A DNA stretch of 64,000 nucleotides from Streptomyces sp. PsTaAH-137. Lineage in GTDB: Bacteria > Actinomycetota > Actinomycetes > Streptomycetales > Streptomycetaceae. This document shows, in pieces, positions 1 through 64,000 of this stretch. The notes beneath the pieces are model-generated. The model saw only the letters and a list, made by a program, of their open reading frames with translations. It ran no database searches and was not told where the DNA came from. Made by a program: the position numbers and the translations under genes. Positions within the stretch are counted from its first letter, which is position 1. Each line of letters begins with the position of its first letter. The DNA lies in assembly GCF_003259365.1 (NCBI RefSeq), contig NZ_QLLY01000012.1, forward strand, positions 129,089-193,088, written 5' to 3'.

Positions 1-585
1 GCCGACCCCGAGGGGGCGGTGTGGGCCGTGCTGCTGGACTTCGACGAGCCGGACCGCTTCGTCAGCTCCTCCGCCGAAGCGTTCGCCGGCGGCCTCGCGG
101 AGACCCGCGAGGCGCTGCGCGTCATCCTGAGCACGGACCGGCCGCAGGAGGCCTCGGCCGCCTTCGACCGGCTCGGGGAGCGGCTGCGCACCCGGGACCC
201 GCGGGCCTTCGCCGAGCGCGAGAGCTGGTGGCCCCTGGTGCTCGACGACATCCACGACACCGCCGCCGCGGCCTCGTACGCGGCGTTCGAGTACGTCGAC
301 GGCATGGGCGCCAAGCAGATCGTCACCCAGTCCGGCGGCATCGCCCTGCACCCCGAGGAGCGGCTGTGGAACACGCTGCGCGCGGCCGGTGTCGAGCCGG
401 ACCAGGTCCTGCGCATCCACACCGATCTGGCCCCCTGCTTCCTGCCCGGCCACTACTGCTCCCTGTGGATGGCGCAGACGTTCCCGGACGCGCAGCTGAC
501 GCACCACTTCCCCTACGGCGAATCGGCCGCCTCCCGCGCCGAGGGCATCCGGCTGCTCGGCGAGACCGCGGAGGCGGGCCGGTGA
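1..585 (+). CDS. SUKH-4-like plus nucleic-acid-deaminase-like protein (5' truncated by window edge)
   Basis: The frame is open from base 1, so the start lies upstream. The N-terminal part visible (WAVLLDFDEPDRFVSS...FAGGLA...ESWWPLVLDDI) matches the C-terminal end of the SUKH-4-type region in the 6450-8843 protein: both have F-V-x-S, F-A-x2-L-A and W-W spacing. It is followed by a deaminase-like domain with an HPE motif (codons at 349-357) and a C-x6-C zinc-ligand pair inside PCFLPGHYC (436-459). HxE plus a Cys pair is the catalytic signature of the deaminase fold used in bacterial polymorphic toxins. The substrate is unknown. The stop overlaps the next start (GTGA), so the two genes are translationally coupled. 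The family call is by motif, not by search. Confidence 0.7.
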   Translation, partial: ADPEGAVWAVLLDFDEPDRFVSSSAEAFAGGLAETREALRVILSTDRPQEASAAFDRLGERLRTRDPRAFAERESWWPLVLDDIHDTAAAASYAAFEYVDGMGAKQIVTQSGGIALHPEERLWNTLRAAGVEPDQVLRIHTDLAPCFLPGHYCSLWMAQTFPDAQLTHHFPYGESAASRAEGIRLLGETAEAGR

Positions 586-2369
586 GCCCGGCGCCCGCGC
601 TCGACGAGCCGCCCGACCTCACCGCCTGGCCGCCGCGCGACGGGGTGAGCGCGGCCCACGGTCCCGCGCTGCTCGACTGGGCGGCCGACGCGTCCGCCGA
701 CCGGGCCCGGCTCTGCCTGCTCCGCGGGGCCCGCGGCAGCGGCAAGAGCCATCTGCTGACCTGGTTCCTGCTCGGCCCGACCGACCGGCCCCGCACCACC
801 CCGCACGCCACGGTCCCGGCCGCCGGGCTGTTCACCGACGCCTTCGCCTGGGAGCTGGGCAGGCAGCTCGGCTACGGCCCGCTCGCCCCGGACCGGCTCC
901 TCGACCGCCTCACCGCCGATCAGCGCCCGCTGCTGCTCCTCGTACCGGACCTGCACCTGGCGGGCCGCGGCCCCGCCGACCTGCTGCCCGCACAACCGTC
1001 CACGCTGGTCCGGGAGTTGCTTCTGCCGCTCCTGCGCCTGCCGCGGACGCGGGCCGTCGTGGAGGTCGGCGACACGGACCTCCTCGACGCCTGGCCGGGC
1101 GCGGAGTCCATCGACGTCGGCGCCGCACCGCACGCCGGATACGTGCCACCGGCCGGAGCCCGCGGCACGCAGGACCTCACCGCGCTGGTCCCGCGCAGCG
1201 ACGACGGACGCCCGCGCTGGGACCTGGCCCCCGCGTCCGCCCGCGAACACGCCCTGGACCAGGCGCTGTTGTCACCGGACACGCGCCGCACCGTCCGCGA
1301 GCTGCTCACCGACCCGGGGTTCCTCGTGCACGGTTCCGCCGTGTCCGTCGCGGCCTGTCTGGCCGACGAGCGGATCCCCACCCCGCCCGGTCTGCGGCAG
1401 GTCTGGCGGGCGGCGGCCCCGCAGCTGTCGGACCCCCGGCTCGGCACCGTCGAGCGCGCCGCCCTCCTCCACACGGCCGCCCTGGGAGCGAGCCCCGCCC
1501 TCGCGCGCTACCTGCTCCCTCTCGCCGAGCAGCACCCGTTCACCGCCGTCTGGGCCCGCCCGGACGCGCCCCGCACCGCCCTGACGCCGGCGCCCGACGG
1601 CATGGGGCGGCTCCTCGCCGCCGATCCGCTGGGCGCGCTCGCCCCCCTCGATCCGGCGACCGGCGCCGACACCGCCGCCGTCGCGGCGCCGAGAGGCGTG
1701 CGCCCGGACGGCATCGCCGTACGCCGTGACGGGTCGATGCTCCTCCTCACCGACACCGGCGCCCTCCAGCCCGTGACCTCCTCGCCGGAGGGCACGGCCG
1801 CCGTGGTCCTCGGCCACATCGCCGCCCATCACGGTCACCTGACGCTCCGTCACCCGGAGCTGCGCCCCACGGCCCTCGGCCAGTGCCCCGTCAGCGGCAC
1901 CACGGTCCTCGGCGACGAGCAGGGCGGCGTGCACCTCTGGGCGCTGGACACCTACCACCCCAACCCGCGCTCGCAGCTCCTGCACACGGCCCCGGTCACC
2001 GCCGTGGCCTGCCTGACGCCCCCCGACGACCGGGACACCCTCGTGATGAGCGCGGCCCTGGACGGCACGGTCCGCCTCTGGGCGGCCTCCGCCGACCCGC
2101 TCCCCGAGCCCGTCGAGGCGCGCCCGGCCTTCGTCACCGCGATGGCGGCCGCGCACAGCACCCACGGCCCGGTGCTCGCCGTCGCCTGGGACGACGCGCG
2201 GGTGCACCTGTGGCACCTCCGCACCGGCCGCGTCCACGCCCTCCCCCTCATCGCCCGCTGCCGGGCCCTCGCCCTCTCCCCCGAGCTGCACCTGACGATC
2301 GCCGGCCCCGACGGCACGTACGCACTCCGCCTCGACGGATCGCGCCTGTGGCATCAGCCCTCCGACTAG
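582..2369 (+). CDS. P-loop ATPase with C-terminal WD40-like propeller
   Basis: The GTG start overlaps the previous stop by four bases, and the frame has no better start downstream. The product is about 595 aa. Walker A is GARGSGKSH at residues 49-57, and a hydrophobic Walker-B-like strand (LLLLVPDLH) follows near residue 125. The C-terminal third has three repeats ending in VHLW/VRLW/VHLW, typical of WD40 blades. An ATPase followed by WD40 resembles STAND-type signalling ATPases. Coupling to a SUKH-4/deaminase gene suggests it works with that protein, perhaps as a sensor or regulator of toxin/immunity function, but this is inference. Confidence 0.7.
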   Translation: MSPAPALDEPPDLTAWPPRDGVSAAHGPALLDWAADASADRARLCLLRGARGSGKSHLLTWFLLGPTDRPRTTPHATVPAAGLFTDAFAWELGRQLGYGPLAPDRLLDRLTADQRPLLLLVPDLHLAGRGPADLLPAQPSTLVRELLLPLLRLPRTRAVVEVGDTDLLDAWPGAESIDVGAAPHAGYVPPAGARGTQDLTALVPRSDDGRPRWDLAPASAREHALDQALLSPDTRRTVRELLTDPGFLVHGSAVSVAACLADERIPTPPGLRQVWRAAAPQLSDPRLGTVERAALLHTAALGASPALARYLLPLAEQHPFTAVWARPDAPRTALTPAPDGMGRLLAADPLGALAPLDPATGADTAAVAAPRGVRPDGIAVRRDGSMLLLTDTGALQPVTSSPEGTAAVVLGHIAAHHGHLTLRHPELRPTALGQCPVSGTTVLGDEQGGVHLWALDTYHPNPRSQLLHTAPVTAVACLTPPDDRDTLVMSAALDGTVRLWAASADPLPEPVEARPAFVTAMAAAHSTHGPVLAVAWDDARVHLWHLRTGRVHALPLIARCRALALSPELHLTIAGPDGTYALRLDGSRLWHQPSD

Positions 2370-2447
2370 ATGCCGCGCTGTCACTCCGCCCTGCTACGTT
2401 CCCTCGAACACAGGTACAGACAAACCGAGTTCGGGGAGCAGGGCATC

Positions 2448-2888
2448 GTGGGTGCGTCAGGGTGGGAGTACTACGTCCCGTACCAGAAGGACATGGCGGC
2501 GGCGATGGAGGAGCTGCGGGCGCGGGTCTTCCGGGACGAGGACTACTACTGGTCGGGGGACCACCCGATGGACGGTGACGCCCCGGTGCCCCGCCCCGCC
2601 ACGGTCGAGGACCTGTGGGAGGACGAGGGGGTCCAGGAGCAGGGCACCCACTCGATACTCGACATGGAGCGGATCCTGCGCCCCGGCGAACGCCCCCGCG
2701 TCGGCGCGGTACGCCCGGTCCAGCCCGACGAGGCCTGCCGCCTCACCGGCACGGACATCCTCACCCGCGAGCACGTCGAGGCGATCGAGCCGCTGGTCGG
2801 CGAGGGCTGGTCCGGCCGGGTCGCGGTACTCCACGACAGCGCGGGACGGCCCAGCGAGCTGTACTTCTGGGGCATCTCGGGAGACTGA
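2448..2888 (+). CDS. Conserved hypothetical protein (WEYYVPYQ family)
   Basis: This is an acidic protein of about 146 aa. I chose the GTG at 2448 because GGGGAG lies 10 bases upstream and the residues that follow (GASGWEYYVPYQ) read like a family N terminus. An ATG further upstream at 2370 is in frame but has no ribosome binding site and abuts the previous stop. There is no signal peptide, membrane segment or known catalytic motif. I recall similar proteins in many Streptomyces but know of no function. It is the last plus-strand gene before a block of minus-strand genes and may be part of the ATPase transcription unit. Confidence 0.65.
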   Translation: MGASGWEYYVPYQKDMAAAMEELRARVFRDEDYYWSGDHPMDGDAPVPRPATVEDLWEDEGVQEQGTHSILDMERILRPGERPRVGAVRPVQPDEACRLTGTDILTREHVEAIEPLVGEGWSGRVAVLHDSAGRPSELYFWGISGD

Positions 2889-2909
2889 CCCCGTGACGAC
2901 GGGCGCCCG

Positions 2910-3422
2910 CTACTCCGCCGTCGGGCAGACCGGGGCCCGGGTGGCCAGTTTGCGGTGGGGGCCGAGGAGGTTCACGTCCCAGTACTGGCGGTCGTAGCCG
3001 ATGCCGACGGCCGTGACCTCGGGGCTCATGAGGGACGTGTAGATGTCGTTGCCCGGGTCCGGATCGGTGATCGTGTCCGCGAAGTAGCCGTCGTGGCTGT
3101 AGCCCGAGTACATGAACTCCTCGGCGTGGGCGGAGAAGAGCCCGGCGTCGGTCAGCCGGGTCCGCAGATCGCGCCCGTCGCTGCCCACCTGGGTCAGTTT
3201 TCCCTGTCCCGCCATGTCGTGGGCGTGGCCGACGGCCACCTCGGACGCCTTGTCGGACACCCGCAGCGCGGGCAGCCCGTGCGCGGCCCGCTCCTCGTTG
3301 ACCTGGCAGGTGATCCAGTCGACGTCCGGGTAGTAGGCGGCCGCCGCGGCGGGCAGCGCCGCGCCCATGGTCGCGGCCAGCACGGCCACCGAGGCCGCCG
3401 CCATCATCGTCCTGCGCTTCAC
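2910..3422 (-). CDS. Secreted CAP (SCP/PR1) domain protein
   Basis: The product is about 170 aa. It has a clear Sec signal (KRRTMMAAAS, a hydrophobic stretch, then ALPAAAAA) followed by a CAP fold: an N-terminal CQVNEERAAHGLPAL helix, a conserved AVGHAHDM helix with the CAP histidine, and a central HAEEFMYSG segment. The GTG at 3422 is preferred because a GAGAGGG ribosome site lies 7 bases upstream; longer in-frame starts add a charged leader. CAP proteins are extracellular and their roles vary (sterol/lipid binding, proteolysis). Function here is unknown. Confidence 0.75.
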   Translation of the reverse strand: MKRRTMMAAASVAVLAATMGAALPAAAAAYYPDVDWITCQVNEERAAHGLPALRVSDKASEVAVGHAHDMAGQGKLTQVGSDGRDLRTRLTDAGLFSAHAEEFMYSGYSHDGYFADTITDPDPGNDIYTSLMSPEVTAVGIGYDRQYWDVNLLGPHRKLATRAPVCPTAE

Positions 3423-3517
3423 GCCGTTCCCTCTCGTCACGCTCCGCCCCCTCGGGAGCAGTGTGCCGACGCGGAGGGACGGCGCCGGGCGCAACATGCC
3501 GGGGGCGGTCCGCGAAC

Positions 3518-4150
3518 CTACTTCCCCAGCCGCTCCGCCACCGCCGCCCGCCGGGCCAGCACCCCGTCCCGCAGCTCCTCCATCTCCCGCAGCGCGTCCC
3601 GGCGTTCGCGCTTGGCGAGCCGGTCGAGATACAGGCGGCCGTACAGATGGTCCGTCTCGTGCTGGAGGCAGCGGGCGAAATAGCCGCGGCCCTCCACCAC
3701 CAGCGGGGCGCCGTCCTTGTCCTGGCCGCGCACGACCGCGTGGTCGGCGCGGGCGACCGCCTTGTAGGGGCCCGGCACGGACAGGCAGCCCTCCATGCCC
3801 TCGACGAGTCTGCGGTCGGCGAGCGGCTCCTCGTCGAGCACCGGGTTGGCGATGGCGCCGGTGTGCCGCACGCCCCAGTCGTCCTCCATGTCGTAGACGA
3901 ACAACTGGAGGTCCACGTCGACCTGGTTGGCGGCGATGGCCGCGCCGTGCGCGACGTGGTTCGTGGCGAACATGTCGTCGATCAGGCGGTCCAGCGCGGG
4001 GGTGCCGAAGTGCTCCTGCGTGACCGGCCTGCAGCGCCGCCGCAGCACGTCCTCACCGACCACGGTGATGCGCCGCACGTCCCCCCGCTCGACCTCCGGC
4101 AGCAGCCGCTCTGCATTCATCACCGTCAACCCCTGCTTCCGGTACGTCAT
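3518..4150 (-). CDS. def: Peptide deformylase
   Basis: Removes the formyl group from nascent N-terminal methionine. All three family motifs are present: GAAIAANQ (motif 1, GxGxAAxQ, first G shifted), EGCLS (motif 2, metal-ligand Cys) and QHETDH (motif 3, HExxH-type metal ligands and catalytic Glu). Length is about 210 aa, normal for the family. The ATG at 4150 (MTYRKQ) and the ATG at 4120 (MNAERL) are both plausible; the shorter form has a GGGG-rich site in the right place. Streptomyces genomes usually carry several deformylases, so this may be a secondary copy. Confidence 0.88.
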   Translation of the reverse strand: MTYRKQGLTVMNAERLLPEVERGDVRRITVVGEDVLRRRCRPVTQEHFGTPALDRLIDDMFATNHVAHGAAIAANQVDVDLQLFVYDMEDDWGVRHTGAIANPVLDEEPLADRRLVEGMEGCLSVPGPYKAVARADHAVVRGQDKDGAPLVVEGRGYFARCLQHETDHLYGRLYLDRLAKRERRDALREMEELRDGVLARRAAVAERLGK

Positions 4151-4209
4151 TCGGCCGAATCCTCGCTCGGCAACGTAGCAGGGGCGCGGGAAACCTGCCG
4201 GGCAGGCGG

Positions 4210-5148
4210 CTACTCGGACTCGGCCGGCGCCCGCCCGGTCAGCGCGGCCAGCGAACTCCGTACGTGGTCCATGTGGGCCCGCATCTCGTCCCGGACCTCG
4301 TCGTGCTCGCGCAGCACCCCGTCGGTCTCGCGCCCGATCCGCTCGGCCCGCGCCCGCGCCTGCGCGACCAGCTCGGCGCCGGATGCCTCGGCGTCCTCCT
4401 GCCGGTGCCGCGCCGCCTCCTCGGCCTCGGCGAGGTCCCGCTTGGCCTCGGAGAGCCGCGCCTCGGCCTGGGCGACGGCGGCGGCCTCCCACTCGTCCGC
4501 CTCGGACGTGCGCCGGGCGCCCTCCCGCTCCAGCGCGTCGATCCGCTCGGCCTGCTCGGCGGCCTGGTCTTCGAGGACCGCCTCGCAGCGGCGCCGCATC
4601 TCGCGCAGCGCCTCCAGCGCCTCGCTCCGCGTCTCCTTCACCTCACGGCGGGCGGCGATCCTGACCTCGTCGGCGGTGGCCCGCGTCGCGGCCTCCCGCG
4701 CCCGGGCCCGCTCCTCCGCCTCGCCGCGCACCTCGTCGGCGTATGCCTGCGCGGCGTCCCGCAGCTCGCCGCCCGCCCGCTCGGCGTCCTCGGTGGCGCT
4801 CTGCGCGTCGCTCCGCCCGGTGTGCCGGACAGCGGCGGTCTCCTCCTCGACCAGCTCCAGGAGGTACTGGGCACGCTTGCCCAGCGAGGCGTACGTCTGC
4901 GGGGCGAGCCGCTCGACGGCCGCGCGCAGCCGCTCGGCCTCCGCCTCCATCTCCTTGTGCAGGACGGTCAGCCGCGCGGCCCGCTCCCAGGCCTCGTCGC
5001 GCTCCTGGGACAGTCCGGCGGCGAAAGTCTCCACCTGCTCGGGGCGGTATCCGCGCACGCCGCGGCCCCGCGTGACCACGAAGCCGAACGCCGACGCCCC
5101 GGACGCCGACGCACCCGTACCCGCACCGCCAGGACTCACAGGGCTCAT
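4210..5148 (-). CDS. DivIVA-like coiled-coil protein ('cellulose-binding protein' family)
   Basis: The product is about 312 aa and almost entirely charged heptad coiled coil (E/A/R rich) after a short flexible N terminus. Residues 20-45 (GFVVTRGRGVRGYRPEQVETF) resemble the DivIVA N-terminal membrane-targeting segment. The ATG at 5148 follows a GGGGAG site; an upstream in-frame start at 5232 lacks one. In Streptomyces, proteins of this layout are often annotated as cellulose-binding or as polarisome-associated coiled coils. A role in tip growth or cytoskeletal scaffolding is plausible but unproven. Confidence 0.65.
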   Translation of the reverse strand: MSPVSPGGAGTGASASGASAFGFVVTRGRGVRGYRPEQVETFAAGLSQERDEAWERAARLTVLHKEMEAEAERLRAAVERLAPQTYASLGKRAQYLLELVEEETAAVRHTGRSDAQSATEDAERAGGELRDAAQAYADEVRGEAEERARAREAATRATADEVRIAARREVKETRSEALEALREMRRRCEAVLEDQAAEQAERIDALEREGARRTSEADEWEAAAVAQAEARLSEAKRDLAEAEEAARHRQEDAEASGAELVAQARARAERIGRETDGVLREHDEVRDEMRAHMDHVRSSLAALTGRAPAESE

Positions 5149-5307
5149 TCCGGTCTCCCCTTCTCCACACCGAACCGACACAGCGACACAGCGACCGACC
5201 GACGCACGGCGTTCCGCGTGATTGGCGCACATCCTTATGGATCAAGCGGAAGCGCTCATAACGCGACACACGTCACACACCGCATGACCTACTCGCTCAA
5301 GGATGCG

Positions 5308-6369
5308 TCAATTGCTGCCGAAAGTCGGAATCGTCGTGTCGGCCCGGAGCGCCGAGAAGAGCGCGGCGGCCTCGGACTCGTTCCACTCGACGACGTCGCC
5401 GACCCCGGGAACGTAGGGCTCGGTCGCGATCGGGACGGTCGTCGTGGACCCGTCGCCGTGTGAGATGTCATCCATTTCGAGGCCCAGCTTGCCGAGGTTC
5501 AGCAGGCCCGCGTCCCGGTCGACGGTGAGCGCGTCCAGCGAGGCGTTCAGGAACGGCAGCAGCTTCCACGGGGCCAGCAGCGTGCCGGGGCTCAGCGCCT
5601 TGTCCGCGATCGCCGAGATCAGCTGCCGCTGCGCCTGGACGCGGCCCAGGTCACCGTTGGCGTAGCTGTGCCGGTCGCGGGCGTAGGCCAGGGCCTGGGT
5701 GCCGTTCATCGTCTGGCAGCCCGCCTTGAAGTCGGCTCCCGAGTACGAGTCGCTGAGATCCTTCGGCACGCAGACCTCGACGCCGCCCAGTGCGTCCACG
5801 ACGTCCACGAACCCGGCGAAGTTCACCTCGGCGTAGTGGTCGAGGCGCAGCCCCGTCGCCTGCTCGACCGTGCGCGTCAGCAGCTCCGGGCCGCCGAGCG
5901 CGAACGCCGCGTTGATCTTGTTCTTGCCGTGGCCCGGGATGCTCACGTAGCTGTCGCGCGGAATGGACACCAGATACGGGCCGCTCGCACCGTAGTGCAG
6001 CACGATGACGGTGTCCGTCTCGTCGCCGGAGTCGGAGCCGACGTGCAGCTCCTTCTGCTGCTCCTTGGTGAGGTTCTTACGGGTGTCGGAGCCGACGAGC
6101 AGCCAGTTCGTGCCCTTGCCCGCCGACGGCCGCCCGCTGTAGTCGCCCAGGGCGTCCGTCCGCTGGATCTGCCCGACCGCCCAGATCCCCACGCCGACCG
6201 CGTACGCGACGACGACCACGAGCACCACGAGCAGCGTCAGCAGGATCCGCCGGAGCGCGCTGCGGCGTCCGCCGCCCTTCCGCCCGCGCCCCCGCCGTCC
6301 CGCCCGGTACACCGTGGTGCTGCTCGCGGGCGGCAACGGGTGCTCCGGCGGGTCTGGCGGCGTCGTCAT
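5308..6369 (-). CDS. LytR-CpsA-Psr (LCP) family protein
   Basis: The product is about 353 aa. A basic cytoplasmic tail (RRGRGRKGGGRR) precedes one transmembrane helix (ILLTLLVVLVVVVAYAVGV), then an extracellular LCP domain. Family residues are visible: LLVGSDTR, TDTVIVLH, SIPRDSYV (catalytic/pyrophosphate-binding Arg) and YARDRHSYANGDLGR (RxRD...GDxGR motif). LCP proteins transfer undecaprenyl-linked teichoic or other glycopolymers to peptidoglycan. The start is the ATG before TTPPDPPEH; only a weak AGG ribosome site is visible. Confidence 0.88.
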   Translation of the reverse strand: MTTPPDPPEHPLPPASSTTVYRAGRRGRGRKGGGRRSALRRILLTLLVVLVVVVAYAVGVGIWAVGQIQRTDALGDYSGRPSAGKGTNWLLVGSDTRKNLTKEQQKELHVGSDSGDETDTVIVLHYGASGPYLVSIPRDSYVSIPGHGKNKINAAFALGGPELLTRTVEQATGLRLDHYAEVNFAGFVDVVDALGGVEVCVPKDLSDSYSGADFKAGCQTMNGTQALAYARDRHSYANGDLGRVQAQRQLISAIADKALSPGTLLAPWKLLPFLNASLDALTVDRDAGLLNLGKLGLEMDDISHGDGSTTTVPIATEPYVPGVGDVVEWNESEAAALFSALRADTTIPTFGSN

Positions 6370-6449
6370 GGAACGAACCTGACACACCACCAGAAAAGCC
6401 GCAGGGCGACACACCCTTACGGTGCATCGCCCCACGGCGCACGGGCCCG

Positions 6450-8843
6450 CTACAGCAGCCCGTCCCACATCTGCTCGAGCAGCACCGACCACCAGGTCTC
6501 GGGCGAGCCGAGGGCGGCCGGGTCCAGCGCGCTCAGCTGGGCCTGGAAGTCGACGGTCCAGCGGCCCGCCTGCTCCGGGTTGAGTCCGTAGCGCAGCCGC
6601 CACATCCGGCCGAGCAGCGCCAGGGACCGGGCGAACTCCGGCAGCCCGCTGTTCACGAACTGCGGCGGCACGGGCGCCCCACCGGCGCCTGCCTCGACCG
6701 GCACGGCCACGATGTTCGCCGTCCCGTACTGCACGCACAGCGCCTTGCCGAAGTCGGAGCCCATGACGAGGTACGAGCCCGCGTCCGGCGCCGGCTGCAC
6801 CCCGCGCTCCTGCGCCAGCTCGGCCAGCGTCGGCACCGGGCGGCCCGGCTGGGCCTGCGCCCAGAAGAACGGCCCGAAGTCGGCGGGCAGCCCCGCGACG
6901 ACGAGGGTGTGCGCGACGACGTCGGGGACGCCCTGCCGCGACACCGCCCGCTGGTCGAACCGGAACACTCCGGGACCGAAGGCCGCCGCCAGTTCCTGCG
7001 CGATGCCCTCCGGCGGGACCGGGGGCGCGGGCTGCGCGGGCGGCAGCGGCGCCCGGACCGGCGCCGGACGCGCCGGGCCGTCGGCGACCTGGTGCAACTC
7101 GCCCTGGTGCGCGATCAGTTGCTGCATGCCCTGCTGGCGCGAGGCGTGATCGGTGCCGTACGGCGCGATCGACGTGATCCGGGCCTGCGGCCACTGCTCC
7201 TGGATCATGCGGGAGCAGTAGGCGCCGGGCAGCGCGCACGACTCCAGCTCCGTGTGCAGTTCCAGGACCTGGTCCGGCGGGATGTTCATGCCGCGCAGCT
7301 CGTGGAAGATCTGCCACTCCGGGTGCGGCACACCGGGCGCCGAGCGGCGGATGAGCTGCTGCTCGGAGCCGTCGGGCGCGCGGTAGCGCAGCACCGCCTG
7401 ATAGCCCGGGCCCACGGTCGGCGGACCGGACGGGCGGGCGGCGGCGGGCGGCGTCTGCGGATACCCGTACGCGGGCGGCGGCCCACCGGGGATCTGCTGC
7501 GCCGCGACCGGCGGCGGCATCGCACCGGGCGGGGGCGGCTGCATCCCGGCGGGCGGGCCCTGCGGGCCGGGACCCGAGAGCATCGTCGCCGCGTGGTGCA
7601 CCGCGTCACCGCCGGGCGGCGGACCGGGCGGCGGCGGAGTGCCGGGACCCGCGGACGGGCCGGGAGCACCGGCCGCGCCGGGAGCCCCGGGCGGGCCCGG
7701 CGGCAGCGGCGCGCCGGGCGGACCGGGCGGCGGCGGGGTGCCGGGCGCGCCGGGGCCCGCGAGGGGCGGGCCGGAGAGCATGGTCGCGGCGTGGTGCACC
7801 CCGGCGCCGGGCGGCGGGGGCTGGTTGGCGGCAGGGGGCTCCGGCGGCCCGACGGGACCACCGGGGCCGGGCGCGGCCACCATCTGCGTCGGCACGTAAC
7901 CGCCACCGGGCACACCCGGGCTGCCGGGCGGCGGCGGAGTCTGCGCGCCACCGCCGCGCGGCGGCTGCGCCTTGCTGGTCGCGGCGTTCGCGATGTCCTC
8001 CGCGTCGGGCGCGAGCGGCCGCCCGGAGGCGTCCCGGCCCGCGGCGGGCGCGGAGTTCTGCGGATACCCGTACGCGGGCACGGCGCCGGGCGGCGGCGTC
8101 ATCGGCACGGCGGTCCCCGGCACCGGCGGCGGCAACGGCGCACCGGCGGGACCCGCGCCGGGAGGCGGCGGCGGTGAACCCACGGGCGGGGGCGGCGGAG
8201 GCGGCAGCGGAGCGCCGCCCGGCACCGGATCGGGCTTCGCGTCCTCGACCGGCGGCGGCGAGAACACCGTGTCGGGCAGCGGGACCAGACGGTCCTCCTC
8301 GTCCCCCACCCCGTTGGTGTCCGTACCGGCCCACGGCGTCGCGTCGGCGGGTACCGGCGCGGGCGGCGGGGGCGGCGGAGGGGGCGGGGCGGACACGGAG
8401 GCCGGAATCGCGTCCTGCGGCTCGGCGTCCTCGGCCCGCTCCGGTGCGGACGCGTCGCCCCCGGCGATCCCCAGCTTGTCCGCCGCCTCCTGGAGCCACT
8501 CCGGCGGCGACAGCAGGAACGACGTCTGATTGAGGTCCACGCGCTCCGGCGGCCGCGGCGCCGCGGGCCCCGCCGACGCCTCCGGCAGCCCGTACTCCTC
8601 CTCGTACCGCCGGATCACCTCGCCCACGGGCAGCGCGGGCCACAGCGTCGCCTCGGCGGAGTCCCGCGCGATCACCAGGCGCTGGCTGCCGCCGCCGGAG
8701 ACGACGCCGCCCTCGCGGTCCTCGGCCCACACCACGAACCCCAGCTCGAACTCCCGTACGCGCACCTCACGGTGCTGGTACGCGGGCACGTCGCCGTTGA
8801 TCCACTCCTCGGCGCGCTCCTGCGCCTGTGCGAACGTCACCAT
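6450..8843 (-). CDS. Imm35/YrhB - Pro/Gly linker - deaminase-like - SUKH-4 protein
   Basis: The product is about 797 aa. Residues 1-85 (FAQAQERAEEWIN...VIRRYEEEYG) look like the YrhB/Imm35 immunity fold. Residues about 90-480 are a low-complexity Pro/Gly linker in which VHHAATMLSGP and PAYGYPQ each occur twice. A deaminase-like domain starts near 481 with HPE (His507, Glu509) and CALPGAYC (Cys536, Cys543). A SUKH-4-like domain occupies about 610-797, including FVNSGLPEFARSLA and ETWWSVLL. The ATG at 8843 follows GAGGG. The gene lies 7 bases after the WHH-SUKH gene, so they are one operon. Domain calls are by motif recognition. Confidence 0.72.
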   Translation of the reverse strand: MVTFAQAQERAEEWINGDVPAYQHREVRVREFELGFVVWAEDREGGVVSGGGSQRLVIARDSAEATLWPALPVGEVIRRYEEEYGLPEASAGPAAPRPPERVDLNQTSFLLSPPEWLQEAADKLGIAGGDASAPERAEDAEPQDAIPASVSAPPPPPPPPPAPVPADATPWAGTDTNGVGDEEDRLVPLPDTVFSPPPVEDAKPDPVPGGAPLPPPPPPPVGSPPPPPGAGPAGAPLPPPVPGTAVPMTPPPGAVPAYGYPQNSAPAAGRDASGRPLAPDAEDIANAATSKAQPPRGGGAQTPPPPGSPGVPGGGYVPTQMVAAPGPGGPVGPPEPPAANQPPPPGAGVHHAATMLSGPPLAGPGAPGTPPPPGPPGAPLPPGPPGAPGAAGAPGPSAGPGTPPPPGPPPGGDAVHHAATMLSGPGPQGPPAGMQPPPPGAMPPPVAAQQIPGGPPPAYGYPQTPPAAARPSGPPTVGPGYQAVLRYRAPDGSEQQLIRRSAPGVPHPEWQIFHELRGMNIPPDQVLELHTELESCALPGAYCSRMIQEQWPQARITSIAPYGTDHASRQQGMQQLIAHQGELHQVADGPARPAPVRAPLPPAQPAPPVPPEGIAQELAAAFGPGVFRFDQRAVSRQGVPDVVAHTLVVAGLPADFGPFFWAQAQPGRPVPTLAELAQERGVQPAPDAGSYLVMGSDFGKALCVQYGTANIVAVPVEAGAGGAPVPPQFVNSGLPEFARSLALLGRMWRLRYGLNPEQAGRWTVDFQAQLSALDPAALGSPETWWSVLLEQMWDGLL

Positions 8844-8850
8844 CGGACCC

Positions 8851-9849
8851 TCACCCCTCGTCCGGCGCATCGGCCGGGACGGCGTGCGCGAAACCGCCGT
8901 CCACCATCAGGTTCGCCACCGTCTCCAGCTCCGGCGGGTTGCCCGCGAGCCGGGACAGGAAGTCGTCGAAATCGTCACCGCACGGCAGCAGCAGCCGCTC
9001 CACCCGCTCGGGCACCGACCAGTGCGCCGTCTCCCCGCCGTCCCGCGCGTCGTCGTACGCGCAGAACCACACCGAACCGGCCGCCTGACCCTTCGTCTTC
9101 ACGGCGAGGATCCCGCCCTGCACGAACGCCACCCCGAGGTAGTCCTTCGTCAGGTGATCGCGCAGACACTTGTTGACGTACACCAGGTCGTTGACGGCCG
9201 CCTCGTCGCGCACCGTGAAGAACGGCTGGTCGATCAGCAGCCCCAACTCGGCGTCCAGCGCGGCCCCCACGGGAGCACACCCGCCGCCCGCCTTCAGGAA
9301 CGAGCGGTACGCGCCCGGCAGCCGGTACCCCAGGTCCTCCTCGGCGCCGAGCACCTGCTGCTCGGTCACCGCCACCGCCGACTTCGGCAGACCGAAGTGC
9401 GCGGGCCGGGTGTCCTGCAAGGAGCGCGTGCCCCGCTTGTGCTGGTCGACCGATGCCGTGGCCAGCCCGCCGTGATGCCGCAACAGCGCCTTCACCTCGA
9501 CGGGCACCAACTCCAGCCGGCGCGAACCGCGCACGTGATGCCACGTCCAGCCGTGCGGAGTCGCCACCGGCGGGATGGTGTCCCACAGTTCGTGCCCGGC
9601 CGCCGCCTGCACCGCGTTCGCCGAGACGTAGTCCGTGAGCCGCAGTTCGTCGACGCCGAAGCCCTGCGGCGGCTCGGCGATCTCGGCCGCCGCGCGCGCG
9701 TACGCGGAGAAGTCCGGGTAGCCGTCACGGTCCACCCGCACTCCTCTCGGGTGCCGGGCGGCACGGACCGGGTCCGGGAAGTGCACTACCTGCCCGGCAT
9801 AGGCCGCGTTCGGCGGCGCGGCCTGCTGCCCGAGCCGACCTGTCGTCAT
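8851..9849 (-). CDS. WHH nuclease-like domain fused to SMI1/KNR4 (SUKH-1) domain
   Basis: The product is about 332 aa. The first half has RVDRDGYPDFSAYA and then GWTWHHV (Trp103-His104-His105) followed by LELVPVEVKALLRHHGG, which is the layout of the WHH branch of HNH/endonuclease VII toxins. The residue aligning with the usual third His of that branch seems to be Lys (EVK), so catalytic competence is doubtful. The second half (VAVTEQQVLGAEEDLGYRLPGAYRSFLKAGGG...CGDDFDDFLSRL) is a SUKH-1 immunity fold. A toxin-like domain and its usual immunity domain in one chain suggests a self-neutralised or domesticated pair. The start is ATG with AGGGGG upstream. Confidence 0.75.
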   Translation of the reverse strand: MTTGRLGQQAAPPNAAYAGQVVHFPDPVRAARHPRGVRVDRDGYPDFSAYARAAAEIAEPPQGFGVDELRLTDYVSANAVQAAAGHELWDTIPPVATPHGWTWHHVRGSRRLELVPVEVKALLRHHGGLATASVDQHKRGTRSLQDTRPAHFGLPKSAVAVTEQQVLGAEEDLGYRLPGAYRSFLKAGGGCAPVGAALDAELGLLIDQPFFTVRDEAAVNDLVYVNKCLRDHLTKDYLGVAFVQGGILAVKTKGQAAGSVWFCAYDDARDGGETAHWSVPERVERLLLPCGDDFDDFLSRLAGNPPELETVANLMVDGGFAHAVPADAPDEG

Positions 9850-10103
9850 GGCGGTTGCCCCCTGCGGCGCTGTGGACGATGTTGATGGTTAGCCGTCATG
9901 ACAGCCTATGCGGTTGTACGACACCGGTCATCGGGCCTCCAGTTCCATGACCAGCAGTCACCCCTCTGTCACCACCCCGTGACGATCGCGCGTGTCGCGG
10001 GGGACCGACTACCGCACCGCCCGCCCCATTTGGCACTCTGTCCAGGCAACCCGGGGGATTGCAGCGGGAGACCGCAGGCGGGGACGCAGAGGGGAAGCAC
10101 CAC

Positions 10104-10652
10104 ATGAACAGCGGCACGGCCCAGTCCGTCACACCCACCGACAGCGGGGTGGGTGCCGACCCACGCGTGGGCTGGAGCGCCACCGACAGCGCCCCCGCAC
10201 CGGCGCTGCTCGGCCGCCGCGACGGCATCCTGCCGACGGTCGCCGCGGCCCTGTCCGTCCGCGGCACCACCCTCACCTCCACCGCGGCCCGCGGCGAACA
10301 GGCGCCCGCGCTGCACCCGTTGGTCCAGGACTTCCTCGACACCCTGACGTCCGCCCAGCGCGACCGCTTCACCGGCCGCTGCGCGGAGGCCATCCTCATC
10401 TCCCGGCACCTCGCGTCGAGCGACACCGAGCGCACGGAGAAGTCGAAGCGGGCCCGGCGCAGACCGATGACGATGAGCGAGGCCCGCAAGGCCCTCAAGC
10501 ACGCCAAGCTCACCACCCGCCGGATCCGCGAGGACGGCGACCCGCTGCACGGCGGCTTCGCCCGCCCCTGCCGCGCCTGCGCCGCGCTGACCGCCCACTT
10601 CGGCGTCCGCGTGGTCGATCCGACCGACGACACCGACGAGGCCGCCCGCTGA
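10104..10652 (+). CDS. YwqJ-like deaminase
   Basis: The product is about 182 aa. It carries CAE at residues 93-95 and PCRAC at 155-159, the two zinc-binding/catalytic motifs of the YwqJ branch of the deaminase fold ([HC]xE and PCxxC). A lysine/arginine-rich segment lies between them. YwqJ deaminases are known as toxin domains of Gram-positive polymorphic systems, acting on nucleic acids or nucleotides; the substrate here is unknown. The ATG at 10104 follows GAGGGGAA. No export domain (WXG, LXG, RHS) is attached. The stop and the next ATG share one base, so it is coupled to the SUKH-3 gene. Confidence 0.75.
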   Translation: MNSGTAQSVTPTDSGVGADPRVGWSATDSAPAPALLGRRDGILPTVAAALSVRGTTLTSTAARGEQAPALHPLVQDFLDTLTSAQRDRFTGRCAEAILISRHLASSDTERTEKSKRARRRPMTMSEARKALKHAKLTTRRIREDGDPLHGGFARPCRACAALTAHFGVRVVDPTDDTDEAAR

Positions 10653-11158
10653 TGCCCGACTCCCCCACCGACAACAGCACTTCGCCGACCCGCTTCACCG
10701 CCCCCGCCGACACCGCCCTGCGCGCCGCCGGCTGGCAGCCCGGGCGCTGGGACATCAAGCAGGCCGAGTTCTGGGCCGACGCCCTGCGCACCCACGTCTC
10801 CCCCGCCGGGCACCGGCACGCCGTCTTCCCCGCGGCGGTCGAGGCCTGGGCCGAGTTCGGCGGCCTGCACATCACCCCGGCCGGGCCCGGCCGGCACATA
10901 GCCCCCTCCCAGCCGCACCTCGACCCGCTGCACGGCCTGCACATGGCCCGCACCCTCGGCGACCTCGGCCGCGCCCTCGACACCGAGGTCTGCCCGCTCG
11001 GCGCCGAATCCGGCACCGAGGCGCTCCTCGCCATCGACACCGAGGGCCGGGTCTACGCCCTCGACCACAGCGGCGACTGGTACCTCGGCCCCACCATCGA
11101 CCAGGCCCTGGAAACCCTGATCGCGGGCTTGCAGCCACCACGCCTGCAAGCGGCCTAG
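10652..11158 (+). CDS. SUKH-3 family immunity-type protein
   Basis: The product is about 168 aa. The motifs LRAAGWQPGRWDI, FPAAVEAWAEFGGLHI and LGAESGTEALLAIDTEGRVYALDHSGDWYLGPTIDQALETLI are characteristic of the SUKH-3 domain. SUKH domains neutralise toxins of polymorphic secretion systems. The TGATG junction with the YwqJ deaminase gene strongly suggests that the two proteins work as a pair, this one being the likely antidote. That pairing is inference from context. Confidence 0.78.
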   Translation: MPDSPTDNSTSPTRFTAPADTALRAAGWQPGRWDIKQAEFWADALRTHVSPAGHRHAVFPAAVEAWAEFGGLHITPAGPGRHIAPSQPHLDPLHGLHMARTLGDLGRALDTEVCPLGAESGTEALLAIDTEGRVYALDHSGDWYLGPTIDQALETLIAGLQPPRLQAA

Positions 11159-11197
11159 AACCTCCCGCCACCATCTGCCGCCGGGCGGCCGCTCCTC

Positions 11198-11772
11198 GCG
11201 CAGTTCCCCGCGCCCCTGGGCAGTTCTTCGACCGCGGCTCTCGTCGTGGCTGATCGCGCAGTTCCCCGCGCCCCTGGGTCGCACCTCGTCCACCGGCCGG
11301 TGGGGCTTCTCGCGCAGTTCCCCGCGCCCCTGGGTAGCACTTCGTCCACCGGCCGGTGGGGCTTCTCGCGCAGTTCCCCGCGCCCCTGGGTAGCACTTCG
11401 TCCACCGGCCGGTGGGGCTTCTCGCGCAGTTCCCCGCGCCCCTGAGGCGTGCGCTGCGCGCAGCCTCCCCTTGAGGTTGCGCTCCGCGCGCCTCCCTATG
11501 GGGGCCCGGTGGTGTGCCTCCCGATGGCGCGACGGTGGCTTGCCTCTCCCGATGAGCGCGACGGTGGCTTGCCTCTCCCGGCCGGGCGGCGGTGGCGCGT
11601 CTCTCCGATGAGATGGCGCACGAAGTGCGCATCTCAGGGGCGCGGGGAACTGCGCGACCAGCCACGACGAGAGGCGCGCGTGACGAACTGGTTTTAGGGG
11701 CGCGGGGAACTGCGCGAGAAGCGGCCACCGGGCCGCACCCGAAAGACAACCCAGGGGCGCGGGGAACCGCGC
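11198..11772. repeat. Dispersed-repeat cluster 1 (core GCGCAGTTCCCCGCGCCCCT), fills gap 11159-11811
   Basis: There are five forward cores (11198, 11256, 11312, 11368, 11424) and three reverse cores (11636, 11696, 11753; the last has one mismatch). The 26-nt hairpin GAGATGGCGCAC-GAA-GTGCGCATCTC at 11610-11635 directly abuts the first reverse core. The gap lies between two convergent genes. No credible gene is present: reading frames here translate the repeat itself. Confidence 0.9.
11254..11445 (+). repeat. 56-bp tandem direct repeat
   Basis: Units begin at 11254, 11310 and 11366, with a partial fourth from 11422. Each unit has the 20-bp core, then a GGGT(A/C)GCAC(T/C)TCGTCCACC spacer and the GGCCGGTGGGGCTTC arm. 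The second and third units are identical and the first differs at two positions. Confidence 0.85.
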
Positions 11773-11811
11773 GAGAAGCCCCCACCGGCCCGCGCCCGAG
11801 CACGAGACCCT

Positions 11812-13146
11812 TCAGGCGCCCAGCGCCGCCACCCGAACCGGCAGCACGGCCGACACCCGAAAACCCCCGGCATCGGTCGGCCCCGACACGAACACACCCC
11901 CGAGCCCGGACACCCGCTCCTTCATCCCCACCAGCCCGTTCCCCCCGGAGGGCAACCCCGCAGAGGCATCAGCCGGCACCGGCGGCGGTTCGTTCTCCAC
12001 CTGCATCGCCACCTCGGCCCCCCGATGAGCGAGCCGCACATACGTCTTCGCGCCCGCCGCGTGCTTGTGCACATTGGTCAGCGCCTCCTGCACCACCCGG
12101 TACGCCGTCTGCTCCACCACGGCCGCGTACACCCGCACGTCACCCTCGACCGACATCTCGACGACCATCCCGGCGGCCCGCGACTGCCCCACCAGCTCCT
12201 CCAGCTCGGCCAGACAGGGCCCGCTCTCCCCCTCGGCCTCCACCTCGGCCCGCGATGCGGCGGCCGCCGCGGCCACCCCGACGGCCTGCAACGGCACCTC
12301 CGGCACCCGCTGCGGCACGGCCTCACCCGAACGCAGCACCCCGAGCATCTCCCGCAGCTCGGTGAGCGCCTGGCGGCCCATGTCCCCCACCAGCGCGGCG
12401 TTCTTCACCGCCTTCTCAGGGTCCTTGCGGGCCACCGCCTGCAAGGCCGCCGCGTGCACCACCATCAGCGACACCCGGTGCGCGACGACATCGTGCATCT
12501 CCCGCGCGATCCGCGTCCGCTCCTCACCCCGCGCCCACTCGGCCCGCTCCTCGGCCCGCTCGGCGAGCAGCGACAGCTCGCGCTCCAGCGACTCGTTGCG
12601 CTCCTGGAGGCTCTCCATCAGGCGGCGGCGCGCACCCACGTACATGCCGAGCAGCAACGGCGGAGCCGTGACACCCAGCGCCGTGGTGATCGCGATGAAC
12701 GGAATCAGCCAGCCGCCCACCTGGAACGCGTCGACCCCGTGCGCCGCGTCCTGCTGCGCCCGCACGACCGTCACGATCAGCGTCCCCGCGAATGACATCG
12801 ATGCCAGCGCGCCGATGATCCGGCGGGGCATCTCGGACGCGGCCAGCGAATACAGGGCGACGACCGTCATCAGCACGCCCATCTCGGCCGGCGTGATCGC
12901 CACCGAGACCAGGACCACCGCGATCGGCCACTGCCGTCGCAGCACCAGCGTCGCCCCGGCGAGCACCCCGAAGACGACCCCCACCGCGGCGGGCAGCCCC
13001 GCCTTGTGCGCGAACGAAACTCCCTCGACCGCGCACTCCGCGGCCGACAGCACCCCCAGTCCGACGTCGAACAGCGCACTGCGCCGCCGCTCCCACCACC
13101 ACGGCCCCCCGGCCGTGGCTCGGTGAACTTCCCCCGTCGTGGTCAT
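11812..13146 (-). CDS. Sensor histidine kinase, NarL/DesK type (orphan)
   Basis: The product is about 444 aa. It has four to five hydrophobic segments in the first 180 residues, a short coiled coil (LQERNESLERELSLLAERAEER), and the HisKA_3 motif REMHDVVAHRVS with phospho-acceptor His218. An HATPase domain follows (QEALTNVHKHA, then GGNGLVGMKERV). No response regulator is adjacent, which is unusual because this class is normally paired with a LuxR-type regulator. The gene converges on the SUKH-3 gene across repeat cluster 1. The signal is unknown. Confidence 0.88.
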   Translation of the reverse strand: MTTTGEVHRATAGGPWWWERRRSALFDVGLGVLSAAECAVEGVSFAHKAGLPAAVGVVFGVLAGATLVLRRQWPIAVVLVSVAITPAEMGVLMTVVALYSLAASEMPRRIIGALASMSFAGTLIVTVVRAQQDAAHGVDAFQVGGWLIPFIAITTALGVTAPPLLLGMYVGARRRLMESLQERNESLERELSLLAERAEERAEWARGEERTRIAREMHDVVAHRVSLMVVHAAALQAVARKDPEKAVKNAALVGDMGRQALTELREMLGVLRSGEAVPQRVPEVPLQAVGVAAAAAASRAEVEAEGESGPCLAELEELVGQSRAAGMVVEMSVEGDVRVYAAVVEQTAYRVVQEALTNVHKHAAGAKTYVRLAHRGAEVAMQVENEPPPVPADASAGLPSGGNGLVGMKERVSGLGGVFVSGPTDAGGFRVSAVLPVRVAALGA

Positions 13147-13312
13147 GCGTCCAGCCTACGGGCGCCCCCGCTCCCGTTTCAGGAGACTTTTACCTCCTGG
13201 CCTACACCACACCCGACAATCGAACGCGGCCGAAACCAACGGGTATCACTCGAACTGCTGCGCCCCCAGCGGTTTCAGCCCGGAATGACATCGTCCGCCG
13301 GAGCCTGTGCCT

Positions 13313-14185
13313 ATGACGCATGCCACAGGCACGTACGACGATTTCGAGACCCTTCGCGAACAGGCGCTCGCGCTGCGGCGGGAAGGACTGAGCCGCCGCC
13401 AGATCCGCGACCGCATCCACGTCGACAACAACGACCTCCTCAACCGCCTGCTCGAAGGCGAACCCCCGCCCGACTGGACCGGGCGCCCGAACGCCAAGGA
13501 CGACCTGCGCGACCGCGCACGGGAACTGCGCCTCCAGGGCTGGACCTACGACCGGATCCAGATCGAGCTGGGCTGCTCGAAAAGCTCGATCTCGCTGTGG
13601 GTACGGGATCTGCCGAAGCCAGCCCGGCCGGACACGTCGGAGCGGGCGAAGCTGGCGGCGCGCAAGCGATGGGAGCACGAGAGCGCGACGCGGGAGGCCG
13701 CGCGACGGCAGACCAAGGACACGGCACGACGAGCCGTCGGCCCGCTGTCCGACCGCGAACTGTTCCTCACGGGCGTCGCCCTCTACTGGGCCGAGGGCAC
13801 GAAGGACAAGCCGCACGCGCGCCGGGAGACCGTCACCTTCGTCAACAGCGACCCGGGCATGATCCAGGTGTTCCTGGCCTGGCTCGACCTGCTCGGCGTG
13901 GACCGCGACCGCCTGCGCTTCGGCGTGCTGATCCACGAGTCCGCGGACGTGCCGGACGCCGAGAAGCACTGGGCCGGCCTCACCGGGGCGCCCCGGAGCG
14001 CCTTCTACAAAACGACGCTCAAGAAGCACAACCCGAAGACGGTCCGCAAGAACGTGGGCGAGCGTTACCGGGGCTGTCTCGTGATCAAAGTCCGGCAGAG
14101 CGCCGACCTGTACCGTCGCATCGAGGGGGCTTGGTACGGCATAGTAGGGGCGGTGCTCGACACCGATATCTCGAATCGGACATAA
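13313..14185 (+). CDS. Double-HTH protein with LAGLIDADG-like C-terminal domain
   Basis: The product is about 290 aa. Two helix-turn-helix segments are visible: EGLSRRQIRDRIHVDNNDLL (about 25-45) and GWTYDRIQIELGCSKSSIS (about 78-97). The C-terminal part (FLTGVALYWAEGTK, VTFVNSDPGMIQVFLAWLDLLGV, then a repeated-fold half) resembles the LAGLIDADG homing-endonuclease fold that WhiA also carries in degenerate form. The ATG at 13313 is 10 bases after GGAG. A GTG at 13307 is too close to the ribosome site. The gene ends 11 bases before tRNA-Gln. Function is unknown; a transcription factor is more likely than an active nuclease. Confidence 0.6.
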   Translation: MTHATGTYDDFETLREQALALRREGLSRRQIRDRIHVDNNDLLNRLLEGEPPPDWTGRPNAKDDLRDRARELRLQGWTYDRIQIELGCSKSSISLWVRDLPKPARPDTSERAKLAARKRWEHESATREAARRQTKDTARRAVGPLSDRELFLTGVALYWAEGTKDKPHARRETVTFVNSDPGMIQVFLAWLDLLGVDRDRLRFGVLIHESADVPDAEKHWAGLTGAPRSAFYKTTLKKHNPKTVRKNVGERYRGCLVIKVRQSADLYRRIEGAWYGIVGAVLDTDISNRT

Positions 14186-14196
14186 AGCGCAGACGA

Positions 14197-14267
14197 TCCC
14201 GAGTCGTCTAATGGCAGGACAAATGGTTTTGGTCCATTGAATGAGGGTTCGATTCCTTCCTCGGGAG
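14197..14267 (+). tRNA. tRNA-Gln(UUG)
   Basis: The acceptor stem TCCCGAG pairs with CTCGGGA. The anticodon stem AATGG/CCATT holds loop TTTTGGT (anticodon UUG). The T-arm is GAGGG-TTCGATT-CCTTC, with one G-U pair. The discriminator is G and CCA is not encoded. A terminator follows at once. Confidence 0.93.
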
Positions 14268-14277
14268 CACGACGCAA

Positions 14278-14305
14278 GGGGCCCGACCGGAAACGGTCGG
14301 GCCCC
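14278..14305 (+). terminator. Terminator after tRNA-Gln
   Basis: A perfect 12-bp stem (GGGGCCCGACCG / CGGTCGGGCCCC) with a GAAA loop lies 10 bases after the tRNA. There is no U tract, as is usual in Streptomyces. Confidence 0.85.
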
Positions 14306-14384
14306 GCCCTCATTTCCGGCCCAGAACCCCCCGGTATCCTGCGAATGTCCACCCCACATCGCATCCAGAGCCGAAGGGCACCCC

Positions 14385-15842
14385 GTGACCAGCGCCACGA
14401 ACCCGGCCGCCGTAGTCGTTCTCGCCGCGGGTGAGGGCACCCGCATGAAGTCGGCCACCCCCAAAGTCCTGCACGAGCTCTGTGGCCGTTCACTGGTCGG
14501 CCACGTCCTGGCCGCCGCACGGGAGTTGAGCCCGCAGCGGCTCGTCGTCGTCGTGGGCCACGAGCGCGAGAAGGTCACCGCGCACGTGAACACGATCGAC
14601 AGCGGCGCCGTCACCGCGATCCAGCACGAGCAGAACGGCACGGGCCACGCCGTCCGCATGGGCCTGGAGGGCATCGACCCGGCCGGCACCCTCGACGGCA
14701 CCGTGATCGTGGTCTGCGGCGACACGCCGCTGCTCACCGGCGGCACCCTGACCGACCTGGCCGCCACCCACACCGCGGACGGCAACGCCGTGACGGTCCT
14801 GACCGCCGAGGTCCCCGACGCCACCGGCTACGGCCGCATCGTGCGCGAGGCCGGCACCGGCGCCGTGACGGCGATCGTCGAGCACAAGGACGCCACCGAG
14901 GCGCAGCGCGCGATCAGCGAGATCAACTCGGGCGTCTTCGCCTTCGACGGCCGCCTCCTCGCGGACGCGCTGAAGAAGGTCCGCACGGACAACAGCCAGG
15001 GCGAGGAGTACCTGACCGACGTCCTCGGCATCCTGCGCGAGGCCGGGCACCGCGTCGGCGCGTCCGTGGCGCGTGACCACCGCGAGATCGCCGGGATCAA
15101 CAACCGCGTCCAGCTGTCCGAGGCGGGCCGCATCCTGAACGACCGGCTGCTGCACGCGGCGATGCTGGACGGCGTGACGGTGATCGACCCGGCGTCGACC
15201 TTCGTCGACGTGACGGTGACGTTCGAGCGGGACTCGACGGTCCTGCCCGGCACCCAGCTGCACGGCTCGACGCATCTCGCGGAGGGCGCGGTCGTCGGCC
15301 CGAACACGCGGCTGACGAACACGGTGGTGGGCGCGGGCGCCCGGGTGGACAACGCGGTGGCGTACGACTCGGAGATCGGCCCGCAGGCGTCGGTCGGCCC
15401 GTTCGCGTATCTGCGTCCGGGCTCCCGGCTCGGCGTGAAGTCCAAGATCGGTACGTACGTCGAGACCAAGAACGCGACGATCGGCGACGGCACGAAGGTC
15501 CCGCATCTCTCCTATGTGGGTGACGCGACGATCGGCGACTTCACCAATATCGGTGCCGCGAGCGTCTTCGTGAACTACGACGGTGAGAACAAGCACCACA
15601 CGACGGTGGGGTCGCACTGCAAGACCGGAGCGGACAACATGATTGTGGCGCCTGTCACGGTCGGGGACGGTGCCTACACCGCCGCGGGCTCCGTGATCAC
15701 GAAGGACGTACCGCCCGGTTCGCTGGCCGTCGCCCGGGGCCAGCAAAGGAATATCGAGGGTTGGGTGGCCCGCAAGCGACCCGGGAGCGCGGCCGCCAAG
15801 GCGGCCGAAGCCGCTGCTCGGGAGCCCGGCAGCGAGGGCTGA
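14385..15842 (+). CDS. glmU: Bifunctional UDP-GlcNAc pyrophosphorylase / glucosamine-1-P acetyltransferase
   Basis: Makes UDP-GlcNAc for peptidoglycan. The N-terminal uridylyltransferase has LAAGEGTRMKS near residue 12 and QHEQNGTGHAV. The C-terminal left-handed beta-helix has hexapeptide repeats (VVGAGARVDN, IGDGTKVPHLSYVGDATIGDFTNIGA) and the acetyl-CoA site region VNYDGENKHHTTVG. Length is 485 aa, normal for the family. The GTG at 14385 follows AAGGG; an in-frame start at 14241 would run through the tRNA. It lies upstream of prs, the usual glmU-prs order. Confidence 0.97.
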   Translation: MTSATNPAAVVVLAAGEGTRMKSATPKVLHELCGRSLVGHVLAAARELSPQRLVVVVGHEREKVTAHVNTIDSGAVTAIQHEQNGTGHAVRMGLEGIDPAGTLDGTVIVVCGDTPLLTGGTLTDLAATHTADGNAVTVLTAEVPDATGYGRIVREAGTGAVTAIVEHKDATEAQRAISEINSGVFAFDGRLLADALKKVRTDNSQGEEYLTDVLGILREAGHRVGASVARDHREIAGINNRVQLSEAGRILNDRLLHAAMLDGVTVIDPASTFVDVTVTFERDSTVLPGTQLHGSTHLAEGAVVGPNTRLTNTVVGAGARVDNAVAYDSEIGPQASVGPFAYLRPGSRLGVKSKIGTYVETKNATIGDGTKVPHLSYVGDATIGDFTNIGAASVFVNYDGENKHHTTVGSHCKTGADNMIVAPVTVGDGAYTAAGSVITKDVPPGSLAVARGQQRNIEGWVARKRPGSAAAKAAEAAAREPGSEG

Positions 15843-15962
15843 CCGGAAACAGGTGCGTCCGACACGGCGTACCGTGATAGGTGCACACGATTCGCCTGGC
15901 TCGCTGCTATAGGGACGCGCGGGCAGCTGCGGCGGACGAACTCGTCTGAGGAGACTAGTGCT

Positions 15963-16940
15963 GTGACCGGGATCAAGACGACCGGCGAGAAGAAGCTGAT
16001 GCTCTTCTCCGGCCGCGCCCACCCCGAGCTTGCCGAGGAGGTCGCGCACCAGCTCGGTGTCGGGATCGTTCCGACGAAGGCCTTCGACTTCGCCAACGGT
16101 GAGATCTACGTCCGCTACCAGGAGTCCGCTCGTGGCGCCGACTGCTTCCTGATCCAGAGCCACACGGCTCCGATCAACAAGTGGATCATGGAGCAGCTCA
16201 TCATGATCGACGCGCTGAAGCGCGCGTCGGCCCGCTCCATCACCGTCATCGTGCCGTTCTACGGTTACGCGCGGCAGGACAAGAAGCACCGCGGACGTGA
16301 ACCGATCTCGGCGCGTCTGATCGCGGACCTGCTGAAGACGGCCGGTGCGCACCGCATCCTGACGATCGACCTGCACACGGACCAGATCCAGGGCTTCTTC
16401 GACGGCCCGGTGGACCACCTGTTCGCGCTGCCGATCCTGGCGGACTACGTGGGTGCGAAGGTCGACCGCGACAAGCTGACGGTGGTCTCGCCGGACGCCG
16501 GCCGCGTGCGCGTCGCCGACCGCTGGTGCGACCGTCTCGGCGCGCCGCTGGCGATCGTCCACAAGCGCCGTGACAAGGACGTCGCGAACCAGGTGACCGT
16601 GCACGAGGTCGTCGGTGACGTGAAGGGCCGGGTCTGTGTCCTGGTCGACGACATGATCGACACCGGTGGCACGATCTGCGCCGCCGCGGACGCCCTGTTC
16701 GCGCACGGTGCCGAGGACGTCATCGTGACGGCGACGCACGGTGTGCTCTCCGGTCCCGCCGCGGACCGTCTGAAGAACTCGAAGGTGAGCGAGTTCGTCT
16801 TCACGAACACGCTGCCGACGCCGAACGAGCTGGAGCTCGACAAGATCACGGTCCTGTCGATCGCCCCGACGATCGCCTCCGCGGTGCGCGAGGTCTTCGA
16901 GGACGGCTCGGTCACCAGCCTCTTCGAGGGCGAAGCGTAA
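15963..16940 (+). CDS. prs: Ribose-phosphate pyrophosphokinase (PRPP synthetase)
   Basis: Makes PRPP from ribose-5-phosphate and ATP for nucleotide, His and Trp synthesis. Motifs are FDFANGEIYVRYQESARG, VPFYGYARQDKKHR (ATP loop), IDLHTDQIQGFFDGP and VLVDDMIDTGGT (PRPP-binding loop). Length is 325 aa, normal for the class. The GTG start is preceded by GAGGAG at a suitable distance. There are 120 bases between glmU and prs without a gene, so it may have its own promoter. Confidence 0.97.
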   Translation: MTGIKTTGEKKLMLFSGRAHPELAEEVAHQLGVGIVPTKAFDFANGEIYVRYQESARGADCFLIQSHTAPINKWIMEQLIMIDALKRASARSITVIVPFYGYARQDKKHRGREPISARLIADLLKTAGAHRILTIDLHTDQIQGFFDGPVDHLFALPILADYVGAKVDRDKLTVVSPDAGRVRVADRWCDRLGAPLAIVHKRRDKDVANQVTVHEVVGDVKGRVCVLVDDMIDTGGTICAAADALFAHGAEDVIVTATHGVLSGPAADRLKNSKVSEFVFTNTLPTPNELELDKITVLSIAPTIASAVREVFEDGSVTSLFEGEA

Positions 16941-16952
16941 AGATCCATTTGG

Positions 16953-17007
16953 GTGCGGCCTCCCCGCCGGGTAACCTGTTCAAGTTGCTCGGCGAGGGAG
17001 GCCGCAC
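16953..17007 (+). terminator. Terminator after prs
   Basis: Long inverted repeat: GTGCGGCCTCCC at 16953-16964 pairs with GGGAGGCCGCAC at 16996-17007. An inner CGCCG/CGGCG extension leaves one bulged base and a 20-nt loop. Confidence 0.75.
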
Positions 17008-17115
17008 TTCTGTTCTCAGAGGTCGCGGCGGTCCGTTATCGACGCGCTCTTCGTAGCAGGCCGTTCGTGGCCGGGTGACCTTTCCCCCGAGAGTTCTACG
17101 AGGAGTTGAGAGCAC

Positions 17116-17709
17116 ATGTCCGAGGTCAAGCTCGCCGCTGAGACCCGTACCGAGTTCGGCAAGGGCGCCGCCCGCCGTATCCGTCGTGAGAACAAGGTTC
17201 CCGGTGTGGTCTACGGCCACGGTGGCGACCCGATCCACATCACGCTGCCGGGCCACGAGCTGCTGCTCGCCCTGCGCACCCCGAACGTCCTGCTGTCCCT
17301 GGACATCGACGGCAAGAACGAGCTGGCGATCCCGAAGGCCGTGCAGCGCGACCCGCTGAAGGGCTTCCTCGAGCACGTCGACCTGCTCCTCGTGAAGCGC
17401 GGCGAGAAGGTCACCGTCGAGCTCCCCATCGTCGTCGAGGGCGAGCTGGCCCCGGGTGCGAACCTGCTGGAGCACGTCCTGAACACGCTGGCCGTCGAGA
17501 CCGAGGCCACGCACATCCCCGAGTCGGTCACCATCTCCGTGGCCGGCCTGGACGCCGGTGACTCGGTCATCGCCAAGGACGTCGAGCTGCCCAAGGGCAC
17601 CACGCTGGCCGTCGACGAGGACGCCGTCGTCCTCCAGGTCCTGACCGCGCAGGCCGAGGAGCCCGCCGAGGACGCCGCCGAGGGCGAAGAGGCCGCCGCG
17701 GAGGCCTGA
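17116..17709 (+). CDS. rplY: 50S ribosomal protein L25/TL5/CTC
   Basis: The product is 197 aa: an N-terminal L25 5S-rRNA-binding domain (EVKLAAETRTEFGKGAARRIRRENKVPGVVYG) and a C-terminal TL5-type domain (VDLLLVKRGEKVTVELPIVVEGE), ending in an acidic tail rich in E and A. This is the longer CTC form typical of actinobacteria, once called general stress protein Ctc. The ATG at 17116 follows GAGGAG. It sits between hairpins, so it is probably transcribed alone. Confidence 0.95.
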   Translation: MSEVKLAAETRTEFGKGAARRIRRENKVPGVVYGHGGDPIHITLPGHELLLALRTPNVLLSLDIDGKNELAIPKAVQRDPLKGFLEHVDLLLVKRGEKVTVELPIVVEGELAPGANLLEHVLNTLAVETEATHIPESVTISVAGLDAGDSVIAKDVELPKGTTLAVDEDAVVLQVLTAQAEEPAEDAAEGEEAAAEA

Positions 17710-17733
17710 GCCTTCTGGCTTCTTCGACGCTCT

Positions 17734-17768
17734 GTACGGGGTGGTGGGCTCGGCCCACCACCCCGTAC
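17734..17768 (+). terminator. Terminator after rplY
   Basis: A perfect 16-bp stem, GTACGGGGTGGTGGGC / GCCCACCACCCCGTAC, with a TCG loop. Confidence 0.85.
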
Positions 17769-17793
17769 CGCTCTCTCTACCCAAGGAATGCGG

Positions 17794-18387
17794 ATGTCCG
17801 ACGAGAACGCCCCCTGGCTCATCGCCGGGCTGGGCAACCCGGGTCCCGAGTACGCGATGAACCGGCACAACGTCGGTTTCATGGTGGCCGACCTGCTCGC
17901 ACAGCGCATGGGCGCCAAGTTCAAGCGGGCGACCAAGGGACAGGCGCAGGTCGTGGAGGGGCGGATCGGCCCGCCCGGACCGCTGAGCCGCCGGGTCGTG
18001 CTGGCCAAGCCGATGTCGTACATGAACGTCTCCGGCGGCCCGGTGACGGCGCTGCGTGACTTCTACAAGGTGCCGACGGACCGCATCGTGGCGGTCCACG
18101 ACGAGCTGGACATCGACTACGGGGTGCTGCGGCTGAAGCTGGGCGGCGGCGACAACGGGCACAACGGGCTGAAGTCGATGACCAAGGCGATGGGCCCCGA
18201 CTACCACCGGGTGCGGTTCGGGATCGGGCGGCCGCCGGGCCGGATGCAGGTCGCCGACTTCGTACTGAAGGACTTCTCCTCGGCGGAGCGCAAGGAGCTG
18301 GACTACTTCGTGGACCGGGCGGCGGACGCGGTCGAGGCGCTGGTCACGGAAGGTCTTGAGCGCGCTCAGTCCTCGTACAACAGTTGA
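17794..18387 (+). CDS. pth: Peptidyl-tRNA hydrolase
   Basis: Releases peptidyl groups from drop-off tRNAs. The family motifs are present: GLGNPGPEY (catalytic-site Asn), NRHNVGF (catalytic His), [22 protein letters not shown] and [12 protein letters not shown]. Length is 197 aa. The ATG at 17794 has AAGGA 6 bases upstream; another ATG at 17788 would overlap that site. Linkage to rplY is widely conserved. Confidence 0.96.
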
Positions 18388-18420
18388 CGTTCGACCGGGT
18401 CATGGCCAAGGATCCCGGCC

Positions 18421-18885
18421 ATGGCTTCAGCGGTGTCGGTCTCGCGGCAGGTCGTGTCGGCGGCTCTTGCCCTGCTTCTGCTGGTCGCGGGGTTCTGGGC
18501 GTCCTGGGGGACGGCCCAGCACGTGATCTTCCAGACGGGGCGCGAGCACGGGCACGTGGTGCTCGACCGGTGTGACGGGGGCACGTGCGGCGGGGCGTTC
18601 GCGCCGTCCGCCGAGGGGCCGGTGCGCACCCCGAAGGTGACGATGGACCGCTCGGTCGGCGAGAAGAAGGGCGTCCGGCTGCCCGTGGTGATCAAGCCGG
18701 ACACGGCTCAGGCCGTCCGGATCGGCCCGGCCGGGTTCTTCAAGGCGTGGATCCCGCTGGGCGGGGCGCTGCTGCTGGCCTGCGTGGTGATCGCGGGCGG
18801 GATGCGCCACCGGCGCCTCGCGTGGATCACGGGAGGCGCCGGGACGGTACTGCTGTCGGCGGCCTGGGCCACCTTGAGCTTCTAG
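18421..18885 (+). CDS. Hypothetical membrane protein
   Basis: The product is 154 aa. It has an N-terminal hydrophobic helix (VVSAALALLLLVAGFWASWG), an external segment containing DRCDGGTCGG with two cysteines, then two more hydrophobic helices near the C terminus (WIPLGGALLLACVVIAGGM and WITGGAGTVLLSAAWATL). There is no recognised domain. It lies 33 bases after pth on the same strand and converges on ppc. Confidence 0.65.
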   Translation: MASAVSVSRQVVSAALALLLLVAGFWASWGTAQHVIFQTGREHGHVVLDRCDGGTCGGAFAPSAEGPVRTPKVTMDRSVGEKKGVRLPVVIKPDTAQAVRIGPAGFFKAWIPLGGALLLACVVIAGGMRHRRLAWITGGAGTVLLSAAWATLSF

Positions 18886-18900
18886 CCGCGTGCTCTCCGG

Positions 18901-21639
<2,739 letters not shown>

Positions 21640-21788
21640 AGGTGCGGCTCCTTGCAGTGGTGAAGCACGTCTGGAGGGAAGGATCCCCTGAACCGGGTAC
21701 TAGTCCGGGGTGGAGATTCGAAGCGGACCGCGCTGTCCGACCGTTCCCCAGGATATGTGCCCGTGCTCTTGGCGCGGGCCGGGGCCTC

Positions 21789-21845
21789 TTGCCGCCTGTC
21801 AGCGCGCTGCCATACTTACGACGCCGTAGGTTACGGAACCGTAGG
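21789..21845 (+). promoter_or_regulatory. Desaturase promoter with tandem TACG-N4-CGTAGG operators
   Basis: TTGCCG (21789-21794), a 16-bp spacer and CATACT (21811-21816) resemble a vegetative promoter. Immediately downstream are two direct copies of TACG-N4-CGTAGG (21817-21830 and 21832-21845), each an inverted repeat; the second core TACGGAACCGTA is almost a perfect palindrome. This suits the TetR regulator encoded after the desaturase. Nothing else is seen in the 21640-21998 gap. Confidence 0.5.
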
Positions 21846-21998
21846 AATGCCGGTGACGCGCTGTCGGTGGTCTCGGTGACTCCCGCGGATCCCGTGGGAT
21901 CCCGGAGGATCTCCTGACCCGTCCAGGACCTTCTCAATCCTTGATTTATCTCACCCCTCGACGATTCATCTCACCCCTCGACCCACAGGGACGCCCCC

Positions 21999-22997
21999 AT
22001 GGCCACAAGCCCCGATGTGATCGACGACGCCCCCCGTCAGACGTCCGCCGATGCCGCCGCCGCGATGCCGTCGGCGACGCTGGGCGGTGAGCAGAAGCGC
22101 TCGCTGGAGCAGATCACGCTGCTCCTGTTCATCATCGTGCCGTTCCTGGCCCTGGTCGCGGCGGTGCCGCTGACCTGGGGCTGGGGTGTCAGCTGGCTGG
22201 ACATCGGCCTGCTGGTGCTCTTCTACTACATCGGCTGTCACGGCATCACGATCGGTTTCCACCGGTACTTCACGCACGGTTCCTTCAAGGCGAAGCGTCC
22301 GCTGCGGATCGCGCTGGCGGTCATGGGGTCGCTCGCGGTGGAGGGCCCGCTGGTCCGCTGGGTCGCCGACCACCGCAAGCACCACAAGTTCTCCGACGCG
22401 GAGGGCGATCCGCACTCGCCGTGGCGCTTCGGGGAGACGGTGCCGGCCCTGATGAAGGGGCTGTGGTGGGCGCACATCGCCTGGATGTTCGACGAGGAGC
22501 AGACGCCGCAGGAGAAGTACGCGCCTGACCTGATCAAGGATCCGGCGATCCGGGCGATCTCGCGCCAGTTCATCATGTGGACGCTCGTCTCGCTGTTCCT
22601 GCCGCCGCTGATCGGCGGTCTGGTGACGATGTCCTGGTGGGGCGCGTTCACGGCGTTCTTCTGGGGCTCGCTCGTGCGGGTGGCGCTGCTGCACCACGTG
22701 ACCTGGTCGATCAACTCGATCTGCCACGCGGTCGGCAAGCGCCCCTTCAAGTCCCGCGACCGCTCGGGGAACGTGTGGTGGCTGGCCGTGCTGTCCTGCG
22801 GCGAGTCCTGGCACAACCTGCACCACGCGGACCCCACCTCGGCGCGGCACGGTGTGATGCGCGGCCAGGTCGACTCCTCGGCCCGGCTGATCCGCTGGTT
22901 CGAGCGGGCGGGCTGGGCGTACGACGTGCGCTGGCCGTCGAAGGACCGGATCGCGGCGCGGCGCGTCCCGGAAGCCACGGCCGCCGACGCCGCGTGA
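21999..22997 (+). CDS. Membrane acyl-CoA (delta-9 type) fatty acid desaturase
   Basis: The 332-aa integral membrane di-iron desaturase has three histidine boxes: HRYFTH (HX4H), HRKHH and HNLHH. Hydrophobic pairs flank the first box (about residues 45-85) and lie between the second and third (about 195-235). It introduces a double bond into saturated acyl chains and so adjusts membrane fluidity. The ATG follows a tract with CACAGGGA. The neighbouring TetR gene, 12 bases downstream, is the probable regulator. Confidence 0.93.
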   Translation: MATSPDVIDDAPRQTSADAAAAMPSATLGGEQKRSLEQITLLLFIIVPFLALVAAVPLTWGWGVSWLDIGLLVLFYYIGCHGITIGFHRYFTHGSFKAKRPLRIALAVMGSLAVEGPLVRWVADHRKHHKFSDAEGDPHSPWRFGETVPALMKGLWWAHIAWMFDEEQTPQEKYAPDLIKDPAIRAISRQFIMWTLVSLFLPPLIGGLVTMSWWGAFTAFFWGSLVRVALLHHVTWSINSICHAVGKRPFKSRDRSGNVWWLAVLSCGESWHNLHHADPTSARHGVMRGQVDSSARLIRWFERAGWAYDVRWPSKDRIAARRVPEATAADAA

Positions 22998-23009
22998 GCG
23001 CGGCACGGC

Positions 23010-23693
23010 ATGATGGGTGACGTGGCGACCGACTCAAGCACCCCGAGCACTGACAGGCCCGAGAAGCCACGGCGTGCGCGCCGTACGCGGATGACGGGGG
23101 CGGAGCGACGGCAGCAGTTGCTGGAGATCGGCCGCACCGTCTTCGCCGCGAAGGGGTTCGAGGGCACCTCGGTGGAGGAGATCGCGGCGAAGGCCGGCGT
23201 CTCCAAGCCGGTGGTGTACGAGCACTTCGGCGGCAAGGAGGGCCTGTACGCGGTCGTCGTGGACCGTGAGATGCGCCAGCTCCTGGACATGGTGACCAGT
23301 TCCCTGACGGCCGGGCATCCGCGGGAGCTGTGCGAGCAGGCGGCGTTCGCGCTCCTCGACTACATCGAGGAGTACACGGACGGTTTCCGCATCCTGGTCC
23401 GCGACTCCCCCATCCCGCAGTCCACGGGCTCCTTCGCCTCGCTCATCTCCGACATCGCCACGCAGGTGGAGGACATCCTGGGCCGCGAGTTCAAGGCCCG
23501 GGGCTTCGACCCGAAGCTGGCGCCGATGTACGCGCAGGCGCTGGTCGGCATGGTGGCGCTGACCGGCCAGTGGTGGCTGGACGCCCGCAAGCCGAAGAAG
23601 GCCGAGGTCGCCGCCCACCTGGTCAATCTGGCCTGGCACGGCCTGGACGGCCTGGAGCCGAGGCCCCGCCTGATAGGGCACCGGAAGAGCTGA
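23010..23693 (+). CDS. TetR-family regulator, probably of the desaturase
   Basis: The product is about 227 aa. The N-terminal HTH (RRQQLLEIGRTVFAAKGFEGTSVEEIAAKAGVSKPVVYEHFGGKEGLY) is a textbook TetR DNA-binding domain. The C terminus is helical with no catalytic motif; a fatty-acyl ligand is plausible from context. ATGATG at 23010 gives two start choices, and a GTG at 23022 is also possible. Co-transcription with the desaturase and the tandem palindromes upstream of it suggest autoregulated control. Confidence 0.88.
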   Translation: MMGDVATDSSTPSTDRPEKPRRARRTRMTGAERRQQLLEIGRTVFAAKGFEGTSVEEIAAKAGVSKPVVYEHFGGKEGLYAVVVDREMRQLLDMVTSSLTAGHPRELCEQAAFALLDYIEEYTDGFRILVRDSPIPQSTGSFASLISDIATQVEDILGREFKARGFDPKLAPMYAQALVGMVALTGQWWLDARKPKKAEVAAHLVNLAWHGLDGLEPRPRLIGHRKS

Positions 23694-23836
23694 GCGCCCC
23701 GACAGGGGCCGCAATGAACCGGCAACAAACCCTTCGCGCTCCGTGCATGGATCGGGCCCGGGCGGCGCCCTAGCGTTCGTGTCACCGGCACCGCTCACCG
23801 CCCCGTCCCGCACGCAGACGAGAGGGTCACTTTGTC

Positions 23837-25240
23837 ATGAGCACCTCCAGCACGTACGACGGCGCATCCGGCCCCACCCGCCGCGGCATCCTCGGCACCG
23901 CGGCGGCCGTCGCCGCCGGGGCCTCCCTGCCCGCGCTCGCCGCCTCCCCCGCCCGGGCCGCCGCGGCCCGGCCCAACGTGCTGCTGATCGTCACCGACGA
24001 CCAGCCCAAGCAGACCGAGTGGGCCACCCCGAACACCGTCGCCTGGCTGGCCGGCCAGGGCGTGCGCTTCACCAACGGCCACGTCACCACCCCGCTGTGC
24101 GCCCCGTCGCGGTCCTCGGTCTTCTCCGGCCGCTTCGCCCACAACCACGGCGTCCGCAACAACGGCGCCTCGCACGCCCTCGACCAGCACACGACCCTCC
24201 AGCGGTACCTGAAGCAGGCGGGCTACCGCACCGGCCTGTTCGGCAAGTACCTCAACTCCTGGGACGTGGCCGACAACCCGCCGCACTTCGAGGATTTCGC
24301 GCTGCTCAGACCCTCGTACGTGGACGGCACCTTCAACGTGAACGGCACCGTGCAGACCGTCCCCGGCTACACCACCACCGTGGTCAGGAACCGCACCCTC
24401 GCCTTCCTGGAGAAGTCCCGCACCGACGACCGCCCCTGGTTCGCGTACGTCACCCCCTACGCCTCGCACGGCCCGCGCACCCCGGAGGCCAAGTACGCCG
24501 GCACCGACGTGCCCGCCTGGGACGGCCGCCCCTCCGTGCCCGAGGACGACCGCAGCGACAAGCCTCCCTACGTCCGCAACGCCACCCAGACCCTGGAGGA
24601 CGGCCGCCGGGTGCGCGCTCAGCAACTGCGCACGCTGCGCTCGGTGGACGACGCGGTGCAGTCCTTCCACGACAAGCTGGCGGCGCTCGGGCAGCTGGAC
24701 AACACCCTGGTCATCTACATCGGCGACAACGGCTTCAACTGGTCCGACCACGGCCTGACCGGCAAGGGCGTCCCCTACCGCCCCGCCCACGAGGTGCCCT
24801 TCTACCTCTCCTGGCCCGGCGGCGGGCTCGGCGCCGGCACCACGGACCACCGGATCGTGGCGAACATCGACATCGCCCCGACCGTCCTGGACGCGGCCGG
24901 GATCACCCCGGACACCCCGCACGACGGCCGCTCGCTGCTCAGCGGCCACTCCCGCGACCACCTGCTCATCGAGTGGTGGAAGCAGGGCACGGGGGCGGGC
25001 CAGAAGACCTGGTCGTCGTACGTCTCCAAGGACCGCCAGTACACCGAGTACTACGACCTGCACACCGACGCCTCCGGCACGGTCAGCGGCACCGGGCAGG
25101 TGGGCTTCCGCGAGTACTACGACCTCCAGGCGGACCCGTACCAGCTGAAGAACAGCCTCCACCAGGCCACACCCGCACAGGAGACGGAGCTCGGGATCCC
25201 GGGGCTCGCGGCCGCCCTGGCCGCGGACCGCACCGCCTGA
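23837..25240 (+). CDS. Tat-exported type I sulfatase
   Basis: The 467-aa product has a twin-arginine signal (TRRGILGTAAAVAAGASLPALAASPARA). The mature part opens with NVLLIVTDDQP (metal-binding Asp pair) and has the formylglycine motif LCAPSR with Cys88 as the residue to be converted. YIGDNGFNWSDHGLTGKG supplies another metal/sulfate-binding segment. The substrate cannot be told from sequence; aryl or carbohydrate sulfates are typical. Its activating enzyme is encoded directly downstream, so modification in the cytoplasm before folded Tat export is likely. Confidence 0.92.
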   Translation: MSTSSTYDGASGPTRRGILGTAAAVAAGASLPALAASPARAAAARPNVLLIVTDDQPKQTEWATPNTVAWLAGQGVRFTNGHVTTPLCAPSRSSVFSGRFAHNHGVRNNGASHALDQHTTLQRYLKQAGYRTGLFGKYLNSWDVADNPPHFEDFALLRPSYVDGTFNVNGTVQTVPGYTTTVVRNRTLAFLEKSRTDDRPWFAYVTPYASHGPRTPEAKYAGTDVPAWDGRPSVPEDDRSDKPPYVRNATQTLEDGRRVRAQQLRTLRSVDDAVQSFHDKLAALGQLDNTLVIYIGDNGFNWSDHGLTGKGVPYRPAHEVPFYLSWPGGGLGAGTTDHRIVANIDIAPTVLDAAGITPDTPHDGRSLLSGHSRDHLLIEWWKQGTGAGQKTWSSYVSKDRQYTEYYDLHTDASGTVSGTGQVGFREYYDLQADPYQLKNSLHQATPAQETELGIPGLAAALAADRTA

Positions 25241-25272
25241 CGCCCACCGCCCCGCCTGCGAGAGGAACCCCG

Positions 25273-26208
25273 ATGGGCCGCCGCTGCTGCGCTCCCGACC
25301 GCTCCGCCACCGCACCGGCCGGGGCCACCACCCTGCCGCTGCCGGTCCGGGACACGGAACAGCGGCCGCCCGCCGGTCACTTCGCACCGCTCCTCGCCCT
25401 GCCCGGGGGCGCGTTCCGGATGGGGACGGCGGACGCCGACGCGTTCCCCGGTGACGGCGAGGGGCCGGTGCGCGAGGTGGCGGTGGCGCCGTTCCTGATC
25501 TCCGCCACGGCCGTCAGCCACGCCGAGTTCCGCGCCTTCGCCGACGCCACCGGCCACCGGACGGAGGCCGAACGCTTCGGCTACTCCTTCGTCTTCCGCG
25601 GCAGCGTCACCGCCGAGGCGCGGGAGCGGGCCGAGTCCGTGCCCGGCGCCGACTGGTGGCTCGCGGTGCCCGGCGCCTGGCACCGCGAGCCCGAAGGCCC
25701 CGGCTCCCGCTCGGACGACCGCCTCGACCACCCCGTCACACACGTCTCCTGGAACGACGCGCGGGCGTACTGCGCCTGGTCGGGCACCCGGCTGCCCACC
25801 GAGGCCGAGTGGGAGTACGCGGCGCGCGGCGGCCTCGACCAGGCCCGCCACCCCTGGGGTGACGAACCGCCGGACCCGGACCGCGCGGTGATCTTCCGCG
25901 GTACGTTCCCGGACGGCCCGACGGCCGAGGTCGGCACCGCCCCCGTGCGCTCCCTCTCCCCCAACGGCTTCGGCCTGCACCACGCCGTCGGCAACGTCTG
26001 GGAGTGGACGGCCGACCGCTTCGAGCCCGGCTCCCCCGCGCGGGCCCTGCGCGGCGGCTCGCACCTGTGCCACGCCTCCTACTGCAACCGCTACCGCTGC
26101 TCGGCGCGGACCTCCAACACGCCGGACGCGACCACGGGTCACACGGGCTTCCGCGTGGCGGCGGGCTCCAGGAACTCCAACCGGTTGCCGACGGGATCGG
26201 TGCTGTAG
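25273..26208 (+). CDS. Formylglycine-generating enzyme (SUMF1/FGE)
   Basis: Oxidises the sulfatase CxPxR cysteine to formylglycine. The 311-aa product has GGAFRMGT, VTHVSWNDARAYCAWSGTRLPTEAEWEYAARGG, NVWEWTADRF and the catalytic copper-binding pair in CHASYC (Cys266 and Cys271, spacing five as in characterised FGEs), ending in TGFRVA. The ATG at 25273 follows AGAGGA. Its last 70 bases overlap the 3' end of the convergent VOC gene. The length agrees with characterised actinobacterial FGE, so the overlap is probably real. Confidence 0.93.
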   Translation: MGRRCCAPDRSATAPAGATTLPLPVRDTEQRPPAGHFAPLLALPGGAFRMGTADADAFPGDGEGPVREVAVAPFLISATAVSHAEFRAFADATGHRTEAERFGYSFVFRGSVTAEARERAESVPGADWWLAVPGAWHREPEGPGSRSDDRLDHPVTHVSWNDARAYCAWSGTRLPTEAEWEYAARGGLDQARHPWGDEPPDPDRAVIFRGTFPDGPTAEVGTAPVRSLSPNGFGLHHAVGNVWEWTADRFEPGSPARALRGGSHLCHASYCNRYRCSARTSNTPDATTGHTGFRVAAGSRNSNRLPTGSVL

Positions 26209-26516
26209 AAACGCCGGTGACCGGGAAGGCTGTCGTCCCAGACCACCTCGGCGCCCCGCGCGACGAGCCGCTCCGCGAACGCCTCGATGTCCCGCACCCG
26301 CAGCCCCGGGTGCGCCTTGCGGGCCGGGCGGAAGTCCCGCTCGACGCCCAGATGGAGCTGCACGCCGTCGGCACCGAACCAGCAGCCGCCGCGCGCCGCC
26401 AGCACCGGCGGCTTGGGGATCTCGGTCATCCCGAGGACATCGACGTAGAAGGACCGCAACAGCGCCTCGCTGCCCTCGGGCGCGGCGAGCTGCACATGGT
26501 CCAGGGCCGTGATCAC
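26139..26516 (-). CDS. VOC (glyoxalase/bleomycin-resistance) family protein
   Basis: The 125-aa product has the VOC pattern: ITALDHVQLAAP, SFYVDVLGMTEIPKP, then CWFGADGVQLHLGV, and a second module ending in RRFYSTDPVGNRLEFLEP with the metal-ligand Glu. The GTG start overlaps the stop of the upstream methyltransferase (GTGA), so it is translationally coupled to tam. VOC enzymes have varied roles. Function beyond a possible link to aconitate/small-acid metabolism is not clear. Confidence 0.85.
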   Translation of the reverse strand: MITALDHVQLAAPEGSEALLRSFYVDVLGMTEIPKPPVLAARGGCWFGADGVQLHLGVERDFRPARKAHPGLRVRDIEAFAERLVARGAEVVWDDSLPGHRRFYSTDPVGNRLEFLEPAATRKPV

Positions 26517-27328
26517 GCGGGCTTCACCGCCACGACGAAGATCCGGCGGAACGGCAGCACGGTGCCGTACGCGGTCGCCGGGTACGCCTCCCGCAGCAGG
26601 TCCCGGTACGCGGCCACGAACGCGTCCCGCGCGGCGGGGTCGTCGGCGAGCGCGGTGAGCACGGGCCGCAGGCCGGTCCCCTTCACCCAGTCCAGGACCG
26701 GGTCCTCGCCGTGGAGCAGATGCTGGTACGTGGTCTCCCAGGCGTCCACCGCACAGCCGAGCCCGGCGAGCCGCTCCAGGTAGGCGGCGGGGTCGAGCAC
26801 CGCGTCCCCGTGCCGCAGCACCCCGTCGAGCCGGTCCTTCCACGGCGCGGACCCGGCGAGTTCGCGCATCAGGGCGTGGCTGGGGGCGTCGAAGTTGCCG
26901 GGCACCTGGAAGGCGAGGGTGCCGCCGGGGGCGAGCGCGTCCAGCCAGCGCGGGAAGGCGTCGACGTGGCCGGGGACCCATTGCAGGGTCGCGTTCGAGG
27001 CGATCAGGTCGTACGTGTCCGTGGGCGCCCAGTGCGCGGCGTCGGCGTGCGCGAAGTCGATGCGGCCGCCGCCCGCCGTGGGTCCGGCGTGCTCCTCGGC
27101 GCGGGCGAGCATGTCCGGGGAGTTGTCGTAGCCGGTGATGTGCGCGTCGGGCCAGCGGGCGGCGAGCAGGGTGGTGACGTTGCCGGGGCCGCAGCCGAGG
27201 TCGGCGATGCGGGGTGGGGTGCGGGGCGGCTCCGGGACGCGGGCGAGGAGGTCCGCGAAGGGGCGGCCGCGGTGGTCCGCGTGGCGGAGATATTGCTGCG
27301 GGTCCCAGATGGGCGAGCTCGTTGTCAT
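26513..27328 (-). CDS. tam: Trans-aconitate 2-methyltransferase
   Basis: The 271-aa SAM-dependent methyltransferase has motif I IADLGCGPGNVTTLLAARWP, then GYDNSPDML, FAHADAAHWAP and LIASNATLQWVPGH, which are typical of Tam. It methylates trans-aconitate, an inhibitor formed from cis-aconitate, and so protects the TCA cycle. It is divergent from a MarR gene across a palindromic gap, matching the tam/tamR arrangement described in S. coelicolor. The start ATG follows a GGGAGGG tract. Confidence 0.9.
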   Translation of the reverse strand: MTTSSPIWDPQQYLRHADHRGRPFADLLARVPEPPRTPPRIADLGCGPGNVTTLLAARWPDAHITGYDNSPDMLARAEEHAGPTAGGGRIDFAHADAAHWAPTDTYDLIASNATLQWVPGHVDAFPRWLDALAPGGTLAFQVPGNFDAPSHALMRELAGSAPWKDRLDGVLRHGDAVLDPAAYLERLAGLGCAVDAWETTYQHLLHGEDPVLDWVKGTGLRPVLTALADDPAARDAFVAAYRDLLREAYPATAYGTVLPFRRIFVVAVKPA

Positions 27329-27350
27329 CCCTTCACCCTCCCTTCCGTAA

Positions 27351-27383
27351 TATCTCGATGTCAAGACACTCGACATCAAGAGA
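27351..27383. promoter_or_regulatory. TamR-type operator between tam and tamR
   Basis: An imperfect palindrome with arms TCGATGTCAAG and CTCGACATCAA is separated by a short ACA centre in the 88-bp divergent gap. A further ATGTCGAC half-site lies just downstream. It overlaps both probable promoters and fits a MarR-family dimer site. Confidence 0.65.
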
Positions 27384-27416
27384 CTTCATGTCGACACACC
27401 CCCTACACTGATCGTC

Positions 27417-27914
27417 ATGGAGGACGAGGTCGACCGTCTGGTCGCAGCGTGGCGCCGGGAGCGCCCCGACCTCGACGTGGAGCCCCTGGAGGTGCTCAGT
27501 CGGGTCAGCAGGCTTGCGCGCCATCTCGACCGGGCTCGCCGGCTGGCGTTCGCCGAGCATCAGCTGGAGCCGTGGGAGTTCGACGTGCTGACCTCGCTGC
27601 GGCGGGCCGGGGCTCCGTATCAGCTCTCCCCCGGGCAGTTGCTGACGCAGACGCTGGTGACGTCGGGCACGATGACCAATCGCATCGACCGGCTCACCAA
27701 GAAGGGCCTCGTCGAGCGGCTGCCCGATCCCAGTGACCGCCGCGGTGTCCTGGTCCGGCTGACGTCCGAGGGCCGGGACCGCGCCGACCAGGCCCTGGCC
27801 GGCCTCCTCGCCCAGGAGCGCGCCATCCTGGCCGAGCTCTCCCGAGGAGACCGAGCCGAACTGGCCTCACTCCTCCGCCAGCTGACGGCCCCGTTCGACA
27901 ACATCCCCGGCTAG
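27417..27914 (+). CDS. tamR: MarR-family regulator TamR
   Basis: The 165-aa product has a winged-helix core: WEFDVLTSLRRAGAPYQLSPGQLLTQTLVTSGTMTNRIDRLTKKGLVERLPDPSDRRGVLVRLT (HTH plus DRR wing), with an N-terminal dimer helix and C-terminal helices. In S. coelicolor, TamR responds to citrate/aconitate-type ligands and controls tam and aconitase. The divergent position from tam supports the same role. The ATG is about 9 bases after a possible TACACT -10, so the leader would be very short. Confidence 0.88.
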   Translation: MEDEVDRLVAAWRRERPDLDVEPLEVLSRVSRLARHLDRARRLAFAEHQLEPWEFDVLTSLRRAGAPYQLSPGQLLTQTLVTSGTMTNRIDRLTKKGLVERLPDPSDRRGVLVRLTSEGRDRADQALAGLLAQERAILAELSRGDRAELASLLRQLTAPFDNIPG

Positions 27915-27945
27915 CCGTCCGCCTGCGGGCGAGTGGGGGCTGGTC

Positions 27946-28381
27946 GCGCAGTTCCCCGCGCCCCTGGGCAGTTCTTCGACCGCGGCTCTCGTCGTGGCCG
28001 ATCGCGCAGTTCCCCGCGCCCCTGGGCCGTACCTCGTGCGCGCCACCGTCGTGGCTGATCGCGCAGTTCCCCGCGCCCCTGGGTCGCACTTCGTCCACCG
28101 GCCGGTGGGGCTTCTCGCGCAGTTCCCCGCGCCCCTGAGGCAGGCGCTTCGCGCCGCCTCCCCATGAGGCCCGGTGGCGCGCCTCCCGACGAGACAGCGG
28201 TGGCGCGCCTCTGTTGATGAGATGGCGCATGAAGTGCGCATCTCAGGGGCGCGGGGAACTGCGCGACCAGCCACGACGAGAGGCGCGCGTGACGAACTGG
28301 TTTTAGGGGCGCGGGGAACTGCGCGAGAAGCGGCCACCGGGCCGCACCCGAAAGACAACCCAGGGGCGCGGGGAACTGCGC
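27946..28381. repeat. Dispersed-repeat cluster 2, fills gap 27915-28414
   Basis: There are four forward cores (27946, 28004, 28061, 28117) and three reverse cores (28245, 28305, 28362). The hairpin module lies at 28219-28244. The block 28219-28381 is nearly identical to 11610-11772, with the same 60- and 57-base core spacing. It lies between two convergent genes, and frames across it are translations of the repeat. Confidence 0.9.
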
Positions 28382-28414
28382 GACCAGCCACGACGTGCCC
28401 GCGCCCGGCGTGAG

Positions 28415-29164
28415 TCAGCTGGCGGCCTCAAGGTCGACAGGACCGACACCCGCGCGGCGCGCGAGCGCCACCGCCGCGAGGGTCGAGTGCACCCCCAGCT
28501 TCCCGAGCACATTCTGCATATGGGTCCGGACGGTGTGCGGCGACAGGAACAGCCGCTCGGCGACGGCCTTGCGGCCCAGCCCGGCGACCATGCACCGCAG
28601 AACCTCCCGCTCCCGGGGAGTGAGCGACTCCACGAGCCGCTCCGACTCGGTGCGGTGCTTACGGGCCGCGGTCAGCTCCCGCAGCACCCCGGTCAGCAGC
28701 GCCGGAGGCAGATGCGTCTCGTCGCGCAGCACTCCTCGTATGACATTGAGCAGCCGCGACAAGGAGCAGTCCTTGGCGACCCACCCCGAGGCACCGGCCT
28801 GCAACGCGAGCGCGGCCCTGCGCGGATCGTCCCGCTCGGCGAGCACCACCGTCCGCACGGCCGGCTGCCCCGAACGGACCCCTGCGACAAGGGAGATGCC
28901 ATCCACGAGCCCGTCCTGCGCACCGCCCTCGGGCACCACGGTCGGCGGGCGCATGCCCTGCAAGGACGCCGCGCCCAGGTCGGCGTCGACGAGCAGCACA
29001 TCGAATCTGCGCCCCTCGGCGGCCGCCCGCTCCAAGGAGCGCAGTGCGGCCGGACCGCTGCCCGCAGCCGACACGTCGACGTCCGGCTCGGCGGCGAGCG
29101 CCGCGGCGAGGGACTCGGCGAAGATGCGATGGTCGTCGACGACCAGAACCCGAATACGTACCAC
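28415..29164 (-). CDS. LuxR/NarL-type response regulator (orphan)
   Basis: The 249-aa product has a receiver with VVDDH (acidic pair at 10-11), LLVDADLG (phospho-acceptor Asp60) and GWVAKD (conserved Lys). The C-terminal LuxR HTH (LTPREREVLRCMVAGLGRKAVAERLFLSPHTVRTHMQNVLGKLGV) is intact. The middle of the receiver carries an unusual insertion (ASLQGMRPPTVVPEGGAQDGLVD). No kinase is adjacent. The GTG at 29164 follows GGGGG. Confidence 0.87.
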   Translation of the reverse strand: MVRIRVLVVDDHRIFAESLAAALAAEPDVDVSAAGSGPAALRSLERAAAEGRRFDVLLVDADLGAASLQGMRPPTVVPEGGAQDGLVDGISLVAGVRSGQPAVRTVVLAERDDPRRAALALQAGASGWVAKDCSLSRLLNVIRGVLRDETHLPPALLTGVLRELTAARKHRTESERLVESLTPREREVLRCMVAGLGRKAVAERLFLSPHTVRTHMQNVLGKLGVHSTLAAVALARRAGVGPVDLEAAS

Positions 29165-29429
29165 TGAAACCCCCACTGGTCGGGAGGATGACCAACGCAG
29201 GTACGGCGCCCGGAGCTTCAGGTCACCGCAGCCGCACGGCCGCCGCCGTGCATGAACCGCTACCCCCACTCCGGGCGTCGTACCCGGCTGTCTCGCCCCC
29301 TGATCAACACCGGCCCCCACCGGTGCTGTCCATCAGACTAGGGCTGCACGCCCCAAGGGGAAGGCAATTCGCAGAACTGGTTCCCAGTTGACCGACCAGC
29401 GACTGTCCAGCGCGTTTATCGTGGGGCGC

Positions 29430-29876
29430 ATGTTTCGCTTTGAGACAGAAGTCGACAAAGAGCGCGGTCTTCTGCTCCGCTCGCTGCTGAGGGACACGAA
29501 CACCGCGGCATCACCCGCGATCCGCGCCCTGCGCGGCACCCCTGACGAGCGCGAACTCCCTTTGCAGGTGTGGGCGTTCGATCCGGCGGACGGCTCGCTG
29601 GCGGGCGGGCTCGACGCGCATGTCTGGGCCACCTGGCTCCACGTCGACCTGCTGTGGGTCGCGGACCGTCACCGCGGCGCGGGCCTCGGCTCCCGCCTGC
29701 TGGCCGAGGCCGAAAACTTCGCAGTCGAACACCACGGATGCGCCAACTCGCGCCTGGAGACCTGGGACTTCCAGGCCCCCGGCTTCTACCGCCAGCACGG
29801 CTACGAGGTGGTGTCGGTGATCCCGGACTATCCCCCGGGGGTCAAGGAGTTCACCTTGACGAAGCGACTGGGCTAG
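29430..29876 (+). CDS. GNAT family acetyltransferase
   Basis: The 148-aa product has the acetyl-CoA motif VADRHRGAGLGSRLLAEAE (R/QxxGxG/A) and the C-terminal GFYRQHGYEVVSVIPDYPPG typical of GNAT fold beta6/7. The substrate is unknown. The ATG at 29430 is preferred; a TTG at 29388 and a GTG at 29421 are also in frame. It is the lone plus-strand gene between two minus-strand units. Confidence 0.8.
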   Translation: MFRFETEVDKERGLLLRSLLRDTNTAASPAIRALRGTPDERELPLQVWAFDPADGSLAGGLDAHVWATWLHVDLLWVADRHRGAGLGSRLLAEAENFAVEHHGCANSRLETWDFQAPGFYRQHGYEVVSVIPDYPPGVKEFTLTKRLG

Positions 29877-29894
29877 CCACAGACCTCAGCCCAG
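29868..29894. terminator. Possible bidirectional terminator between GNAT gene and galK
   Basis: CTGGGCT (29868-29874) pairs with AGCCCAG (29888-29894), spanning the facing ends of the two convergent genes. The stem is short, so support is modest. Confidence 0.4.
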
Positions 29895-31049
29895 CCGCCG
29901 AGCCCCGGCAGAAGGCACCGCGGCAAAGACCCGGGGAGCCGTGAACCCGGCCCCCTCGAAGGCGGCCAGCACCGACTTGGTCACCGCGTCCACGTCCCCG
30001 GCCTCGACGAGCACCACGGCCGACCCCCCGAACCCGCCCCCGGTCATCCGCGCCCCCACCGCGCCGGAGGCGACGGCGGTGGACACGACCAGGTCGAGCT
30101 CCGGGCAGGAGATCCGCAGGTCGTCGCGGAGCGAGACATGGCCCTCGTTCAGGACGGGCCCGATCCCGCGGACGTCACCGGTGTCGAGCAGCTCGATGAC
30201 CCGCTCCACCCGGTGGTCGTCGGAGACGATGTGCCGGACGTAGCGGACGACCTTCTCGTCGACCTCGGCCCGCTCCAGCGTGGCGAGGGCGTCGTCGAGT
30301 CCGGCGTACGGCACGTCGCGCAGGTGCGAGACGCCGAGCACCCGGGCGCCCTCCTCGCAGCCGGCCCGCCGCTCCGCGTACGCCCCGTCGCCCAGCTCGT
30401 GCTTGACGCGGGTGTCGACGACGAGGAGCTGGAGCCCCTCGTCGGCCAGGTCGAACGGGACCTGCCGGATCGACAGGTCACGGCAGTCGAGGTGCAGCGC
30501 GTGCCCCTCCTCGCCGCACGCCGACGCCATCTGGTCCATGACCCCGCAGGGCACGCCGACGAAGACGTTCTCGGCGCGCTGGGCGAGGACGGCCAGTTCG
30601 GGCGTGGTGAGCCCGAGTCCGAAGAGGTCGTTGAGCGCGTACGCCGTCACGACCTCCAGGGCGGCGGAGGACGACAGGCCGGCGCCGGTCGGCACCGTCG
30701 AGGCGAGGTGGATGTCCGCGCCCGTGACGGTGTGGCCCGCGTCGCGCAGCGCCCAGACCACTCCGGCCGGGTACGCGGCCCAGCCGCCCTGCCCGTACTT
30801 GCTGAGCGGGGTCAGCTCGTCGACGCGCAGTTCGGCGACGGGGGCGTCGATGTCGGCCGAGTGCAGCCGCAGCACGCCGTCGTCCCGCTTCGCCACGGCC
30901 GCCACCGCGGTGTGCGGCAGCGCGAGGGGCAGGACGAAGCCCTCGTTGAAGTCGGTGTACTCACCGATGAGGTTCACGCGGCCCGGGGCCGCCCACACCC
31001 CGGCGGGCTCGTACCCGTACAGATCACTGAACTGCGCGGCGATGGACAT
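29886..31049 (-). CDS. galK: Galactokinase
   Basis: Phosphorylates galactose in the Leloir pathway. The 387-aa GHMP kinase has the signature GRVNLIGEYTDFNEGFVLP, the ATP loop PTGAGLSSSAALEV and the C-terminal GARMTGGGFGGSAVVL. It is the last gene of galT-galE-galK. The ATG follows a GGGG-rich site in the 13-bp gap after galE. Confidence 0.96.
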   Translation of the reverse strand: MSIAAQFSDLYGYEPAGVWAAPGRVNLIGEYTDFNEGFVLPLALPHTAVAAVAKRDDGVLRLHSADIDAPVAELRVDELTPLSKYGQGGWAAYPAGVVWALRDAGHTVTGADIHLASTVPTGAGLSSSAALEVVTAYALNDLFGLGLTTPELAVLAQRAENVFVGVPCGVMDQMASACGEEGHALHLDCRDLSIRQVPFDLADEGLQLLVVDTRVKHELGDGAYAERRAGCEEGARVLGVSHLRDVPYAGLDDALATLERAEVDEKVVRYVRHIVSDDHRVERVIELLDTGDVRGIGPVLNEGHVSLRDDLRISCPELDLVVSTAVASGAVGARMTGGGFGGSAVVLVEAGDVDAVTKSVLAAFEGAGFTAPRVFAAVPSAGARRLG

Positions 31050-31062
31050 GGCTCGCGGCCCC

Positions 31063-32043
31063 CTACTTCTGCTGCTGGCGCGCCTGGGCGAACGCCCAGG
31101 CGTCGGCGACGATTCCCGCGAGATCCGCGCGGGACGGGTTCCAGCCGAGGCGCTCGCGCGCGGTGGCGGCGGAGGCGACCAGGACCGCCGGGTCGCCGCC
31201 GCGGCGCGGGGCGCTCACCTCGGGGATCGGGTGGCCGGTGACCTGGCGGACGGTCTCGATGACCTCGCGGACCGAGAAGCCGTTGCCGTTGCCGAGGTTG
31301 CAGATCAGGTGCTCGGCGGGGCGGGCGGCCTCGACGGCGAGGAGGTGGGCCTCGGCGAGGTCGGCGACGTGGATGTAGTCGCGCACGCAGGTGCCGTCGG
31401 GGGTGGGGTAGTCGTCGCCGTAGACCGAGATGGCCTCGCGGCGGCCCTGGGCGACCTGGAGGACGAGCGGGATGAGGTGCGACTCGGGGTCGTGCCGCTC
31501 GCCGCAGTCGCCGTACGCGCCCGCCACGTTGAAGTAGCGCAGGGAGACGGCCGCGAGCCCGTGGGCCGCCGCCTCGCCGGTGATCATGTGGTCGACGGCG
31601 AGCTTCGAGGCGCCGTAGGGGGAAGTGGGCGCCGTCGGGTCGGTCTCGGTGATCGGGGTGCTGACCGGCTCGCCGTAGGTGGCGGCGGTGGAGGAGAAGA
31701 CGAGCTTCTTCACCCCGGCCGTGCGCATCGCGGCGAGCAGGGCCATGGTGCCGCCGACGTTGTTGTCCCAGTACTTCTCGGGCTTCACGACGGACTCGCC
31801 GACCTGCGAGAAGGCGGCGAAGTGCAGCACGGCGTCGAAGGAGTCGTCGAGCCACTTGGCGGCGTCGCGGATGTCGCCCTCGACGAAGGCGGCCCCGGCG
31901 GGGACGCCCTCGCGGAAGCCGGTGGAGAGGTTGTCGAGGACGGTGACCTCGTGGCCCGCCTCCAGCAGGTGCTGCGCGACGACGCTGCCGACGTATCCGG
32001 CGCCGCCCGTGACCATGTACTTCCGAGATTCGGCCTTGCCCAT
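31063..32043 (-). CDS. galE: UDP-glucose 4-epimerase
   Basis: Interconverts UDP-galactose and UDP-glucose. The 326-aa SDR-type epimerase has [16 protein letters not shown] (NAD loop), FSSTAATYG (catalytic Ser/Thr region) and [10 protein letters not shown] (catalytic Tyr-x3-Lys). The start ATG shares one base with the galT stop (TAATG), so translation is coupled. Confidence 0.96.
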
Positions 32044-33107
32044 TACTTGCTCGCTACCTCTCGCAGTCGCTCGGCCGCGGCCTCCGGCGGCACGTCGTTG
32101 ATGAACACGCTCATGCCGGACTCGGAGCCCGCGAGGAACTTCAGCTTGCCGGAAGTGCGGCGGATGGTGAAAAGCTCCAGGTGCAGCGCGAAGTCGTCAC
32201 GGGTGACTCCCTCGAACTCGTCCAGCGGGCCGAACGGCGCCTGGTGCCAGGCGGCGATGTACGGCGTCACCGGCTGGTCCTCACCGAAGATCCGGTCGAA
32301 GCGCCTCAACAGTTCCAGATAAATCTTGGGGAACTCTGTGCGGGCGTCGTCGTCCAGCGCGAGCAGGTCCGGGACCTGGCGCCTGGGGTAGAGGTGGACC
32401 TCGTACGGCCAGTGGGCGGCGTAGGGCACGAAGGCCACCCAGTGCTCGCCCTCCAGGACGATCCGGCTGCCGTCCTCGATCTCCTTCTCGACGACGTCGG
32501 CGAACAGGTTCCGCCCGCCGGTCTGCTCCTTGTGCTGGGCCGCCGAGCGGAGCATCAGCGCGGTGCGCGGAGTGGTGAAGGGGTAGCCGTAGATCTGCCC
32601 GTGCGGGTGGCCGAGGGTGACGCCGATCTCGGCGCCGCGGTTCTCGAAACAGAAGACCTGTTCGACGGAGTCAAGGTGGGACAGCTCGGCCGTGCGGTCG
32701 GTCCAGGCCTCCAGGACGAGCCCGGCCTGCTCCTCGGTGAGGTCGGCGAAGGACTTGTCGTGGTCGGAGGTGAAGCAGACCACCTCGCAGCGGCCCGCGT
32801 CCCCGGCGAGCGAGGGGAACCGGTTCTCGAAGACGACGACGTCGTAGGAGGAATCCGGGATCTCGGAGAGTCGGCCGTTTTCCGAGGGGCACAGGGGGCA
32901 CTCGTCGGCCGGAGGGTGGTAGGTGCGGCCCTGGCGGTGCGAGGCGACGGCGATGGCGTCGCCGAGCAGCGGGTCCCGGCGGATCTCGGAGGTGGTGACC
33001 GTGGGATCGAGGGGGCGCCGGTCCACGGCGTCGCGCACGACGTCGTCCCGCGAGTCGTAATAGATCAGTTCACGACCGTCGGCGAGCCGGGTCGACGTCT
33101 TCTTCAC
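32043..33107 (-). CDS. galT: Galactose-1-phosphate uridylyltransferase
   Basis: The 354-aa HIT-superfamily enzyme exchanges UMP between UDP-glucose and galactose-1-phosphate. The motifs are ECPLCPSE (zinc Cys pair) and [11 protein letters not shown], whose HPH supplies the nucleophilic His. The GTG at 33107 follows AGGAG. It is the first gene of galTEK, whose regulated promoter in S. lividans is known as galP1. Confidence 0.96.
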
Positions 33108-33129
33108 GTCCGATGCTCCTCATCGCACC

Positions 33130-33290
33130 AACAAACAAACAGAACCAAACACAACAAAGCATAAGGCAACACGGTCGTCAAGGGATGCACCGTGATGCAT
33201 CGCGTTCCTGCGCAAACGCGAGGCTTCGATCACAATCAAACAAAGAACATCAAGATAAGTGTTCACTTATTGAAGCCGGAGGCGTAGGTT
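33130..33290. promoter_or_regulatory. Divergent galTEK / symporter control region
   Basis: The gap 33108-33327 is unusually A/T rich. It holds CAAACA-type repeats (33130-33158 and 33234-33246). ATAAGTGTTCACTTAT, a perfect palindrome, lies at 33255-33270. TTCACT (33262-33267), a 17-bp spacer and TAGGTT (33285-33290) form a promoter for the symporter, with its -35 inside that palindrome. Confidence 0.6.
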
Positions 33291-33327
33291 CCGGACTGTT
33301 TCAGTTCGCGCAACGAAGCGAGTACTC

Positions 33328-35013
33328 ATGCAGTCCCCCACATCCACGCTCGCGGCAGAGCTACGGCTCCCCACCAACGGCCTCGACTACGCGATCCTGG
33401 CGATCTACTTCGTCGTCGTCCTCGGTATCGGCTTCGCGGCCCGCCGCTCGGTGAAGACCAGCCTCGACTTCTTCCTGTCCGGGCGCTCCCTGCCCGCCTG
33501 GGTCACGGGTCTCGCCTTCGTCTCCGCCAACCTGGGCGCCACCGAGATCCTCGGCATGGCCGCCAACGGCGCGCAGTACGGCGTCTACACCGTGCACTGG
33601 TACTGGATCGGCGCCATCCCGGCCATGGTCTTCCTGGGCCTGGTCATGATGCCGTTCTATTACATGTCGAAGGTGCGCTCGGTCCCCGAGTTCCTGCTGC
33701 ACCGTTTCGGGCCGTCCTCGCACCTGCTCTCCTCGATCATCTTCGCCGTCTCGTCGGTGCTGATCGCGGGCGTCAACCTGTACGCGATGGCCCTGGTCCT
33801 CCAGGCCCTGCTCGGCTGGCCGCAGTGGCTCGCCATCGTCATCGCGGGTCTGTTCGTCCTCGCGTACATCACGATCGGCGGACTGTCCTCGGCGATCTAC
33901 AACGAGGTCCTGCAGTTCTTCGTCATCCTCGCCGCGCTCATCCCGCTGACCATCGTGGGCCTCAAGCGCGTCGGCGGCTGGGACGGCATCTCCGACTCGC
34001 TGTCGCACTCGCAGGGCGACTCGTTCATGACGGCGTGGCAGGGCACCGGCATCGGTTCCTCGAACCCGCTCGGCGCGAACTGGCTGACCATCGTGCTCGG
34101 CCTCGGCTTCGTGATGAGCTTCGGCTACTGGACGACCAACTTCGCCGAGGTGCAGCGCGCCCTGTCCGCGAAGAACCTCTCCGCCGCCAAGCGCACGCCG
34201 CTGATCGCCGCGTTCCCGAAGATCCTCATCCCGATGGTCGTCGTGGTCCCGGGCCTGATCGCCCTGGTGATGGAGCCCTCGCTCGGCAAGGCCGGCAAGG
34301 ACGGCCTCCAGTACAACGACGCCATCCCCGTCCTCATGCGCGACCTGCTCCCCAACGGTGTCCTCGGCATCGCGGTGACCGGTCTGCTCGCCGCGTTCAT
34401 GGCCGGTATGGCCGCCAACGTCTCGTCGTTCAACACGGTGTTCACCAACGACATCTGGGGCGCGTACATCAAGAAGGGCCGCAGCGACGGCTACTACCTG
34501 AAGACCGGCCGGGTCGTGACCGCCGTCGGCGTCTTCATCGGCATGGGCACGGCGTTCATCGCGGGCAGCTTCAGCAACATCATGAACTACCTGCAGACGC
34601 TGTTCTCCTTCTTCAACGTGCCGCTGTTCGTGGTCTTCATCATCGGCATGTTCTGGAAGCGCACCACGGCCGCGGCCGGCTTCTGGGGTCTGCTGTCCGG
34701 CACGGTGGCCGCGATGGTGAACTACTTCTGGTTCTACAAGCAGGGCGTCATCTCGATCCCCTCGGACCAGGGCGCCAACTTCGTCTCCTCGATCGTCGCG
34801 TTCGTGGTCGGCGGCATCGTGATGTTCGTGGTCACGATGTTCACCAAGTCCAAGCCCGCCGAGGAACTGGCCGGTCTCGTCTACGGGACCAAGTCCCCGG
34901 GCATGGAGGAACCGCCCGCCGAGGGTGACGACGCCTGGTACCGCAAGCCGGCCCTGCTGGGCTGGGGCGCGATCGTCCTCGCCGCCATCTGCTACATCCC
35001 GTTCTCCTTCTGA
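33328..35013 (+). CDS. Sodium:solute symporter (SSS family), probably for galactose
   Basis: The 561-aa product has 13-14 hydrophobic segments. The N-terminal TAYAxxx-like DYAILAIYFVVVLGIGFAARRS, then DFFLSGRSLPAWVTGLAFVSANLGATEILG, is the SSS/SGLT signature, and FGYWTTNFAEVQRALSAKNLSAAKRTPLIAAF is the conserved loop. Position opposite galTEK suggests sugar, most simply galactose, uptake. Gene context is the only evidence for the substrate. Confidence 0.9.
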   Translation: MQSPTSTLAAELRLPTNGLDYAILAIYFVVVLGIGFAARRSVKTSLDFFLSGRSLPAWVTGLAFVSANLGATEILGMAANGAQYGVYTVHWYWIGAIPAMVFLGLVMMPFYYMSKVRSVPEFLLHRFGPSSHLLSSIIFAVSSVLIAGVNLYAMALVLQALLGWPQWLAIVIAGLFVLAYITIGGLSSAIYNEVLQFFVILAALIPLTIVGLKRVGGWDGISDSLSHSQGDSFMTAWQGTGIGSSNPLGANWLTIVLGLGFVMSFGYWTTNFAEVQRALSAKNLSAAKRTPLIAAFPKILIPMVVVVPGLIALVMEPSLGKAGKDGLQYNDAIPVLMRDLLPNGVLGIAVTGLLAAFMAGMAANVSSFNTVFTNDIWGAYIKKGRSDGYYLKTGRVVTAVGVFIGMGTAFIAGSFSNIMNYLQTLFSFFNVPLFVVFIIGMFWKRTTAAAGFWGLLSGTVAAMVNYFWFYKQGVISIPSDQGANFVSSIVAFVVGGIVMFVVTMFTKSKPAEELAGLVYGTKSPGMEEPPAEGDDAWYRKPALLGWGAIVLAAICYIPFSF

Positions 35014-35031
35014 GGTCCGAGGTAACACGAC

Positions 35032-35325
35032 ATGAGCGACCACACGAACAGCCACGTGGACGAGGTGAAGGAGCTGGAGGCCAAGTCGGCCACGGCCGCC
35101 CGCCTCTTCGACGTGCGCCGCATCATCGGCGGACTCTTCGTGGTGTACGGGATCATCGTCACGATCGCGGGCATCACGGCATCCGACGCGGACCTCAAGA
35201 AGGCCCAGGACATCAACATCAACCTGTGGGCGGGCATCGGCATGCTGGCCCTCGGACTCTTCTTCCTGGTCTGGCTGAAGCTGCGCCCCACGGCGCCGCC
35301 GACCCCGGACCAGGACGACGCGTGA
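35032..35325 (+). CDS. Small two-helix membrane protein paired with the symporter
   Basis: The 97-aa product has a charged N terminus (HVDEVKELEAKSATAARLFDVRR) and two helices, IIGGLFVVYGIIVTIAGIT and INLWAGIGMLALGLFFLVWL. It lies 18 bases after the symporter and before a strong terminator, so it is co-transcribed. It may be an accessory subunit of the transporter; no family function is known to me. Confidence 0.72.
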   Translation: MSDHTNSHVDEVKELEAKSATAARLFDVRRIIGGLFVVYGIIVTIAGITASDADLKKAQDININLWAGIGMLALGLFFLVWLKLRPTAPPTPDQDDA

Positions 35326-35337
35326 CCGGGTAACCGG

Positions 35338-35381
35338 AACGGGCCGGGCGCACCGCAACACCGCGGTGCGCCCGGCCCGTT
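35338..35381 (+). terminator. Terminator after symporter operon
   Basis: A perfect 19-bp stem, AACGGGCCGGGCGCACCGC / GCGGTGCGCCCGGCCCGTT, with a six-base loop. Confidence 0.9.
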
Positions 35382-35404
35382 CGCGTGTCCCGTGCTCGTA
35401 CAAC

Positions 35405-35444
35405 GCAGAAGGCCCGCCCCGTCGGAACGGGGCGGGCCTTCTGC
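35405..35444 (-). terminator. Terminator of tRNA-Gly
   Basis: A 17-bp perfect stem, GCAGAAGGCCCGCCCCG / CGGGGCGGGCCTTCTGC, lies 3 bases downstream of the tRNA-Gly 3' end on the minus strand. Confidence 0.85.
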
Positions 35445-35447
35445 TTC

Positions 35448-35520
35448 TGGAGCGCCGGGCAGGCCTTGCACCTGCATTTCCCCGCAGGAAGCGGGGCGTC
35501 TTTCCTTGGACCACCAACGC
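35448..35520 (-). tRNA. tRNA-Gly(UCC), structurally unusual
   Basis: On the minus strand the acceptor GCGTTGG pairs with CCGGCGC (two G-U pairs). The D-arm is GTCC-AAGGAA-AGAC and the anticodon arm CCCCG-CTTCCTG-CGGGG gives anticodon UCC. The T-arm is GCAGG-TGCAAGG-CCTGC, and U73 and CCA are encoded. Glycine identity elements (G1-C72, C2-G71, G3-C70, C35, C36, U73) are kept. The T-loop has UGCA where T-psi-C-purine is normal, and position 37 is U instead of a purine. Confidence 0.8.
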
Positions 35521-35561
35521 ACTGTTCCGCTCTGCCAGTTGCAGCGCCGAACGCAAGATCG

Positions 35562-35591
35562 ACTATAGCCCACTACTCCTGCTCCTGTGAA
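35562..35591 (-). promoter_or_regulatory. Promoter of tRNA-Gly
   Basis: TTCACA (35591-35586), an 18-bp spacer and TATAGT (35567-35562) on the minus strand lie about 42 bases before the tRNA and overlap the 3' end of the LuxR-type gene. This is one of the closest matches to the sigma-70 consensus in the window. Confidence 0.65.
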
Positions 35592-36277
35592 GCGGAAGGC
35601 GGTTCGCCGCCCACCGGGCCCGCCCGGTCGAGCAGGCCGGTGCGGGCCGCGAGGGCGGCGGCCTCCAGACGGGAGCCGACGCCGAGCTTCATCAGGACCC
35701 GCTGGACGTGGGTGCGGGCCGTGGACGGGGCGATGCCCATGCCGGCCGCGATCAGCCGGGTGTCCTCGCCGTCCGCGACCCGGACCAGGACCTCCACCTC
35801 GCGCGGGGTCAGCATCTGGAGAAGCCGCTGCCCCTCGTCGTCCGGCTGGGCCGCGGGGTTGAGCAGTTCGCTGAACGCGCCCTGGAGCAGCGCCGGGGCC
35901 ACGGCGGCCTCACCCGCGCGCGCCTTCATCAGGGCCCGCTCCACTCCCTCTATGCGCTCGTCGTGCCGTACGTAGCCGGAGGCGCCGGCGGCGAACGCCG
36001 CGGCGATGCCGCGCGGGGACGGGACCGGGCCCAGGACCACCACCGCCACCTGGGGGCGCTCCTTCTTGATCCGGACGACCGGGTCGAAGGTGCCGGGCTC
36101 CGCCGGGGCCGACGTGCCGAGCAGGCAGACCTCCGGGGCGCGGGAGATGACCAGTTCGGCGGCGCCCGCGGCGGGCGCTGCCGCGGCGAGGACACGGTGT
36201 CCGCGCAGTTTCAGTGCCGAGGCGAGCGCCTCGGCCAGCAGTCGGTGGTCGTCGACCACCATGAGCCGCACTCCCAT
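35573..36277 (-). CDS. LuxR-type regulator with phospho-acceptor-less receiver
   Basis: The 234-aa product has MVVDDHRLL at the receiver start, but where VLLD is expected it has CLLGTSAP (Gly54), and the conserved Lys region reads GYVRHDERIE. The phospho-acceptor Asp and switch Lys are therefore both absent. The LuxR HTH (LTPREVEVLVRVADGEDTRLIAAGMGIAPSTARTHVQRVLMKLGV) is intact. The ATG at 36277 follows GGGGGG. It is likely controlled by ligand or protein contact or is constitutive, and no kinase is nearby. Confidence 0.82.
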   Translation of the reverse strand: MGVRLMVVDDHRLLAEALASALKLRGHRVLAAAAPAAGAAELVISRAPEVCLLGTSAPAEPGTFDPVVRIKKERPQVAVVVLGPVPSPRGIAAAFAAGASGYVRHDERIEGVERALMKARAGEAAVAPALLQGAFSELLNPAAQPDDEGQRLLQMLTPREVEVLVRVADGEDTRLIAAGMGIAPSTARTHVQRVLMKLGVGSRLEAAALAARTGLLDRAGPVGGEPPSASQEQE

Positions 36278-36508
36278 CGGGCCAACCCCCCAGTTCGACC
36301 CAGAAGCAGCACATGTCCCCTGGGCCCCCCACGGACAGGCGAGCCCCCCGACTCCCCGTCCTCCTTCATCCACCGGAAGCTACACGCTTGTTCGACGTCG
36401 CGCGCCCCCTACCGGTCAGAAGCGGCCCGCAATGCTGAAATCGCAGCTTTTCGGGGGTGATTGGGGGTGCGGGAGCGTAAAAGCAGGTCACCTGGCGCCC
36501 GGTTGTGA

Positions 36509-38179
36509 TCAGTGCGCGTGATCGCCCACGGTGAAGGCGACGGCCGTGTACTCCTTGCGGTCCTTCGAGGCGGGCGCACCGATGAGGGCCTTGCCGAGGA
36601 ACAACCGGCCGCCGGAGTAGCGGACTTCGGAGCCGCTGAGCCCGACGACCATGCCGCTCACGGCGTACGTGGCCGTGTCGCCGGTCGGGGTGTGCAGCAG
36701 CGTCGTCTGTTTCATCGACCGGGGATCGACGGAGACGACGCGCACGCCCTTGTCGAACGAGCCGTCCGCGTAGGCGAGGACGTTCCCGCCGTCCATCCGG
36801 AGCGGGAAGAGCCGGTAGGCGCCGCCGTCGGCCCGGTCGCCGGTGAGCCGCCCGGTGGTGAGGCTGTAGGAGACGATCTCGTTGGTCGTGCCGGTGGGGC
36901 CGCCGTCGTGCGGGCGGGTGGCCAGATAGACCCGCCCGTTGCCGACGACGATCTTCCGGCAGCCGTCGGTCCTGCCGACGTCGCAGCCGAGGTCGTAGGT
37001 GTCGTCGTCGAGCGAGAGGGTGGTGAGGGGCTTGCCGGTGGCGCTCATCGGGATGATGCCGGTGACGGTGCGAGCGGCGTCCTCGCCGGTGCCGACGCCG
37101 ACGACGACCGGGTCGGTGGACAGGACCCGGGCGCTGCCGACACCGTCGGCGAGCTGGTACGTCCACCTGGGGCGCCCGGTGCCCGGGTCCAGGAGCTGGA
37201 CCTCGTACTGCTCCGTGCCGTCGACGGCGCACTTGCGGACGGTGGCGAGCTGGGCGCCGCCCGCGTAGCCGACGTCCTGGCAGGTGCCGCTCTGCGGCTG
37301 CCACAGGATTCTGCCGGTCTTGATGTCGAGGGCGGCGCCGCCGCGCAGGCCGCCGCCGAGCGCGAGGGTGTCGCCGGAGAGGACGGGCTCGTCGAACGGG
37401 ACGGCCGCGGCGCCCGTGCCGACGCTCCTCGTCCACATCTTCTTGCCGGTGTTCACGTCGAACAGGGTGATCTGCGTGCAGGGCCGGCGCCGGCCGTCCG
37501 CGGTCCGCGGGCCGTTCTCGCTGACGACGGCGGCCAGCGCGTCCTTGGTGACGTCGTCGGTGGCGCCGCAGGTCTGGCCGGGCAGCCGCAGCGTCCAGGT
37601 CTCTTTGCCGGTCGCGGGATCGTGGCCGGTGATCTCGCCGACGCCCGCCTTGGCGTACGTACGGTCGGTCAGCCAGGAACCCACGACGCTGTCCACGCGG
37701 TCCTCGGCGACCCGCGGCGCGGGCAGCGCGAAGGCGAGCCGGGCCGCGGGGTCGGCGGGCACCTTCTCCTCGCCCGGGGCTCCGAAGCCGGATCCGGGAC
37801 TTCCGTCGCCACTCCGCCTGCCGCCGGCGCTACCGCTGACCGGGCTGCCGCCGCCGCCGTCGTCGGAGGTGGCGTACAGGACGCCCAGGCCGATGATCAG
37901 GGCGATGGCCGCGACGGCGGCGACGACGATCCACACGACCGAGGCGCCCCGCCGCACGGCGGGGGTGCCCGGCGGTGCGGTGGGCGGCGGTGCGGTGGGC
38001 GGCTGCGGATATCCGTACGGGTACGGGTACGGGTGCGCGGAGCCGTGGCCCTGCGGGGGTGTCCGCGGCGGGGGCGGCGGGCCGAAGGCGGCGGGTGCCT
38101 GCGGCTGCTTCCGGAACGGGTCGTCCTGTGGGGCGGAGGTGCTGCTGCCGGAGGGCCGCGGGTCGGGCGGCTGAGTCAT
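36509..38179 (-). CDS. Membrane-anchored PQQ-like beta-propeller protein
   Basis: The 556-aa product has a Pro-rich cytoplasmic N terminus with HPYPYPYGYPQP, one transmembrane helix (VVWIVVAAVAAIALIIGLGVLY, about residues 82-103) and an extracellular eight-blade-like propeller with repeated pattern D-x2-T-G-x2-W (DPATGKETWTL, DVNTGKKMWT, DIKTGRILWQ, DPGTGRPRWTY). There is no kinase domain. Propellers of this kind bind ligands or scaffold proteins; the role is unknown. The ATG follows AGGGGAGGG. Confidence 0.82.
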   Translation of the reverse strand: MTQPPDPRPSGSSTSAPQDDPFRKQPQAPAAFGPPPPPRTPPQGHGSAHPYPYPYGYPQPPTAPPPTAPPGTPAVRRGASVVWIVVAAVAAIALIIGLGVLYATSDDGGGGSPVSGSAGGRRSGDGSPGSGFGAPGEEKVPADPAARLAFALPAPRVAEDRVDSVVGSWLTDRTYAKAGVGEITGHDPATGKETWTLRLPGQTCGATDDVTKDALAAVVSENGPRTADGRRRPCTQITLFDVNTGKKMWTRSVGTGAAAVPFDEPVLSGDTLALGGGLRGGAALDIKTGRILWQPQSGTCQDVGYAGGAQLATVRKCAVDGTEQYEVQLLDPGTGRPRWTYQLADGVGSARVLSTDPVVVGVGTGEDAARTVTGIIPMSATGKPLTTLSLDDDTYDLGCDVGRTDGCRKIVVGNGRVYLATRPHDGGPTGTTNEIVSYSLTTGRLTGDRADGGAYRLFPLRMDGGNVLAYADGSFDKGVRVVSVDPRSMKQTTLLHTPTGDTATYAVSGMVVGLSGSEVRYSGGRLFLGKALIGAPASKDRKEYTAVAFTVGDHAH

Positions 38180-38264
38180 CGGCCCTCCCCTTTCTTCACT
38201 GGCGGCCCCCCGGTGGGGCGGGAGTCCGGAGGCCTCTTTCTACCACCCGGCCGACGGCCCCCGG

Positions 38265-40067
38265 TCAGGCGTCCTCGGCCAGCTCCAGCCAGCGCATCTC
38301 CAGCTCCTCACGCTCGGCGACGAGTTCGCGCAGGTCCGCGTCGAGCTTGGCGACCTTGCCGAAGTCCGTCGCGTTGTCCGCGATCTGGGTGTGCAGCTTG
38401 GCCTCCTTCTCGGAGATCTTGTCCATCTGCCGCTCGATCTTCTGGAGCTCCTTCTTCGCGGCGCGGGTGTCGGCCGCGGAGGGGCCGGACTTGGCGGCGG
38501 GTGCGGCGGCCGGGGCCGGGGTGGCGGCCTCGATCATCCGCTGCCTGCGCTCCAGGTACTCCTCGATGCCGCGCGGCAGCATCCGCAGCGTGCCGTCGCC
38601 GAGCAGCGCGAAGGTGTTGTCGGTGGTGCGCTCGATGAAGAACCGGTCGTGGGAGATCACGACCATGGAGCCCGGCCAGCCGTCGAGCAGGTCCTCCAGC
38701 TGGGTCAGGGTCTCGATGTCCAGGTCGTTCGTCGGCTCGTCGAGGAAGAGGACGTTCGGCTCGTCCATGAGCAGCCGCAGCAGTTGCAGGCGGCGCCGCT
38801 CGCCACCGGACAGGTCGCCGACGGGCGTCCACTGCTTCTCCTTGGAGAACCCGAACTGCTCACACAGCTGGCCCGCGGTCATCTCGCGGCCCTTGCCCAG
38901 GTCGACGCGGTCACGGATCTGCTGCACGGCCTCCAGCACCCGCAGCGTGCCCGGGAGTTCGGTGACGTCCTGCGAGAGGTAGGCGAGGCGGACCGTCTTG
39001 CCGACGACGACCTTCCCGGCGGCGGGCTGGACGTCGCCGTGGCTGGTGGCCGCGTCGGCGAGGGCGCGCAGCAGGGAGGTCTTGCCCGCGCCGTTCACCC
39101 CGACCAGGCCGATGCGGTCGCCGGGGCCGAGCTGCCAGGTCAGGTGCTTGAGCAGCACCTTCGGGCCGGCCTGGACGGTCACGTCCTCCAGGTCGAAGAC
39201 GGTCTTGCCGAGCCGGGCGTTGGCGAACTTCATCAGCTCGCTCTTGTCGCGGGGCTCCGGCACGTCGGCGATCAGCTCGTTGGCCGCCTCGATGCGGTAG
39301 CGGGGCTTGGAGGTGCGGGCCGGGGCGCCGCGGCGCAGCCAGGCCAGCTCCTTGCGCATCAGGTTCTGCCGCTTGGCCTCCTCGGTCGCGGCGATCCGCT
39401 CGCGCTCGGCGCGGGCGAACACGTAGTCCGAGTAGCCGCCCTCGTACTCGTAGACGTCGCCCTTCTGCACGTCCCACATACGGGTGCAGACCTGGTCCAG
39501 GAACCAGCGGTCGTGGGTGACGCAGACGAGCGCGGAGCGGCGGGCCTGGAGGTGGCGGGCGAGCCAGGAGATGCCCTCGACGTCCAGGTGGTTCGTGGGC
39601 TCGTCGAGCACGATCAGGTCCTGCTCGGCGATGAGCAGCTTGGCCAGCGCGATGCGGCGGCGCTCGCCGCCGGAGAGCGGGCCGATGACGGTGTCGAGCC
39701 CCTGCGGGAAGCCGGGCAGGTCCAGCCCGCCGAACAGGCCCGTCAGCACGTCCCGGATCTTGGCGTTGCCCGCCCACTCGTGGTCGGCGAGGTCGCCGAT
39801 CACTTCGTGGCGGACGGTCGCCTCGGGGTCGAGGGAGTCGTGCTGGGTGAGTACGCCGAGGGTCAGGCCGCCGCTGTGCGTGACCCTGCCGGTGTCGGCC
39901 TCCTCCAGCTTGGCCAGCATGCGGATGAGGGTGGTCTTGCCGTCGCCGTTGCGGCCCACGACGCCGATCCGGTCGCCCTCCTGCACGCCGAGGGAGACGC
40001 CGTCGAGGAGGGCACGGGTGCCGTACACCTTGGTGACTGCCTCGACATTGACCAGATTGACTGCCAT
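38265..40067 (-). CDS. ABC-F family ATPase
   Basis: The 600-aa soluble protein has two ABC cassettes and no membrane segment. Walker A is GRNGDGKTT and GVNGAGKTS. Both signatures are LSGGERRR, and Walker B regions end in VLDEPTNHLDVEG and FLDEPTNDLDIET. A charged linker separates the cassettes and a coiled coil forms the C terminus (KELQKIERQMDKISEKEAKLH). ABC-F proteins act on the ribosome (translation factors or antibiotic protection). The ATG at 40067 follows AGGAG. Confidence 0.93.
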   Translation of the reverse strand: MAVNLVNVEAVTKVYGTRALLDGVSLGVQEGDRIGVVGRNGDGKTTLIRMLAKLEEADTGRVTHSGGLTLGVLTQHDSLDPEATVRHEVIGDLADHEWAGNAKIRDVLTGLFGGLDLPGFPQGLDTVIGPLSGGERRRIALAKLLIAEQDLIVLDEPTNHLDVEGISWLARHLQARRSALVCVTHDRWFLDQVCTRMWDVQKGDVYEYEGGYSDYVFARAERERIAATEEAKRQNLMRKELAWLRRGAPARTSKPRYRIEAANELIADVPEPRDKSELMKFANARLGKTVFDLEDVTVQAGPKVLLKHLTWQLGPGDRIGLVGVNGAGKTSLLRALADAATSHGDVQPAAGKVVVGKTVRLAYLSQDVTELPGTLRVLEAVQQIRDRVDLGKGREMTAGQLCEQFGFSKEKQWTPVGDLSGGERRRLQLLRLLMDEPNVLFLDEPTNDLDIETLTQLEDLLDGWPGSMVVISHDRFFIERTTDNTFALLGDGTLRMLPRGIEEYLERRQRMIEAATPAPAAAPAAKSGPSAADTRAAKKELQKIERQMDKISEKEAKLHTQIADNATDFGKVAKLDADLRELVAEREELEMRWLELAEDA

Positions 40068-40189
40068 TTCGCTCCTGCCGCGCGGGTTTCGCCGGGCCCT
40101 GGCGGGGTGGGCCCGGCTGTCCAGCGTAGTCGGGGCCACGTCGCCCCCGTCCCGCCACCGGCCGCGCGCGGCTCCGGCGGGGGCTGAGC

Positions 40190-40286
40190 GCGCAGTTCCC
40201 CGCGCCCCTGAGATGCGCACTTCGTGCGCCATCTCATCAGGGGAAGGCGCGCGAAGCGCAGCCTTCAGGGGCGCGGGGAACTGCGC
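40190..40286. repeat. Dispersed-repeat cluster 3 (inverted pair with hairpin), in gap 40068-40559
   Basis: A forward core at 40190-40209 abuts the hairpin module (40210-40235), and a reverse core lies at 40267-40286. The two cores are inverted and could form a long stem. The rest of the gap is unremarkable apart from the weak small reading frame listed separately. Confidence 0.88.
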
Positions 40287-40510
40287 GAGAAGCGGCCACC
40301 GGGCCGCGGACGAACGACACGACGGTGGCGGAGGAGGGGGGTCACCTCTCGGGGGCGGGTCAGGCGGCCGGGGCCGCCGGACAGGCCGGGCGGCGGCAGC
40401 GGGTGACCGCGGGCGGCCAGCGCCGCGTTCAGTCCGAACAGGGCGACGGCCCCGAGCGGCACGGCGGCCCGGCGCAACCGGCGACGGCGACGACCTCTTG
40501 GTCTCTGCAT
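40265..40510 (-). CDS. Possible small basic membrane protein (weak)
   Basis: An 81-codon frame starts with MQRPRGRRRRRLRR followed by a hydrophobic stretch (AAVPLGAVALFGLNAALAA). That looks like a positively charged N terminus plus a helix and is not expected from the repeat. The C terminus, however, reads through the repeat core (RFSRSSPRP), and no good ribosome site is visible. It is either a real small gene whose end was replaced by a repeat insertion, or chance. Confidence 0.28.
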   Translation of the reverse strand: MQRPRGRRRRRLRRAAVPLGAVALFGLNAALAARGHPLPPPGLSGGPGRLTRPREVTPLLRHRRVVRPRPGGRFSRSSPRP

Positions 40511-40559
40511 GAGACACAGCGTCCCGCGCCGGGCCCGGACCCCGACAGCGTGCGCGTAC

Positions 40560-41459
40560 TCAGTTACCGCTGAGTACCGTCGCCCCGGCCGCGGGCGAGC
40601 CGGCCACCCGCACAGCCCGGCACGTCCCGGACGCGGCGAGCCGTTCGGCGACGGCGCGGGCCGCCGCCTCGTCGGCCGCGAGGAAAGCCGTCGTCGGGCC
40701 CGACCCGGACACCAGCGCGGCCACGGCCCCGGCGGCCGTCCCCGCGTCGAGGGTCTCCTTCAGCGAGGGGAAGAGGGAGAGCGCGGCGGGCTGAAGGTCA
40801 TTCGTGACGGTGGCGGCGAGCCGCTCCACGTCACCGGTGCGCAACGCGTCGAGCAGCGCGGACGAGGCGACCGGCTCCGGCGCCTCGGGGCTGAGCCGGT
40901 CGAACTCCCGGTACACGGCCGGGGTGGAGAGCCCCCCGTCGGCGACGGCGAACACCCACCAGAACTCCCCGCCCACCTCCAGCGGCTGCAACTTCTCGCC
41001 GCGCCCGGTGCCGAGCGCGGCCCCGCCGACCAGGCTGAACGGCACGTCGCTGCCCAGCTCGGCGCAGATGTCGAGGAGTTCGGCGCGGGACGCCCCGGTC
41101 CCCCACAGCGCGTCGCACGCCACGAGCGCCCCCGCCGCGTCGGCGGAACCGCCCGCCATGCCGCCCGCGACCGGGATGTCCTTGGCGATGTGGATACGGA
41201 CCTTCGGATCGCCGAGCCCGTGCCGCCCGGCCAGCGCGATCGCGGCGCGGGCGGCGAGGTTCGTCCGGTCCAGGGGCACCTGATCGCTGCCCGGACCCGT
41301 ACAGGTCAGGGACAGCTCGTCGGCCGGCTCGACGGTCACCTCGTCGTGGAGGCCGACGGCGAGAAAGACGTTGGCCAGGTCGTGGAAGCCGTCCGGGCGG
41401 GCGCCGCCGACGGCGAGCTGGACGTTGACCTTGGCGGGGACGCGTACGGTCACACTCAC
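40560..41459 (-). CDS. ispE: 4-diphosphocytidyl-2-C-methylerythritol kinase
   Basis: The MEP-pathway GHMP kinase is 299 aa, with [15 protein letters not shown] at the N terminus, [19 protein letters not shown] as the ATP loop and [12 protein letters not shown] at the C terminus. Its GTG start overlaps the rsmA stop by four bases (GTGA), so it is coupled to rsmA, a pairing common in actinobacteria. Confidence 0.95.
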
Positions 41460-42322
41460 TGCTGCTTGGCCTCCGCGATCCGGGCGAACTCCTCCACCGT
41501 CAGTGCCTCGCCGCGCGCCTGCGGGGAGACCCCGGCCGCGACCAGCGCCTCCTCGGCGGCCTGCGCCGATCCCGCCCAGGTCGCGAGCGCGGCGCGCAGT
41601 GTCTTGCGGCGCTGGGCGAACGCGGCGTCGACGACGGCGAACACCTCCGCCTTCGTGGCCGTGGTGGCGACCGGCTCGGCGCGGCGCACGAGCGAGACGA
41701 GGCCGGAGTCGACGTTCGGCGCGGGCCAGAAGACGTTGCGGCCGATGCTGCCGGCGCGCTTGACGTCGGCGTACCAGTTGGCCTTGACCGAGGGGACGCC
41801 GTAGACCTTGTTGCCGGGGCGGGCCGCGAGGCGGTCGGCGACCTCGGCCTGCACCATGACGAGGGTGCGCTCGATGCTCGGGAACGTGTCGAGCATGTGC
41901 AGCAGCACCGGCACCGCGACGTTGTACGGCAGGTTCGCGACCAGGGCCGTCGGGGGCGGGCCGGGGAGTTCGGTGACCTGCATGGCGTCCATGTTGACCA
42001 GGTCGAAGGCGTCCTTCTTGGCCGGGAGGCGGGCCGCGATGGTCGCCGGGAGCGCCGCCGCCAGGGTGTCGTCGATCTCGACCGCCGTGACGTGGCGGGC
42101 CTCGTCGAGCAGGGCGAGGGTGAGCGAGCCGAGGCCCGGTCCGACCTCTACGACGTTGTCGTCCCCGGTGACCTCCGCGGTGCGGACGATGCGGCGGACC
42201 GTGTTCGCGTCGATCACGAAGTTCTGGCCGCGCTGTTTGGTGGGCCGGACGTTGAGTGCCGCCGCCAGTTCGCGAATGTCGGCTGCGCCGAGCAGGGGGC
42301 CTTGGGGGTCTGTGGTGCTCAC
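41456..42322 (-). CDS. rsmA: 16S rRNA (adenine1518-N6/adenine1519-N6)-dimethyltransferase
   Basis: KsgA dimethylates two adjacent adenines in the 16S 3' end. The 288-aa product has [30 protein letters not shown] (SAM motif I) and the catalytic [11 protein letters not shown]. The GTG at 42322 is preceded by AAGGTGAG-like sequence. It follows rpfB in the same direction across repeat cluster 4. Confidence 0.96.
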
Positions 42323-42391
42323 CTTCTAAGGGTAGCCGGGGCCCTGTCCCCGAAGATCTGTCACCCGTCTGCAGCCCGGTGGGGGCTGGTC

Positions 42392-42657
42392 GCGCAGTTC
42401 CCCGCGCCCCTGGGTCGTTCTCCGTCCGCGCGCCGGTGGCCGCTTCTCGCGCAGTTCCCCGCGCCCCTGAGGCAGGCGCTTCGCGCCGCCTCCCCCTCGG
42501 AGGCTGCGCTTCGCGCGCCTCCCGACGGGGCGGCGGCGGTGCGCCTCTCTGATGAGATGGCGCACGAAGTGCGCATCTCAGGGGCGCGGGGAACTGCGCG
42601 ACCAGCCACGACGGTGGCGCGCGTGGAAACTGGTTTCAGGGGCGCGGGGAACTGCGC
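42392..42657. repeat. Dispersed-repeat cluster 4, fills gap 42323-42685
   Basis: There are forward cores at 42392 and 42449, reverse cores at 42580 and 42638, and the hairpin module at 42554-42579 directly against a reverse core. It lies at the 3' side of rpfB. No gene is supported here. Confidence 0.88.
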
Positions 42658-42685
42658 GAGAAGCGGCCACCGGGCGGTCGAAGGT

Positions 42686-44041
42686 CTACCCGTGCAATCT
42701 GGGCCCACAGTGCGGCCAGGGACTGGCCCCGCGGCGGACGTACAGCTTCTTCGCGCGGTAGGTCTGTTCGGCGGCCGGGGCGTCCTGCGGGCGGCCGGAG
42801 CCGCCGAGGCTCTGCCAGGTCTGGGTGTCGAACTGGTACAGGCCGCCGTAGGTACCGGTCGAATCGAGCGCGCCGGGCCGCCCGCCCGACTCGCAGGCGG
42901 CGAGCCCGGACCAGTTCAGGGAATCGGCCCCGGCCACGGACGACGGCAACGGCTTGGTGCCCACCTTGACCACCCGGGACCGCGGCTCCCGCACCACCTC
43001 GGACCTGGTGCGCCGAGGCTTCTGCCTGACCCCGTTGACGGTGCGCAGCTCGTACGTCACCCGCTTCACCCCGGCCTCCCCCGCGTCCTCGACGACCTCG
43101 GTGCCGAGGAACAGCGACGGATCCCGGGTCCGCTCGACGGCGAACGGGATCGACTCCTCGCGGGTCTCCTTGGTGCCGGTCACCCGCATCACGGTGACCG
43201 TCATCCCGTCGCGCGGGAAGCTGGACGCCGGTACGGAGGTGGTGTCCTGGCCGCGCAGCGTGATCCCGGCCTCGCTGACGGCCTCGCCCACGGTGGCCGC
43301 GTTGGTGCGGATGGTGCGCCGCTTGCCGTCGGCCATGACGGTGACGCCGCGCTCGGTGCGTACGGCGAGATCGAGCCCGTGCCGCCCGATGCTCTGGGAG
43401 CGGGAGGTCGAGACGTACGCGCCCTCGGCCCGCACCCCGAGCTGCCGCAGCGCCCCGTCGACGGTGTGGGCGGTCGTCCACACCTTGCGGCGCTGCCCGT
43501 CGAGGGTCAGCTGCACGGGGCGGCCGTAGTGCACGGTGACCTGGTCGCCGCTGGCCAGGGCGGTGCCCTCGGCGGGGGCGACGAGGTCGTGGGCGCCGAC
43601 CGCGACGCCCTCGTCGGCGAGGAGTTCGGTGACGTCGTCGGCGAAGGTGTGCAGGGTGCGTTCCTTGCCGTCGACGGTCAGCTCGATGGCCTTGTCGTTG
43701 GCGACGAACGCCGAGGTGCCGCCCGCGAGGAACGCGACGACGAGGGCCTGCGGCAGCAGCCTGCGCAGCCCGTCGGGCCGCGGGTCGCTCTTCTTGCGGC
43801 GGGCGGCGCGGCGCGCGGCGGCCCGCCCGCCGTCCCGTCCGCCGTCCCGCGCGGACTGGCGCGGCACCAGCGGCTCGTCGGTGGCGGCGCCGACCGGAGC
43901 GGCCGGCGGCGCCGCGTCCTCGTAAGCGGGCCGGTACGTGTCGGCGTACCCCGGCTCGTAGGACTCGTAGGGCTCGTAGGACGGATACGACTCGGGCTCG
44001 TACGACGGCTGATACGTCGTCTCGTACGGCGATGTGCTCAC
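42686..44041 (-). CDS. rpfB: Resuscitation-promoting factor RpfB
   Basis: The 451-aa muralytic protein acts in spore germination and resuscitation. A Tyr/Pro/Glu-rich cytoplasmic tail is followed by a membrane anchor (LLPQALVVAFLAGGTSAFVA) and three DUF348 domains (IELTVDGKERTLHTF, VQLTLDGQRRKVWTT, VTVMADGKRRTIRTN). A G5 domain (IPFAVERTRDPSLFLGTEVVEDAGEAGVKRVTYELR) and a C-terminal transglycosylase-like Rpf domain with LNWSGLAACESGG complete it. The GTG at 44041 (VSTSPYE) follows GGAG; longer in-frame starts cross the promoter. Confidence 0.93.
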   Translation of the reverse strand: MSTSPYETTYQPSYEPESYPSYEPYESYEPGYADTYRPAYEDAAPPAAPVGAATDEPLVPRQSARDGGRDGGRAAARRAARRKKSDPRPDGLRRLLPQALVVAFLAGGTSAFVANDKAIELTVDGKERTLHTFADDVTELLADEGVAVGAHDLVAPAEGTALASGDQVTVHYGRPVQLTLDGQRRKVWTTAHTVDGALRQLGVRAEGAYVSTSRSQSIGRHGLDLAVRTERGVTVMADGKRRTIRTNAATVGEAVSEAGITLRGQDTTSVPASSFPRDGMTVTVMRVTGTKETREESIPFAVERTRDPSLFLGTEVVEDAGEAGVKRVTYELRTVNGVRQKPRRTRSEVVREPRSRVVKVGTKPLPSSVAGADSLNWSGLAACESGGRPGALDSTGTYGGLYQFDTQTWQSLGGSGRPQDAPAAEQTYRAKKLYVRRGASPWPHCGPRLHG

Positions 44042-44099
44042 GACGAGGCTCCAGGCGCTCCAAGGGTCCGGCCCCGGTGAGGGCGGATCGGGCCAGCAG

Positions 44100-44128
44100 A
44101 ACCTAGCGGAGCAACCGTCACTCTCCAA
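44100..44128 (-). promoter_or_regulatory. rpfB promoter
   Basis: TTGGAG (44128-44123), a 17-bp spacer and TAGGTT (44105-44100) lie on the minus strand about 59 bases upstream of the GTG. The leader is too short for a riboswitch. Confidence 0.55.
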
Positions 44129-44190
44129 AGCAGCGCGACTACGCAGTGTCGCGATTCTGCCCGAAGGTGAGCGGGTCCGATCGTTATGGG

Positions 44191-45072
44191 TCAGTAACCG
44201 AAGGCGCGGGCCGTATTGGCGGAGACCGACGTCGCGAGGGCTTCCTCGGTGAGGCCCTTGACCTCGGCCATGGCCCGCAGCGTGACCGGAATGAGATAAG
44301 GGGCGTTAGGCCGACCGCGGTACGGCGCCGGGGTCAGGAACGGCGCGTCGGTCTCCACGAGGACCAGTTCGGCCGGGACGACGGCGAGCGCGTCGCGCAG
44401 CGGCTGCGCGTTCTTGAACGTCATGTTGCCCGCGAACGACATGAAGTAGCCGTTCTCCGCGCAGACTTGGGCCATGTCGGCGTCGCCGGAGTAGCAGTGG
44501 AAGACGGTGCGCTCGGGGGCGCCCTCCTCCTTCAGGACGCGCAGCACATCCTCGTGGGCCTCGCGATCGTGGATGACCAGGGCCTTGCCGTGGCGCTTGG
44601 CGATCTCGATGTGGGCGCGGAAGGACCTCTCCTGGGCGGCCTTGCCCTCCGGTCCCGTACGGAAGTAGTCGAGGCCGGTCTCGCCGACGCCCTTGACCTG
44701 CGGGAGCGCGGCGAGCCTGTCGATCTCGGCGAGCGCCTCGTCGAGTCCAGCGTCGCCGAGCGGGGTGCGGGCGCCCTGGCGGGACCAGCCGTCGGGGTCG
44801 CCGTGGACGATGCGGGGCGCCTCGTTGGGGTGCAGGGCGACGGTGGCGTGCACGGCCGCGTGCTCCTCGGCCACGGAGGCGGCCCAGCGGGATCCGGCGA
44901 GGTCGCAGCCGACCTGCACCACGGTCGTCACCCCCACCGAGGCCGCCTTGGCGAGGGCCTCCTCCACGGTGCCCGCCTGCATGTCCAGGTGGGTGTGGGA
45001 GTCGGCGACCTCGACCGTGAGCGGTGCGGGCAGCGGTGGCGGGGTGACGTCCTTGGCACGATCGGGGCTCAT
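44191..45072 (-). CDS. tatD: TatD family metal-dependent hydrolase (DNase)
   Basis: The 293-aa product has the metal-binding TIM-barrel motifs ADSHTHLD, ALHPNEA, GETGLDYFR, HDREAHED, FHCYSG and ETDAPFLTP. TatD proteins are 3'-5' DNases implicated in DNA repair and quality control. The usual neighbours tatD, rsmA and rpfB are all here on the same strand. Confidence 0.94.
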   Translation of the reverse strand: MSPDRAKDVTPPPLPAPLTVEVADSHTHLDMQAGTVEEALAKAASVGVTTVVQVGCDLAGSRWAASVAEEHAAVHATVALHPNEAPRIVHGDPDGWSRQGARTPLGDAGLDEALAEIDRLAALPQVKGVGETGLDYFRTGPEGKAAQERSFRAHIEIAKRHGKALVIHDREAHEDVLRVLKEEGAPERTVFHCYSGDADMAQVCAENGYFMSFAGNMTFKNAQPLRDALAVVPAELVLVETDAPFLTPAPYRGRPNAPYLIPVTLRAMAEVKGLTEEALATSVSANTARAFGY

Positions 45073-45096
45073 GACCCCGATCCTACGAAGCCCCGG

Positions 45097-45582
45097 CTAG
45101 GAAGCCTTCGGGCCGTCCTTGCGGTGGTGGCTGAAGGGGTGCAGGAGGTCGGACAGATGCCAGTGGTGGTGGGCGCCGGGCTCGGGCTCGGCGGCCGGCT
45201 CGGGGACTTCGACGGGCCCGGCGGGCGGTGCGCCGTGCCGGCGCTGCATCACGTCGTGCACGGAACTGACGCGGCCGGACCGCATGATCCGTACGACGTG
45301 ACCGCCGCAGTTCAGGCAGGTGGGGCTGCTCAGGGGCGACGGCACCCGCTCGCCGTTCGCCACGTACATCACGAACTCCGCACCCTCGCCGTCGATGTGG
45401 TGCTCGATCTCGTACGACTGCTCCCAGCCGTGTCCGCACCGCATGCAGGCGAACGCGTACGCCTCGTGAACGACGGATATCGCCGCGCCACGGTTCGTCA
45501 CCGGGTGCGCGGGTGTACTGGTGGCCGTTGAACCGGTGGCCGTGGTACCGGTGGCCGTCTTGGAGGCCGCGAACTCGCTCAT
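45097..45582 (-). CDS. Zinc-ribbon protein of unknown function
   Basis: The 161-aa product has an N-terminal Thr/Ala-rich segment, then FACMRCGHGWEQSYEIEHHIDG and SPTCLNCGGHVVRIM, which give a CxxC...CxxC zinc ribbon. The C terminus is His-rich (GAHHHWHLSDLLHPFSHHRKDG). The ATG at 45582 follows GAGGAG. I do not recognise a function; metal or nucleic-acid binding is likely. Confidence 0.75.
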   Translation of the reverse strand: MSEFAASKTATGTTATGSTATSTPAHPVTNRGAAISVVHEAYAFACMRCGHGWEQSYEIEHHIDGEGAEFVMYVANGERVPSPLSSPTCLNCGGHVVRIMRSGRVSSVHDVMQRRHGAPPAGPVEVPEPAAEPEPGAHHHWHLSDLLHPFSHHRKDGPKAS

Positions 45583-45593
45583 GCCAGCTCCTC

Positions 45594-45608
45594 TTGTCCG
45601 CTGGACAA
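45594..45608. promoter_or_regulatory. Palindrome upstream of zinc-ribbon gene
   Basis: TTGTCC-GCT-GGACAA lies 12-26 bases before the start codon, next to the ribosome site. It could be an operator or a translation-control hairpin. Confidence 0.35.
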
Positions 45609-45779
45609 GCGCTGCCCGGAGGCAGCGTGGGGACGGGTGCGTCCCTTCAACCAGTGGACGCCTCCGCCGGGCCGAGCGCAAAAGACCTGTCGACTGTTGG
45701 AGCCGATTTGGCATTTCCCTGCCGTACGGGGCCTGCAACCCGGTCTTCGCTTTGCTTTCCAGGCTAGTCCTTTACGCCC

Positions 45780-46679
45780 CTATGGGGTGGTTCGATCGGC
45801 ATTCTTTGCCGCGACGACGGCATCGAAAACGACCCTCTTGGGTAGCCCGGCGTCGGCCGCGACCGCCGCGATGGCCTCCTTGCGCCGCTCCCCCGCCTCC
45901 TCGCGCACCCGCACCCTGCGTACCAGCTCATCGGGGGTGAGGTCGGCGGCGGACTTCTCCGGGGCGCCCTCGACGACGACGGTGATCTCGCCGCGCACGC
46001 CGTCGGCGGCCCACTCCGCGAGGTCCTTCAGGGAGCCGCGCTTGATCTCCTCGTAGGTCTTGGTCAGCTCCCGGCAGACGGCCGCCCTGCGGTCGCCGCC
46101 GAACGCCTCGGCCATCGCGGCGAGGGTGTCGTCCAGGCGGTGCGGGGCCTCGAAGTACACGAGGGTGCGTCGTTCTTCGGCCACTTCTTTGAGGCGCGAC
46201 AGGCGCTCTCCGGCCTTGCGCGGCAGGAAGCCCTCGAAGCAGAACCGGTCGACGGGCAGCCCGGACAGGGCGAGGGCGGTGAGCACCGCGGAGGGGCCGG
46301 GGACGGCGGTGACCCGGATGTCGCGCTCCACGGCCGCCGCGACCAGGCGGTAGCCCGGGTCGGACACCGACGGCATCCCCGCGTCGGTCACGAGCAGCAC
46401 CCGCGCGCCGCCGGCCAGCGCCTCGACCAGCTCGGGCGTGCGCGCGCTCTCGTTGCCCTCGAAGTACGACACGACGCGCCCGCCGACCTGCGCCCCGAGC
46501 GCCTGGGCGAGCCGCTTCAGGCGGCGGGTGTCCTCGGCGGCGACGACATCGGCGACGGCCAGCTCCTGGGCGAGCCGCGGCGGGGCGTCCGAGACGGCCC
46601 CGATGGGCGTACCGGCGAGCACGAGCGTCCCGGCGCCGGGCTCGGCGGGCGTTCCGGCTGAATCTGCTGTTCCTGTCAC
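45780..46679 (-). CDS. rsmI: 16S rRNA (cytidine1402-2'-O)-methyltransferase
   Basis: The 299-aa tetrapyrrole-methylase-fold protein has GTLVLAGTPIGAVSDAPPRL, VVAAEDTRRLKRL, YFEGNE, LVTDAGMPSVSDPGYRLVAAA and PGPSAVLTALALSGLP, the RsmI signature. The GTG at 46679 follows GGAG; the in-frame ATG at 46721 has no ribosome site and adds a CPC-containing leader. It is divergent from the mannosyltransferase. Confidence 0.94.
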   Translation of the reverse strand: MTGTADSAGTPAEPGAGTLVLAGTPIGAVSDAPPRLAQELAVADVVAAEDTRRLKRLAQALGAQVGGRVVSYFEGNESARTPELVEALAGGARVLLVTDAGMPSVSDPGYRLVAAAVERDIRVTAVPGPSAVLTALALSGLPVDRFCFEGFLPRKAGERLSRLKEVAEERRTLVYFEAPHRLDDTLAAMAEAFGGDRRAAVCRELTKTYEEIKRGSLKDLAEWAADGVRGEITVVVEGAPEKSAADLTPDELVRRVRVREEAGERRKEAIAAVAADAGLPKRVVFDAVVAAKNADRTTP

Positions 46680-46754
46680 GGCTCCATCCTCGCAGGGACA
46701 CGGCTTGGCCGACTCGGCCATGCCCTCTCACGGGACTCGCACAGCGCCGTTCCC

Positions 46755-46760
46755 TACGAT
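46755..46760 (+). promoter_or_regulatory. -10 of a probably leaderless mannosyltransferase transcript
   Basis: TACGAT ends 6 bases before the GTG start and no ribosome site is present, so transcription would begin at or near the first codon. No clear -35 is seen. Confidence 0.45.
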
Positions 46761-46766
46761 GGCGCG

Positions 46767-48551
46767 GTGACCAGTACCTCGTCGTCGGCCAAGGCGAACG
46801 CGACCAGTCCCCCGCCGGACCAGGCCCCACCGGCAGCCCGGCAGCCCTCGGCGTGGCTGCGTGGTCTGCGCAGGTTCGGCTACCGCGGCCCGGAGGCGGA
46901 AGGGGGCGCCGAGGTCAGAGACGGTGACGTCCGCGAGCGCCTCGTGCCGTCGTACCCCGCGCCGTCGTCGCGGCTGTGGGCGTCGTTCGGGTTCAGCCGG
47001 TTCACCGCGGGCCAGTTGTCCCGGATCGTGGGCTGGGGCGGGCCGCTGCTCGTCACGCTCGTCGCGGGGCTGCTGCGGTTCTGGAATCTCGGCAGCCCGA
47101 AGGCCGTGATATTCGACGAGACGTATTACGCGAAGGACGCGTGGGCGCTCATCCACCGCGGGTTCGAGGTGAATTGGCCGAAGGACGCCAATGACCTGAT
47201 CCTGAAGAACAACGGCGACATCCCGATTCCGACCGACGCCTCGTACGTCGTGCATCCGCCGGTGGGCAAGTACGTCATCGGGATCGGTGAGTGGCTGTTC
47301 GGCTTCAATCCGTTCGGCTGGCGGTTCATGACGGCGCTGCTCGGCACGCTGTGCGTGCTGATGGTGTGCCGGATCGGCCGCCGCCTGTTCCGCTCGACGT
47401 TCCTGGGCTGCCTCGCCGGGGTGCTGCTCATGGTGGACGGGCTCGCGTTCGTGATGAGCCGCACCGCGCTGCTCGACTCGGTCCTCGTGTTCTTCGTGCT
47501 CGCCGCGTTCGGCTGCCTGATCGTCGACCGGGACCGGACCCGGGAACGGATGGCGGCCGCGCTGCCGGTGGACGAGTACGGGCTGGTCCGCCCCGACGCG
47601 CGCATCGCCGCCACGCTCCGCCTCGGGTGGCGTCCGTGGCGGCTGCTCGCCGGGCTCTGCCTGGGCCTGGCCTGCGGCACGAAGTGGAACGGCTTCATCT
47701 ACGTGGCCTTCTTCGCCGTCATGACGGTGCTGTGGGACGTCGGCACGCGCCGGGTCGCCGGTGCCGAACGCCCCTACCTCGCCGTGCTGAAGCACGACGT
47801 GTTCCCGGCGTTCCTGGTCACGGTCCCGGTCGCGGTCGCCACGTATCTGCTGTCCTGGCTCGGCTGGATCCTCTCCCCCGACGACGGCACCGGCGGCTAC
47901 TTCCGCAACTGGGCGGTGACCGCGGGCAAGGGCGGCCACTTCGCCTGGCTGCCCGACTGGGTGCGCAGCCTGTGGCACTACGAGCACGAGGTCTGGAACT
48001 TCAACACCCACCTCACCTCCGCGCACACCTACCAGTCCAACCCGTGGAGCTGGATGGTCGACGGCCGTCCGGTCTCGTACTTCTACGAGTCCCCGGCGGC
48101 GGGCCAGGACGGCTGCCCGGCGGACGCGACGGAGAAGTGCGCCCGCGAGGTCCTCGCCCTCGGCACCCCGCTGCTGTGGTGGGCGGCCTGCTTCGCGGTG
48201 CTCTACGTGCTGTGGCGCTGGGTGTTCAAGCGCGACTGGCGGGCGGGCGCGATCGTGTGCGCCATCGCCGCGGGCCACCTCCCCTGGTTCAAGTACCAGG
48301 AGCGGACGATCTTCTACTTCTACGCGGTCGTCTTCGCCCCGTTCCTCTGCCTGGCCCTCGCGACGATGCTCGGCGGCATCATCGGCAGGCCGGGCTCGAC
48401 CGAACGCCGCCGCATGGTCGGGGCGGCGAGCGCGGGCGTGCTCGTCCTGCTGATCGTGTGGAACTTCGTCTATTTCTGGCCGATCTACACCGGCACGGCG
48501 ATCCCGATCGACTCGTGGCGGTCGCGGATGTGGCTGGATACGTGGGTCTGA
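46767..48551 (+). CDS. Protein O-mannosyltransferase (PMT)
   Basis: The 594-aa GT39-type membrane enzyme has about 11 hydrophobic segments. FDETYYAKD carries the catalytic Asp-Glu of the first external loop, and ACGTKWNG and GHLPWFKYQERTIFYFYA are conserved PMT motifs. It transfers mannose from polyprenyl-phosphate mannose to exported proteins. The GTG start is supported by the divergent rsmI spacing. Confidence 0.93.
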   Translation: MTSTSSSAKANATSPPPDQAPPAARQPSAWLRGLRRFGYRGPEAEGGAEVRDGDVRERLVPSYPAPSSRLWASFGFSRFTAGQLSRIVGWGGPLLVTLVAGLLRFWNLGSPKAVIFDETYYAKDAWALIHRGFEVNWPKDANDLILKNNGDIPIPTDASYVVHPPVGKYVIGIGEWLFGFNPFGWRFMTALLGTLCVLMVCRIGRRLFRSTFLGCLAGVLLMVDGLAFVMSRTALLDSVLVFFVLAAFGCLIVDRDRTRERMAAALPVDEYGLVRPDARIAATLRLGWRPWRLLAGLCLGLACGTKWNGFIYVAFFAVMTVLWDVGTRRVAGAERPYLAVLKHDVFPAFLVTVPVAVATYLLSWLGWILSPDDGTGGYFRNWAVTAGKGGHFAWLPDWVRSLWHYEHEVWNFNTHLTSAHTYQSNPWSWMVDGRPVSYFYESPAAGQDGCPADATEKCAREVLALGTPLLWWAACFAVLYVLWRWVFKRDWRAGAIVCAIAAGHLPWFKYQERTIFYFYAVVFAPFLCLALATMLGGIIGRPGSTERRRMVGAASAGVLVLLIVWNFVYFWPIYTGTAIPIDSWRSRMWLDTWV

Positions 48552-48567
48552 GAGCGGAGCCGTACGC

Positions 48568-48996
48568 ATGAGGACCCGGATCAGGCTCACCCCGGACGAG
48601 GGAGGCGGCACGTTCGTCGCGCGTCTCGCGCCGTCACAGGCGAGTGCGCTGCGCGAGTCGCTGGTGCTGCTGCGTACCAGGGAGTTCGGCGACGCGGTCC
48701 TCATGCTCCAGGTGGGCGCGGACCGCGCGACGGTGGACGCCCTCGTCGACCGGCTCGCGGACGACGGGGGCCGGTCGCGGGACATCCCGTTCTCGGCCCC
48801 CGAGCTGCACACCCTGCACAGTGCCCTGACCAGCGTCGCGACCATGTTCCTGGCCCACGGTCGGCACTTCTGCCAGGAGCCCTTCCACCAGCGGATCGGC
48901 TGCTACCGGGAGGACGCCGACGCCTTGGCGCTCGGCATCGTGGACGCGCTGATCGAGGCCCGCGGAGGGAGCGCTACACCGGAGCCGAGAAGTTGA
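48568..48996 (+). CDS. Hypothetical protein
   Basis: The 142-aa product is soluble with alternating helix-rich segments (LAPSQASALRESLVLLRTREFGDAVLMLQVG and FSAPELHTLHSALTSVATMFL). There is no signal, membrane helix or recognised motif. It starts 17 bases after the mannosyltransferase, so co-transcription is likely. Its last 23 bases overlap the convergent acetyltransferase gene. Confidence 0.6.
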   Translation: MRTRIRLTPDEGGGTFVARLAPSQASALRESLVLLRTREFGDAVLMLQVGADRATVDALVDRLADDGGRSRDIPFSAPELHTLHSALTSVATMFLAHGRHFCQEPFHQRIGCYREDADALALGIVDALIEARGGSATPEPRS

Positions 48997-49957
48997 TCCG
49001 CGTCTCCGTGTTCCGGAACCCGGCGCGGGTGAACGCCTGGGCCATCGGGCGGTTGCCGAGGTCGGTCGTGGCCGTCACGCGGTCCGCGCCGTCCTCGCCC
49101 TGGAAGCGGGTGATGGCGGCGAGGATCTCCGACACGTAGCCGCGGCCGCGCAGTTCCGGGACGACGCCGAGGTAGCCGACGTTGCGGTGGTACGGGGTGG
49201 CCGAGGGGATCGCCAGGCCGGCCAGGGCGCCGTCCGGGGTGTGCGCGAGGCGCCACCACTCGCGCTTGCCGGGCCGGTCGAGATAGAACTCCAGGCTCTC
49301 GCGGGCGGTGGCCTCCCGGCCGGTTGCCGCCTCGCTCTCCACGGTGTGCGCGTCGAGCGAGCCCTCGGCGACCCGCATCATCGCGTCGAGGAACACCTCG
49401 TCGTCCGGCTCCGGGGAGAACACGAGCCGCTCTGGCGCGGCGGGCAGCCGCTCCTCGGGCGTCCACTCGAACTGGAGCCGCTCCACCTCGACGCTCAGGC
49501 CCGCGCGGCGGGCCGCCTCCTGGCGCCAGGCCACGGCGGGGACGAAAGCGGGGTCGTCGCGCCACGAGCCGGGCAGGCGGAGGAGGTTGTAGAGCGGCGG
49601 GGCCTCGGCGCCCGTCTCGCGGAAGGACCGGTGTCCGGCTTCGAGCAGCGCCGCGGCCAGTTCGGCCCGCTCGGCGGGCGGCACCTCGTCGGCCACCGCG
49701 AGACAGTCCAGCGCGAGCGGGTGCGCGCTGTCGCTCTGCCCCCACCACAGGGCGCGGGCCAGCACCCGGCCGTCCCGGTCCCGGGCGGCCCAGGTCCACT
49801 CCGGGCGGTACTGCCGCTGGGCGGCCTCCTCCCGGTACGCGTCGGCGGACAGCCTCCACACGGGCTCGGAGGAGGACAGGGCCAGGACGGCGTCCAGTTC
49901 CGTACCGGGGCCCGGCACGGAGGAAAAACGAGGAGCAGAGCTGCTCAGCAAGGTCAT
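48974..49957 (-). CDS. GNAT family acetyltransferase (two-domain)
   Basis: The 327-aa product has a degenerate N-terminal half (WTWAARDRDGRVLARALWW) and an intact C-terminal GNAT domain with VGYLGVVPELRGRGYVSEILAA and TTDLGNRPMAQAFTRAGFRNTE. The tandem arrangement resembles mycothiol-synthase-type double GNAT proteins, but the substrate is unknown. The ATG at 49957 follows AAAGGCGA. Confidence 0.82.
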   Translation of the reverse strand: MTLLSSSAPRFSSVPGPGTELDAVLALSSSEPVWRLSADAYREEAAQRQYRPEWTWAARDRDGRVLARALWWGQSDSAHPLALDCLAVADEVPPAERAELAAALLEAGHRSFRETGAEAPPLYNLLRLPGSWRDDPAFVPAVAWRQEAARRAGLSVEVERLQFEWTPEERLPAAPERLVFSPEPDDEVFLDAMMRVAEGSLDAHTVESEAATGREATARESLEFYLDRPGKREWWRLAHTPDGALAGLAIPSATPYHRNVGYLGVVPELRGRGYVSEILAAITRFQGEDGADRVTATTDLGNRPMAQAFTRAGFRNTETRINFSAPV

Positions 49958-50206
49958 TCAGTCGCCTTTCGGGCGTGAAGAGGGTGATCGGCGAGTGATC
50001 CTGCCAGGGGTGCATGTGCAGGACAACGGGATTACCGGCGCACCTCCCGTTCACGGATGTGTCCGGGCACTTGGGTCCAGACCGCTTTCGGCCGTATTTG
50101 TGATCACTCTTCGGACACCTTCGGACACCAAGTGGAGAACAGCACGACCCGGCCGCCCCCGACGTGCCTAGAGTCCCCTACGTAAACCTGGGGAGGGGGA
50201 GCGCTC

Positions 50207-51856
50207 ATGCGCAAGGGGGTCAAGGTCGCCATCGTCGGTGGGGTGTTCACCGTGATGGTGGGCGGCGCCGGGTACGGGGCCTACAACATCATCTCGGCCG
50301 TCACGGAGGACGGCGGCTCGTCGTCGCTGAGCGGGGCGTCCGCCAAGCGGACGGGTCCGCCGACGGGCGACGAGATCAAGGAGACGTCGCAGAAGTTCCT
50401 GAAGGCGTGGGCGAAGAACGACCCGGCCGAGGCGTCGCACTACACCAACAACGCCGACGGCGCGCTGGCCTCGCTGGAAGGCTGGCACGACGAGGCACAC
50501 ATCACGCGCACCGTGCTGACCGCGGGCAAACCGGCCGGTGCCAAGGTGCCGTTCAAGGTGAAGGCCACGGTCGCCTGGGACAAGAAGACCCGGACGCTGG
50601 AGTACGCGTCCTCGCTGACGGTCGTCCGCGGGCAGACCACGGGACGCCCGCTGGTCGACTGGGAGCCGTCCGTGCTCCACCCGGACCTGCAGAAGGGCGA
50701 CAAGCTCGTCACCGGGGAGGCGGCCGCGCCCCCCATCGAGGCCGTGGACCGCAACGGGACGGTGCTGACCGCCGAGAAGTACCCGTCGCTCAGCCCGGTC
50801 CTGGACCAGCTGCGCGCCAAGTACGGGGACGAGGCCGGGGGTTCGCCGGGCGTGGAGACGTCCATCGAGCGGACGGCCGCCGACGGCACGACGACGACCG
50901 CGAAGACGCTGGTGACCCTCACCAAGGGCAGGCCCGGCAAGCTCCGTACGACGATCAGCGCGAGCGCGCAGGCCGCGGCCGAGCAGGCCGTGACGAAGTA
51001 CCCCAAGGCGGCCGTGGTGGCCGTCCACCCGCGGACCGGTGAGGTCCTCGCGCTCGCCAACCACGGGTACGGGCAGTTCAACACCGCGTTCCTGGGCAAG
51101 CGGCCGCCGGGCTCCACGATGAAGATCGTCACCGCCGCGGCGCTGCTCGACAACCGCATCCTGTCGTCGATGAACTCCAACGCCCCGTGCGACGACTCGG
51201 TGCTGGCGCTCGGCCAGACCTTCCACAACCTCAAGAACATGGCCCCCGACAAGAACGCGACGCTCAGCAGCAGCTTCCAGCGCTCGTGCAACACCTCCTT
51301 CATCAAGCTCTCCGACGAGCTGGGCGGCGACAAGTTCGCGGCCGAGGCGTCCCAGCGGTTCGGGCTCGGCGAGAACTGGCAGACCGGCATCCAGTCGTAC
51401 GACGGCAACGTCCCGGTCAACGGCAACTCGCAGGACCCGGCCGGGATGATCGGCCAGGGCAATGTGCAGATGAACCCGCTGAACATGGCGTCCGTCACCG
51501 CGACCGCCATCACCGGAACGTTCCGCCAGCCGATCCTCGTCTCCCCGAAGTACGGCGACCGCCAACTGGCCACCGCGCAGGGCCTTCCGGGCCCGACCGT
51601 GACCCAGCTCCGGGCGATGATGCACGCCACGGCGACCTCGCCGATCGGCACGGCCACCCAGGCGATGGCCGGGGTGCCCGGGTACATCGGCGCCAAGACG
51701 GGCTCGGCGGAGAGCGACGGCCAGGCCGTCTCCGACTCCTGGTTCACGGGCTTCCGCGACGGGGTCGCCACAGCTGCCGCCATGGTGGAGAACGGCGGCC
51801 ACGGCGGCACGGCGGCGGGGCCCATCGTCGCGGCCGTCCTCAAGAACGCCGGGTAG
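50207..51856 (+). CDS. Class B penicillin-binding protein (transpeptidase)
   Basis: The 549-aa product has an N-terminal membrane anchor (VAIVGGVFTVMVGGAGYGAYNI), an MecA-like NTF2 domain (TGDEIKETSQKFLKAWAKNDPAEASHYT), a dimerisation region and a transpeptidase. Active-site motifs are GSTMK (SxxK, Ser303), RSCNTSF (SxN) and KTGSAES (KTG). It cross-links peptidoglycan. A direct repeat TTCGGACACC lies upstream at 50110-50129 and TAGAGT is a possible -10. Confidence 0.93.
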   Translation: MRKGVKVAIVGGVFTVMVGGAGYGAYNIISAVTEDGGSSSLSGASAKRTGPPTGDEIKETSQKFLKAWAKNDPAEASHYTNNADGALASLEGWHDEAHITRTVLTAGKPAGAKVPFKVKATVAWDKKTRTLEYASSLTVVRGQTTGRPLVDWEPSVLHPDLQKGDKLVTGEAAAPPIEAVDRNGTVLTAEKYPSLSPVLDQLRAKYGDEAGGSPGVETSIERTAADGTTTTAKTLVTLTKGRPGKLRTTISASAQAAAEQAVTKYPKAAVVAVHPRTGEVLALANHGYGQFNTAFLGKRPPGSTMKIVTAAALLDNRILSSMNSNAPCDDSVLALGQTFHNLKNMAPDKNATLSSSFQRSCNTSFIKLSDELGGDKFAAEASQRFGLGENWQTGIQSYDGNVPVNGNSQDPAGMIGQGNVQMNPLNMASVTATAITGTFRQPILVSPKYGDRQLATAQGLPGPTVTQLRAMMHATATSPIGTATQAMAGVPGYIGAKTGSAESDGQAVSDSWFTGFRDGVATAAAMVENGGHGGTAAGPIVAAVLKNAG

Positions 51857-51860
51857 CGGC

Positions 51861-51992
51861 GCCCCGCCAGGGGCGCGGGGAACTGCGCGCGCAACCACGA
51901 CGAAACCGCAACGGTGTCTGCGGCGTTCTCTACTACGGCGGGTGCGGCTGGTCCGTGGCTGGCCGCGCAGTTCCCCGCGCCCCTGGCGGGGC
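51861..51992. repeat. Inverted pair of the dispersed repeat between the two PBP genes
   Basis: A 29-bp perfect inverted repeat (51861-51889 and 51964-51992) contains one reverse core and one forward core of the family and flanks a 74-bp centre. It can form a strong hairpin after the first PBP. Confidence 0.9.
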
Positions 51993-52028
51993 TAGGCTTA
52001 CCGTCCGCTACACCCCCGGAGGGAAACG

Positions 52029-53741
52029 TTGGGCACCAGAGGCAAGCGCCCCGAACCGGCGGCGCGCCGCAACTTCAACGCCCTGGTGATCGGCGGCGCC
52101 GCGGTCGTCGCCGTCGTCGGAGCCGGCGTCGGCGCCTACGCCCTGATGGAAGGCTCCGGAAGCGACGGCAGCTCGGCGTCGGCCGACGAGAAGCCGAGGA
52201 TCAAGACGGGCCCGCCCTCCGCCAAGGAGGTGCGCACGGCGGCCGACGGCTTCCTCACCGCCTGGCAGCAGGGCGACGCGGCGAAGGCGGCCACGTACAC
52301 CGACGACGCGACGGCCGCCGCGAAGGCGCTCACCGGTCTGACCAAGGACGCCCACCTCACCGACGTGAAGCTGACGCAGGGGCAACGGGCGGGCACGAAG
52401 GTGCCGTTCCACGTGACGTCGACGGTCACCTGGGACCCGAGCGCGTCCGACAAGGGCAAGCCCGGCACGGGCGAGAAGCTGAGCAAGCCCCTCGCCTACG
52501 ACTCCTCGCTCACGGCCGTGCGCCGCAAGAGCGACGGCAAGGTCCTCGTCGGCTGGCAGCCGTCCGTCGTGCACCCGGAGCTGAAGGACGGCGACCGGCT
52601 GGTCACCGGCGAGGCGGGCGACCCGCCGGTCAAGGCCGTGGACCGCGACGGCGGCGAGCTGGACGTGAAGAAGTACCCGTCGCTCGCCACGATCGTGGAC
52701 GGGCTGCGCGAGAAGTTCGGCAAGACCGCGGGCGGCACGGCCGGCGTCGAACTGCGCGTCGTGCGCAAGGCGTCGTCCAAGAAGGACGCGCTGCCGGACA
52801 AGACCCTGCTCGCCCTCTCCGAGGGCACGCCCGGCAAGGTCACGACCACGCTGTCGCCCACCCTCCAGGCGGCGGCCGAGAAGCAGGTCGCCTCCCGCAA
52901 GCGGGCTTCGGTGGTCGTGATCCGGCCGTCGACCGGTGAGATCCTCGCCGTCGCGAACTCCAGCCCGGGCTTCAACACGGCCTTCCAGGGCTCCCTGGCG
53001 CCCGGCTCGACGATGAAGGTCATCACGTCGTCGCTGCTCCTGGAGAAGGGCCTCGCGGGCGTGGACAAGGAGCACCCGTGCCCGAAGTACTTCACGTACG
53101 GGCACTGGAAGTTCCAGAACGACGACAAGTTCCAGATCAAGGGCGGCACGTTCAAGGCCAGCTTCGCCCGGTCCTGCAACACGGCCTTCATCAGCCAGGC
53201 GCCGAAGCTGGACGACGACTCGCTGACCAAGCAGGCGCAGCAGGTCTTCGGGCTCGGCATGAACAACTGGGCGGTGGGCGTGTCCAGCTTCGACGGCTCG
53301 GTGCCCGTGCAGTCGGAGGCGCAGATGGCCGCCTCGCTGATCGGACAGGGCGGCGTGCGGATGAACCCGCTGAACATGGCGTCGGTCGCGGCGACCGTGA
53401 AGAACGGCACCTTCCACCAGCCGTATCTCGTCTCGCCGGACGTCGACCACCGCACCCTTGCGAAGGCCTCGCGCTCGCTGTCCGCCAAGACCCTCGCGGA
53501 TCTGCGGGAGTTGATGCACTACACGGCGGTCGCGGGCACGGCGGTCGAGCCGATGTCCGGGCTCGGCTCCGACATGGGCGCGAAGACCGGCTCGGCGGAG
53601 GTCGACGGGCAGAAGCAGCCGAACGGCTGGTTCACGGCGTACCGCGGCGATCTCGCGTCGGCGGCCGTGGTGCAGGAGGGCGGGCACGGCGGCGACTCGG
53701 CGGGCCCGGTCGTCCGGCAGATGCTGCTCGCCGGAGGCTGA
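52029..53741 (+). CDS. Class B penicillin-binding protein (paralogue of preceding gene)
   Basis: The 570-aa product has the same plan as its upstream neighbour: N-terminal anchor (ALVIGGAAVVAVVGAGVGAYALM), MecA-like NTF2 domain and transpeptidase with GSTMK (Ser327), RSCNTAF and KTGSAEV. The start is probably TTG at 52029 after a GGAGGG site; no ATG or GTG nearby fits. The two genes look like a tandem duplication with divergence. Confidence 0.9.
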   Translation: MGTRGKRPEPAARRNFNALVIGGAAVVAVVGAGVGAYALMEGSGSDGSSASADEKPRIKTGPPSAKEVRTAADGFLTAWQQGDAAKAATYTDDATAAAKALTGLTKDAHLTDVKLTQGQRAGTKVPFHVTSTVTWDPSASDKGKPGTGEKLSKPLAYDSSLTAVRRKSDGKVLVGWQPSVVHPELKDGDRLVTGEAGDPPVKAVDRDGGELDVKKYPSLATIVDGLREKFGKTAGGTAGVELRVVRKASSKKDALPDKTLLALSEGTPGKVTTTLSPTLQAAAEKQVASRKRASVVVIRPSTGEILAVANSSPGFNTAFQGSLAPGSTMKVITSSLLLEKGLAGVDKEHPCPKYFTYGHWKFQNDDKFQIKGGTFKASFARSCNTAFISQAPKLDDDSLTKQAQQVFGLGMNNWAVGVSSFDGSVPVQSEAQMAASLIGQGGVRMNPLNMASVAATVKNGTFHQPYLVSPDVDHRTLAKASRSLSAKTLADLRELMHYTAVAGTAVEPMSGLGSDMGAKTGSAEVDGQKQPNGWFTAYRGDLASAAVVQEGGHGGDSAGPVVRQMLLAGG

Positions 53742-53798
53742 CACCGGCCGCCGGTACCGGCTCGCGTGGGCGGTGCGCGGACTACTAGCGTGCCGCCC

Positions 53799-54302
53799 AT
53801 GACGTCCTCCACCGCATCCGAGTCCGCCCGTACCGCCCACCCCCGCTTCGCCGAGGCGGTCACCGCGATGGGGCTCGCCGAGCTCCTGCCGCGCGTCCGC
53901 TCCTTCCCCGAGGGCGCCCGCACCGCGCAGGAGGCGGCGGACGCGATCGGCTGCGAGCTCAGCCAGATCTGCAAGTCGCTGATCTTCGCCGCGGACGGCG
54001 TGCCGGTCCTGGTCCTCATGGACGGCGCCTCCCGCGTCGACGTCGAACTGGTCCGGCGCGAGCTGGACGCGGGCAAGGTCACCCGGGCCAAGGCGGACGT
54101 GGTGCGCGAGTTCACCGGGTACGCGATCGGCGGCATCCCGCCCTTCGGGCACGTCAACCGGACCCGGGTGCTCGCCGACCGCTCACTGCTCGCCCACGAC
54201 ACCGTGTGGGCGGCGGCCGGCACCCCGCACACCGTCTTCCCGATGGCCCCCGCCGACCTGATCGCCCACGCGGGCGCCGCGCTCGTCGACGTACGGGAAT
54301 GA
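53799..54302 (+). CDS. YbaK/ProX-type aminoacyl-tRNA deacylase
   Basis: The 167-aa product has the YbaK fold: TAQEAADAIGCELSQICKSLIFAADGVPVLVLMDGASRVD (Lys and surrounding motif) and FTGYAIGGIPPFGHVNRTRVLADRSLL (GGxxPxG motif). The enzymes hydrolyse mischarged Cys- or Ala-tRNA in trans. The ATG at 53799 is favoured over an upstream in-frame GTG; TACTAG lies shortly before it. Confidence 0.88.
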   Translation: MTSSTASESARTAHPRFAEAVTAMGLAELLPRVRSFPEGARTAQEAADAIGCELSQICKSLIFAADGVPVLVLMDGASRVDVELVRRELDAGKVTRAKADVVREFTGYAIGGIPPFGHVNRTRVLADRSLLAHDTVWAAAGTPHTVFPMAPADLIAHAGAALVDVRE

Positions 54303-54315
54303 TCTCCCCGGGGCC

Positions 54316-55089
54316 TCAGCCCGAGGTCCCCTTGAAGCCGGTGTGGACGGCGGTGAGGCCCCCGTCGACCGGCAGCACCACGCCGGTCACCCACGCGGCG
54401 TCCGGCGACGCGAGGAAGGCCACGGCCGCCGCGATGTCCTCCGGCTCCCCGACCCGCCCCAGCGGATACAGGTCCCGTACGGAGTCGGGGTCGCGCCCGC
54501 CGTCCGTCCAGGCCCGCGTGCGGACCGTCCCCGGCGCCACGAGATTGACCCGCACCCCGCGCGGGCCCGCGTGCCCGGCGAGGGTGCGGGTCAGGGAGGC
54601 GAGACCGGCCTTGGCGGCGCTGTAGGCGTGGTTGCCGAAGTCCTGGATGCCGTTCACGGAACCGATGTTGACGATGGCGCCGCGGCCGGAGGCGACCAGG
54701 TGCGGGAGGGCGGCGCGGCTGCACCGGTAGGCGCCGGTGAGGCTGAGATCGAGGTCGCGGGCCCAGCCCTCGTCGTCCTCGTCCTCGAACAGCGGGGCGT
54801 CGGCGTGGCAGCCGTAGGCGTTGTTCACCAGGACGTCGAGCCGGCCGAAGGTGTCGACGGCGTGCGCGACGGCGGCGCCGACGGATTCCCTGTCGCCCAC
54901 GTCGCAGCCGAACTCCGCCGCCGTACCGCCCAGTTCGCGGATCGCGGCGGCGGTCTCGCGGGCGCCGGGAACGTCGATGTCGGTGACGAGGACGCGCGCG
55001 CCCTCCGCGGCGAGCCGCCGGGCGACGGCGGCGCCGATACCGCGTCCGGCGCCGGTGACCAGGACCGCGTACCCCTCGAATCGTGTCAT
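54316..55089 (-). CDS. Short-chain dehydrogenase/reductase
   Basis: The 257-aa classical SDR has TGAGRGIGAAVARRLA (cofactor loop), NNAYG, NIGSVNG (catalytic Ser) and YSAAKAG (catalytic Tyr-x3-Lys). DIDVP after beta-2 suggests NAD over NADP. The substrate is unknown. It converges on the YbaK gene with a 13-base gap. Confidence 0.88.
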   Translation of the reverse strand: MTRFEGYAVLVTGAGRGIGAAVARRLAAEGARVLVTDIDVPGARETAAAIRELGGTAAEFGCDVGDRESVGAAVAHAVDTFGRLDVLVNNAYGCHADAPLFEDEDDEGWARDLDLSLTGAYRCSRAALPHLVASGRGAIVNIGSVNGIQDFGNHAYSAAKAGLASLTRTLAGHAGPRGVRVNLVAPGTVRTRAWTDGGRDPDSVRDLYPLGRVGEPEDIAAAVAFLASPDAAWVTGVVLPVDGGLTAVHTGFKGTSG

Positions 55090-55199
55090 GGCCGGGACGC
55101 TACCCGGGACATCCCCGAGAGATCCCTCAGGGTGCACTACGGGGTCAAGTAGGGCTTCCCCGGGTCGAGTTGGGGTCGCGTCGCGCACAGACTCGGCGC

Positions 55200-55784
55200 A
55201 TGACCTCACCTCGCAGCGCCTACCTCATCGCCCCCGCCCTCTTCGGCGCGTACGGCGTCATCAGACTCCTCGACGGCCTGGACGGCACCAAGGGCCCCGG
55301 GCTCGCCTGGACCACCGGGCATCTGTGCTTCCTCGTCGGGCTCGGCTTCTTCGTGCGCGGCTTCGTCGCCATGCGCGCGGTCGCCGGACGCTCCGACCGC
55401 TGGGCGACGGCCGGTCTGGTGGCCGCCGTCGCCGGGGCGTTCGCGCTCGCCGTGCAGTTCGGCGTGGACATCGTGACGGGCCTGATGGCCGCCGACCACG
55501 CCGAGATGGCCCGCCTGTCGGACAACTTCGGGTCACTGCCGGGCGCCGAACTCGCCTTCTACGCCGTCGGACCGATGTTCTTCTTCGTCGGCCAGGTGAT
55601 CCTCGCCGTGCGCCTGTACGCGCTGCGCCGGGTGCCGGTGTGGTCGCCGGTCCTGGTCTTCGCCGCCTCGCTGCTGCCGCTGACCACCAAGGACCTGATC
55701 CCGCTCGGCGCGGTGCTCCTGCTGCTCGGCTACGCCCCGCTGTGGCGGACCGGCGCCTCCCGCACCGCCTTGACCAGCGCCTGA
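55200..55784 (+). CDS. Hypothetical membrane protein, about five helices
   Basis: The 194-aa product has five to six hydrophobic segments (YLIAPALFGAYGVI, HLCFLVGLGFFVRGFVAM, WATAGLVAAVAGAFALAVQFG, FYAVGPMFFFVGQVILAV, VLVFAASLLPLTTKDLIPLG). The ATG at 55200 has no strong ribosome site. There is no recognised family. The last 55 bases overlap the convergent hydrolase gene. Confidence 0.7.
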   Translation: MTSPRSAYLIAPALFGAYGVIRLLDGLDGTKGPGLAWTTGHLCFLVGLGFFVRGFVAMRAVAGRSDRWATAGLVAAVAGAFALAVQFGVDIVTGLMAADHAEMARLSDNFGSLPGAELAFYAVGPMFFFVGQVILAVRLYALRRVPVWSPVLVFAASLLPLTTKDLIPLGAVLLLLGYAPLWRTGASRTALTSA

Positions 55785-56902
55785 GCGCGCGGGTCGGCGG
55801 TGACGCCCTTGCGCATCCCGTTCGTCACATAGCCGAGGGCGATGCCGGACTCCGGGTCGGCGAGGCCGAGGGCGCCGCCGCGGCCCGGATGGCCGAAGGA
55901 GTGCGGGGACAGCAGCGGGGAGGCGACGCCGTGCAGCATGTAGCCGAGGCCGAAGCGCGAGGGTGCGACGAGGACCCGGTCGGGGCCCGCGGATGCCTCG
56001 GTGCGGGCGAGCCGGACCGTCTCCGGGGTGAACAGCCTTCGCCCGCCGTCCACTTCGCCGATCAGCGAGGCGTAGAAGCGGGCGAGTCCGTCGGCGGTGC
56101 CGATGCCGTTGGAGCCCGCGAGCTGTCCGGCGCGGTACGCCGGATCGTTCTCGTCCGGGGCCGGGTCGACCGACCCGAAGGCGCGGCAGGTGAGCGAGTC
56201 CGGGTTCCCGTACGCCTCGGCGATCCGGCGGCTGGGCCGCGCCCGCAGCCCGCCCGCGGTGACCGGCGCCTGGACCGGGCCGACCCGGCCCGCCCGGTGG
56301 GCCTGCGCGTCCGGCAGCCCGATCCACAGGTCGGCGCCGGCCGGTCCGACGATCTCGTCGGCGACGAAGGACCCGATGTCGCGCCCGGTGACCCGCCGGA
56401 CCAGCTCGGCCGTGAGCCAGCCGTAGGTCTGCGCGTGGTAGCCGTGGTCGGTGCCGGGCGTCCAGGACGGGGCCTGCGCGGCGACGGCCGCGGCGGCGCG
56501 CTCCGGGTCGAGGGCCTCGGCGGGGGTCAGCGGCCGGTCGAGGGCGGGCACCCCGGCGCGGTGCGCGAGCACGTCGCGGACCCGGGCGTCCTCCTTGCCG
56601 TGCGCCTTGAACTCGGGCCAGTACGTCCCGACCGGCGCGTCCAGGTCGAGCGCGCCGCGCTGGTGGAGGAGGAGCAGCGCGGCCGCGGCGACGCCCTTGG
56701 TGGCGGAGCGCAGGATCTGCGCGGTGCCGGGCTCCCAGGCGGGCCCGGCGCCGTCGACATCACGGTGACCGGCCCACAGGTCGACGACCTTGTGCCCGTG
56801 CTCGTACACGACGACGGCGGCTCCGCGCTCACCGCGGGCCGTGAAATTCTCGGCGAAGGCGGTGCGTATGCCTTCGAATCGGGGGTCCGATGTGCCGTTC
56901 AC
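55730..56902 (-). CDS. Beta-lactamase-fold serine hydrolase (EstB type)
   Basis: The product is about 390 aa. The serine motif is RSATKGV (SxxK) and a tyrosine of the YHAQTYGW region is the second catalytic group; a C-terminal HPGRGG replaces the KTG box, as in EstB-type esterases. No signal peptide is seen, so it is cytoplasmic. It is more likely an esterase than a resistance enzyme. The GTG at 56902 (NGTSD) follows GGAG; a GTG at 56938 is also in frame. Confidence 0.82.
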   Translation of the reverse strand: MNGTSDPRFEGIRTAFAENFTARGERGAAVVVYEHGHKVVDLWAGHRDVDGAGPAWEPGTAQILRSATKGVAAAALLLLHQRGALDLDAPVGTYWPEFKAHGKEDARVRDVLAHRAGVPALDRPLTPAEALDPERAAAAVAAQAPSWTPGTDHGYHAQTYGWLTAELVRRVTGRDIGSFVADEIVGPAGADLWIGLPDAQAHRAGRVGPVQAPVTAGGLRARPSRRIAEAYGNPDSLTCRAFGSVDPAPDENDPAYRAGQLAGSNGIGTADGLARFYASLIGEVDGGRRLFTPETVRLARTEASAGPDRVLVAPSRFGLGYMLHGVASPLLSPHSFGHPGRGGALGLADPESGIALGYVTNGMRKGVTADPRAQALVKAVREAPVRHSGA

Positions 56903-56961
56903 TGCTGTCTCCACACTGGAGGCAACAGGGAGCGGCACGGGATGATTCCGGCGGCCGGGGT

Positions 56962-57738
56962 TCAGCGCCGTCCCGCCACGGAGGCCGGGTCGAAGCCGAA
57001 GGGCAGTTCCAGGCGGTGGTCCCGCATCAGGTCCTCGTCCATGAGCAGGTCGCCGGTCGGGCCGTCGGCCGCGATGACGCCGCCGCTGAGGATCAGTGCG
57101 CGCGGGCAGAGTTCGAGCGCGTACGGCAGATCGTGGGTGACCATCAGGACCGTCACGTCCAACGAGCGGAGGATGTCGGCGAGTTCGCGGCGCGAGGCCG
57201 GGTCGAGGTTGGAGGACGGCTCGTCCAGGACCAGGATCTCGGGCTCCATCGCGAGCACGGTGGCGACCGCGACCCGGCGGCGCTGGCCGAAGGAGAGGTG
57301 GTGCGGGGGCCGGTCCGCGAACTCCGCCATGCCGACCAGGGAGAGCGCCTTGTGGACCCGCGCCTCCAGCTCCGCGCCCTTCATCCCGGCGGCGGCCGGG
57401 CCGAAGGCGACGTCCTCGCGGACGGTCGGCATGAAGAGCTGGTCGTCGGGGTCCTGGAAGACGATGCCGACCTTGCGCCGGATCTCCGCCATGTTCCGCT
57501 TGTCGACGGGCATGCCCGCGACCTGCACGGTTCCGGCGCCGCCGGTCAGGATGCCGTTGAGGTGCAGGACCAGGGTGGTCTTGCCCGCGCCGTTCGGCCC
57601 GAGGAGGGCGACGCGCTCGCCGCGGGCGACGGAGAAGTCGACGCCGAAGAGGGCCTGGTGTCCGTCGGGGTAGGCGAAGGCGAGCCCGGACACGTCCAGA
57701 GAAGCAGGGGTCACAGCATCCATAGTCACAGCGTCCAT
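56962..57738 (-). CDS. cbiO: ECF transporter ATPase (CbiO/NikO)
   Basis: The 258-aa ABC ATPase has GPNGAGKTT (Walker A), FQDPDDQLF (Q-loop), HLSFGQRRRVAVATVLAMEPEILVLDEPSSNLDP (signature and Walker B) and VTHDLPYA (H-loop). It powers the cobalt/nickel ECF transporter formed with the two genes upstream. The ATG at 57738 overlaps the cbiQ end; an ATG at 57723 is also possible. Confidence 0.92.
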   Translation of the reverse strand: MDAVTMDAVTPASLDVSGLAFAYPDGHQALFGVDFSVARGERVALLGPNGAGKTTLVLHLNGILTGGAGTVQVAGMPVDKRNMAEIRRKVGIVFQDPDDQLFMPTVREDVAFGPAAAGMKGAELEARVHKALSLVGMAEFADRPPHHLSFGQRRRVAVATVLAMEPEILVLDEPSSNLDPASRRELADILRSLDVTVLMVTHDLPYALELCPRALILSGGVIAADGPTGDLLMDEDLMRDHRLELPFGFDPASVAGRR

Positions 57739-58487
57739 CCCAGCAGACACACCACGAGCGCCGCGCTCGGGAGGGCCAGCGCGTACGACCACTGCGTGCG
57801 CGACGCCGTCACCTCGTCGATCACCGGCATCGAACCCGCGTAGCCGCGGCTGACCATGGCGAGGTGCACGCGCTCGCCGCGCTCGTAGGAGCGGATGAAG
57901 AGGGCGCCCGCCGATTTGGCGAGCACGCCCCAGTGCCGTACTCCGGACGCCTCGAAGCCGCGCGACTCCCGCGCGATCCTCATGCGCCGCATCTCGTCCG
58001 TGATCACGTCCCCGTACCGGATCATGAAGGACGCGATCTGGACCAGGAGCGGCGGCAGCTTCAGGCGCTGGAGGCCGAGCAGCAGCTCGCGCAGCTCCGT
58101 CGTGGAGGCGAGCAGCACGGAGGCGGCGACGCCGAGGGTGCCCTTGGCCAGCACGTTCCAGGCGCCCCACAAGCCGCTCTCGCTGAGCGAGAGCCCGAGG
58201 ACGTGGACGCGCTCGCCCTCGGCGACGAAGGGCATCAGCACGGCGAAGGCGACGAACGGGATCTCGATGAGCAGCCGCTTGAGCAGATGGCGGGCGGGCA
58301 CCCGCGCCGCGGACGCCACCACCACGAGCAGCAGCGCGTACAGGGCGAACGCCCACATCGCCTCGCGGGGCGTGGAGACCACGACGACCACGAAGCCGAA
58401 GACGGCGGCGAGCTTGGTGTGCGGCGGCAGCCCGTGCACGGGCGAGTGTCCGTGCCGGTAGAGCCGGTGTGCGTGGCCCGCCCCCAT
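57726..58487 (-). CDS. cbiQ: ECF transporter transmembrane coupling protein (CbiQ/NikQ)
   Basis: The 253-aa product has hydrophobic helices near residues 26-60, 75-95 and the C terminus, and the coupling-helix motifs RMRIARESRGF and YERGERVHLAMVSRGY (two A-R-G motifs that contact the ATPase). The ATG at 58487 is one base from the stop of the M component gene. Confidence 0.91.
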   Translation of the reverse strand: MGAGHAHRLYRHGHSPVHGLPPHTKLAAVFGFVVVVVSTPREAMWAFALYALLLVVVASAARVPARHLLKRLLIEIPFVAFAVLMPFVAEGERVHVLGLSLSESGLWGAWNVLAKGTLGVAASVLLASTTELRELLLGLQRLKLPPLLVQIASFMIRYGDVITDEMRRMRIARESRGFEASGVRHWGVLAKSAGALFIRSYERGERVHLAMVSRGYAGSMPVIDEVTASRTQWSYALALPSAALVVCLLGWTL

Positions 58488-58488
58488 G

Positions 58489-59562
58489 TCAGACCGTCGT
58501 CCGGTCGGCGGTGACCTCGGTGGACGCGGCGTCGCTCGTACGGCGCCTGCGCAGCGCCCAGAAGATCGCGGAGCCCGCGACGACCGTCACGCCGACGCCG
58601 ATGACTCCGGCGAGGCCGCCGGAGAGCCGGGCGTCGGTGATGTCCTTGACGCCGTAGTCGGCGAGCGGGGAGTCGGCGGAGGCGTGCTTCTCGGTCTTGC
58701 TGTCGATGCCCTTGTCGTGGGCGACCTTCTCCAGGCCGTCGGGGTTGGCCGAGGCGTAGAAGGAGACGAATCCGGCGAGCACGAGGGACGTGATCAGGCC
58801 GGTGATCCAGATCTTGCGGTGCGAGCGGGCGGCGACGGCGACCGGGGCGGGTGCGGCGGCCGGGGCGGCCGGGGCGTCGACGAGGTCCCCGCCGACCTTC
58901 AGCTTCAGCGGCGCGGTCAGGCCGCGGGCGCCGTGCACCAGGTCGGGCCGGACGGCGACGACCGCGCCGACGGTGAGCGCGGTGATGACGGCCTCGCCGA
59001 TGCCGATGAGGACGTGCACGCCGATCATCGCGGTGGCCACCTTGCCGATGGAGACGTCGGTCGTCCCTCCGATGGCGTAGATGAGGGTGAAGACGACGGC
59101 GGCGGCCGGGACCGACACGAGCGCCGCCACGAAGGAGGCGACGGTGATCGAGCGGCGCTTGCGGGGCAGCACCTTCACCAGGCCGCGGAAGAGCAGATAG
59201 GCGACGACGGTCGTGGTGATCGCCATGTCCGTGATGTTCACGCCGAGCGCGGTCAGACCGCCGTCGGCGAAGAGCACGCCCTGCATGAGCAGCACCACGG
59301 AGACACAGAGGACCCCTGTGTAGGGGCCGACGAGTATCGCCGCGAGCGCACCGCCCAGGAGGTGGCCCGAGGTGCCCGCGGCCACCGGGAAGTTGAGCAT
59401 CTGCACGGCGAAGATGAAGGCGGCGACGAGGCCGGCGAGCGGGGCGGTGCGCTCGTCCAGCTCACGGCGTGCGCCGCGCAGGCTGACGGCGACGGCGCCC
59501 GCGGCGACGACACCGGCGGCCGCCGAGACGGGGGCGTTGATGAATCCGTCGGGGACATGCAT
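58489..59562 (-). CDS. cbiM: Fused substrate-binding component CbiM-CbiN-like (PDGLE) of a cobalt/nickel ECF transporter
   Basis: The 357-aa product starts MHVPDGF, where the N-terminal His chelates Co/Ni; further motifs include NFPVAAGTSGHLLGGALAAILVGPYTG. A long linker (PAAPAAAPAPVAVA) leads to a PDGLE/CbiN-like domain (ANPDGLEKVAHDKG ... LADYGVKD) with flanking helices. There is no cobalamin riboswitch upstream. The Nur-like palindrome there favours nickel over cobalt. Confidence 0.9.
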   Translation of the reverse strand: MHVPDGFINAPVSAAAGVVAAGAVAVSLRGARRELDERTAPLAGLVAAFIFAVQMLNFPVAAGTSGHLLGGALAAILVGPYTGVLCVSVVLLMQGVLFADGGLTALGVNITDMAITTTVVAYLLFRGLVKVLPRKRRSITVASFVAALVSVPAAAVVFTLIYAIGGTTDVSIGKVATAMIGVHVLIGIGEAVITALTVGAVVAVRPDLVHGARGLTAPLKLKVGGDLVDAPAAPAAAPAPVAVAARSHRKIWITGLITSLVLAGFVSFYASANPDGLEKVAHDKGIDSKTEKHASADSPLADYGVKDITDARLSGGLAGVIGVGVTVVAGSAIFWALRRRRTSDAASTEVTADRTTV

Positions 59563-59616
59563 GGCGGAGATCTCCGGCGCTCGGCAGCTGGTTAACCGTT
59601 CGATGATAGTGCCTTG

Positions 59617-59633
59617 TTGCGAACCCTTCGCAA
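59617..59633. promoter_or_regulatory. Nur-box-like palindrome upstream of the ECF operon
   Basis: TTGCGAACCCTTCGCAA is a perfect 7-3-7 palindrome. It fits the S. coelicolor Nur pattern tTGCaa-N5-ttGCAA at its outer bases. On the minus strand TATCAT lies just downstream as a possible -10, so a bound repressor would block the cbiM promoter. Confidence 0.55.
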
Positions 59634-59693
59634 GAGCGCCCTCCCATCAATTACTCCTGGCCCGAATGACCTGACATATGGGACATTTGACTC

Positions 59694-60050
59694 ATGAGTG
59701 CCGACGAGCAGTACGTCGAGCAGTACGCCCGCGCCCATCTCGTCACCGGCGCCGCGGACGGGCACCGGGCCGTTCCGGTGGTCCTCCGCTACGGCGGGGA
59801 CGGCCAGGTCCGGGTCGCGCTGCCCGCGCCGGAGGGTGAGTGGACCTTCCCGCGCGAGCTGCTCGAACGCGGCCTGCGCGCGCCCGTGACCGGCGGCGAC
59901 ATCCGCATCTGGCCGTGCGGCCGGGTCCAGGCGGTCATCGAGTTCCACGCACGCGAAGGGGTGGCGGTCGTGCAGTTCGACGTGAAGGCGCTGATCCGCT
60001 TCCTGCGTCGTACGTACACGGCCGCCACCCCTGTGACGAGTACCGGCTGA
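59694..60050 (+). CDS. ssgE: SsgA-like protein (probably SsgE)
   Basis: The 118-aa product belongs to the SALP family unique to sporulating actinomycetes: YARAHLVTGAADGHRAVPVVLRYGGDGQVRVALPAPEGEWTFPRELLERGL, then IWPCGRVQAVIEFHAREGVAVVQFDVKALIRFLRRTY. SALPs control sporulation septation and spore-wall assembly; SsgE is linked to spore release. The assignment to SsgE rests on position near the two PBPs, as I recall it in S. coelicolor. The in-frame stop just upstream fixes the ATG start. Confidence 0.82.
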   Translation: MSADEQYVEQYARAHLVTGAADGHRAVPVVLRYGGDGQVRVALPAPEGEWTFPRELLERGLRAPVTGGDIRIWPCGRVQAVIEFHAREGVAVVQFDVKALIRFLRRTYTAATPVTSTG

Positions 60051-60061
60051 TCAGGCGCTGA

Positions 60062-62275
60062 CTAGGCGCTGACCAGCTCCCGGTCGTCGTCGCCGCCCTT
60101 GCCCGTGGTGCCGGAGGCCGCCGTCAGGCCCTCGCCCTCCACGTCGACGTTGGGCAGCGCCCGGTCGAGCCACTTCGGCAGCCACCAGGCGCGCTTGCCG
60201 AGCAGCGCCAGAACGGCGGGCACGATCGTCATGCGGACGATGAACGCGTCGAAGAAGACGGCGATCGCGAGGCCGAAGCCGATCATCTTGACCATCTGCT
60301 CGGACGAGCCGATGAAGCCGGCGAACACCGCGATCATGATGACGGCCGCGGCGGTGACCACCCGGGCCCCGTGCCGGAACCCGGTGACGATCGCCTGCGC
60401 CGGGCGCTCCCCGTGGACGTACGCCTCCCGCATCCGGGTCACGAGGAACACCTCATAGTCCATCGCGAGACCGAAGACCACGCCCACCATGAAGATCGGC
60501 ATCATCGACATGACCGGGCCGGTCTGCTCGACGCCGAAGAGCGAGCCGAGCCAGCCCCACTGGAAGACGGCGACGACGGCGCCGAGCGCGGCGAGCACCG
60601 AGAGCAGGAAGCCGAGCGCCGCCTTGAGCGGGACCAGGACCGAGCGGAAGACGACCATCAGGAGCAGGAACGCCAGGCCGACGACCAGGGCCAGGTACGG
60701 CACGAGCGCGTCGTTCAGCTTCTGCGAGACGTCGATGTTCATCGCGGTGGAGCCGGTGACGCTCAGCTCGGCGCCGGTGTCCGCCTTGATGTCCTTGCCC
60801 GCGTCACGGATGGCGTGCACGACGTCCTCGGTCTGCACCGAGGAGGGCTTGTACTTCGAGACGACGCTGATGATGGCGGTGTCGCCCGCCTTGTTGAAGG
60901 TCGCGGGCGCGACGGCCGCGACCCCGTCGGTCTTCTTGATCGTCGAGACGACGTCGTCGACGGCCGCCTTCGGGTCGTCCGCGCCCTGGGCGTCGACGAC
61001 GGTCATCAGCGGGCCGTTGAAGCCCGGCCCGAAGCCCTCCGAGAGCAGGTCGTACGCCTTGCGCTGGGTGGTGCTGGTGGGCTGGCTGCCGTCGTCGGGC
61101 AGGCCGAGTTCGAGCGAGGCCACGGGTACGGCCATCGCGCCGAGGCCGAGGATGCCGACGACGAGGACGGCGACCGGGCGGCGCAGCACGAAGCGGGCCC
61201 AGCGGGTGCCCATGTTGGGCTTGGCCTCGGTCTTCGTCCCCGACTCGGCGGCCTTGCGGGCCTTGCGGCCGTGGACGCGCTTGCCCGCGTAGCCGAGCAG
61301 GGCCGGGATGAGGGTGAGCGCGATGAGCACGGCGATGGCGACGGTGCCGGCGGCGGCGACGCCCATCTTGGTGAGCATCGGGATGTTGACGACGGCCAGG
61401 CCGACGAGCGCGATGACGACGGTGAGCCCGGCGAAGACGACGGCGGAACCCGCGGTGCCGACGGCCCGTCCTGCGGCCTCCTCGCGCTCGCGGCCCTCGG
61501 CCAGCTCGGCGCGGAAGCGGGAGACGATGAACAGCGCGTAGTCGATGCCGACGGCGAGGCCGATCATCATCGCGAGGGTGGAGGTGGTGGAGCCCAGGTC
61601 CAGGGCGTTGGCGAGCGCCGTGATGGTCGAGACGCCGATGCCGACGCCGATCAGCGCGGTGAGCAGCGGAAGACCGGCCGCGATCAGCGAGCCGAAGGTG
61701 ATCACGAGCACGACGGCGGCCACCGCGATGCCGATGACCTCGGTCGCGCCGGTCTCCGGCATGGCCTGGAGCGCGTCACCGCCGACCTCGACGGTCAGCC
61801 CGGTCTTCTTGGCGTCGTCGATGACCTTCTGGAGCGCGTCCCGGTCGTCGTCGGTCAGCTCCATCGAGGAGACCTTGTACGAGGCCGAGGCGTAGGCGAT
61901 CTCGCCGTTCTTGCTCACCGTGTTGCCGGCGAACGGGTCGGCGACGGACGCGACCTGCTTCGAGCTGGACTTGATCGCGGAGACGGTGTCCTGGATGTCC
62001 GCCTTGTTGGCGGCGTCGGTCAGCTTCTCACCGGCGGGCGCCTTGAAGACGACACGGGCGGTGGCGCCGTCGGCGGCCGAGCCCGGGAAGCGCTGGTCGA
62101 GCAGGTCGAAGGCCTTCTGGGCCTCGGTCCCCGGAATCGAGAAGGAGCTGGACGCGGCCGTCGGCGCGGAGGCCGCGCCCACGCCCGCGAGCGTGAGCAG
62201 GGCCACCCATATCAGGGCGACGAAGTGCCGTCGGCGGAAGGCGAACTTGCCGAGTTTGTAGAGGAAGGTGGCCAC
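60062..62275 (-). CDS. MMPL family RND transporter
   Basis: The 737-aa product has 11-12 predicted helices in two related halves, each with an external domain. The paired motifs GLAVGIDYALFIVSRFRAEL and GLAMDYEVFLVTRMREAY are the family signature, and the second half repeats the layout. It exports lipids or hydrophobic compounds; the substrate is unknown. The TetR gene upstream is the likely regulator. Confidence 0.92.
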   Translation of the reverse strand: MATFLYKLGKFAFRRRHFVALIWVALLTLAGVGAASAPTAASSSFSIPGTEAQKAFDLLDQRFPGSAADGATARVVFKAPAGEKLTDAANKADIQDTVSAIKSSSKQVASVADPFAGNTVSKNGEIAYASASYKVSSMELTDDDRDALQKVIDDAKKTGLTVEVGGDALQAMPETGATEVIGIAVAAVVLVITFGSLIAAGLPLLTALIGVGIGVSTITALANALDLGSTTSTLAMMIGLAVGIDYALFIVSRFRAELAEGREREEAAGRAVGTAGSAVVFAGLTVVIALVGLAVVNIPMLTKMGVAAAGTVAIAVLIALTLIPALLGYAGKRVHGRKARKAAESGTKTEAKPNMGTRWARFVLRRPVAVLVVGILGLGAMAVPVASLELGLPDDGSQPTSTTQRKAYDLLSEGFGPGFNGPLMTVVDAQGADDPKAAVDDVVSTIKKTDGVAAVAPATFNKAGDTAIISVVSKYKPSSVQTEDVVHAIRDAGKDIKADTGAELSVTGSTAMNIDVSQKLNDALVPYLALVVGLAFLLLMVVFRSVLVPLKAALGFLLSVLAALGAVVAVFQWGWLGSLFGVEQTGPVMSMMPIFMVGVVFGLAMDYEVFLVTRMREAYVHGERPAQAIVTGFRHGARVVTAAAVIMIAVFAGFIGSSEQMVKMIGFGLAIAVFFDAFIVRMTIVPAVLALLGKRAWWLPKWLDRALPNVDVEGEGLTAASGTTGKGGDDDRELVSA

Positions 62276-62391
62276 GAAGGCGTACTCCGGTCGTGTCGTG
62301 GGCTACGGCTGGGCAGGGGTCATCGGCCCGACGACGTGAGCGGGGCGCGTCAGGTGAACGTGACTGGTCCCGAGGGGGCTCGGGCAGGGAG

Positions 62392-62979
62392 TCAGGCGAC
62401 GAGGGCGGGGAGGACCACTGCGTCGATGTACGAGGTGAGGTAGGCCTGGGTGGGCGGCTGCTCGTCGATGAGCGTCCGGGTGGCGAAACCGCCGATCAGC
62501 ATGTGGATGATGTAGTCGCGCGCCGGGTTGTCGGCCCGCATCTCACCTCGGTCCACCGCTCTCTGCAGCACGCGGTCCACACCGGACATCTCCGGCTCGA
62601 CGATCCATTCCTTGAAGGCGGCGAGCAGATCGGGGTTGGCGTGCACGGCCACCATCAGGCCGCGCATCAGCGCGCTGTTCTGCTCCATGTGACAGTCGTC
62701 GTCACGGAGCACCATCGCGTGCAGATCGCCGCGCAGCGACCCCGTGTCGACCTCGTCGAAGTGCGGCTTCTGGTGCCGCAGCGCCTTCACGACCAGCTCG
62801 GCCTTGCCGCCCCACTGGCGGTAGAGCGTCGCTTTGCTGGCCCGGGTCCTGGTGGCCACGGCGTCCATCGTCAGGGCGTCGTAACCGACCTCCCGGAGCA
62901 GATCGAGCACGGCCGCGTACAGCTCCGCCTCGCGCTCGGGCGTGATCCGGCTCCGTCTGACAACAGCTTCGGCGACCAT
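62392..62979 (-). CDS. TetR-family regulator, probably of the MMPL gene
   Basis: The 195-aa product has an N-terminal HTH (EREAELYAAVLDLLREVGYDALTMDAVATRTRASKATLYRQWGGKAELV). A TetR_C-like domain follows with HMLIGGFATRTLIDE. The ATG at 62979 follows GGTGAGG; the longer frame to 63495 has no ribosome site. It lies upstream of MMPL on the same strand. Confidence 0.87.
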   Translation of the reverse strand: MVAEAVVRRSRITPEREAELYAAVLDLLREVGYDALTMDAVATRTRASKATLYRQWGGKAELVVKALRHQKPHFDEVDTGSLRGDLHAMVLRDDDCHMEQNSALMRGLMVAVHANPDLLAAFKEWIVEPEMSGVDRVLQRAVDRGEMRADNPARDYIIHMLIGGFATRTLIDEQPPTQAYLTSYIDAVVLPALVA

Positions 62980-63030
62980 GACCTCACCTCTCCGGTTCGT
63001 ACGCTCTGAACATACCCCGCCGACTATCGA

Positions 63031-63047
63031 AACGAAACGGTTTCGTT
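63031..63047. promoter_or_regulatory. Palindromic operator AACGAAAC-G-GTTTCGTT
   Basis: A perfect 8-1-8 palindrome lies 52 bases before the TetR gene and 135 bases before the tricorn homologue, the right size and place for TetR autoregulation. Confidence 0.6.
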
Positions 63048-63089
63048 CGTGTGCTGCGCCACACCGGCACCCCGTCAGGAGCGCCCCGC

Positions 63090-63109
63090 AGGGGCGCGGG
63101 GAACTGCGC
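63090..63109 (-). repeat. Single reverse core of the dispersed repeat
   Basis: AGGGGCGCGGGGAACTGCGC, preceded by GCCCCGC, matches the left arm of the PBP-region inverted repeat. It is the only copy seen in a divergent rather than 3' intergenic position. Confidence 0.85.
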
Positions 63110-63181
63110 GAGAAGCGGCCACCGGCCCGCAGACGAGGCACCCAGGTTGCTGGAGTCTTGTTCGCGGAAAAGCATGGTGAG

Positions 63182-64000
63182 GTGACTGAAGATGCAGCCG
63201 AGGCGTACCTGAGGTTCCCCCACCTGCACGGCGAGCGGCTGTGCTTCGCGGCGGAAGACGATCTATGGGTCGCGCCGCTCGACGGCTCGGCCCGCGCCTG
63301 GCGCCTCACCGTCGACCGCACCAAGGTCAGCCACCCGCGCTTCTCCCCCGACGGCACCCACATCGCGTACACGACCTGGCGCAGTCTCGACCCGGAGATC
63401 CACGTGACGCCGGTCGACGGCGGCTCGGCGCGGCGGCTCACGTACTGGGGCAGCGTCGACACCCAGGTCAGGGGCTGGACGCCCGACGGTGACATCCTCG
63501 CGGTCGCCTCCCACGGCGAACCCTTCTCCTACTTCACCTTCGCCTACCGCGTCCCCACCGACGGCTCCCCCGGCGGCAAGCTGCCCTGGGGCCCGGTCTC
63601 CGACATCCAGGTCGCCGACATCGACGGCGAGCGGCAGACCCTGCTGCTCACGGGCACGCCCCCGCACGAACCGGCGGCCTGGAAGCGGTACCGGGGTGGC
63701 GCCCAGGGCCGGCTGTGGGTGCACGGGCAGCGCATCCTCGCCGACCTCGACGGGCATCTCGACGCCCCGATGTTCGTGGGCGGCCGGATCGCCTTCCTCT
63801 CCGACCACGAGGGCATCGGCAACGTCTACTCCTGCCTGCCCGACGGCACCGGCCTCACCCGGCACACCGACCACGACGCCTTCTACGCCCGGCACGCCTC
63901 GACCGACGGCTCCCGCGTCGTCTACCAGTGCGCGGGCGAGCTGTGGATCCTCGACTCCCTGGAGCCCGACTCCGTACCGCGCAGGCTGCGGGTGCGGCTC
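63182..64000 (+). CDS. Tricorn protease homologue (3' end beyond window)
   Basis: The frame is open from the GTG at 63182 to the window end, giving 273 codons. TEDAAEAYLRFPHLHGERL, DDLWVAPLDG, HPRFSPDGTHIAYTTW and VTPVDGGSARRLTYWG are the beta-propeller repeats of tricorn-like proteases; the PDZ and S41 peptidase domains would lie beyond the window. A TTG at 63158 is an alternative start. It is divergent from the TetR gene. Confidence 0.85.
   Translation, partial: MTEDAAEAYLRFPHLHGERLCFAAEDDLWVAPLDGSARAWRLTVDRTKVSHPRFSPDGTHIAYTTWRSLDPEIHVTPVDGGSARRLTYWGSVDTQVRGWTPDGDILAVASHGEPFSYFTFAYRVPTDGSPGGKLPWGPVSDIQVADIDGERQTLLLTGTPPHEPAAWKRYRGGAQGRLWVHGQRILADLDGHLDAPMFVGGRIAFLSDHEGIGNVYSCLPDGTGLTRHTDHDAFYARHASTDGSRVVYQCAGELWILDSLEPDSVPRRLRVRL

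Follow-up and report, generated by a model that had tools for sequence, protein, structure and literature searches.

The locus examined here raises the question of what purpose is served by a tRNA-Gly(UCC) with an altered T-loop, and whether such a molecule decodes glycine codons or is set aside for other chemistry. In the window, that is, the whole 64,000-nt stretch of DNA analysed, ARAGORN found two tRNA genes, one of which is a tRNA-Gly(tcc) on the minus strand (35448-35520). Read along that strand, it consists of an acceptor stem (GCGTTGG/CCGGCGC, followed by U73), the bases TG, a D arm (GTCC/AGAC around AAGGAA, with a C13-A22 mismatch), a G, an anticodon stem (CCCCG/CGGGG) closing the 7-base loop CTTCCTG (U33, UCC, U37), the bases AAAT, a T-stem (GCAGG/CCTGC) closing the loop TGCAAGG (U54, G55, C56, A57, A58), and a final CCA. 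The body from G1 to U73 spans 70 nt (35451..35520) and scores 103.3 bits with a covariance model, R1, that we built from 12 variants. The anticodon lies at 35487..35489, with U37 at 35486, the T-loop at 35464..35470, with G55 at 35469 in the place of psi55, and the encoded CCA at 35448..35450. The first-pass annotation had described a full tRNA-Gly(UCC) cloverleaf with U37, U54-G55-C56 and an encoded CCA, and ARAGORN and the minus-strand sequence confirm each of these points. The Rfam tRNA model RF00005 did not report the gene at its gathering score, nor was the gene among the 69 RF00005 matches in the whole genome (E <= 0.001) or the 21 matches in a lax search of the window.

The gene is an addition to a normal tRNA-Gly(UCC). 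Among the tRNA loci fetched from the source genome, ARAGORN listed 69 genes, including tRNA-Gly with the anticodons GCC (3), CCC (1) and UCC (2), and all but the odd tRNA have a GTTCRA T-loop. A canonical tRNA-Gly(UCC) query gave one match (E <= 1e-20) in each of 61 Streptomyces genomes. Counting the canonical genes, as had been proposed earlier, thus shows that the odd tRNA is not the sole UCC gene of its genome. The two tRNAs share a GCG...CGC-U73 acceptor end and the UCC anticodon, whereas the canonical one has the T-loop TTCGATT and A37, and the odd one has UGCAAGG, U37, a 6-nt D-loop and other pairs at positions 49-65 and 51-63 of the T-stem, and is missed by RF00005.

Relatives of the odd tRNA are widespread in the genus. 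A DNA search detected it in 25 of the 61 Streptomyces genomes, with up to five matches each, and a larger genus sample contained it in 162 of 295 genomes (E <= 1e-11), where individual genomes have as many as nine copies. Among 296 genomes sampled across the class, R1 matches above 60 bits were confined to Streptomyces; those scoring about 46 bits resemble ordinary tRNAs, and one of these in the source genome (C21:39885) is also an RF00005 match. A family-wide sample of 150 genomes (E <= 1e-8) contained the tRNA in 20 of the 38 listed Streptomyces and in 4 other genomes, which suggests a frequency outside the genus of 4 in 112 if the 106 unlisted genomes are all non-Streptomyces, as the table order indicates. 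Samples of more than 40 genomes were scored with stricter filters, and diverged members may therefore have been missed. A pattern scan of named genomes returned at least 119 stretches, and the 80 matches listed belong to Streptomyces except for one Actinacidiphila. The 178 copies with distinct flanks that were used for further counts are largely bound to this search pattern, their number being a minimum for the named genomes. In all 178, C74 is present, while the CCA is encoded in 71 and not encoded in 107. The open-access full-text literature searched held no description of the odd tRNA, subscription papers and preprints lying outside the scope of that search.

Some other tRNA-Gly genes encountered in these searches deviate in different ways. 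A second non-canonical tRNA-Gly(UCC), type B, has C33 and a normal T-loop and was seen in 2 of the 61 genomes (L309, G014:C101:153954-154025; L310, G025:C1:4237951-4238022); it may stand apart from the family or be ancestral to it. Two diverged relatives, L308 (G181:C41:16948-17019) and L328 (G421:C2:3885038-3885108), keep G55 and differ in their D-loops, with L328 lacking GG18-19, and are possible intermediates.

For the analysis of conservation, 60 chosen loci gave 65 matches and 28 distinct rows, partial matches (L092, L107 and L115) having been dropped before counting. The search pattern fixed letters in the D-loop and T-arm, and the alignment includes some pattern-found copies, which are therefore unusable for judging conservation in those parts. 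Over the 28 rows, 96.3% of cells in the cloverleaf are paired, and 12 of the 21 pairs change on both sides (mean of shuffles 4.0, with none of 500 as high), including all five pairs of the anticodon stem; slid structures reached at most three such pairs. Fitting the alignment to the structure biases this test in the structure's favour, but the changes in the anticodon stem can also be read directly from the raw sequences. The 13-22 pair is mismatched in 22 of the 28 rows. This comparison indicates that the family is under selection as a tRNA cloverleaf, and because relatives exist and their pairs covary, the gene in the window is not a product of chance. A few truncated copies (L269 and the one at G024:C53) are what one would expect of decaying tRNA pseudogenes spread with plasmids, but covariation so far above that of shuffles, together with the conserved -10 box and hairpins, makes such decay a most improbable account of the family.

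The bases expected to specify glycine are retained throughout. Bacterial glycine identity is given in passages of one source (PMC9976931) as G1-C72, C2-G71, C35, C36 and U73; because of U73, moreover, D-aminoacyl-tRNA deacylase acts poorly on Gly-tRNA-Gly. In the family, G1-C72, C2-G71, G3-C70, U73 and the anticodon bases CC are invariant in all 28 rows, the numbering of CC being ambiguous inside 6-base anticodon loops, and the glycine identity elements noted in the first-pass annotation are therefore upheld.

The features associated with decoding present another picture. Translational tRNAs carry U54, U55 and C56 in the T-psi-C loop, a purine at position 37, and U33 within a 7-base anticodon loop. 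Aligning the T-loops, as suggested earlier, reveals U54-G55-C56 in every one of the 28 distinct rows. Position 37 is a pyrimidine in 20 rows and a purine in 5 (A in 4, G in 1), with a gap in the other 3, and over the larger set a pyrimidine occupies it in 162 of 178 copies, with U in the window copy. U33 and a 7-base anticodon loop are kept in 163 of 178 copies, the window copy included. Another 15 copies are 69 nt long with a 6-base anticodon loop, and 6 of these, representing five core variants, have A in the place of U33, as does L327. An ordinary though deviant isoacceptor reading GGA and GGG codons would agree with the complete cloverleaf and with UCC following U33 in a 7-base loop in most copies, but G55, the prevailing pyrimidine 37, the shortened loops, the absence of U33 from 6 of the 178 copies and the presence of a canonical UCC gene in all 61 genomes make this quite unlikely. 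A folded elbow is conceivable with G55, through G19-C56 and U54-A58, so some ribosomal use is possible, which counts against a strictly non-ribosomal tRNA. In L184, L327 and four other 69-nt core variants, the triplet following the A is ACC, GCC or UCC; passages of PMC8007984 describe tRNA-Gly(ACC) as universally absent.

Pairs of the T-stem that matter for EF-Tu have also changed. Passages of PMC4052509 name G49-U65 and G51-C63 as the strong EF-Tu pairs. Among the five canonical tRNA-Gly of the source genome, G49-U65 is present in all and G51-C63 in three, and the odd tRNA has G49-C65 and A51-U63 in their place. Across the family, position 51-63 is A-U in 27 of 28 rows and U-A in the remaining one, never G-C, and G-C occupies 49-65 in 27 of 28.

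To our knowledge, few lineages have documented tRNAs dedicated to non-ribosomal use, the staphylococci being the chief case, and the first-pass annotation gives the T-loop of the staphylococcal bridge tRNA-Gly as of the UGC type. The pentaglycine-bridge tRNA-Gly(UCC) of staphylococci, as portrayed in parts of PMC4052509 and PMC8007984, resembles the Streptomyces tRNA in being an extra gene beside normal tRNA-Gly, in occurring in several copies per genome, in its altered T-loop and in having A51-U63 instead of G51-C63; it is charged by GlyRS, and the Streptomyces tRNA has the glycine identity bases. In the non-proteinogenic staphylococcal tRNAs, A49-U65 and A51-U63 replace G49-U65 and G51-C63, and GG18-19 is replaced by UU or CU (passages of PMC4052509), whereas the Streptomyces family has lost both strong pairs but mostly has G49-C65 and retains GG18-19 in 26 of 28 rows. 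It further differs in belonging to another phylum, in being dispersed over plasmids and absent from about half of Streptomyces genomes, and in having a shortened anticodon loop in some members; likeness was judged by features. The resemblance put forward in the first-pass annotation thus extends to A51-U63 and the changed T-loop and stops at GG18-19 and the 49-65 pair. Judged by these features, the odd tRNA probably works like the staphylococcal non-proteinogenic tRNA-Gly while failing part of that group's sequence definition.

On balance, we think it probable that the odd tRNA is a non-proteinogenic tRNA-Gly that is charged by GlyRS, kept from translation and used as a glycine donor by a non-ribosomal transferase. 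A small stand-alone transcription unit would yield a product processed like a tRNA, which the ordinary glycyl-tRNA synthetase would charge with glycine. Weak contact with EF-Tu, due to A51-U63 and the loss of G49-U65, would keep the Gly-tRNA out of translation, and an elbow and anticodon loop with G55, U or C at 37 and sometimes a 6-base loop or no U33 would be unfit for the ribosome. The charged tRNA could then serve as a glycine donor for a non-ribosomal transferase. It would be an optional component, and normal tRNA-Gly has to suffice in species that lack it. The earlier proposal of a non-ribosomal glycine donor evading EF-Tu is thus favoured, by comparison, through the extra UCC gene, the retained identity bases and the lost decoding and EF-Tu features. 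The retention of GG18-19 in most rows and of U33 with a 7-base loop in most copies, and a 49-65 pair that is G-C and not the staphylococcal A-U, together with the lack of a linked consumer gene, speaks against it.

The genomic surroundings describe a dispersed unit. The 178 copies fall into about 103 gene contexts, contexts having been joined when they shared two protein clusters, and short loci may inflate this number. They have no common neighbour, the most widespread protein cluster being found in 7 of the 103 contexts, so that synteny was rejected as an explanation for their presence. In the window, the unit sits between a gene for a LuxR-type regulator (35573..36373, minus strand, longest form of the ORF), which ends just upstream of the tRNA and is a neighbour outside the unit, and a symporter operon. 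The first-pass annotation had asked whether the locus beside the symporter is conserved, and it is not: the LuxR-type gene occurs in 59 of the 61 Streptomyces genomes, and the tRNA lies beside it in its own genome only (coordinates compared by eye). Where copies lie 1-2 kb apart (L237, L313, L119, L200 and L185), the intervening genes differ, which excludes a repeated gene between them. Since the repeat at these sites covers no more than about 110-160 bp around the tRNA, it seems that a small cassette and no larger island is copied or kept alike, with gene conversion as an alternative for the likeness of nearby copies. In L269 (near 829) and L092 (G024:C53), the 5' part of the tRNA is changed or truncated and the 3' half is kept with the downstream hairpin; these forms might have been left by recombination inside the tRNA gene.

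Plasmids are among the carriers. The family was found at 136 places in 70 of 72,556 plasmid records (Streptomyces 68, Streptantibioticus 2), including S. clavuligerus plasmids such as pSCL4. A search of phage records and a search of viral contigs, one of each, gave no family match, and a phage origin was set aside on these grounds. We read 11 plasmid neighbourhoods, and the 9 that are annotated contained no Fem transferase and no tRNA synthetase. It is a serious possibility, falling somewhat short of probable, that this is a nomadic tRNA, a promoter-tRNA-terminator cassette of about 150 bp that spreads as accessory cargo over the chromosomes and linear plasmids of Streptomyces and supplies the wall or natural-product chemistry with glycine independently of translation. 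If so, a dedicated non-ribosomal tRNA would be carried like a metabolic gene and would give its host a private glycine pool.

The flanks of the tRNA are conserved in part. Upstream of the window copy, the promoter scan found TTCACA-N18-TATAGT, which matches the consensus at 10 of 12 positions (mean of shuffles 0.0), with the -35-like TTCACA at 35586..35591 and the -10 box TATAGT at 35562..35567, both on the minus strand, as are the features that follow. Taking one copy per context with full flanks (n=103), 100 show TANNNT at about -47 relative to the tRNA. The -35 region yields no consensus: of these 100 contexts with a -10, 85 have a best match of 2 or 3 of 6 positions. The near-consensus promoter described earlier therefore exists in the window, but it is the -10 that the family keeps, and the -35 of the window copy is probably incidental, since no -35 consensus spans the 103 contexts. 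The motif GATCTTG directly after the -10 (35554..35560) recurs in 54 of 103 contexts and its GATC in 87, and GATC stands at the same place in 4 of the 69 tRNA genes of the source genome, the odd one included. Family members share this -10 with GATC and no -35, an arrangement seldom found upstream of the source genome's tRNA genes, and it could be the signature of a particular regulator or sigma factor. The 5' leader (35521..35556) contains a stem-loop according to folding against shuffles, and leaders fold with a mean z of -2.1 over 103 contexts, compared with -1.1 for the 69 tRNA genes of the source genome, the odd one included. An ungapped test of column covariation gave no clean helix register in the leader, and we therefore claim per-sequence folding alone. 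The downstream 55 nt fold strongly, with a mean z of -5.8 over the 103 contexts. In the window, a 17-bp perfect hairpin (35405..35444) starts 3 bases past the CCA, where the first-pass annotation had placed a terminator; the hairpin stands, but it lacks a clear U-run, and a terminator scan listed no minus-strand terminator there.

The enzyme that would use the glycine is the less certain part of the proposal. Streptomyces coelicolor FemX and VanK are named as aminoacyl-tRNA users of the wall in passages of PMC4052509, and they are plausible users of the odd tRNA. FemAB domains were detected in 61 of 61 Streptomyces genomes, and an enzyme for LL-Dap-Gly is therefore likely to be present throughout this set, whereas the odd tRNA is optional (25 of these 61) and shows no genetic linkage to FemX/VanK-type genes. 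Carriers have more FemAB matches than non-carriers (4.12 against 3.14, p 0.038), but their genomes are also larger (9.17 against 7.97 Mb on average, p 0.0002), and with genome size included the number of Fem genes had no effect on the presence of the tRNA (p 0.56), so that Fem dosage was discarded. In seven of the 25 carriers there are just two FemAB matches, a pair that we read as one split gene, and two of those seven have four and five copies of the tRNA. Gene linkage was likewise rejected: with 10 Fem queries from 10 genomes, no Fem gene was found beside any of the 178 copies within up to 5 kb on each side, less at short loci. Because FemAB is present in all 61 genomes and the tRNA is not, with no Fem gene nearby and no effect of Fem number, the odd tRNA is not needed for the wall in general. 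The link to the peptidoglycan bridge drawn in the first-pass annotation is not supported by these counts, nor by the presence of the tRNA in 162 of the 295 genomes. FemX/FemABX transferases that add Gly to LL-diaminopimelate are still ranked first as consumers, as a tentative choice well below an even chance.

Ranked second, and rather doubtful, are other Gly-tRNA-using enzymes of accessory metabolism. The same molecule would then be dedicated not to the wall but to natural-product or accessory enzymes, such as Fem-like transferases of antibiotic clusters or PEARL ligases. Its patchy, plasmid-borne presence in many contexts and its greater frequency in larger genomes are as expected of accessory metabolism. 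Of the 9 annotated plasmid copies, one has a type I PKS and another a ketosynthase III gene at a distance of up to about 6 kb. Against this, no neighbour recurs in more than 7 of 103 contexts, and seven carriers have, by our reading, a single split FemAB gene. The domain PF04738 (lantibiotic dehydratase/PEARL) is found in 45 of the 61 genomes and has no match in 7 of the 25 carriers, which speaks against it as the consumer. One carrier, G016, has two FemAB matches only and no PF04738, yet it holds two copies of the tRNA. We regard this alternative as rather unlikely.

Cargo dispersed over plasmids and many contexts, with the CCA unencoded in more than half of its copies, could also be a tRNA-like regulatory RNA or decoy, for example a sink for GlyRS or for toxins that target tRNA-Gly. 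Toxins that acetylate Gly-tRNA-Gly through U73 and G71 are known from passages of PMC9976931. Against a decoy, no protein cluster of whatever kind, the clusters being compared without annotation, recurs beside the tRNA in more than 7 of 103 contexts, phage records and viral contigs gave no match in one search each, and the retained glycine identity elements fit charging; we consider this reading improbable.

The earlier observation is thereby confirmed and is larger than reported, with peptidoglycan as one of two or three possible uses. If the odd tRNA is indeed a non-proteinogenic tRNA-Gly, it would represent a second case of a dedicated non-ribosomal tRNA, widespread in the main antibiotic-producing genus, often in several copies and plasmid-borne, and the sharing of aminoacyl-tRNA among protein synthesis, wall building and natural products would become testable. 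Two minor observations concern the other tRNA genes of the source genome: ARAGORN listed four tRNA-Trp genes among the loci examined, and C27:20292-20831 holds an array of five tRNAs, in which the RF00005 scores suggest two alternating types.
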